A stretch of DNA of 29,443 bases from the IMG/VR virus record IMGVR_UViG_3300009506_000140, positions 1 through 29,443 of that record; one strand, given 5' to 3'. Shown here piece after piece: positions 1 through 29,443 of this stretch (its first letter is position 1; every line of letters begins with the position of its first letter). The notes below the pieces were generated by a model. The model saw nothing but the letters and a program-made list of their open reading frames with translations. It had not been told where the DNA came from and did no database searches. The stretch is from a virus. Both the position numbers and the translations under genes were made by a program.

Positions 1-88
1 GGCTGCCGATCTTCTGGCGAACTTCGGCCCGCCGGGCGCATTCCGCACAGGGGATCACGGCCTTCACCCTCATAATTATGTATTCCAT
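1..88 (-). CDS. Partial leftward CxxC protein (3' end outside window)
   Basis: A reading frame opens on the minus strand at ATG 88 and stays open to the window edge. It gives 29 residues starting MEYIIMRVKAVIPCAECARR. The start is chosen because AAAGGATGGTGGA precedes it at normal distance, the same SD style used by the rightward genes. One CxxC pair (CAEC) is visible; with a second pair beyond the edge this would be a small zinc ribbon, but that is inference. It is the only convincing leftward gene besides the tiny frame at 76-132, so a divergent transcription unit starts here. Function is unknown. Confidence 0.55.
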   Translation of the reverse strand, partial: MEYIIMRVKAVIPCAECARRAEVRQKIGS

Positions 89-132
89 TCCACCATCCTT
101 TCATCTGATCCTGCACTGCGGAAAAGCTCCAT
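76..132 (-). CDS. 18-residue leader-like peptide
   Basis: Minus-strand ATG at 132 is preceded by a strong GGAAGAAGGAAGGTGGTTC SD and encodes MELFRSAGSDERMVEWNT before TAA at 78-76. It overlaps the start of the next leftward frame (ATG 88) in another frame, so the two are probably translationally coupled. It is either a leader peptide or a chance frame over a real ribosome-binding site. The length is too short for any family assignment; the case rests on the SD and the overlap. Confidence 0.35.
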   Translation of the reverse strand: MELFRSAGSDERMVEWNT

Positions 133-293
133 GAACCACCTTCCTTCTTCCTTCGGTCACTCTTTAGTTTTCAAAGGGCATACCTGAATAATATCAAACA
201 GATATATCCAGGGCAATCGGAAAGGTGCGCACGAACGCACCCTTGCGATATCTCGATCTTCGAATGCCGCATCATGCCTGGGTTCTGTATTTA

Positions 294-322
294 TTGCCGG
301 CAGCAGGCCGGGCAAATATAAT
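294..322 (+). promoter_or_regulatory. Sigma70-like promoter candidate for the early operon
   Basis: TTGCCG at 294-299 (4 of 6 to the -35 consensus) and a perfect TATAAT at 317-322 are separated by 17 bases. Transcription would start near 329 and give a leader of about 130 nt before the first SD at 445-456. The AT palindrome at 359-373 falls inside that leader. Confidence 0.5.
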
Positions 323-358
323 GGTATGGGGTTTCCGCACGCAAGGTGAACGAACAGC

Positions 359-373
359 AAATATCGAATATTT
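359..373. promoter_or_regulatory. AT-rich palindrome, operator candidate
   Basis: AAATAT-CGA-ATATTT is a perfect inverted repeat with a 3-base centre, lying downstream of the promoter candidate and upstream of the first early gene. A dimeric HTH protein could bind such a site. No second copy was noticed. Confidence 0.3.
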
Positions 374-461
374 ATAGTGTTCGAGAGAATCCCGGCAAAA
401 GGGCATCGCCTGGCGAATTTGGGGGATGCGGAACGATGTGAAATGGAAGGTGGTGATGCGG

Positions 462-614
462 ATGAAAAAGCGGATGGCCCGGTGGTTACGCTTCCTGGCA
501 CGGCACGCCGAAAGGGCGGCCTTCAAATTAGAAGGCCCGCACGTTCTGTGGATGGTGCCGCCACTACACCCGAGCTGCCGGTGCTGCGATCTGCTGGATG
601 CTGAAGATGAGTGA
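462..614 (+). CDS. 50-residue basic protein with a PPLHPSCRCC motif
   Basis: First gene of the rightward operon. ATG 462 is chosen because GGAAGGTGGTGATGCGG lies directly upstream; an in-frame ATG at 426 has only a G-run before it. The product starts MKKRMARWLRFLARH, is strongly basic and amphipathic, and ends with WMVPPLHPSCRCC and an acidic tail. The PPLHPSCRC string resembles the C-terminal signature of MuF-type minor head proteins (compare GPPLHPNCMC at the end of the 15125-17152 product). At this size it cannot be a working MuF domain, and the match may be chance or a metal-binding remnant. Function unknown. Confidence 0.5.
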   Translation: MKKRMARWLRFLARHAERAAFKLEGPHVLWMVPPLHPSCRCCDLLDAEDE

Positions 615-628
615 AAGGTGGTGATAAC

Positions 629-862
629 TTGATTCTACGGAATAACCTAAAACTGGTGGCGAAGAATCGCGGCTATTCGATGCGCCGCCTGGCGCGTGAA
701 ACCGGTGTGCCCTTAACCTATGTGTGCGGTTTCGGTAGTGGCCGAATCGTGCCCACGGATGTGGAGCTGGAAGCATACGCGAAAGCACTGGGAGTAACCG
801 CCGATCTTCTGATCCCCGATCAGAACCTTCTGAACGCGATGCGCGAAGATTTGAAAGGATGA
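629..862 (+). CDS. XRE/Cro-type HTH transcriptional regulator
   Basis: A 77-residue protein whose middle (MRRLARETGVPLTYVCGFGS, then ELEAYAKALGVTADLL) fits the five-helix Cro/C1-type HTH fold: LARETGV as the positioning helix, PLTYVCGFGSG as the recognition helix, and the typical LxxxAKALGV closing helices. I choose TTG 629 because GAAAGGTGGTGATAAC precedes it; an in-frame GTG at 611 overlaps that SD. Placement next to the divergent region suggests it controls early promoters. It lacks a LexA/CI-type peptidase domain, so it would be a Cro-like or small regulator rather than a SOS-cleavable repressor. Confidence 0.75.
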   Translation: MILRNNLKLVAKNRGYSMRRLARETGVPLTYVCGFGSGRIVPTDVELEAYAKALGVTADLLIPDQNLLNAMREDLKG

Positions 863-867
863 TGATT

Positions 868-1302
868 ATGGCTGATAGGGAATGCTCACGGTGCGGAAAT
901 CCAGTGCCCTGGCATGATGCGAAGATGGATCACATCGATGGCCCACTGGGCGAATATTGCCCAGGGTGCATCCTTGAATTAATGCACGCGAAATCGATCT
1001 GGGATAAAGCGTGCGAAGGCCTGCTGGATGATCTGCAGGCCTTCTTATATTCATGGGATGCGTTTTTACAATCATACGCATGGCCACAGGGCGGATATCG
1101 CCATCGCTTCCTTCAGAATATGTTCGATGCGGCGATGAAGGATGCCAGCGAATATCACAAGGATGAACTGCACGAAATCGCAAACGTGGTTTCGGATGGT
1201 AACCGGCACCTGAAGGCCTGGATAAAAAAGTTCGGCGATGTGCTGGATGATGATCTTTCGGAAAATGTATTTCTGAAGATCGATATCAGCACGGAAGGAT
1301 GA
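868..1302 (+). CDS. Zinc-ribbon hypothetical protein
   Basis: Start ATG 868 follows GAAAGGATGATGATT; ATGs at 859 and 862 overlap the previous stop and sit on the SD. The 144-residue product opens with two CxxC pairs (CSRC near residue 6 and CPGC near 32), a plausible zinc-binding site. The rest is mostly helical, acidic and aromatic (several WD and FL pairs). I do not recognise the family. It lies between the HTH regulator and the recombination nuclease, so an early accessory role is likely. Confidence 0.7.
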   Translation: MADRECSRCGNPVPWHDAKMDHIDGPLGEYCPGCILELMHAKSIWDKACEGLLDDLQAFLYSWDAFLQSYAWPQGGYRHRFLQNMFDAAMKDASEYHKDELHEIANVVSDGNRHLKAWIKKFGDVLDDDLSENVFLKIDISTEG

Positions 1303-1306
1303 TGCC

Positions 1307-2101
1307 ATGGCGGGATATAAACATCTTTCACCATCATCGATGAACACCTTCCTGAAGTGCCCTAAACAATGGTATTTCCGATACGAAGAAGGAATTAAGA
1401 TCGCGCCTGGCGGTGCCCTGATTCTGGGATCGGCATATCACAGCGGGATCGAAACGAACTTCAGGGCGAAGGTAAACACCGGTGAAGATGAACCGCTGGA
1501 TGTGATCCTTGATTCTTATAGCACTGCCTTCGATCGCCGAAAAGGCGAAGTGGAGAAGGCCGGGTGGGAAGGCCGCAAGCCTGGTGCATGGAAGGATGAA
1601 GGTTCGGGCCTGCTTCAAACCTACATGATCGGTGATCCGGAACACGGCCAGAAAGCGATCGCGCCGAACGTGATTCCCACGATGGTGGAAACGCCTTTCA
1701 CAATCGAAGTGGATGGCATGGATAAACCGATCGTGGGATATATCGATCTGGTGCGCAAGGCGATGATCGGTGAAACGATCGTGGATCACAAAACCAGCAG
1801 CCGCAAACCGCAGGCCGCACCCGATGTGCAATCCATGATTTACACGGTGGCATATCACGCCACCTTCGGGCCGGATTGCGGATATGAATTGCATGGCGCG
1901 GTGCGCCCTGGAAAAACAACGCCTGGCCGCATCGAAGTGGTGGAAGTGATTGTGCCACCATCCGATTGTATGTGGGTTCTGGATCAGGCCGTGGCGGTGG
2001 AAAAGCAGATCATGGCCGGCATCTTCCCCGGCAATCCGAACGGCTGGTGGTGCAGCGATAAATATTGCGGCTACTGGCCGATCTGCCGCGGGCGGATGTG
2101 A
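1307..2101 (+). CDS. PD-(D/E)XK nuclease, RecB/Cas4-like, with probable Fe-S cluster
   Basis: The 264-residue product has the features of the RecB/Cas4 nuclease superfamily. These are LSPSSMNTFLKCPKQW at the N-terminus, GSAYHSGIE (His45), GYIDLV (Asp147), VDHKTSS (Asp160, Lys162) and QSMIYTVAY (Gln175, Tyr179). Cys18 together with Cys249, Cys254 and Cys260 near the C-terminus gives the one-plus-three cysteine layout that binds a 4Fe-4S cluster in Cas4 and AddB. It probably acts as an exonuclease making single strands for the ERF annealing protein encoded at 2572. The start ATG 1307 follows GGAAGGATGATGCC. There is no CRISPR locus nearby, so a Cas4 role in adaptation is not supported. Confidence 0.85.
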   Translation: MAGYKHLSPSSMNTFLKCPKQWYFRYEEGIKIAPGGALILGSAYHSGIETNFRAKVNTGEDEPLDVILDSYSTAFDRRKGEVEKAGWEGRKPGAWKDEGSGLLQTYMIGDPEHGQKAIAPNVIPTMVETPFTIEVDGMDKPIVGYIDLVRKAMIGETIVDHKTSSRKPQAAPDVQSMIYTVAYHATFGPDCGYELHGAVRPGKTTPGRIEVVEVIVPPSDCMWVLDQAVAVEKQIMAGIFPGNPNGWWCSDKYCGYWPICRGRM

Positions 2102-2107
2102 TGCCGC

Positions 2108-2293
2108 GTGATTAAGAAGATATGTGATCGGTGCGGCGAAGAAGTGAAACGCCTGAACGATATCCATGTGGGCGAACCGGTTTTAACCGGCATCATGCGC
2201 GTGGAAATGAACCCAGGCATCAGGGTGGGCCACATCTGCGATCGGTGCGTGAAGAATCTGAAGGCCATCGTGAAGCTGTGGATGAAAGGGTGA
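2108..2293 (+). CDS. Small zinc-ribbon protein
   Basis: A 61-residue product starting at GTG 2108, just after the nuclease gene; the SD (GGATGTGATG) is weak and overlaps that gene's end. Two CxxC knuckles, CDRC near residue 6 and CDRC near 44, frame a central beta-like segment, a classic small zinc-ribbon arrangement. The basic tail (KNLKAIVKLWMKG) could contact nucleic acid. Such proteins are common in phage early operons but I cannot assign a role. Confidence 0.7.
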   Translation: MIKKICDRCGEEVKRLNDIHVGEPVLTGIMRVEMNPGIRVGHICDRCVKNLKAIVKLWMKG

Positions 2294-2297
2294 TGCT

Positions 2298-2558
2298 ATG
2301 GCCGAATCGATCTGGAAGCAGCTGCAGGATGCCGGCGCGGAATATGTGGAAGTAAATATGATCCGGCACCAGTATGATTTCCACAGGAAACAGCCGGGTG
2401 GATTTTATTTCAGCATCTACGGCGAATCGGCGGTGGCACACGTTCAGATCGAATGTGTGAATACCGATGCCGGCCTTGCCCGACTGCTGAAGGAAATCAA
2501 GGCCGCAAGCGAACTGGATTTACTCGATCCCATATTCCGCATGATAACGGTGGAATGA
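2298..2558 (+). CDS. Hypothetical early protein
   Basis: An 86-residue soluble protein starting at ATG 2298 after GAAAGGGTGATGCT. It has no cysteine knuckle, membrane segment or motif I recognise. The middle (GGFYFSIYGESAVAHVQIEC) looks like beta strands and the C-terminal third like helices. It sits between the zinc-ribbon gene and the ERF gene with spacings of 4 and 13 bases, so it belongs to the same transcription unit. Confidence 0.65.
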   Translation: MAESIWKQLQDAGAEYVEVNMIRHQYDFHRKQPGGFYFSIYGESAVAHVQIECVNTDAGLARLLKEIKAASELDLLDPIFRMITVE

Positions 2559-2571
2559 AAGGCGGTGCGAT

Positions 2572-3519
2572 ATGACCGATGCGAAGAAGCCGGCGGCCCC
2601 GAAGAAGGCCGCGGCAGCCCTGAACCTTTACCAGCGGATCAGGGCGGTAATGGATGAAGTGCAGGCGATCCCGAAGAATGGGCACAACGATCATTTTAAT
2701 TATGACTATGTGCGCGAAACCGATCTGGTGGATCACCTGCGCGGCCTGCTGGTGAAGCATGGCCTGGTGCTGTTACCCACGGCCACGGCCTATAACCGGG
2801 ATGGGAACATCACCCGCCTGGCCATGAACTACGTTCTGGTAAATGTGGATAATCCCGCCGAAACATTTCACGTTCCCTGGTATGGCGAAGCGACCGATAC
2901 CCAGGACAAGGGCATTTATAAAGCCTACACCGGCGCGGAAAAATATGCCCTGATGAAGTTGTTTATGGTGGCCGGAGAAGATGCAGACCCAGAACGCGAT
3001 TCGGTGCCGGCGGCCCGCGGCGGCCAGGATCGGCGCACCGTGCGCCGGGATGGTGGCGGCGGGGATCGCGGATCTAAGGCCGCGCCCGATTCTGAAAACA
3101 TCACGAAATTGTTTAACGGAATGTGGGCGCGTGTTTATAAGGTGGGCGGCCTGATGGGCCTTTCCCGCGATGATGCAAACAAAATGCTACACGAACGGAT
3201 CAGGGACGAATATGGGAAGGGCAGCACCCGCGATCTGGTTCTGGATGATCTTCAAGATATCCACTTCTGGCTGGATGAACTTGAGGCACCATTTCTGGAT
3301 GAAGAAGGCCAGCGCGATTCGAAGCAGAAGGGGAAAAAGGGTGCCGGCAAGGAAAGCCAGGCCGAAAAAAATCGCCAGGCGAAGCGGCAGGATACAAGAG
3401 GAAAGCCGGCGGCAAAAGGCGAAGGATCGGAAGCAGGATCAGAACCAGAACCAGAACCAGAACCGGGAAGCCAGGGCGAACTGATCGGCGGCGATCTGGA
3501 ACCGCCTGATGGCGAATAG
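2572..3519 (+). CDS. erf: ERF-family single-strand annealing protein
   Basis: Residues about 15-145 match the ERF superfamily: LNLYQRIRAVMDEV, then HFNYDYVRETDLVDHLRGLL, a short beta region, the GEATDTQDKGIYKAYTGAEKYALMKLF block and the closing GEDADPERD. ERF proteins form rings that anneal complementary single strands during phage recombination and genome circularisation. A variable linker follows, then a helical segment near residues 180-245, a Lys/Gln/Glu-rich stretch and an acidic tail with Glu-Pro repeats, typical of SSB-like C-termini. With the RecB-like nuclease at 1307 and RusA at 4912 this forms a complete recombination set. The start follows GAAAGGCGGTGCGAT. Confidence 0.85.
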   Translation: MTDAKKPAAPKKAAAALNLYQRIRAVMDEVQAIPKNGHNDHFNYDYVRETDLVDHLRGLLVKHGLVLLPTATAYNRDGNITRLAMNYVLVNVDNPAETFHVPWYGEATDTQDKGIYKAYTGAEKYALMKLFMVAGEDADPERDSVPAARGGQDRRTVRRDGGGGDRGSKAAPDSENITKLFNGMWARVYKVGGLMGLSRDDANKMLHERIRDEYGKGSTRDLVLDDLQDIHFWLDELEAPFLDEEGQRDSKQKGKKGAGKESQAEKNRQAKRQDTRGKPAAKGEGSEAGSEPEPEPEPGSQGELIGGDLEPPDGE

Positions 3520-3531
3520 GGTGGCGATGCC

Positions 3532-3918
3532 ATGGAAATTAAATTACTGACCACCTATGAAAAGGCGTGGATGGATGCCGCCAATGGCGTTTGCGATGAA
3601 GCAGAATATGATCTGCTGGTGATGATCCGCGATCGCGGGCCGATTAAGGCCCGCGCCCTTGCCTGGCGGTGGGCCGGCAGCACCGGTGCGGAATCAAACG
3701 TGCGGGCCATGATAGGCCATCTGCGCCGGGATCACTTCATTCCGATATGTTCGGGCCAGGATGGGTTCTGGTTCCCGGAGAATGCCGGCGAAGTGGATCA
3801 TACCATCGCCCATTTTTCATCGCGCATCCGAGAAATGAAGAAGGTGCGGGATTCCATCGTGATGGGTGCGGCGAACTTCTTCGGGCCGCCCACCCTTTTC
3901 CCGCCGATGGAAGGGTGA
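3532..3918 (+). CDS. Winged-helix-like early phage protein
   Basis: The 128-residue product has a helix-turn-helix-like centre: GPIKARALAWRWAGSTG, then ESNVRAMIGHLRRDHFIPIC and SGQDGFWFPENAGE. This pattern (resistance to one choice, LR-x-D/G-x-x-I, glycine turn, aromatic wing, then an E-rich helix) is common in small phage proteins placed beside replication initiators. It may bind DNA as a regulator or helper of the initiator encoded next at 3924. The start ATG 3532 has a weak AGGGTGGCGATGCC upstream. Family assignment is by pattern only. Confidence 0.65.
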   Translation: MEIKLLTTYEKAWMDAANGVCDEAEYDLLVMIRDRGPIKARALAWRWAGSTGAESNVRAMIGHLRRDHFIPICSGQDGFWFPENAGEVDHTIAHFSSRIREMKKVRDSIVMGAANFFGPPTLFPPMEG

Positions 3919-3923
3919 TCGGG

Positions 3924-4922
3924 ATGGCCGCGCAGGGATGGGTAAAACTGTGGCGGCAATTCTGGCGCAGCAGCCGCCTTGCGCCGGCGGCTGAATCGCG
4001 TTCCTTTACGAAGGCCGAAGCATGGTTCTGGATGATATGCCGGGCCGCCCACCGCGATCATACGGTGGGCGGCATCCGCATCCGCCCTGGCGAAATCCTA
4101 ACCAGTTATCGGCAGCTGGCGGATGAATGGCGGTGGAGTGTGGGAAGCGTTCACCGATTTATGCGATATTTGGAAACCGAAAGTATCCTGAACGGCATCG
4201 CCTATGGCCCCGAAATCAAGATCACAACCGTGATGGATGTGGAACGCAAAACGGAACGCAAAACGGAACGCAAAACGGAACACCCATCTGGAACACCTGC
4301 CGGCACGATAATAACCCTGCTTAACTGGCCTAAATATCAAGGGAATGGAATGCTTCTGGAACACCCTGCTGGAACGGATCGTGGAACGGATCGTGGAACG
4401 CATCCTGAGACAATACAAGAAGAATCTTTCTTAGTTGAAGATTCTTTATCGGCATCTTCAGATAAGAGGATTCCGCCGGGATCGTATGATCTTTATCCCG
4501 CGATGCCCGCCGGCGTGCTGAATGCCATCACCGAATTCTTCGGATTTCAGTGGGCCACGCCGGGGATGATGGGCATGATCGAATCCGAGATCGTAAACGG
4601 TGCCGATCCCGATCTGATCGTTCAGGCCATCCAGGCCACCGCGGCCCAGGGGAAGAAATCATGGCCCTACGCGAAACGGATATATGCCCGCCTGGAAATG
4701 GAACGAATGCAGAATAGCCGGGCGAAGGCCACCTGGGCCGGCGCGGTGGAAGATGAAGAAGGCGCACCGGGCCGGCGCATCAGCGATGAAGAAATGGCGG
4801 AACGATCCGTGATTCAAAGGCGGCTGATCGCCGGCCTAATTACGAAGGAAGAAATGCACACCCGCCTGGAAGAAATCAGGCAGCGATATGAAGGAAAGGA
4901 AGGTGATGCGGATGGGAAGTGA
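3924..4922 (+). CDS. DnaD-like replication initiator / replisome organizer
   Basis: A 332-residue protein. Residues 1-110 form a winged-helix region (WVKLWRQFWRSS, TKAEAWFWMICRA, RPGEILTSYRQLADEWRWS, VHRFMRYLE) like phage replisome organizers. Residues about 105-165 are a low-complexity linker encoded by iteron-like DNA. Residues about 190-260 (AITEFFGFQWATPGMMGMIE, IVQAIQATAAQGKKSWPYAKRIYARLE) match the DnaD/DnaB_2 helper domain, including the SWPYAKRIY signature. Such proteins bind the phage origin and load the helicase. I choose ATG 3924 after GAAGGGTGATCGGG; the frame is open further upstream but only over the preceding gene. Confidence 0.8.
   Translation: MAAQGWVKLWRQFWRSSRLAPAAESRSFTKAEAWFWMICRAAHRDHTVGGIRIRPGEILTSYRQLADEWRWSVGSVHRFMRYLETESILNGIAYGPEIKITTVMDVERKTERKTERKTEHPSGTPAGTIITLLNWPKYQGNGMLLEHPAGTDRGTDRGTHPETIQEESFLVEDSLSASSDKRIPPGSYDLYPAMPAGVLNAITEFFGFQWATPGMMGMIESEIVNGADPDLIVQAIQATAAQGKKSWPYAKRIYARLEMERMQNSRAKATWAGAVEDEEGAPGRRISDEEMAERSVIQRRLIAGLITKEEMHTRLEEIRQRYEGKEGDADGK
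4241..4406. repeat. GGAAC iterons, probable replication origin inside the initiator gene
   Basis: Three perfect 12-base repeats GGAACGCAAAAC start at 4241, 4253 and 4265. Related GGAACACC units start at 4277, 4290 and 4358. Two perfect GGAACGGATCGT units start at 4371 and 4383, with a degenerate GGAACGCATCCT at 4395. That makes nine GGAAC-headed units in two clusters around an AT-richer spacer, followed by AT-rich DNA (4411-4470). Many phages place origin iterons inside the initiator gene, so this is the best origin candidate in the window. In protein they encode a hydrophilic linker with a KTER repeat. Confidence 0.6.
4420..4446. promoter_or_regulatory. Perfect AT-rich inverted repeat beside the iterons
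   Basis: AAGAATCTT at 4420-4428 and AAGATTCTT at 4438-4446 form a perfect 9-bp inverted repeat around a 9-base centre, just right of the iterons. Candidate duplex-unwinding or protein-binding element of the origin. It lies inside the coding sequence. Confidence 0.4.
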
Positions 4923-5361
4923 ATGTGAAACAAAAAGCATTATCAAATTATTAAATGTTCTAAAGGGATGTAAAAAGGAAGAAAGGATGATGCTGCTGAT
5001 GGGTGATGAACCGCTGGCAATTTTCGAACTGGATGGGCCGATCCCATCGAAGAAGAATTCGCGCCGCGCCCTGGGCGGAAGGGTGGTGCCATCGGATGAA
5101 TATCTGGCCTGGGAAGAAGCGGCCCGATGGCGCGTGAAGGCGAACTGGCACCGCGATCCTATCGATGAAATTCTGGCCATGGTGATCCGCGTTTACGGCC
5201 TGGCGAACGATCTGGATAATCTGGCGGCATCGATCATGGATATGATGCAGGGGATCGTTTACAAGGATGATGCCCAGGTGGTGCGCCTAACTGTTCTGCG
5301 CCACGTTATGACCGATCGCCGGTTTGTGAAGATCGTGCTGCTGCCTGGATGGTTAGAATAA
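4912..5361 (+). CDS. rusA: RusA-family Holliday junction resolvase
   Basis: Signature features of RusA are present: FELDGPIPSKKNSRR near the N-terminus, VPSDEYLAWEEAARW, then the catalytic acidic block NDLDNLAASIMDMMQGIVYK followed by DDAQV. RusA dimers cut four-way junctions and help resolve recombined or branched genomes before packaging. ATG 4912 fits the SD GGAAGGTGATGCGG and gives 149 residues with about 30 residues before the core. Alternative starts at 4987, 4990 or 4999, after AAGGAAGAAAGG, would give a length closer to the usual RusA. It overlaps the initiator end by 11 bases and touches the radical SAM gene through TAATG. Confidence 0.85.
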   Translation: MGSECETKSIIKLLNVLKGCKKEERMMLLMGDEPLAIFELDGPIPSKKNSRRALGGRVVPSDEYLAWEEAARWRVKANWHRDPIDEILAMVIRVYGLANDLDNLAASIMDMMQGIVYKDDAQVVRLTVLRHVMTDRRFVKIVLLPGWLE

Positions 5362-6353
5362 TGAAGGTGGCCCTGGTGGATGTGGATGGAAAGATTGAAA
5401 ACCTGGCCCTGATGAAGATATCCGCCTGGCGGAAGAAGAAGGGTGATGCGGTGGAACCGTTCGATCCCTTATTTTCAAAGCCGGACATTATTTATGCCAG
5501 CAAGATTTTCACCGATTCACCAGATTTCGAATACTACCCTGAAGGCGTGCCGGTAGTATGCGGCGGCAGCGGTTATGACCTGAGCACGGAACTGCCGCCG
5601 CAGGTGGAATCTATGATGCCCGATTATGATCTGTATCACAGCAAGTGCGCCCTGGGCTTTACCACCCGCGGCTGCCGGCGGAACTGCCTATGGTGCATAG
5701 TGCCGGCGAAGGAAGGCCAACTGCGCCCGGTTGCCGATCTTTATGATATCTGGCAGCCGGGCCTGCCGGCGGTGTGCCTTCTCGATAACAATATCCTGGG
5801 CCTGCCAGATCACTTCGAACTGGTGGCGAAGCAGATCATAAAGGAACGCCTTTATGGCGATTTTAATCAAGGCCTTGATATCAGATTGCTGCGCCGGCGA
5901 AGCCAGGCGGAACTTCTGGCGAAGATCAGGCGGAAGAAGAATCAACGCATCCATTTCGCGTTCGATACCATGGCGGCGGAAAGGGCGGTGGTGCGCGGTG
6001 TGAAGCTGCTAAACGCCGCCGGTATTAAGAGCTATGCTTTAACCTTCTTCGTGTTGATCGGATTCGATACAGATCACGAATGCGATCTTTACCGGGTGGA
6101 ACTCCTGCGATCGCTGCGGGTGAATCCTTTTGTAATGCCCTTCGATCGCACCGATCCATACCAGGCCCACTTCGCCAGGTGGGTGAATCATGCGGCCATC
6201 TTCAATTCGGTTTCGTGGCCGGAATACTGCCGGCGCAAGGGCATCGATGGCCTGGCGGCGGCCAGGCCAGAAGGCCGCCGGGGATCGAGAAATTATGCCC
6301 ATCTACCTGCGGCGCTGTGTGAACATCAGAACCTTGAGATGTTCGAAAATTAA
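5361..6353 (+). CDS. Phage-type radical SAM protein
   Basis: The opening MKVALVDVDGKIENLALMKI resembles radical SAM proteins carried by many siphophages, whose N-terminal part is Rossmann-like. The iron-sulfur motif CxxxCxxC is in TTRGCRRNCLWCIVP (Cys105, Cys109, Cys112). Strand-forming blocks DNNILG, FNQGLDIRLL and LTFFVLIGFD follow in the TIM-barrel order. The substrate is unknown; base or tRNA modification and queuosine-like chemistry are possibilities without direct support. Start ATG 5361 overlaps the RusA stop (TAATG). The body seems to end near WPEYCRRKG (about 6240); the last 35-40 residues come from a repeated element at 6249-6355. Confidence 0.8.
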   Translation: MKVALVDVDGKIENLALMKISAWRKKKGDAVEPFDPLFSKPDIIYASKIFTDSPDFEYYPEGVPVVCGGSGYDLSTELPPQVESMMPDYDLYHSKCALGFTTRGCRRNCLWCIVPAKEGQLRPVADLYDIWQPGLPAVCLLDNNILGLPDHFELVAKQIIKERLYGDFNQGLDIRLLRRRSQAELLAKIRRKKNQRIHFAFDTMAAERAVVRGVKLLNAAGIKSYALTFFVLIGFDTDHECDLYRVELLRSLRVNPFVMPFDRTDPYQAHFARWVNHAAIFNSVSWPEYCRRKGIDGLAAARPEGRRGSRNYAHLPAALCEHQNLEMFEN

Positions 6354-6355
6354 AA
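6249..6355 (+). repeat. Short repeated element, copy 1
   Basis: Begins with an 8-bp hairpin (GGCCTGGC 6249-6256, GCCAGGCC 6261-6268), continues with a 27-base block at 6283-6309 and ends with TCGAAAATTAAAA at 6343-6355. The same three parts in the same order occur at 19836-19965. The 27-base block differs at one position. Here it forms the 3' end of the radical SAM gene. Confidence 0.5.
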
Positions 6356-6371
6356 AGGAAGGTGATGCAGA

Positions 6372-6635
6372 ATGCGGGAACGGATCGTGTGGTGGCCGTT
6401 TCGAAGGAAGCCGGCGTGGATGCGGCGTGAACCCGATATCACGATCACGGTGGCCCTGGATGGCGAACTGAAGTGGGAAATCCACGCACCGGCACCGGTG
6501 ATCGTGAATACCCACCAGGCCGGAAGCATGGATCGGATTCTGGGCGGCGGCGATCGATACGAAATCGAGGTTCGCAGTGGCGCATTTCAGGCCGGCCTGG
6601 ACGCGGCTGCCATAAAGCGGCGTGAAGGGAAGTGA
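6372..6635 (+). CDS. Hypothetical early protein
   Basis: An 87-residue protein; ATG 6372 follows AAAAAGGAAGGTGATGCAGA. The N-terminus is basic and tryptophan-rich (MRERIVWWPFRRKPAWMRRE). The rest looks like a small all-beta domain (ITITVALDGELKWEIH, then PVIVNTHQ) with a basic tail. No motif allows a function. It sits in the run of small genes between the radical SAM enzyme and the MazG-like protein. Confidence 0.65.
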   Translation: MRERIVWWPFRRKPAWMRREPDITITVALDGELKWEIHAPAPVIVNTHQAGSMDRILGGGDRYEIEVRSGAFQAGLDAAAIKRREGK

Positions 6636-6640
6636 TGCAG

Positions 6641-7021
6641 GTGGATATCGTGGGAAGGAAGGCGGGCCGCGGCGATGTATATGAAGCGATCGAATTAGAG
6701 GTGAACTATCAAGAGGAAAAGTGGGGATCAAACGAAGATGCAGATCGCGCCGGCCAGCACCCGATGGAATGGTTCATCATCCTGGCGGAAGAATTTGGCG
6801 AAGTGGCCCAGGCCTTGAATGAATGGCACTTCAGAAATCGGTTCGAAGGTATGGCGCTGGTGCGCGATGAACTGATTCAGTGCGCCGCCGTGGCCGTTTC
6901 CTGGCTGCAGGTGATAAACCAGTGGATCGGGAAGCCATATGCAGACGAAGAAACCGAAAAGGCCGTGGAAATGATGGTGCAGGATATCGAGGCCGATGAA
7001 GATCGGCGATCGGAAGGGTGA
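6641..7021 (+). CDS. MazG-like NTP pyrophosphohydrolase
   Basis: A 126-residue all-helical protein with the MazG-type layout: AIELEVNYQEEKWGS, then HPMEWFIILAEEFGEVAQAL (the EExGE metal-binding helix), and VRDELIQCAAVAVSWLQV (the second acidic helix). Such enzymes hydrolyse nucleoside triphosphates to monophosphate and pyrophosphate; phage versions adjust nucleotide pools or (p)ppGpp. GTG 6641 is chosen from the SD GAAGGGAAGTGATGCAG; ATG 6635 overlaps the upstream stop but is too close to the SD. Substrate is not determinable. Confidence 0.75.
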   Translation: MDIVGRKAGRGDVYEAIELEVNYQEEKWGSNEDADRAGQHPMEWFIILAEEFGEVAQALNEWHFRNRFEGMALVRDELIQCAAVAVSWLQVINQWIGKPYADEETEKAVEMMVQDIEADEDRRSEG

Positions 7022-7026
7022 TGCGG

Positions 7027-7302
7027 ATGGGCGAATCTACACCGAAGCGCGGCGGTTATCAGCCGAATGAATCCATGCCGCCGAATCGGATACCGCCGGA
7101 ACATCCGGCCAGGCCGCACAACTATCAGGCAAGTGAGTGGGTGCCCAGAATCGGTTATGCACTCGCGGTTCTGGATCAGGAAATTAAGATGCGGAAAAGG
7201 GTTTTTCACTCTCAATCTCAAATCAGGGATATGAAGGTGCAGGAGATGGAGCGCGTGAAAGAACTGATTTGTGAACTGCACGCGGCAGTTAAAGGAAGGT
7301 GA
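7027..7302 (+). CDS. Hypothetical early protein
   Basis: A 91-residue product starting at ATG 7027 after GGAAGGGTGATGCGG. The first 40 residues are proline-rich and look disordered (PPNRIPPEHPARPHN). The C-terminal half is a charged helix, KMRKRVFHSQSQIRDMKVQE, that could form a coiled coil. No family recognised. Confidence 0.65.
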   Translation: MGESTPKRGGYQPNESMPPNRIPPEHPARPHNYQASEWVPRIGYALAVLDQEIKMRKRVFHSQSQIRDMKVQEMERVKELICELHAAVKGR

Positions 7303-7307
7303 TGCGG

Positions 7308-7622
7308 ATGGATCTAAGGCAGGCGTTATGGGAAGGGTTCGGCCTGCTGCTGCTTCTGGGTATCTTCTTCATAATCGGCGCAGCCTATTTTCGATTCAAG
7401 GAACGCACTGGCAATCACTTCGCATCGCGCCCACCGCGGCTCGATTGCCTGGATGAAGTGACGCGCCAGCGGCTACACCGCCAGGCGCAGCAGGATGCGG
7501 CGGCCATGCAGGCCCAGATGGAAAGGAAGGCGGAAGATGAAGGAACTGATCGCAAACATCATTCTGATCGCGTTTATCGCCCTGGGTGTATTTCTGGCCC
7601 TGGCCGTGATCTTCGGCGATGA
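7308..7622 (+). CDS. Single-pass membrane protein
   Basis: A 104-residue protein from ATG 7308 (SD AAAGGAAGGTGATGCGG). One transmembrane segment lies at residues 9-29 (EGFGLLLLLGIFFIIGAAYF). A basic, Gln/Ala-rich cytoplasmic helix follows. The last 28 residues overlap a second frame at 7537-7629 and look like translated shadow sequence. Membrane localisation is well supported; a holin-like or superinfection role would be a guess, since it sits in the early operon and not next to a lysin. Confidence 0.65.
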   Translation: MDLRQALWEGFGLLLLLGIFFIIGAAYFRFKERTGNHFASRPPRLDCLDEVTRQRLHRQAQQDAAAMQAQMERKAEDEGTDRKHHSDRVYRPGCISGPGRDLRR

Positions 7623-7629
7623 AAGGTGA
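7537..7629 (+). CDS. 30-residue membrane microprotein nested in the preceding gene
   Basis: ATG 7537 follows GGAAAGGAAGGCGGAAG and encodes MKELIANIILIAFIALGVFL plus ALAVIFGDER, almost entirely one hydrophobic helix. It starts inside the 3' end of the 7308-7622 gene in a different frame and ends 7 bases past it. There is no Cys, so it is not an Rz1-type lipoprotein. The strong SD and clean membrane helix favour a real gene. Confidence 0.6.
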   Translation: MKELIANIILIAFIALGVFLALAVIFGDER

Positions 7630-7633
7630 TGCG

Positions 7634-7954
7634 ATGGAAGGTAAAGATCACATCATCCATGGCGAAGGCGGGAAGGTTCACCGCATCACCGTTTACGATG
7701 GTGATTCCCTGGGCACCGGGAACGCCGGCGCACGCCATATCAGGATTTTGGAAAGCGAACAGGTGGCCATGCTGGTGAAGCTGCTGAACGATGTTCACGG
7801 CGTTATCGAGGATGAACACGATCGCCGGAATTCCTATGTGAACCGCATCGATGGATCGAACGATATCAGGCGATGCCCTGGCTGCGAAATATGCCATGAT
7901 CTGATCCCGCGCCTGGAACGCATCCGCAGGATGGTGGAAGGGTGCCATCGGTAA
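7634..7954 (+). CDS. Cys-containing hypothetical early protein
   Basis: 106 residues from ATG 7634, after AAAGGTGATGCG. It contains beta-rich N-terminal sequence (KVHRITVYDGDSLGTG), a helix (SEQVAMLVKLLNDVHGVIED) and a C-terminal CPGCEICHD cluster where three Cys and a His could bind a metal. Its stop overlaps the next start (TAATG). Function unknown. Confidence 0.65.
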   Translation: MEGKDHIIHGEGGKVHRITVYDGDSLGTGNAGARHIRILESEQVAMLVKLLNDVHGVIEDEHDRRNSYVNRIDGSNDIRRCPGCEICHDLIPRLERIRRMVEGCHR

Positions 7955-8277
7955 TGCCGTGGTATGGGGATCAGTATTCATACCCGCCGCTGGTGGTGCG
8001 GCTGATCTTCGAAACCTATATGGAACGTGAAGAAGCCGCGCCGGCCAGGCCACATTCCACGCGATCGGCGGAACTGTATGATTTTAAGGGTGCGATGGAA
8101 GGCCTGGGCCTTTCGCCGCATCAGGTTAAGCTGATGAACTTCCGCCTGTTAGGATTCACCTGGCGGCAAATTGCGGCGATTGTAGGCGTGCCCTATTCCA
8201 CCATCTACAAGCGCGGCGTGATCCCCGAAAAGGAACTGATGCTGAAGATGGCCGGCACGATAAAGAAAGGAAGGTGA
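7954..8277 (+). CDS. HTH protein, late-transcription regulator candidate
   Basis: A 107-residue protein starting at ATG 7954 (overlap TAATG; GGAAGGGTG upstream). Its C-terminal part, LSPHQVKLMNFRLLGFTWRQ IAAIVGVPYSTIYKRG, has the layout of sigma region 4-like or ArpU-like HTH domains: RQIAAIVGV as the first helix and YSTIYKRG as the recognition helix. In many phages of Gram-positive bacteria a protein of this type lies at the end of the early operon and activates late genes. The promoter/terminator pair at 9211-9300 would be a natural target, which is inference. Confidence 0.7.
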   Translation: MPWYGDQYSYPPLVVRLIFETYMEREEAAPARPHSTRSAELYDFKGAMEGLGLSPHQVKLMNFRLLGFTWRQIAAIVGVPYSTIYKRGVIPEKELMLKMAGTIKKGR

Positions 8278-8282
8278 TATAA

Positions 8283-8696
8283 GTGCCAGATGAAAATCGG
8301 TGCCCACGGTGCGGCAGGGAATACGATCCGGCACATTTTATGGGATTTAGGGATGTGTGCCTGATCGCCCACGATGATGCGGGCGATCCGCTGAACGATT
8401 ACCAGCTGGCCGATCTGGGATATCTGTGCTATCAGTGCCAGATCGAACTGGCCGAAGCGGTGATGAAAACCGTCACGGCCAGAATCGATCATACCGCCAC
8501 GCCGGCGGATATACCGGTGGCCACCACCACAATCACTTCAATCGATGCGCCGGTGTGGGCCGAGAAGATGATTCGGCAATTGTGGTGGGAGCGGATCAAA
8601 CGCCGCCTGGCGTGGGCCGGCGCGATCCTGCTTCTGCTGGCCCTTTATGCCGCGATATATACCGGCGTGTATTTGCTGGTTCACTGGATATTCTGA
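8283..8696 (+). CDS. Zinc-ribbon protein with a C-terminal membrane anchor
   Basis: GTG 8283 follows GGAAGGTGATATAA. The 137-residue product has CPRCGREYD near residue 7 and CYQC near residue 49, forming a probable zinc ribbon. A Thr/Ala/Pro-rich linker follows, then one membrane helix near residues 110-134 (LAWAGAILLLLALYAAIYTG). The predicted topology is a cytoplasmic ribbon on a C-terminal tail anchor. I do not know the family; zinc ribbon plus tail anchor occurs in phage proteins that tether to membranes. Confidence 0.65.
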   Translation: MPDENRCPRCGREYDPAHFMGFRDVCLIAHDDAGDPLNDYQLADLGYLCYQCQIELAEAVMKTVTARIDHTATPADIPVATTTITSIDAPVWAEKMIRQLWWERIKRRLAWAGAILLLLALYAAIYTGVYLLVHWIF

Positions 8697-8708
8697 AAGG
8701 ATGGCACC

Positions 8709-8897
8709 ATGGATGATGTAAAGGTTCTGCGCGAATTCATGAAATGTACGTTGTGCGGGAAGATCGTTTATTATTGCGAACGGAACGAAGTGATGATGGT
8801 GGAACCACAATCCCTTAATACCCTACTCGAAACGCAAACATATGAACGGCGATGGATCGAATGGTGGTGCGATGATTGTTACCAGGGCAAGGCATGA
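8709..8897 (+). CDS. Small zinc-binding protein
   Basis: A 62-residue protein; ATG 8709 follows GAAAGGATGGCACC. CTLC near residue 13 and CDDC near residue 54 give a two-knuckle zinc site, with an additional Cys in YYCERN. It is one of at least five small CxxC proteins in the early operon. No further assignment is possible. Confidence 0.65.
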   Translation: MDDVKVLREFMKCTLCGKIVYYCERNEVMMVEPQSLNTLLETQTYERRWIEWWCDDCYQGKA

Positions 8898-8911
8898 AAG
8901 GAAGGTGCAGG

Positions 8912-9214
8912 ATGGCAGCAGATGGATCGGTTAGCTTGGGCGATCGCGTGAAGGATCGCATCACCGATTTCGAGGGAATCGTGGTGGGTATTTATATGTA
9001 TCTTCACGGTTGCCGGCGGATCGGCGTGGAACCAAAGGTGGATAGTGAAGGGAAGATGAAGAAGGGTGCCACCTTCGATGAAGGATCGCTGGAAATCATC
9101 GAACATCTGGCATATGTGCCGGACGATGGGCCAGGCCCATCCCGGTCGATCGCAACGCCTGAACCGGAGAAAGGCGGCCCGCCCTTATACATGGATGAAG
9201 GCCGGCTGATTTGA
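8912..9214 (+). CDS. Conserved-type phage protein with an SH3-like pattern
   Basis: A 100-residue protein from ATG 8912 (SD GAAAGGAAGGTGCAGG). The sequence VSLGDRVKDRITDFEGIVVG, then HGCRRIGVEPKVDSEGKMKK and ATFDEGSLEII, follows a pattern I associate with small phage proteins of unknown role (a short beta-barrel, G-x-V-K-D ... F-x-G-I ... GC-x-R ... FDE). The C-terminal third is Pro/Gly-rich and probably disordered. It is the last early gene; its stop codon overlaps the -35 box of the promoter candidate at 9211. Confidence 0.7.
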   Translation: MAADGSVSLGDRVKDRITDFEGIVVGIYMYLHGCRRIGVEPKVDSEGKMKKGATFDEGSLEIIEHLAYVPDDGPGPSRSIATPEPEKGGPPLYMDEGRLI

Positions 9215-9240
9215 CAAAGGTATAATCAGGATCGCATAAT
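9211..9240 (+). promoter_or_regulatory. Late promoter candidate
   Basis: TTGACA at 9211-9216 matches the -35 consensus exactly. CATAAT at 9235-9240 matches 5 of 6 of the -10, with an 18-base spacer. Transcription would begin near 9247, just before the hairpin at 9275-9299. A TATAAT at 9221 is too close to the -35 to pair with it. Confidence 0.5.
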
Positions 9241-9274
9241 TTCTGGTAACATCGGGAAGCATCGCCATAACAGG

Positions 9275-9300
9275 AAGGCCCGCCACTCAGGCGGGCCTTT
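9275..9300 (+). terminator. Hairpin terminator between early and late genes
   Basis: AAGGCCCGCC (9275-9284) pairs perfectly with GGCGGGCCTT (9290-9299) around a 5-base loop, followed by only TTT then CGCAT. A GC-rich 10-bp stem at the early/late boundary supports termination, though the short T-run makes it moderate. Confidence 0.7.
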
Positions 9301-9336
9301 CGCATACCCATCATCGCGTGAAAGGAAGGTGCCGAA

Positions 9337-9864
9337 ATGAAGGTGGATGAACTTCTGAATGCCGCCCTGGGATTTATGTTCAGGGTGGAACACATCAGGG
9401 ATGGTGAGGTGATCGGTTTCGAGGATTTCAGCCCGAACCAGATGGTGAACGAAGGGCTGGATGATATCTGGAACGCCTATTTTAAGGGATCACCAGCCGT
9501 GCCTGGCGATGGCGAACTGTATATGGGCCTGTATACGAACAGCGGTTCGCTGGATCAGGAAACTGAGCTAACCGATATCACCGAACCATCTGGGTACGGC
9601 TATGCGCGGATATCGGTGGCGCGATCCGCGGTAACCATCACCGAAGAAGATACGCCGGCGCAGGCCTACTTCACCACGGATCAGAAAACCTTCACCGCGT
9701 CGGGCGGCGCATGGTCTACTGTCTACGGCGGATTCCTGTGCATCGATCGTGCCGCCGGCAGCGATGTTCTGATCTGTTTCGATGAATTCAGCACCACGCG
9801 AACCCTGCAGGATGGCGATCAGCTCAAGGTTACCGTGAAGGGCAAGCGGCAAAACCCGGCCTGA
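9337..9864 (+). CDS. Probable virion structural protein
   Basis: A 175-residue beta-rich protein; ATG 9337 follows GAAAGGAAGGTGCCGAA. The segment NQMVNEGLDDIWNAYFKGS, then ELYMGLYTNSG and GYGYARISVARS, matches a recurrent pattern in phage virion proteins: an N-x-GL-D helix, a GL(Y/I) strand and a GY-x-R strand. These proteins often lie near fibres or head decorations. First gene of the late operon, followed at 9871 and 10388 by two genes in the same cassette. Its exact position in the particle is unknown. Confidence 0.65.
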   Translation: MKVDELLNAALGFMFRVEHIRDGEVIGFEDFSPNQMVNEGLDDIWNAYFKGSPAVPGDGELYMGLYTNSGSLDQETELTDITEPSGYGYARISVARSAVTITEEDTPAQAYFTTDQKTFTASGGAWSTVYGGFLCIDRAAGSDVLICFDEFSTTRTLQDGDQLKVTVKGKRQNPA

Positions 9865-9870
9865 TGAACC

Positions 9871-10374
9871 ATGGCTGATTACGATTTTACCTTCAGCACG
9901 AAGAAGCAGCGGCAGGGCATCCTGAACCTGGGCCTGGCCTTTGTCGAAAACTTTAACACCTTATATCAGGCCGTAGTGGTGGAAGGCCGCACGGATGTTT
10001 CCGATCTGCTGCAGGCATCCGCGCCATGGGAACAACTAACCTGCTTTTCCGGCGAAACCACTTCCGTATGCAAAGAAATGGTGCTGGCGAAGGAGCTGCC
10101 TTTAACGCCGGCGGGATGCGCGGAAGCAAAATGCCCGCTGCAGCGTGCGTGTTATTTCTATGTGCCGAAGTATGTTCTATATGCGAAGGCCCAGAACTAT
10201 CTGGCCATCGGGAAGGAACTGGAAAACGATGCGCAGCTGGCGGTGATGTGTTCTAACTGCGATCACTTCTCAATATGCAAAGGCCTGGCCCGGCAGGCCC
10301 GCCTGATCGAATGCCTTGAAGAAATGAAAGCAGCACTGGAAGCGGGTGTGAATGAAATCAAGGCACTGATCTGA
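9871..10374 (+). CDS. Cysteine-rich protein of the virion cassette
   Basis: A 167-residue protein with about ten cysteines. They are concentrated between residues 58 and 148 (LTCFSG, SVCKEM, AGCAEAKCPLQRACYF, VMCSNCDHFSICKG, IECLEE). The spacing suggests bound zinc, an iron-sulfur cluster or disulfides. N- and C-terminal parts are helical and without cysteine. The gene begins 6 bases after the previous stop and is followed by the repeat protein at 10388, which also has a conserved Cys in each repeat. I do not recognise the family. Confidence 0.65.
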   Translation: MADYDFTFSTKKQRQGILNLGLAFVENFNTLYQAVVVEGRTDVSDLLQASAPWEQLTCFSGETTSVCKEMVLAKELPLTPAGCAEAKCPLQRACYFYVPKYVLYAKAQNYLAIGKELENDAQLAVMCSNCDHFSICKGLARQARLIECLEEMKAALEAGVNEIKALI

Positions 10375-10387
10375 AAGGAAGGCCGCC

Positions 10388-13006
10388 ATGGCGAACGGTT
10401 ATTATCGCATCGCGGCCAGTGGTGATGATTGCGAAGCAACGCCTTCAGGGTGGAATTACAATACCACCTATTTGCGCGAAGGCAACGTGGCCGGAACCAT
10501 CTATCGCACCTTCCTGCGGTTCGCATTAGATATTCCAGATGGCGCGGTGATCGATGATGCCCGCCTGGTGATGTGGCAGGATGGCACCTATTCGAATTCG
10601 GATGTAACCGGCACCATCATCAGCCTGCTGGATGAAGATGACTGTGCGGACTTCACCGCATCGAATCCCTATTCGCGTACAGTATGCAGTTCGCCGGCGG
10701 CGGTTGCATGGGCGGATATCTATGGCATCGATGATTCCTGGCGGCAATCTACGGATATCAAAACGCTGGTGCAGGGATTCATCGATCGCGCCGGCTATGG
10801 CACTGGGCAATATATGGGCCTGCGCCTTTCGGCGGATGGCGGATCATCGGGGCAATACTGGTGCAGTGTGCAGTGGGATTACGGCGCGAATCAGCGGCGT
10901 GCGATGCTGGTGGTGGCATATCATACCGTAGACGAAACCGGCAAGGCCGTGATCTTCCGCGAGGTGGCGGCATCCGGCGATGATACCTGGATGGATTCGA
11001 ACGATACCGCATCGCGTAGCACGGAAGTGCAGATCGAATTCGGGGCCAGTGACGAAAAAACGCCGATCATGGAACGCGCCTTTGCGCGGTGGTCACTGGC
11101 GGCCAGCGGGAACCAGGTGGAAGTGCCGGCAGGCACCACCATCGATAACGCGATCGCGGTGATGGTTTCGCTGCTGACGAACACGAACGCCTTCACCGCG
11201 AAGATCGGTGCCCTGGAAGATGAATCGGAATTCACGGCCACCGGCACCGGTATCTATAACCGCGCCATCATCAGCGGGGAAACCGACTGGGCACCGGCCA
11301 GCGGAGATGATCGCGGCATCCATCCCACTTCCGATTTCGCAGCCAGGGTTCAGGAACGCACCGATCAAACCGGCGCATCCGGATATGATCCCGATGGCAC
11401 CGGGGATCAGCCATACCTGGGCATCCGCATCAGCTATGGCACCGGCACATCGCGGAACTACCGCCGGCAATACGCTTCCCAGGATCACACGGCGCAGTTC
11501 GCGCCGCTGCTGATCCTGAGGTTCGATTACCCGAAGGTATATACCGAAGATTGCCTGGCGTATGATCGCGTGGGTATCGTTGCCACGGAAATCCACGAAA
11601 CCGGTGCGCAAATCTACTATGAGGATTGCGTGGTATATGATCGCGCCGGCGTAACCGCATCGGATGAAGCGGTTCTAACCGATGCGTGCCTGGTATACGA
11701 TCGTGAAGATACAACGGCCACCGATGCAGCCGTGCTAACCGATTCCTGCCTGGCATCGGAAAGGGTGGGAATCGCCGCCGCGGATGTGGCGGTTCTTTCT
11801 GACGCCTGCATAGCGGGCGATCGCCTGGCGGTGGCGGCCACAGATCAGGCGGTGCGCGTCGATTCACTCCTGCTATATGATCGCACCGGTATTGCCATCA
11901 CCGATGCGGCGGTGCGCACCGATGCCTGCCTGGCATATGATCGCGTGGGTATCACCGCCAGCGAAACCACTGTGGCGGAAATCGCGTGCCTTCTTTACGA
12001 TCGCGCAGCGGTTACCGCCAGCGATGCAGCAGTGCGCGTGGATTCGTGCCTGCTTTACGATCGGGCCGAAGTAACCGCCGAAGGCCTTCAGGTGGCCCAG
12101 GAAGCGTGCGTGGCCCAGGATAGGGTTTCTGTCTCGGCAAGCGATCTGGCCGTATTCTCGGATGTTTGTACGGCGTTCGAGCGCATCCAGATCACGGCGG
12201 ATGATGTTCTGGGCGAAACCTTCATCGAAGATTGTGTGCTATACGATCGATGCGGGATCACGGCCAGCGATGCCGGCGTGATGGTGGATGCCTGCCTGGC
12301 CGGCGATCGCATCCAGGTAACAGCTGCCGATCTGGCCGTGCGCATCGATGCCTGCCTGATCGGGGATCGGGTGGAAGTGGCCGCGGCTGATCTGGCCGTG
12401 CGCATCGATGCCTGCCTGGCCGGCGATCGCGTGGTGATAACCGCAAGCGATGTTTACGAACCAGGCACAGCGATATATATCGAAGATTGCCTGGCATACG
12501 ATCGCGCCGGCGTAACCGCCAGTGATGTGGCGATCTTTACCGATGCCTGCCTGCTGCGGGATCGGGTGGAAGTAAACGCTACCATCGGCGGAGTATGGGA
12601 AATCGCGTGCCTGGCATATGACCGCACCGGGATCGTGGCCACGCCTTCGCGGGTGATGTTCGATACCTGCCTGGCGCATGATCGCCTGGCGGTAACCGCC
12701 GCGAACCTGGAAGTGAACACCGATGCCTGTTTATTCTACATAAACACGCAGGTAACCGCGGCGAATTTCTCGATCCGGCTGGCCGATTGCCTGGCATACG
12801 ATCGCGTTTATATCCTGGCCCTGGGCCGGCTGAATCCCACCATCGATATCATCGGCGGCGCGGCGAAGGAAGGCGGCATCACCGGCGGGGCCGCGAAGGA
12901 AGGCGGCGTGGTGGGCGGGGCCGCGAAGGTGGGAACCATTACCGGCGGGGCCGCGAAGGAAGGCGATATCATCGGCGGCGCGGCGAAGGAAGGCGATCTG
13001 GGATGA
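10388..13006 (+). CDS. Giant Cys-repeat virion protein, probable adhesin or fibre
   Basis: An 872-residue protein. Two beta-sandwich-like domains occupy residues 1-180 and 181-383. Both carry an ASGDD motif, and a TFLRFALDIPDGAVIDDARL strand pattern resembles DNRLRE or carbohydrate-binding modules. Residues about 384-815 consist of some 21 tandem units of 20 residues with consensus DACLAYDRVGITASDAAVRT. The Cys is kept in all but one unit (DSLLLYDR). Longer connectors interrupt near units 1, 11 and 15. Residues 821-872 are five ten-residue units of the form IGGAAKEGG. No signal peptide is seen. Placement between a structural-type gene and the terminase suggests a virion fibre or adhesin. Start ATG 10388 follows GAAAGGAAGGCCGCC. 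Confidence 0.75.
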   Translation: MANGYYRIAASGDDCEATPSGWNYNTTYLREGNVAGTIYRTFLRFALDIPDGAVIDDARLVMWQDGTYSNSDVTGTIISLLDEDDCADFTASNPYSRTVCSSPAAVAWADIYGIDDSWRQSTDIKTLVQGFIDRAGYGTGQYMGLRLSADGGSSGQYWCSVQWDYGANQRRAMLVVAYHTVDETGKAVIFREVAASGDDTWMDSNDTASRSTEVQIEFGASDEKTPIMERAFARWSLAASGNQVEVPAGTTIDNAIAVMVSLLTNTNAFTAKIGALEDESEFTATGTGIYNRAIISGETDWAPASGDDRGIHPTSDFAARVQERTDQTGASGYDPDGTGDQPYLGIRISYGTGTSRNYRRQYASQDHTAQFAPLLILRFDYPKVYTEDCLAYDRVGIVATEIHETGAQIYYEDCVVYDRAGVTASDEAVLTDACLVYDREDTTATDAAVLTDSCLASERVGIAAADVAVLSDACIAGDRLAVAATDQAVRVDSLLLYDRTGIAITDAAVRTDACLAYDRVGITASETTVAEIACLLYDRAAVTASDAAVRVDSCLLYDRAEVTAEGLQVAQEACVAQDRVSVSASDLAVFSDVCTAFERIQITADDVLGETFIEDCVLYDRCGITASDAGVMVDACLAGDRIQVTAADLAVRIDACLIGDRVEVAAADLAVRIDACLAGDRVVITASDVYEPGTAIYIEDCLAYDRAGVTASDVAIFTDACLLRDRVEVNATIGGVWEIACLAYDRTGIVATPSRVMFDTCLAHDRLAVTAANLEVNTDACLFYINTQVTAANFSIRLADCLAYDRVYILALGRLNPTIDIIGGAAKEGGITGGAAKEGGVVGGAAKVGTITGGAAKEGDIIGGAAKEGDLG
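11541..12830 (+). repeat. 60-bp coding tandem repeats (about 21 units)
   Basis: DNA period is 60 bases, matching the 20-residue protein unit. Units near 12287-12430 are nearly identical: a stretch at 12329-12358 recurs exactly 60 bases later at 12389-12418, and CCTGGCCGGCGATCGC ending at 12310 recurs 120 bases later. Recent unit duplication or gene conversion is likely there, while other units have diverged. Confidence 0.85.
12842..13003 (+). repeat. 30-bp coding repeats (five GGAAKEG units)
   Basis: Five 30-base units encode IGGAAKEGG-like decapeptides. The first and fifth are almost the same at DNA level (GGCGGCGCGGCGAAGGAAGG), as are units two and four (GGCGGGGCCGCGAAGGAAGG). They form the C-terminus of the repeat protein. 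Confidence 0.85.
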
Positions 13007-13018
13007 AAGGAAGATACC

Positions 13019-13402
13019 ATGGCCACCGGATTTGATTTCGAGCTGATCCGCGGGCGATACCACGAACGGAACGGTGTGGCGAAGGATAATGCCGGCAACG
13101 TGATGGGCATCGCCGATCCGGTGAAGGTGGAATTCTACATGGAATCGCTGGACGATTCCGCGTACTACCTTTCGAAATCCACCGATGCCGGCGAGGGCAT
13201 CACGAAGGTATCGCCTGGCGATGGAACCTATACCATCACCTTTAACCATGATGATCTGGCCGATTTTCCCACCGGCGATTATATCTATGAAATCGCATAC
13301 ATCGATAACCCTTCCGCGCCGGCGGAAGTATATACCGAGAACCCGAAGGCAACCGAAGAAGGTGTGATTCGGGTGATCGATTCCCTGATCGAAGTGGAGT
13401 GA
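13019..13402 (+). CDS. Beta-domain virion accessory protein
   Basis: A 127-residue protein from ATG 13019, after GAAAGGAAGATACC. The pattern FDFELIRGRYHERNGVAKDN, then VKVEFYMESL, YLSKSTDAGEGI, DGTYTITFNHDDLADFPTGD, YIYEIAYID and a final VIRVIDS strand fits the small immunoglobulin-like or BppU-N-like domains that link phage fibres or baseplate parts. It directly follows the repeat protein, so it may be its partner or anchor. No enzymatic motif is visible. Confidence 0.65.
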   Translation: MATGFDFELIRGRYHERNGVAKDNAGNVMGIADPVKVEFYMESLDDSAYYLSKSTDAGEGITKVSPGDGTYTITFNHDDLADFPTGDYIYEIAYIDNPSAPAEVYTENPKATEEGVIRVIDSLIEVE

Positions 13403-13407
13403 TCCCG

Positions 13408-13485
13408 GTGGAAGCATGGGTGGCCCTGCTGATATTCGTGTGCCTGGCCGCCATGCTGCTGATGCTGTTCAAGTGGATCGGATGA
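13408..13485 (+). CDS. 25-residue membrane microprotein
   Basis: GTG 13408, with TGGAGTGATCCC before it, encodes MEAWVALLIFVCLAAMLLML followed by FKWIG, a single membrane helix with one basic residue at the end. It fits exactly between the beta-domain protein and the small terminase with 5- and 13-base gaps. That placement supports a real gene; the role is unknown (a holin-like or assembly peptide would be a guess). Confidence 0.55.
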   Translation: MEAWVALLIFVCLAAMLLMLFKWIG

Positions 13486-13498
13486 AGGTGGTGCAGGG

Positions 13499-13891
13499 AT
13501 GGGTGCCACGAAGTATAACAAGGCGATGGCCGATGCGATCTGTGATCTGGTGGGCCAGGGTGTGCCATATAAATACGCGGCCATGGCCGTGGGTATATGT
13601 GAGAAAACATTCTATAACTGGCGCGATAAGCATTTACAGTTCGATACTGCCTTAAAAAAGGCGGAAGGCGAATTTATCAAGGCCCACCTGAACAGCATAT
13701 CGGCCCATCGATACAAGGATTGGAAGGCATCGGCCTGGCTGCTGGAACGCCGGCATCCGGAAGAATTTGCACTGAACCGCCTTGCCGTGGAAGGCGATGT
13801 GCAGGTGAAGATCGTATTCGAAGATACGGTGAAGAAACCAGCGAAGAAGGTGCCGGCGAAGAAGGCGAAGGGCCGTGGATCAGGAACTTGA
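13499..13891 (+). CDS. terS: Terminase small subunit
   Basis: A 130-residue protein starting at ATG 13499 after GAAGGTGGTGCAGGG. The N-terminal HTH (KAMADAICDLVGQGVPYKYA, AMAVGICEKTFYNWRDKH) is typical of small terminases. It is followed by an oligomerisation helix (FDTALKKAEGEFIKAHLNSI), then WKASAWLLERRHPEEF, a motif seen in many small terminases. The C-terminus is Lys/Ala-rich (KKPAKKVPAKKAKGRG). It would recognise the packaging site on concatemeric DNA and recruit the large subunit, whose gene overlaps by 17 bases. Confidence 0.85.
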   Translation: MGATKYNKAMADAICDLVGQGVPYKYAAMAVGICEKTFYNWRDKHLQFDTALKKAEGEFIKAHLNSISAHRYKDWKASAWLLERRHPEEFALNRLAVEGDVQVKIVFEDTVKKPAKKVPAKKAKGRGSGT

Positions 13892-15107
13892 AATCAAGAT
13901 CACGTTCCTGCCGCACCAGAGTGCATGGCGCGATCTGATCCGGAAGGGATGCCGATACCCGGCCCTGGTGGGTGGGATCGGATCGGGGAAAACTTACTGT
14001 GTGGCCGAAGGCCTTCGGTTCGCCTGGGAGAATCCCGGCAGCCGCGGCATGATCGTTTCGCCATCCTATAAGATGATGCGGCGCATCATATATCCCACCC
14101 TGCAGGAAGATTTGCCGATCACGGCGGTGATGGTTAAGACCTGGAACCGCAGCGATGGAATCATAACGCTGCACAATGGCAGCACCATCTTCCTGGCATC
14201 GGCGGATAATCCGGAATCGCTGCGCGGGCCGAACCTGGCATGGGCCTTCGTGGATGAAGGCGCACTGATCGATGATGAAGCATGGAAGATCATCATCGGG
14301 CGCGTGCGCCAGCCAGGGTTCGATGGATGGTGCGGCCTGGCCACCACGCCGAAGGGCCGGAACTGGGTATGGAAACGATGGGTGGATGAACCCGAATCCG
14401 ATTACGGATATGTGCGGGCGAAAACGAAGGATAACACCCACCTGGCGGATTCATATCTGCGATCGCTGGAAAATTCGTATTCGGGCGAATTTGCCAGGCA
14501 GGAACTTGAAGGTGAATTCATCGTTCTGGAAGGCCTGATATATACCGAATTCGATCGGGAAATCCATGTTATCAGCGAACTGCCGGCGGCGGATAATGGT
14601 GAACTGATCTTCGTTCGCATGATCGCCGGTGTGGACTTCGGTTACACGAACCCTGCGGTGATCCTGGTGGTGGGCCGCGATGGCGATGGGCGATCGTATA
14701 TCGTGGACGAATTTTATGAACGCCAGCACACGATAACCGAGATCACCACGGAAGGCGCAGACCTGGCCACCGCCTGGCCGATCGAAACCTTCTGGTGCGA
14801 TCCATCCGAACCTGGTTACATCCGCGAAATGTGCGATGCTGGTTTGCCGGCACGCGGCGCGGATAACAAGGTGATGGAAGGCATTAACCGGGTGAAGGCG
14901 CGGCTGAAGGTAAAGACCGATGGCCGGCCTTCGCTTTATGTTCACCGATCATGCGTGAACACGATCGCCGAATTCGAATCCTATGTGTGGAAGAAGAAGG
15001 GTGATGAATTCACCGATCAACCGGAAAAGCAGGGCGATCATTCCATGGATGCCCTGCGGTATGAAGAAATGATGGCCGATCGGGAACCGGAAGTGATCCT
15101 GCTATAA
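13875..15107 (+). CDS. terL: Terminase large subunit
   Basis: A 410-residue packaging motor. Residues 33-40 are the Walker A loop GGIGSGKT. Residues 122-128 are the Walker B strand AWAFVDE, with Glu128 as the probable catalytic carboxylate. GLATTPKGRN near 154 is the coupling motif. The RNase H-like nuclease follows: GVDFG (Asp254), WCDP (Asp309) and DHSMDALRY (Asp389, Asp392). It translocates DNA into the prohead and cuts it. GTG 13875 overlaps the small subunit gene; no good SD is present, so translation is probably coupled. Confidence 0.95.
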   Translation: MDQELEIKITFLPHQSAWRDLIRKGCRYPALVGGIGSGKTYCVAEGLRFAWENPGSRGMIVSPSYKMMRRIIYPTLQEDLPITAVMVKTWNRSDGIITLHNGSTIFLASADNPESLRGPNLAWAFVDEGALIDDEAWKIIIGRVRQPGFDGWCGLATTPKGRNWVWKRWVDEPESDYGYVRAKTKDNTHLADSYLRSLENSYSGEFARQELEGEFIVLEGLIYTEFDREIHVISELPAADNGELIFVRMIAGVDFGYTNPAVILVVGRDGDGRSYIVDEFYERQHTITEITTEGADLATAWPIETFWCDPSEPGYIREMCDAGLPARGADNKVMEGINRVKARLKVKTDGRPSLYVHRSCVNTIAEFESYVWKKKGDEFTDQPEKQGDHSMDALRYEEMMADREPEVILL

Positions 15108-15124
15108 GGGAAAGGATAATCGCC

Positions 15125-17152
15125 ATGGGCCTTCTCGATAAACTGCGCCTGGCCGGGCGGAAGAAGGAATCGCAAGCGGAACCGCTGATCTATCAGGAAT
15201 ACGAAGGCCAGTATGGCGTGATGGTTCCCGAGGATTACGAACACTATGCGAAAGGGTATGGCGCGATCACATGGATATACGCCTGCACCTATGCGATCAG
15301 CCATAACATCGCCGGCGTTCCGATCATAACCACGGATATGCAGGGCACGCCGCGGCAAGGATCGCGCCTGGCAAATCTGATCGCCAGGCCGAACCCATGG
15401 CAAACCGGAACCGATCTGATCCAGGGCACGCTAACATATCTGGAACTGGTGGGAAACGCATACTGGGAACTGGTGCGCGATGGCACCGGCAAGGTGGCGC
15501 AGATGTATTTGCTGCGGCCCGATCGCATGAAGATCGTTCCTGATCCGCACGAAAAGATCAAAGGTTATCTGTATGAATTGCGCGGGAAGAAGGTGGCGTT
15601 CGATCCGGAAGAAATCCTGCACATGAAGTATTTCAATCCCTGGGATGATTATTATGGCCAGGGCAGCTTAACCGCCGCCCTGCAGCCCACCATCCTGGAA
15701 ACGTATGCCATCACCTATAACAAGGCGCTGTTCCAGAATGGTGCGGTGCCTGGCGGCGTGCTGGAAGCGGAAGGGAAACCTGGCCCCGATACTATCGAAC
15801 GGCTGCGCAAGGAATTCGATAAGCGGCACAAAGGTGTAACAAAATCAGGCCGCACCGCGATCCTAACCGAAGGCCTGAAGTGGAAGGAGATTGCGCGATC
15901 CCTGGCCGATATGCAGTACAAGGAATTGCGCAAGATGAATCGGGAAGAAATTCTGGCATCCTTCGGCGTGCCGCCGGTGATGGTGGGCATCTTCGAATAT
16001 GCGAACTATGCGAACAGCATGGAACAGAAAAAGATGATGTGGGAAGAAACGCTGATTCCTAAGATCGGCCTGCTGGAAGATTCCATTAACATCCGCCTTG
16101 CCCCATATGTGGAACCGGCAGTGAAGATAAAGTTCGATCTATCCGATGTGCCGGCACTGCAAATGAACTGGGAACAGGAAGCGAACGTGGGTGAACGACT
16201 GACAAAGAACGGCCTAATGACCATAAACGAATGGCGCGAAAAGAACGGCCTTGAGCCGGTGCCCTGGGGCGATGTGTGGTGGAAATCGTTCTACCTGGTG
16301 CCGATATCATCCGGCCTGCTGGTGCCCGGCACCACGCCGGCGGGGATGTTATCGCTGGATCAGGCATCTGGAAATTTCTCGATCCCCGGCGGTGCGATAA
16401 TCCCGGCCCTGCCGCCTGCCGAGAAGGCGAAGGCCGAACCATCGCGGAACGATCTGAACCCGGTGGTGGATCGCCTGGCGCGGAAGCTGAAGCGGCTGTT
16501 CCAGGATCAGCAGATCGAAGTGCTGCGGGCCATCCGCGAAGGCAAGTGGCGGTGGCAGGATGGCATCCTGGTGAAATTGCCATCGCGGGCGAATCCGCCC
16601 TTCGATGCCGAGATGTGGGCGGAACGGTTCGCTGATGCCCTGGAACCGGAACTGGGCGCGGCCATGAAGATCGGTGCCGGGGCCGGCGCACACATGGCCG
16701 GGATCACCACGCCGGCGTTCGATATTCAATCGACCGAAGCGGCGAACGCGGTGCAGAACCTTTCACGCCTGTTCTGTGATGAAATCCAGCAGCATACCGT
16801 GGATGCGATCATGGATGCGGTGGAAGATTCGATCGTGGCCGGCGAAACCGTGGGCCAGCTCACAGATCGGATTAACGGAATATACGATTACGCGAAAACC
16901 GGCAGGGCCGAGATGGCGGCCCGCACCGAAACATCCCGCGCCTACACCGAAGGCCAGATATTCGAATGGCGTGAAGCGGGAATCGAGAAGAAGCAGTGGC
17001 ACGCGATCTTCGTGAATACCTGTGATGATTGCGCGGCGATGAACGGCAAGGTGATCGAACTTGAAGGCAAGTATGCCGGCCTGAAGGATGATGTGCTGAA
17101 CGGCCCGCCGCTGCACCCGAACTGTATGTGTGATCTTTACCCAGTGATCTAA
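15125..17152 (+). CDS. Portal protein fused to a MuF-type minor head domain
   Basis: A 675-residue protein. Residues 1 to about 400 match HK97-type portals: MGLLDKLRLAGRKKE, AITWIYACTYAISHNIAGVP, LIARPNPWQTG, GNAYWELVRDGTGKV, YLLRPDRMKI, FGVPPVMVGI and LTKNGLMTINEWREKNGLEP. After a Pro/Ala linker come helices and then a MuF (SPP1 gp7-like) module near residues 597-675: AARTETSRAYTEGQI, CDDC (Cys633, Cys636) and GPPLHPNCMC (His664, Cys667, Cys669). In most phages portal and MuF are separate genes; here one frame carries both. It would form the 12-mer DNA entry ring with internal MuF tails. ATG 15125 follows GGGAAAGGATAATCGCC. Confidence 0.9.
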   Translation: MGLLDKLRLAGRKKESQAEPLIYQEYEGQYGVMVPEDYEHYAKGYGAITWIYACTYAISHNIAGVPIITTDMQGTPRQGSRLANLIARPNPWQTGTDLIQGTLTYLELVGNAYWELVRDGTGKVAQMYLLRPDRMKIVPDPHEKIKGYLYELRGKKVAFDPEEILHMKYFNPWDDYYGQGSLTAALQPTILETYAITYNKALFQNGAVPGGVLEAEGKPGPDTIERLRKEFDKRHKGVTKSGRTAILTEGLKWKEIARSLADMQYKELRKMNREEILASFGVPPVMVGIFEYANYANSMEQKKMMWEETLIPKIGLLEDSINIRLAPYVEPAVKIKFDLSDVPALQMNWEQEANVGERLTKNGLMTINEWREKNGLEPVPWGDVWWKSFYLVPISSGLLVPGTTPAGMLSLDQASGNFSIPGGAIIPALPPAEKAKAEPSRNDLNPVVDRLARKLKRLFQDQQIEVLRAIREGKWRWQDGILVKLPSRANPPFDAEMWAERFADALEPELGAAMKIGAGAGAHMAGITTPAFDIQSTEAANAVQNLSRLFCDEIQQHTVDAIMDAVEDSIVAGETVGQLTDRINGIYDYAKTGRAEMAARTETSRAYTEGQIFEWREAGIEKKQWHAIFVNTCDDCAAMNGKVIELEGKYAGLKDDVLNGPPLHPNCMCDLYPVI

Positions 17153-17167
17153 AGGATGGTGATGATC

Positions 17168-18262
17168 GTGAAGAAAAAGAATCGGCCAGGCGCGGGAACG
17201 GCGAACACCGATATCCCGATGGAAGGATTCAGCGGCCCGGTGCCGATCCGTCCATATGCTAAAGAGTTCCACGCGATGATAAAGCAGGCGGATGAAGATA
17301 CCCGCACGATCCAGGGATGGGCCAGCACCAGCGGCATCGATAAGGTGGGCGATATCGTTCATCCGGAAGGCCTGCTGAACGTGGATGAATACATGAAGAA
17401 TCCGGTGCTGACCTATATGCACAACTGGCGCGAACCGGTTGGTCATGTGATGGCCCTGGAAATCCGCGATGATGGCGTATGGGTTACCGCCTATATTGAC
17501 AGCACCGAAGAAAAGCTATGGCGGAAGATAAAGGAAGGAACCCTGCGGGCCTTCAGCATCGGTTACGATGTGATGCAGGAAGATTTCACCGAAGGTATCA
17601 ATCACCTGAAGCAGTGGGAACTTCTCGAAATCGCCATCGTTTCGATCCCCGCGAACACCGAATGCCTTTTCGATCTGGCGAAGTCACTGGCCACCGGCAC
17701 CGATCTGGTGATCCGCCAGGCGGCGCGGAAGGGCGCGATACCCTTCAAGCATTTCCCGCTGGATGATCTGGATGCGGCCTGGGATGGGCCGGCGGAACGC
17801 AAGGCTGCGGAAGTGGATGATCTGAAGCTGATGGCGGCCTGGTTCGATTCCGATGCGCCGGATGCGAAGGCATCCTATAAGCTGCACCACCACCGTGCGG
17901 CATCGCCACATAAAACCGTATGGGCCGGCGTGAAGGCAGCCGGCACTGCCCTGATGGGTGGGCGCGGTGGCGTGGATATACCAGCCGGCGATGTGGCCGC
18001 GGTGAAGGCCCACCTGGCGAAGCATTATGCCGAGTTCGAAAAGGAACCGCCCTGGGAGAAGGCCGCCGCCGATGAAGATTATTTCGGATATCCCGATCAG
18101 GCGGCCCTGGCCGAATGGATCACCGCCGAACTGGCGTACTATAAAGAGTTATCCGCACGCACCTTATATCTACTCAAGGGAATGGGATGTTCAAGCGTTG
18201 AAGATATCCCGCGGATAGTGCGTGATCTTCGCGGATTCACGATGAAGCACCTGAACCACTGA
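17168..18262 (+). CDS. HK97-type prohead protease with C-terminal extension
   Basis: Residues about 35-165 are the HK97/U35 protease domain: RTIQGWASTSGIDKVGDIV, NPVLTYMHNWREPVGHV (His85), LRAFSIGYDV (Ser130) and LLEIAIVSIPAN (Glu154). These are candidate catalytic residues by comparison with the family. A C-terminal region includes KLHHHRAASPHK and GGRGGVDIPAGDVAAVKAHL, a block often attached to these proteases, and may act as scaffold. GTG 17168 is chosen from AAAGGATGGTGATGATC; ATG 17156 and 17162 lie on the SD. It would trim the capsid N-terminus during maturation. Confidence 0.9.
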   Translation: MKKKNRPGAGTANTDIPMEGFSGPVPIRPYAKEFHAMIKQADEDTRTIQGWASTSGIDKVGDIVHPEGLLNVDEYMKNPVLTYMHNWREPVGHVMALEIRDDGVWVTAYIDSTEEKLWRKIKEGTLRAFSIGYDVMQEDFTEGINHLKQWELLEIAIVSIPANTECLFDLAKSLATGTDLVIRQAARKGAIPFKHFPLDDLDAAWDGPAERKAAEVDDLKLMAAWFDSDAPDAKASYKLHHHRAASPHKTVWAGVKAAGTALMGGRGGVDIPAGDVAAVKAHLAKHYAEFEKEPPWEKAAADEDYFGYPDQAALAEWITAELAYYKELSARTLYLLKGMGCSSVEDIPRIVRDLRGFTMKHLNH

Positions 18263-18334
18263 AACGCTGCCGGCCATACCATGATCGAATCCGCTGTGTA
18301 ATTTCAACCGAACGAAAAAGGAAGGTGAAGGAAG

Positions 18335-19759
18335 ATGAAGTTCTGTCCGACTTGCGGCGCGGCCCTGGCCGATGCAAAGGCCGAGGCTTGCCCTGAATGC
18401 GGCGCGGCCCTGCCGAAGCTGGCCCCGCCTGCCGATCCGCCGGCGGCCCCGCCTGCCGATCCGAATCTTCAGGTGAAGGAAGGCGCATCGATATACGATC
18501 TGATCGCAAACCTGAAGGCATCCCAGGATCAGGTGGTGGCCCGCCTGGGCGTGATCGATGGCCAGCAGAAGGAGATGGAAAAGCGCATCGGGGATTCGAT
18601 CCTTGAGCGCATCCGCACCGAAATCGCCCTGCCGCGCAAGGGTGAATTTGAGGGTGGCAGCGAACGAAACAAGATCATGGATATCGAAGGGCCACACGGC
18701 CTGAAGGGGTTCGATCTGTATCTTCTGGATCAGATCAGCCGCGGCATGGGATGGCAGCAATCCAGTGAGCTGCAGACGGCCATAAAGGCCATGACTTCCA
18801 CCGGGGCCGGCGTGGGTGATGAATGGGTGCCCACCCTGATGGCCGGCGCATTCGAACACGAATGGATCGCGCAAACGCTGGTGGCGCAGCAGTTCGGGAA
18901 CATCGTGATGCCATCGAATCCGTATGATGTGCCGGTGAACCTGGCCGATCCTACGGTTTACAAGGTGGCCGAAGGCGGTGCGCACACTAAGACCGATGCG
19001 ACCAGCGGGAAGCTCACACTAACCGCGGTGAAAATCGCGGCGGTGACGAACTTCAGTTCAGAGCTGGAAGAAGATTCGGTGGCCCCGCTGATCCCCGAAA
19101 TCCGCGCATCCCTGGCCAGGGCGATGGCCGCCGCGATGGATTACATCATCGTGAATGGTGATACCACCGACACAACCGATAATGACAACATCTCATACTA
19201 TGGCGGGGATATCACCGACACCCACCGCGCCCTGGTGGCCGATGGCCTGCGCCACGCGGCCCTGATCGACAACACCGATATGAAATCCGATCTGGGCGCA
19301 CTGTCCGCCGCCGACTTCGGAACCCTGATGGGCAAACTGGGCAAGTATGCCACGCGCCCTTCCAGCTGCGCATTCTTCATGGATGTGTGGACGCTGATAA
19401 AGTCACTGTTCCTGAGCGAAGTTCAGACGGTGGACAAGTATGGGATGTATGCCACAGTCTTAGTGGGCGAGCTGGCCCGCATCTATGGCATCCCGATCGT
19501 GGTTACCGAGGAACTTCCGAAAACCACCAGCGCCGGCCTGATCCACTACGCCGGAACCGGCTGCACCCTGGGTTCGATCGTTCTGACCCACCTGCCATCG
19601 TGGCGCACCGGCACCCGGCGTGCGGTGGAATTCGAGCTGGATCGCACGGCATCCACGGATACCACCGATCTGTATATCCGGCAGCGTGTTGCCTTCAACT
19701 GCTACGGCACGAAGGCAACAAACACGAATTCCGCATACGGTTACAACGTCACGATCTGA
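18335..19759 (+). CDS. Major capsid protein with an N-terminal zinc ribbon
   Basis: A 474-residue HK97-fold capsid protein. The main body (WVPTLMAGAFEHEWIAQTLV, NIVMPSNPYDVPV, KLTLTAVKIAAVTNFSSELE, AAAMDYIIVNGD, FFMDVWTLIKSL, GIPIVVTEELP, FELDRTASTDTTDLYIRQRV) fits the family. A coiled-coil delta-like domain spans about 51-98. Unusually, the first 25 residues form a zinc ribbon with Cys4, Cys7, Cys19 and Cys22 (FCPTCG, ACPECG), joined by a Pro/Ala linker. The protease at 17168 presumably removes the N-terminal part. ATG 18335 follows AAAAAGGAAGGTGAAGGAAG, and no later start would keep the delta domain. A hairpin follows the gene. Confidence 0.9.
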   Translation: MKFCPTCGAALADAKAEACPECGAALPKLAPPADPPAAPPADPNLQVKEGASIYDLIANLKASQDQVVARLGVIDGQQKEMEKRIGDSILERIRTEIALPRKGEFEGGSERNKIMDIEGPHGLKGFDLYLLDQISRGMGWQQSSELQTAIKAMTSTGAGVGDEWVPTLMAGAFEHEWIAQTLVAQQFGNIVMPSNPYDVPVNLADPTVYKVAEGGAHTKTDATSGKLTLTAVKIAAVTNFSSELEEDSVAPLIPEIRASLARAMAAAMDYIIVNGDTTDTTDNDNISYYGGDITDTHRALVADGLRHAALIDNTDMKSDLGALSAADFGTLMGKLGKYATRPSSCAFFMDVWTLIKSLFLSEVQTVDKYGMYATVLVGELARIYGIPIVVTEELPKTTSAGLIHYAGTGCTLGSIVLTHLPSWRTGTRRAVEFELDRTASTDTTDLYIRQRVAFNCYGTKATNTNSAYGYNVTI

Positions 19760-19793
19760 TACTGGGCAGCATCCGCATCCTGCACCGTGGGCG

Positions 19794-19819
19794 GGGCAGG
19801 GCCACCCGGCCCTGCCCTT
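19794..19819 (+). terminator. Terminator-like hairpin after the capsid gene
   Basis: GGGCAGGGCC (19794-19803) pairs perfectly with GGCCCTGCCC (19808-19817) around ACCC, followed by only TT. It lies 35 bases after the capsid stop. It may partly terminate transcripts or protect the 3' end of capsid mRNA, giving higher capsid output. Confidence 0.55.
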
Positions 19820-19835
19820 CCCCGCGGGCGCGGGC

Positions 19836-19965
19836 GGCCTGGCGGCGGCCAGGCGAATTATCTTCGAAGGGCCGCAGCCAGATCGAGAAATCATGCCCAT
19901 CTACCTGGGAAAATACGGCCGTTTTTTCAACCGATTTCCGCCAGGCGCGGAATCGAAAATTAAAA
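19836..19965 (+). repeat. Short repeated element, copy 2
   Basis: Intergenic copy in the 236-base gap after the capsid gene. It has a 7-bp hairpin (GCCTGGC 19837-19843, GCCAGGC 19848-19854), the 27-base block at 19881-19907 and TCGAAAATTAAAA at 19953-19965. Parts and order match 6249-6355, with spacers 11 and 12 bases longer. A 36-codon frame from ATG 19893 has no SD. Confidence 0.5.
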
Positions 19966-19995
19966 TAACGGATCTAAGGGAAAGGATGATGAACG

Positions 19996-20214
19996 ATGAT
20001 TAAGGGATCACCGAAGGTGAAGGTGCGGTTCCTGCACACCGGCCATTATTCCACTGTCGGCGGCTATCAGGCCGGCCAGGTGGCCGAGTTCGAAAAGGAA
20101 GAAGGGGAACGCATCCTGGGCAAGTTCGAAAGCAGCACCGAAAGGGTGGCCGAGAAAGCTCCGGAGAAGGCCGAGGGAAAGCCGGCGGCGAAAACTTCAT
20201 CGAAAAAGAAGTGA
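19996..20214 (+). CDS. Small head-region protein
   Basis: A 72-residue protein; ATG 19996 follows GAAAGGATGATGAACG. The first half (KVKVRFLHTGHYSTVGGYQA, GQVAEFEKEEGERIL) has the strand pattern of short phage proteins coded just after capsid genes. The second half is a Lys/Glu/Ala/Pro-rich disordered tail ending in KTSSKKK. It could decorate the head or assist the connector; there is no direct evidence for either. Confidence 0.65.
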   Translation: MIKGSPKVKVRFLHTGHYSTVGGYQAGQVAEFEKEEGERILGKFESSTERVAEKAPEKAEGKPAAKTSSKKK

Positions 20215-20239
20215 TGCCGGCGCGGAAGGTGGTGCATGG

Positions 20240-21307
20240 ATGCGCGTGTTCTACATGGATTCAAAGGAATCCGTTTCCGGTTACTACCGCATGATCCTGC
20301 CGGGCATGGGCCTGCGCATGAATCGCCTGGCCGAAGTGGCGTTCAACTATGAATTGATCCGCAAATATGGCGATGATCTAAAAGGCCTGGGCCTGGCCGG
20401 CCTTGAGGAACTATCAAAGGCGAACATAATTCACCTGCAGCAAACGATGATTACAAAAGGCCTATGGTTATTCGAAGCCGCGAAATCCCATGGAATCAAG
20501 ATCATCATCGATACCGATGATAAGGCGGATTGCGGAACGCCAGGCGATAAGAAGGTGCCGCTGCGCCTGGATAACTGGCAGGCGCGGAAGATCGTGTGGA
20601 AGGTGGCCGATGCCTTCACCTGCACATCCCAGGGGATGCGCGAATGGCTGCGGGCCGAATTCGGCAGGCCTGTTTATGTGCTGCCGAATATGCTGGATTG
20701 TGGATCGCCACGGTGGCAGGCCCGCATGAAGAAGCCGCCACATAAAAAGGTAGTGGGATGGAGCGGCGGCGATACCCATTATAGTGATCTGGAAATCCTG
20801 CGGGATGTGCTGCCGGCGATCGCGGCCAGGCCAGATGTGAAGGTTCTGGTGCAGGGGATGAACCCAGGATTCTGGGATGATAACAATCGCATCCATGTGG
20901 AAGATTTTATCGTGGACTTCATAAAGGATTATCCGCGGGCCATCAGCCGGTTCGATATCGGATTGTGCCCGGTGATGGATCACGAATTCAACACGCAAGG
21001 GAAAAGCGATCTGAAATTCCTTGACTATACGATGATCGGTGCGGCCACGATCGCATCGAACCGCCGGCCCTATACCGATTCGATGATCCACGGAAAGAAC
21101 GGCCTGCTGGTGGGCGATGATCCACAGGAATGGATCGATGCGATAAACCGCCTTCTGGATCAGCCAGGACTTAGGCGAAAACTGGCATGGAACGCGGATT
21201 TCTACCTGAAGAAGCATAGGGATATCCGCCGCACCGCGAAGATGTGGCGGGATTGTTACCGCGCCGTGATGGCCCAAGGGCCGGCCCCGATCCTGGTGAA
21301 AGGATAG
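20240..21307 (+). CDS. GT-B glycosyltransferase in the head gene cluster
   Basis: A 355-residue GT-B type enzyme. The N-terminal Rossmann half begins MRVFYMDSKESVSGYYR and includes IIIDTDDKAD. The C-terminal half has KKVVGWSGGDTHYSDLEILR (typical start of the nucleotide-sugar domain), RFDIGLCPV, KSDLKFLDYTMIGAATIAS (the lysine- and acid-bearing donor-binding block) and NGLLVGDDPQEWIDAI. Family 1/4-like glycosyltransferases use nucleotide sugars; target and sugar are unknown. Location between capsid and connector genes suggests modification of virion proteins, but host surface or DNA remain possible. ATG 20240 follows GGAAGGTGGTGCATGG. Confidence 0.85.
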   Translation: MRVFYMDSKESVSGYYRMILPGMGLRMNRLAEVAFNYELIRKYGDDLKGLGLAGLEELSKANIIHLQQTMITKGLWLFEAAKSHGIKIIIDTDDKADCGTPGDKKVPLRLDNWQARKIVWKVADAFTCTSQGMREWLRAEFGRPVYVLPNMLDCGSPRWQARMKKPPHKKVVGWSGGDTHYSDLEILRDVLPAIAARPDVKVLVQGMNPGFWDDNNRIHVEDFIVDFIKDYPRAISRFDIGLCPVMDHEFNTQGKSDLKFLDYTMIGAATIASNRRPYTDSMIHGKNGLLVGDDPQEWIDAINRLLDQPGLRRKLAWNADFYLKKHRDIRRTAKMWRDCYRAVMAQGPAPILVKG

Positions 21308-21311
21308 AACC

Positions 21312-21872
21312 ATGGGTAAATATTCGCTCGATACCACCGCGATCACTGACAAGGCAGCTGTGAAGGATTTCCTTCAGATCGATGCGCAGGTGGCGAACGA
21401 TAATCTGCTGATCGCCATGATTAACGCCGCCAGCACGGCCATCGAATCGCACCTGGGCCACCCGGTTATAAATACCACCATCACGGATGAATATCACGAT
21501 GGCGATGGCAGCACCGATCTGCTGCTGAAGTATATGCCGGTGGCATCGGTTACCACCATAACAATCGATGATGTGGCGGTTACCGGTTACACCCTGGAAG
21601 GCGAAATCGGATCGATCTACCTTGAAGAAGGATTCAGTGCTGGCCGGCGAAACGTGAAGATCACCTATGTGGCTGGCCACGGCGCGAACCGCGGCGCACT
21701 GCCGAAGGATATTGTGCAGGCCGCGATCATCACCGCCGGCGAATGGTATCTAAAATGGGTGGAGTATTACGGCCAGGCCTTAGGTGACGAAGCAGAAATT
21801 CGCATGGGGAATCAGGCCATCCCTGGCCCGGCCCGCGCCCTTCTCGATAAGTATCGCCAGCGGCGGATCTAA
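21312..21872 (+). CDS. Head-tail connector (gp6-like adaptor)
   Basis: A 186-residue protein with the gp6/adaptor pattern: KAAVKDFLQIDAQVANDNLL, IAMINAASTAIESHLGHPV, then a beta region (TTITDEYHDGDGSTDLLLKY, PVASVTTITIDDVAVTGYTL) and helical LPKDIVQAAIITAGEWYLKW, ending in PARALLDKYRQRR. Such adaptors bind under the portal and close the packaged head. ATG 21312 follows TGAAAGGATAGAACC, 4 bases after the glycosyltransferase stop. Confidence 0.85.
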   Translation: MGKYSLDTTAITDKAAVKDFLQIDAQVANDNLLIAMINAASTAIESHLGHPVINTTITDEYHDGDGSTDLLLKYMPVASVTTITIDDVAVTGYTLEGEIGSIYLEEGFSAGRRNVKITYVAGHGANRGALPKDIVQAAIITAGEWYLKWVEYYGQALGDEAEIRMGNQAIPGPARALLDKYRQRRI

Positions 21873-21954
21873 GGCGGCTGCACCAGATCGTTTCTGCGGC
21901 CCGATCAGTATCACCCTAATGGTTTTATACCTGTAACCGAACAGGGGATTCACC

Positions 21955-22428
21955 ATGCAGTTCAGCATTCGTGTGAAGGGCGAAAAAGAGGTGGCCGCCT
22001 TCTTCCGCGCCCTGAAGGGCAACGCCGCGGCGGCCCTGGTAAAAGGTTTCCGCCAGGCCGCGATCATCGTGCAGCGGCGGGCGAAAGAAAACGTGCAGAA
22101 GTTATTCTATTCCGCCGGCAGGCCGTGGAAGAAAACCGGGCACCTGGGCCGAAAGATTGAATACGATGTGAAAGAAGGCACGTTCGGCGTGGTGGCCCGC
22201 GTGGGCACGAATCTTCTATATGCCAGGATTCAGGAAGAAGGCGGGAAGATCGTGCCGAAGAATCGGCCCTTCCTTGCCTGGCGGGATATATATGGCAAGT
22301 GGTATTTCGCCCGCATGGTGAAGATACCGGCCAGGCCATACATGAAACCGGCACTGTGGGATTCCGAAGATGAAGTGCGCCAGGCGGTGTTCGATGCGAT
22401 CCGCGATCTGGCGCGGAAGGGAAAATGA
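21955..22428 (+). CDS. HK97 gp10-like tail completion protein
   Basis: A 157-residue protein matching HK97-gp10-like head-tail joining/completion proteins: FSIRVKGEKEVAAFFRALKG, ALVKGFRQAAIIVQRRAKEN, a hydrophobic TGHLGRKIEYDV strand set, RVGTNLLYARIQEEGGKIVP and RPYMKPALWDSEDEVRQAVF. It joins the connector to the tail. ATG 21955 follows AACAGGGGATTCACC. The 82-base gap before it contains a weak CCTGT/ACAGG hairpin and no gene. Confidence 0.8.
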   Translation: MQFSIRVKGEKEVAAFFRALKGNAAAALVKGFRQAAIIVQRRAKENVQKLFYSAGRPWKKTGHLGRKIEYDVKEGTFGVVARVGTNLLYARIQEEGGKIVPKNRPFLAWRDIYGKWYFARMVKIPARPYMKPALWDSEDEVRQAVFDAIRDLARKGK

Positions 22429-22841
22429 TGGGAACCATCAGCACGATCGAAGGCCTGGTGCAAACGATGATGGCCGCGATCACATCGCCGGCCCTGAATA
22501 CGAACCTAACCGATGAACCGCGCAAGCTCCAAAAGCTGCCGGCATTTACTCAAGAATATGCCGGGTGGAGCGATGCGGGATATACGGAAGTTGGTAGCAT
22601 CACAATCCGATACAGGTGGATTCACCGATTTTATACTGCACTACACGATCCAGTTAAGGCGCAGCAGGATATTAAAAACTTCAGCGAATCATACCTGGCG
22701 GCCCTGAAGGCCGATCCGGACTTAGGGAACTATGTGATGCGCACTGGTGCTGAAACCGGCGAACCGATGATTCTGCTGGTGCGCCCGAAACCGCAGATGA
22801 TTCTGGAAATCGATTTCTGGGCGGAAGTGGAAGAAGATTGA
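22425..22841 (+). CDS. Tail terminator-like protein
   Basis: A 138-residue protein in the position of the tail terminator, between gp10-like and tail tube genes. The layout, helix (ISTIEGLVQTMMAAITSPAL), strand (ITIRYRWIHRFYTALHD), helix (KNFSESYLAALKADPDLGNY), strands (MILLVRPKPQMILEIDFWAE), fits the small alpha/beta fold of tail terminators. ATG 22425 overlaps the preceding stop (ATGA); a second in-frame ATG is at 22428. Confidence 0.7.
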   Translation: MMGTISTIEGLVQTMMAAITSPALNTNLTDEPRKLQKLPAFTQEYAGWSDAGYTEVGSITIRYRWIHRFYTALHDPVKAQQDIKNFSESYLAALKADPDLGNYVMRTGAETGEPMILLVRPKPQMILEIDFWAEVEED

Positions 22842-22857
22842 AGGATGGTGATTTGAA

Positions 22858-23832
22858 ATGGCGTATGGAACCTATAACGGTTATCTCGGCTTTTCGAAGC
22901 AGAGTGCGAAGGGCACGGCGATCACCGCGCCGGCCTGGTTCGCGAAGTATGGCCCGAAAGACCTGGGCGCGAACTATGAGACAAAAGAGCAGCGGGAAGC
23001 GGGTGGCGGGCGCGATGTTTCATACAGGTGGAAATCCGGAGCGGGATTCGGTGGATCGTTCGGATTCAAGGCCAGGCCTGAAGCGATCGGGCGGCTGCTT
23101 CATGCGGCCCTGGGCGCGGATTCGATCAGCGGCACCGGCGTGCCCTACACCCACACGATCACGCCGGCGGATACCCTGCCATGGTACACGGTGGAAACCG
23201 GCGAATACTATTCCACGCCGCTGCTTATCGAGCGCGGCCAGGATTGCAAGGTGGGCCGGCTGAAGATCGATGCCGAAGCAGGCGGCGTGGTGGAGTGCGT
23301 GGCGGAAATCATGGGCCTGAAGTCAGATCGCATCACCGCTGCGGCTACTGGCATCACGCTGGAAAGCGATAACCCATTCAAGTTCTACCACGGCACCTTC
23401 ACCCTGGAAGCCGGCGGGCGCACGGATATCACGAAATTCGGCATCGAAATCGAAAATGTGCTGCGCCTGATCCAAACCACGGAGCTAACCGGCGATGATC
23501 TGATCGAGCTGGATCGGAATATAAACCTGTCGCTGGAACTGAAGATGGCAAACGCGAACGATTACAACGCCATCTATTACGACACCGGAACCGCCTTCAG
23601 CGAGGATTTATTTGAATCCGATCTAACCATCGATCTATCGTTCGGCACCGGTGCCAGCGAACGCGAACTGAAGCTCGAAATCCCGGCTTTCCATTACAAG
23701 GTGGCCACCTTCCCGCGTGGTGCCGAACCGGAAGTGATGCTATTGAGTGCCGATGGTTCGGCAATCAAGGGCGCGAATCCGGTTATCACCTGCACGGTGA
23801 AGAATGATGATGCGGCGGATTACGATACCTGA
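22858..23832 (+). CDS. Major tail tube protein
   Basis: A 324-residue beta-rich protein starting at ATG 22858 after GAAGGATGGTGATTTGAA. It contains YNGYLGFSKQSAKGTAITAP near the N-terminus and repeated strand pairs such as GGSFGFKARPEAIGRLLHAA, TITPADTLPWYTVETGEYYS, VECVAEIMGL and LELKMANANDYNAIYY, the pattern of siphophage tail tube proteins. It forms stacked hexamers around the tape measure. The gene is upstream of the chaperone and tape-measure genes, the canonical order. Confidence 0.85.
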   Translation: MAYGTYNGYLGFSKQSAKGTAITAPAWFAKYGPKDLGANYETKEQREAGGGRDVSYRWKSGAGFGGSFGFKARPEAIGRLLHAALGADSISGTGVPYTHTITPADTLPWYTVETGEYYSTPLLIERGQDCKVGRLKIDAEAGGVVECVAEIMGLKSDRITAAATGITLESDNPFKFYHGTFTLEAGGRTDITKFGIEIENVLRLIQTTELTGDDLIELDRNINLSLELKMANANDYNAIYYDTGTAFSEDLFESDLTIDLSFGTGASERELKLEIPAFHYKVATFPRGAEPEVMLLSADGSAIKGANPVITCTVKNDDAADYDT

Positions 23833-23878
23833 TAACGGATAAATGATGATCGGATGTTCGCATAATGCTGCAGGTAAA

Positions 23879-23903
23879 GGCGGGGATTTTCTCGATCCCC
23901 GCC
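23879..23903 (+). terminator. Hairpin between tail tube and chaperone genes
   Basis: GGCGGGGAT (23879-23887) pairs perfectly with ATCCCCGCC (23895-23903) around the 7-base loop TTTCTCG. There is no T-run after it, so it is more likely an attenuator or mRNA-stabilising hairpin below the highly expressed tail tube gene than a full terminator. Confidence 0.5.
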
Positions 23904-23924
23904 GCGGATGAAAGGATGGATGAA

Positions 23925-24425
23925 ATGGCACGGAACACGAACGAAACGGATGAAGCAAGGGCGGAAAGAATCGCGGCGCAGATCAGAGCGGAAGCGGCCA
24001 CGCCAGGCGGCTTCCCATTTCCATCGAAAGATGTGGCCCTGGCCGCGGGCGATAAACTGAATAAAGATCAGGAACCGATAATCGTGGAATCGGCCAGCGG
24101 GCGCACCTTCAAGCTGCGCCCGCCTTCGCCTTTTCTGGCCAGGCAAGTGCATCCGAATATGCTGGTGCAGCTGATCCAGGCCACCGATAACGGTGACATG
24201 GAAGCAGTGGAAACGCTGGTGGAACGGATGGAACGGATCGTGGTGCTGCTGGTGGCCGAACCGAAACTGGTGATCGTGGATATCGCCGCCGGCGAAGAAG
24301 TGCCGCCTGGCTGCCTTCCCACCTATGAACTGACGCAAACCGATGTGGCCGCGATCATGAGTGCCTGGGCCGCGCCGCTGATGGCCCGGCAGCGAAAACT
24401 TCAGGATGATGCCGGCCCTTTTTAA
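23925..24425 (+). CDS. Tail assembly chaperone, short form
   Basis: A 166-residue protein from ATG 23925 (SD GAAAGGATGGATGAA; ATG 23916 abuts the SD, and the frame is open further upstream through the hairpin). It has an acidic, Ala-rich start (NETDEARAERIAAQIRAEAA) and a compact helical/beta middle (FKLRPPSPFLARQVHPNMLV, VEQ-type helices, TYELTQTDVAAIMSAW). It ends GPF at TAA 24423-24425, just after a CCCTTTT slippery sequence. It corresponds to lambda gpG: it coats the tape measure during tail assembly. Confidence 0.8.
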   Translation: MARNTNETDEARAERIAAQIRAEAATPGGFPFPSKDVALAAGDKLNKDQEPIIVESASGRTFKLRPPSPFLARQVHPNMLVQLIQATDNGDMEAVETLVERMERIVVLLVAEPKLVIVDIAAGEEVPPGCLPTYELTQTDVAAIMSAWAAPLMARQRKLQDDAGPF

Positions 24426-24628
24426 CAAACGCTGATCTGGTTCAGGCAACCGTTTTAATGGCCCGCCTTTATGGCGCAAGGCCTTCCGCGATCCTGGGCA
24501 TCATCGATCCCATCGATGCCTTCTATTTCGATGAAGCAATCACCCTGGCATACCTGAAACGCGAAAAAGAATGGGCCGCCTTCCGCGAACGGAGAAACCG
24601 CAACCGGCGTGAAATGTGGGGAAGATAA
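23925..24628 (+). CDS. Tail assembly chaperone, -1 frameshift fusion (gpGT type)
   Basis: At CCCTTTT (24416-24422) zero-frame codons CCT-TTT can slip to CCC-TTT, skipping TAA 24423. Reading then continues from 24422 for 68 codons to TAA 24626-24628: LTNADLVQATVLMARLYGAR, then PSAILGIIDPIDAFYFDEAI, then a basic helix ERRNRNRREMWGR. The PS-x-ILGI-D-x-x-D-A-x-x-FDEA motif is typical of the second chaperone domain, and no start with an SD opens that frame. The fusion is about 234 residues and lies directly before the tape-measure gene. Confidence 0.85.
24416..24422 (+). promoter_or_regulatory. Programmed -1 frameshift site CCCTTTT
   Basis: A perfect X-XXY-YYZ heptamer (C-CCT-TTT) directly before the zero-frame stop. 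Frameshift sites with this position are conserved in siphophage tail chaperone genes. No obvious strong downstream stem was identified. Confidence 0.8.
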
Positions 24629-24629
24629 C

Positions 24630-27329
24630 ATGGCCGATAAAAACAAGATCGAAGTATTTATCGATGGCACCGCGAAAGGCCTACAGGATGCCGCCAGCAA
24701 GGCGGAATCGATCACCCGCGGCCTGGGTTCGAAAATTCAAAGCGGCATGGGCACGATTGTTAAAGCTGCCGGCGTGGCGGCGGTGGCAGGGTTCGCCGCC
24801 CTGGGCGCAGCCGCCTGGAAAACCGGCCAGGATTTAATCCGGATCGAACAGATCGGTGCGCAAACCAGTGCGGTGATCGAATCCACCGGTGGCGCGGCAA
24901 ATGTTACGCGGGAACATCTGGAAACGATGGCCGATTCCATGGAAAAGCTCACATCCGTGGAAGCGGAATCCATCCAGGAAGGCCAGAACCTTCTGCTGAC
25001 ATTCACGAACGTGCAGAACCGCGTGGGCGCGGGAAATGATATCTTCGATCAGGCCACGCAGGCGATTCTGGATATGAGTGTGGCCATGGGCCAGGATATG
25101 CAGCAAACGGCCATCCAGGTGGGCAAGGCACTGAACGATCCGATCCAGGGTGTTACCGCCCTGCGCCGCGTCGGCGTGCAGCTCACAGATGAACAGCAGG
25201 AACAGGTTAAATCGTTCATGGAAGTGAACGATGTGGCCAGTGCCCAGAAGGTTATCCTTCAGGAACTTCAGAAGGAATTTTCAGGATCGGCGGAAGCACT
25301 CGGAAAGACCCTGGGCGGGCAGCTGGAAATCGTGAAGCACCGCATGGGCGAAGTGGCCGAGGCGGCCATGGAAACCATGATGCCTGCGGTTCAGGATATC
25401 GCCACCGGCCTGAATGAAATGTTCGAAAGCCTGGCGGAATCCGGTGAACTTACTGAAGCATTCTCGGCCTTCGGCGATGTGCTGAACGAAATATTCCCGA
25501 TCTTCCGCGATCTGGTAAATATCGCCCTGCAGTTCACGCCGATCTTCGCCGGCTTCTTCAGTGAGGCCGCCGGCTATGCTGCCGATCTGGTTCGCGGCCT
25601 GGTCGATTCTGGCCTGGTCGATACGGTGGGCCGGCTGCTTTCGCTCTTTTCCGAAATGCTGCTGGATGTGATCGCCGCGGCCATGCCGGCGGTAAACGCT
25701 GGATTCGATGCCCTGAACGGCGCACTGGTTATCATCGAACCGATCATCAGAACTGTGGGCGATGCTGTGTCGGTGTTCGCCGGCCTGATCGAAGATTTGC
25801 CCGGCTGGCTGGTTCTGGCCGGCGGTGCCCTGGCGATCTTTGGGCCTCAGTTGCTGGCCCTGGCCACCGGCCCGGTTTCCATGCTCAATTCCGCCACCAT
25901 CGGCCTGCTTCAAGGGTTCGGCATGATCGCGGCCCATCCGGTTGTTACCGCCGCGGTGGTGGGCGCGGGCATCTTCTATGGCCTTTATAAATGGGCCGAA
26001 TCGGTGATGAACGCCACCGATCCCATGAAGGAACGGTTCGATCAGATCGAAAACGAATGGGATGAAATGAGTGATGCCACGCGCAGGAACACGGTGGCGA
26101 TCCTGGAAAACCAGCTTGCGAACGCAACCGATGAAGTGGAACAGATCAGACTTCGCCAGGAAATCGAAAAACTAAACGATCAGATGACAGTGAACGCCGG
26201 CGCGGTGGATGATGCTACGAAGAAGATGGATGAATTCGCCCGCACCCTGGATGATAATGCAACCGCCGCCATGGAAATGCTGCCGGAGATGGAAAAACTG
26301 GGCGAAGGTATGGCGGCCCAGGGCCGTGAATTTGCCGGCACGGTGCGGGCCATGATGGCCGAGGCCGGCCCCGCAGCGATCGAAGGTGGTGCGGCGATCG
26401 TGAAGGGGTTCATGCAATCCTTCGGGCAAACCTGGAACGCATCCTATTCCGATATCGGTGCATCGGCGAAGGAACTGGCCGGCCTTCTGGCATCGCCGGC
26501 ATACTATTCCGAAGCGGGCCAGCAGGCGGTTCGGGACTTCATCACGAACCTGGTGGACACCGGCCAGATGGAACAGGATGCCGCAGTAGAATTTACCAGG
26601 ATGCTATCAGCCGAGATGGGAAGCATGGGCATCGAAGGCGGCCAGATATACGGCGATCAGTTTATCCAGAACGGAACCTGGCGCGTGCAGCAGGGTGCCG
26701 ATGGCATCCTGCAGGTGGTGGATCAGTGGGGCAACGTAGTGCGCACCTATGGCGGCGATGCCGGCGATCAGTATGGGACGATGTTTACAAGTGAAGGCAT
26801 GGCGGCCATGGCCCTGGGCGGCCAGCAGATCACCGATAAGGCCGCGGAAACCGCCGGCAACGTGGCGGCCCAGGGCGGCCCTGCCGGCAGCAAGTTCGGT
26901 TCGGATTTTAACACGGAACTGGTGGGCCACATGGAAGGCACCCGCGGCTATCTGCTTTCATGGTGGGATGGGATCAGGGAATACTATTCGCACCCTGTTT
27001 ATGGGCGCGTGATTGTTTCCGAAGAAGGGCACGGCGGCCATACCGAATATCACGAAGGCGGCCTGGTGCGGGCGCATCAGGGATTATTCGCCAGGAATGA
27101 AGTGCCGGCCCTGCTGCTGGAAGGCGAAGGCGTTATCAACCGCGCTGCGGTGGCCCACTATGGCGGCCAGGCGTTTATCGATGCGATCAATTCCATGGCC
27201 CTGGGCACCAGCCAGGGAATCGGCGTGCAGGATAATTCCGTGCGCAATATCACGCAGAATAATTACATCGAAACGCAAGCGGATTTAGATGAAGCGTTCC
27301 GGGAAATGGGATGGCGGTGTTCAACATGA
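24630..27329 (+). CDS. Tape measure protein
   Basis: An 899-residue protein starting at ATG 24630, one base after the frameshift stop, with GTGGGGAAG upstream (GTG 24609 is less likely). It opens with NKIEVFIDGTAKGLQDAASK and a hydrophobic AAGVAAVAGFAALGAAAWKT segment. Next is a TMP-type domain (GAGNDIFDQATQAILDMSVA, GKALNDPIQGVTALRRVGVQ), then membrane-like helices near residues 365-450 and 400-470 (WLVLAGGALAIFGPQLLALA, HPVVTAAVVGAGIFYGLYKW). The C-terminal third is Gly/Ala-rich with coiled coil. Length would fit a tail of roughly 130 nm by the usual 1.5 angstrom-per-residue rule. Confidence 0.9.
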   Translation: MADKNKIEVFIDGTAKGLQDAASKAESITRGLGSKIQSGMGTIVKAAGVAAVAGFAALGAAAWKTGQDLIRIEQIGAQTSAVIESTGGAANVTREHLETMADSMEKLTSVEAESIQEGQNLLLTFTNVQNRVGAGNDIFDQATQAILDMSVAMGQDMQQTAIQVGKALNDPIQGVTALRRVGVQLTDEQQEQVKSFMEVNDVASAQKVILQELQKEFSGSAEALGKTLGGQLEIVKHRMGEVAEAAMETMMPAVQDIATGLNEMFESLAESGELTEAFSAFGDVLNEIFPIFRDLVNIALQFTPIFAGFFSEAAGYAADLVRGLVDSGLVDTVGRLLSLFSEMLLDVIAAAMPAVNAGFDALNGALVIIEPIIRTVGDAVSVFAGLIEDLPGWLVLAGGALAIFGPQLLALATGPVSMLNSATIGLLQGFGMIAAHPVVTAAVVGAGIFYGLYKWAESVMNATDPMKERFDQIENEWDEMSDATRRNTVAILENQLANATDEVEQIRLRQEIEKLNDQMTVNAGAVDDATKKMDEFARTLDDNATAAMEMLPEMEKLGEGMAAQGREFAGTVRAMMAEAGPAAIEGGAAIVKGFMQSFGQTWNASYSDIGASAKELAGLLASPAYYSEAGQQAVRDFITNLVDTGQMEQDAAVEFTRMLSAEMGSMGIEGGQIYGDQFIQNGTWRVQQGADGILQVVDQWGNVVRTYGGDAGDQYGTMFTSEGMAAMALGGQQITDKAAETAGNVAAQGGPAGSKFGSDFNTELVGHMEGTRGYLLSWWDGIREYYSHPVYGRVIVSEEGHGGHTEYHEGGLVRAHQGLFARNEVPALLLEGEGVINRAAVAHYGGQAFIDAINSMALGTSQGIGVQDNSVRNITQNNYIETQADLDEAFREMGWRCST

Positions 27330-28516
27330 CAGTAACCATCGATCTTCAGGATTTAACCACCTATGTGAGCGGGATCAGGCCGCGGGGATTTAACCAGGCA
27401 TACACAAAACATGATCTGGCCACGAAGCCAGGAAGCATTACCGCCGCCGATCTGGCGCCGGGCCAGAAGCTAACCCTGTTTGGAATCCTTTATGCCAGTT
27501 CCCAGGCGAACCTTCGCACCCTGATAACAAACATGGAATTATGGCTGCGGCCCAGGCGTGAACCATACCTGATCGATTATCGAGGCCTGAAGTTCTATGG
27601 GAAGATTGTGAACTTCGAAGCCGATGATTCGAACTATTACGATCGATCCTGTAAATGGGAATGTACCATCATCACTGATGAACCGGTGGGATTTGGTGAA
27701 GGCGTTTATGATGCCTTGGCCCAGGATACCATCGTGGCCATCATGAACAATTTCCCCGGCATTCTGATGCCTGCCTTCTATGCGCCTATTTCCACCGGCA
27801 CTGCGATCTATGAGATAAGCGATATCGATGGTGCGGTTGCAGCGAATGGCGGATCAACGATGATGATGGTGAATCCGCCCTATGTATATTCGTATGGAAC
27901 CCTTGCCGCCGAATACGATCAGAAGCTAACCCAGGCACCATCCTGCACGAAGTATCAAACCGGAACCGGCCACAGTGGTGCGGTGGGCGGTGTTTACTGG
28001 AACACCGGGGCCGGCACGCCATATGATCTTTCGGCGGAAAATTGTTATACCATCTGGATCGCCATGCTGATCGATAAATCACAGATCAGCGCGGCGAAGG
28101 TGGGCCTGTTCGACGGCACGAATGTGGGATATGCGAACATATATGATCGCATCGAAAGCGAAGTATGGTGCTGGATTCCGGCATTCGTGCGTGAATGCGA
28201 GAAGGATAATGGATCGCTCGATACTTCAAACATCACGCGGTTTTATATAACCATCACGCCGAACACGAACGATGATGTGACCATGTATTTAGATGGCCAG
28301 GTATTAGTTCGCCATCCCGCGAAAATATCGATATCACCAGACGATGCGGTTGTATATGATACCCGATCCGGCAAGGCGTGGGATATTACCACCGGCGAAG
28401 AAGTTGATCCCCATCTATCCCTGCAGGGTCGGCCCTGGCTGCGGCCAGGCGCAAACCTTATCTATCAGAATTCGCACAGTACAAGCTTAGGGATCATCAG
28501 CAGGAGTGAATCATAA
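27311..28516 (+). CDS. Distal tail (Dit)-like protein with an inserted beta-sandwich
   Basis: A 401-residue protein whose ATG 27311 overlaps the tape measure gene by 19 bases. Residues 1-130 resemble the Dit N-terminal barrel: VTIDLQDLTTYVSGIRPRGF, then LRTLITNMELWLRPRREPYL and YDRSCKWECTIITDEP. Residues about 150-345 form a LamG/CBM-like insertion (GVYWNTGAGTPYDLSAENCY, TIWIAMLIDKSQIS, ITRFYITITPNTNDDVTMYL DG). The end (VVYDTRSGKAWDI, SLQGRPWLRPGANLIYQNSH) is the Dit C-terminal galectin-like closure. Such evolved Dit proteins add host-surface binding to the baseplate. Confidence 0.75.
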   Translation: MAVFNMTVTIDLQDLTTYVSGIRPRGFNQAYTKHDLATKPGSITAADLAPGQKLTLFGILYASSQANLRTLITNMELWLRPRREPYLIDYRGLKFYGKIVNFEADDSNYYDRSCKWECTIITDEPVGFGEGVYDALAQDTIVAIMNNFPGILMPAFYAPISTGTAIYEISDIDGAVAANGGSTMMMVNPPYVYSYGTLAAEYDQKLTQAPSCTKYQTGTGHSGAVGGVYWNTGAGTPYDLSAENCYTIWIAMLIDKSQISAAKVGLFDGTNVGYANIYDRIESEVWCWIPAFVRECEKDNGSLDTSNITRFYITITPNTNDDVTMYLDGQVLVRHPAKISISPDDAVVYDTRSGKAWDITTGEEVDPHLSLQGRPWLRPGANLIYQNSHSTSLGIISRSES

Positions 28517-29443
28517 TGGCCGGATGGTGGGAACAGATTGTTACCATGGAACCGCCTGAAGATCGGTTTCTATATGATCTTTCTGGATTTTCTCGATCTA
28601 CCGGCCAGGTGAAGGAAGGCACCTATTCCGCATACTGCAATCATCCCGGCGGAGATGTAACCAGAACCTTTAGTTCTGGCGCATATGGGTGGGACTTATC
28701 TGCATACCCACGTTCGGCCCGATACAATGCCTGGTATTATATTAATGATATTGCTGCCTTCCAGAGCGGCGATTATGTGCGGGCCGGATTTATCTACCGA
28801 GACACAGGAACATCGGTAATCTATAAAGAATTTCTACCCGCCGATCTGGCAACCGGTTGGAATCTTTTATCGTTTCCTCTTTCATCCATGACTATAAGCG
28901 GTGCGGTTTCCTTGGAGCGTGCCCTGCAGAATTGCCGCACCGCCTGGATCACAACGCATCGTGTTACATCGGGAAGCGTGGGCATATATATCGATGATCT
29001 TTACATCTCCACGGATGGAAATAAGAACCTTTCGCTGGAACCTATTTATCTGGTGAACCACTACGAAAGGCACAATAGCACCACGCACTATAACCAGAAT
29101 TATGCCGGCGTGCTGGAACCGATTTCAATTCGCTGCCGGCGCAGGATCAACGAAGTAACCGAAGCATCCCTGATCTTTGATATCAGCGCGTGGGATTCCC
29201 TGCCCAATTTTATGGATTCGGTGCGCATCTTTAGGAACGGAATGTGCATATGGGATGGCGTGGCAATCTGGAAAAAGAAAACGCGAAGCGCGAATTCCTG
29301 CGAACTTTATTGCCTCACATCGAACGTAATTCTGCAAAGGATATTTGATCTATCATCTTCGCAGTTCATCGTTTTAACCGGCGTCGATCTGGCCGAGAAC
29401 CTTGAACTTTATGTTTACGCTGCCGATGGCGCGATCGATGGGT
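28516..29443 (+). CDS. Baseplate/tail-lysin-like protein with N-terminal CBM, truncated by window end
   Basis: ATG 28516 overlaps the preceding stop (TAATG), and the frame stays open for 309 codons to the window end. Residues 1-170 are beta-rich (FLYDLSGFSRSTGQVKEGTY, WNLLSFPLSSMTISGAVSLE, VGIYIDDLYIST), like a carbohydrate-binding jelly roll. From about 190, ISIRCRRRINEVTEASLIFD, VRIFRNGMCIWDGVAIWK and CELYCLTSNVILQR look like the first domain of Tal/gp27-type tail-associated proteins. The order tape measure, Dit, Tal supports this. Composition is AT-richer than upstream, with more GAC, GAG and TCT codons. Confidence 0.7.
   Translation, partial: MAGWWEQIVTMEPPEDRFLYDLSGFSRSTGQVKEGTYSAYCNHPGGDVTRTFSSGAYGWDLSAYPRSARYNAWYYINDIAAFQSGDYVRAGFIYRDTGTSVIYKEFLPADLATGWNLLSFPLSSMTISGAVSLERALQNCRTAWITTHRVTSGSVGIYIDDLYISTDGNKNLSLEPIYLVNHYERHNSTTHYNQNYAGVLEPISIRCRRRINEVTEASLIFDISAWDSLPNFMDSVRIFRNGMCIWDGVAIWKKKTRSANSCELYCLTSNVILQRIFDLSSSQFIVLTGVDLAENLELYVYAADGAIDG

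Follow-up and report, generated by a model that had tools for sequence, protein, structure and literature searches.

A zinc-ribbon-like domain at the N-terminus of an HK97-type major capsid protein: a candidate docking tip for prohead assembly

Introduction

Why should a major capsid protein (MCP) begin with a zinc ribbon? The question is raised by a 29.4-kb virus record of an uncultured phage (the whole stretch is referred to as the window), in which an ORF of 474 aa at 18335..19759 (+) encodes an MCP whose translation begins MKFCPTCGAALADAKAEACPECGAALPKLAPPADPPAAPPADPNLQ. A sequence-only reading had recognised a Cys4 ribbon fused to the scaffold end of this protein. It considered a ribbon at this place unusual and proposed control of scaffold assembly, binding of DNA or partners, or delivery as a cleaved peptide as possible roles. 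In HK97, residues 2-66 of the MCP assemble into trimeric coiled-coil towers within the shell that touch the portal wing (PMC10275583). The T5 capsid protein pb8 carries an N-terminal scaffold domain that is cleaved by the protease pb11 (PMC5292684). Here we ask whether the ribbon truly belongs to the MCP, where else it occurs and what it may do.

Results

The MCP gene and its start site

A summary of the locus is given in Table 1. Terminase, portal, protease and MCP follow each other in the usual order of a head module, all on the plus strand.

Table 1. Features of the head module in the window and domains of the MCP.
Feature	Coordinates	Strand	Evidence
Terminase large subunit	13875..15107	+	PF03237 E 2.2e-17, phrog_2
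Portal protein fused to MuF head-morphogenesis domain	15125..17152	+	PF04860 E 5.9e-78, PF04233 E 3.1e-14
Separate S78-type prohead protease, without ribbon	17156..18262	+	Peptidase_S78 E 4.7e-13, phrog_80, no CxxC pair
MCP ribosome-binding site, AAGGAAGGT, spacing 8	18318..18326	+	duplex -8.1 kcal/mol
Zinc-ribbon-like domain, MCP residues 1-30 (Cys4, Cys7, Cys19, Cys22)	18335..18424	+	Zn_ribbon_3, shuffles, local pLDDT 76-79
Pro/Ala-rich linker, MCP residues 31-52	18425..18490	+	sequence; low pLDDT at residues 32-51
Scaffold (delta-like) domain, residues ~53-147, predicted helix 64-96	18491..18775	+	predicted helix; T5 MCP alignment offset
HK97-fold shell domain, residues ~148-474	18776..19756	+	PF05065, TIGR01554, phmmer, Foldseek, VIA

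A strong start downstream of the ribbon had been named as the finding that would speak against the fusion. Among the in-frame MCP starts tested, the ATG at 18335 has the strongest well-spaced ribosome-binding site. ATG81 reaches -7.6 kcal/mol with a spacing of 0 (AAGGAG abutting the start), GTG73 -7.2 kcal/mol with a spacing of 12, and ATG115 shows almost no ribosome-binding match. The reading frame from ribbon to MCP is unbroken by any stop. As far as sequence can show, the start at 18335 is real.

Two further genes of the window deserve mention. A glycosyltransferase (20240-21307; phrog_7162, E 8e-33) lies shortly after the MCP within the head-tail module, an odd location that hints at a role in modifying part of the virion or of the host. 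The ORF at 10388-13006 encodes a protein of 872 aa with many CLAYDRVGITASD-type repeats (TRF unit of 60 bases), nearly each of them with a Cys, and a GGAAKEG repeat tail with a 30-base unit; the product is likely a tail fibre or an adhesin-like repeat protein. An ORF of short VRASVRASVGDSVRASIW-type repeats (L158:11982-13043) belongs to another phage, whose terminase is related.

A zinc-ribbon-like domain at the N-terminus

The N-terminal stretch of the MCP (MKFCPTCGAALADAKAEACPECGAALPKLAPPADPPAAPPADP) contains CPTCG-x10-CPECG, two CPxCG-type knuckles at ribbon spacing with all four Cys intact. The cysteines read earlier from FCPTCG...ACPECG are thus confirmed in the 474-aa ORF. The MCP has 7 Cys in total (positions 4, 7, 19, 22, 345, 410 and 456), and the N-terminal pattern C..C-x5-18-C..C was obtained in 0 of 200,000 shuffles of the MCP residues. 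The Pfam ribbon models (PF13248 and PF13240) cover the first 24-27 residues. Zn_ribbon_3 matches residues 2-24 with E 1.6e-4 and 21.5 bits (curated cut-off 27), Zn_Ribbon_1 the N-terminus with E 3.3e-4 and 20.8 bits (curated cut-off 25). Because these scores lie below the curated Pfam cut-offs, we term the domain zinc-ribbon-like. Its net charge is 0. It is a candidate zinc site and probably metal-dependent.

Bacterial ribbons of PF13248 and PF13240 show the same CPxCG-x10-CPxCG arrangement, often with an MKFCPxCG start as in the window MCP. In contrast, those found precede membrane or other proteins, while the ribbon of the window precedes a capsid protein and scores below the Pfam cut-offs. 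The window encodes more small CxxC proteins at 859-1302 (CSRCG...CPGC), 2108-2293, 8283-8696 and 8709-8897. Two of them (859-1302 and 8283-8696) were scanned against Pfam, with no ribbon family above cut-off.

Capsid fold, scaffold helix and predicted cleavage

The MCP scores above cut-off with Phage_capsid PF05065 (E 6.3e-14, 52.5 bits, cut-off 24.2) and with TIGR01554 of NCBIfam (HK97 MCP; 50.8 bits, cut-off 27.5). A T5-type MCP is matched by phmmer with E 1e-8, the similarity being limited to the shell domain. The AlphaFold2 model, based on an alignment of 25 MCPs (24 of them relatives), has a mean pLDDT of 56. Its best Foldseek match is 8ho3 (E 1.5e-12), and fold comparison by VIA gave Z 14.4 and rmsd 5.2 with 248 residues aligned. 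In this model residues 1-30 fold locally (pLDDT 76-79) and are followed by a floppy linker of low pLDDT (residues 32-51). Helix 64-96, in a protein with an S78 protease gene upstream, is predicted at a pLDDT of only ~55-70. A helix is also seen in the AlphaFold2 model of the single MCP sequence, which was rejected for its pLDDT of 38.

In the T5 alignment, residue 212 of the window MCP corresponds to residue 224 of the T5-type protein. The chain in PDB 5tjt comprises 299 residues, the mature C-terminal part of a precursor of 458 residues. Based on this offset and the mature length, a scaffold cut near window residue 148 is predicted. Scaffold and ribbon are hence expected to be cleaved off near this residue, which is an offset rather than a demonstrated site. 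By analogy with HK97 and T5, the ribbon would be the luminal tip of the scaffold domain, with one copy on each capsid subunit, and would disappear when the head matures.

The nearest solved sequence relatives, T5 pb8 and the closely similar DT57C capsid protein (5tjt, 8zvi, 8ho3), share with the window MCP the HK97 fold and a separate protease gene; they have an N-terminal scaffold of ~150 residues fused to the MCP, as predicted for the window protein. In contrast, the precursor of the T5-like Vibrio phage VCPH has no Cys4 ribbon. HK97 gp5 (3qpr, 8fqk) resembles the window MCP by the upstream protease and the same shell fold, and its fused coiled-coil scaffold corresponds to the one predicted here, but the protein starts with its tower residues and has no extra folded tip (PMC10275583). 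The earlier reading is upheld in that a Cys4 ribbon is fused to an HK97-type capsid protein and stands before a predicted scaffold helix.

How rare is the ribbon

We inspected 75 prophage MCP loci of two host groups; a draw of 199 genomes supplied 60 of them and a second draw of 247 genomes the other 15. None of the 75 carries a ribbon in the MCP or in a neighbouring long ORF. The sole regex match among the prophage loci (L358) is a 151-aa frame that was judged non-coding. Likewise, no CPxCG ribbon is present in ORFs >100 aa of 78 terminase-relative viral loci. Both counts agree with the earlier view that a ribbon at this place is unusual.

Searches of viral, genome and phage collections with the MCP yielded no close relatives; all matches were ribbon proteins of bacteria, apart from a single T5-like capsid. 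A portal-based search of viral_contigs gave no match. When the 31-aa ribbon was used as query against annotated phages, helicases, nucleases and small proteins were obtained, with no capsid gene among the annotated matches listed. Halorubrum virus Humcor1 was rejected as a ribbon capsid, since its CxxC motif is found in a membrane protein distinct from the MCP. In the open-licence literature we found no description of a ribbon on a capsid, scaffold or head protease of tailed phages. Many known capsid families with the same ribbon, which would have spoken against the earlier reading, did not turn up in these comparisons; equivalent ribbons do occur in several unrelated uncultured phages.

Ribbons in head genes of other phages

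Pattern scans of IMG/VR looked for an ATG with a CPxCG ribbon after it, and head genes recur among the matches listed. L107, and through it L139, encode fusions of S78 protease, ribbon and MCP. Both have an internal start with Shine-Dalgarno (SD) sequence after the ribbon, which would confine the ribbon to the product that contains the protease. Close relatives of L107 in IMG/VR lack the ribbon and its presence is sporadic. L328 encodes ribbon, ClpP protease, a second ribbon, scaffold and a PF25209 capsid in one gene. Here AAAGGAG-N6-ATG immediately precedes the second ribbon, and a short product from this start would consist of ribbon, scaffold and MCP, the same layout as in the window.

Further ribbons are found at the C-terminus of ClpP proteases with the MCP next (L025, L095), between a DUF2213 protease and a scaffold segment (L315), in front of DUF2213 (L053) and in weak S78-like proteases (L280, L282). 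L084 has a T4-type scaffold with a C-terminal ribbon adjoining gp23, and L035, L083 and L088 have ribbons in Mu-type portal tails. The Pfam ribbon cut-off is passed by L328 and L282, with most parallels below it. Net charges range from -5 to +5 and are 0 or below in most, the ribbons of L282 and L315 being basic (+3 to +5). Judged by their families, these ribbon proteins would be expected to face the prohead lumen. The ribbon inside a 551-aa ORF of L121 was not counted as a head case, as PHROGs matched its ribbon only.

The ribbon is missing at the corresponding place from the cultured relatives of L328 and of L315. Together with the ribbon-free relatives of L107, this indicates a module that comes and goes and is dispensable in general. 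Lambdoid fusions (mEp460, Pmp14, CF67a, yong2) share with L328 the order protease, linker, scaffold, MCP, and some have internal starts near the junction. However, the cultured ones are devoid of a CxxC pair whereas L328 has the ribbon, and the protease of the window is a separate gene.

In-frame SD-ATG sites (AAAGGAG, AAGGAG, GAGGAG) at the junction of protease and scaffold were seen in L107, L124, L125, L130, L133, L139, L328, L053 and L315. Two products per gene hence look widespread in genes that combine protease, scaffold and capsid. Lambda C/Nu3 is a case of two products from one gene. Apart from this, the S78-like head protein of L282 (L282:2-3085, 1028 aa) contains three separate zinc-type motifs around an acidic low-complexity region, one of them of DnaJ type (CSTCHGSG...CPDC), and the T4-type portal L084:5460-7418 has an intein-like domain (Intein_splicing PF14890, E 6e-9).

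To compare head genes with others, head protease and MCP ORFs were recognised with ribbon-free seeds among 589 non-redundant ORFs of at least 250 aa in viral loci selected by the ribbon pattern. Among the matches listed, a ribbon is present in 5 of the 12 protease/capsid ORFs versus 25 of the 577 other ORFs (P 1.5e-4 at E<1e-3 and 9e-5 at E<1e-5, with small counts). As the loci were picked for a ribbon beside an ATG, the test tells which genes carry the ribbon, not how frequent it is.

Discussion

The position of the ribbon is well supported; its function we infer. Of the roles proposed at the outset, control of scaffold assembly fits best, as the ribbon lies in a predicted cleaved luminal domain and similar ribbons recur in protease, scaffold and capsid genes of other phages. 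We favour, with a probability of about 0.5, a docking role: at the end of the MCP scaffold domain the ribbon would form a folded but transient tip that serves prohead assembly. Following HK97 and T5, the scaffold helices would point into the prohead, in bundles beneath the capsomers and around the portal, so that the lumen would contain one ribbon for each copy of the MCP. There the ribbon may act by protein-protein contacts, either bundling the helices or docking the protease, the portal or a partner. The protease would then remove ribbon and scaffold together, leaving a mature shell without ribbon.

The main rival is less probable: a short ribbon of the kind that often begins bacterial proteins may sit as a tolerated passenger in a disordered, disposable linker with no role of its own. 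Near-identical MKFCPTCG modules indeed start unrelated bacterial proteins, cultured relatives of L328 have at this place a linker without ribbon, often rich in Pro/Ala, and the ribbon is sporadic among the relatives of L107. However, the domain keeps all four Cys and both CPxCG knuckles and folds locally in the model, and in the loci picked for ribbons, unrelated families of head proteins carry one more often than other long ORFs do, with protease, scaffold and capsid proteins among the carriers. Some zinc ribbons bind nucleic acid, hence the domain might contact DNA or RNA in the prohead, or its cleaved piece might do so later. The basic ribbons of L282 and L315 would suit such a role, but the charges (0 for the ribbon of the window MCP, at most 0 in the majority of parallels) do not favour it, and scaffold and ribbon are expected to be gone before packaging. 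We thus regard nucleic-acid binding as unlikely, and DNA binding is downgraded as a general role.

It is quite improbable that the ribbon stays outside the capsid protein in vivo, i.e. that translation starts downstream (e.g. at ATG81) and the ribbon is rare or a separate short product. AAGGAG abuts ATG81, and internal starts near the junction are common in protease-capsid fusions, in L107 and L139 even after the ribbon. Against this, the lack of spacing at ATG81 contrasts with the well-placed site at 18335, the predicted scaffold helix begins before residue 81 and no stop separates ribbon and MCP. Least of all do we expect the cleaved ribbon to leave the head or to enter the host and act there. 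The predicted removal of the ribbon is the one point in favour of such an effector, but neither a signal nor a partner was found and the parallels offer nothing that suggests delivery.

Taken singly, both parts are of familiar kinds, a regular MCP of HK97/T5 type and a ribbon of standard fold type, here below the Pfam cut-off. Their combination and its recurrence across protease folds seem new, as we found no report of them in the open-licence literature. The recurrence in protease, scaffold and capsid genes of unrelated phages points to a little-noticed add-on part for head building. Tentatively, zinc ribbons might serve repeatedly as docking modules in the lumen of tailed-phage proheads. S78, ClpP-type and DUF2213 proteases, T4-type scaffolds, portal tails and, here, the scaffold domain on every capsid subunit would each have acquired them independently, and they would help to hold scaffold, protease and portal together until they are excised.

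How scaffolds recruit portal and protease is still poorly understood. If the docking tip holds true, a metal-dependent ribbon at every scaffold tip would provide a handle on this process: zinc or the cysteines could be removed to see which assembly step fails.
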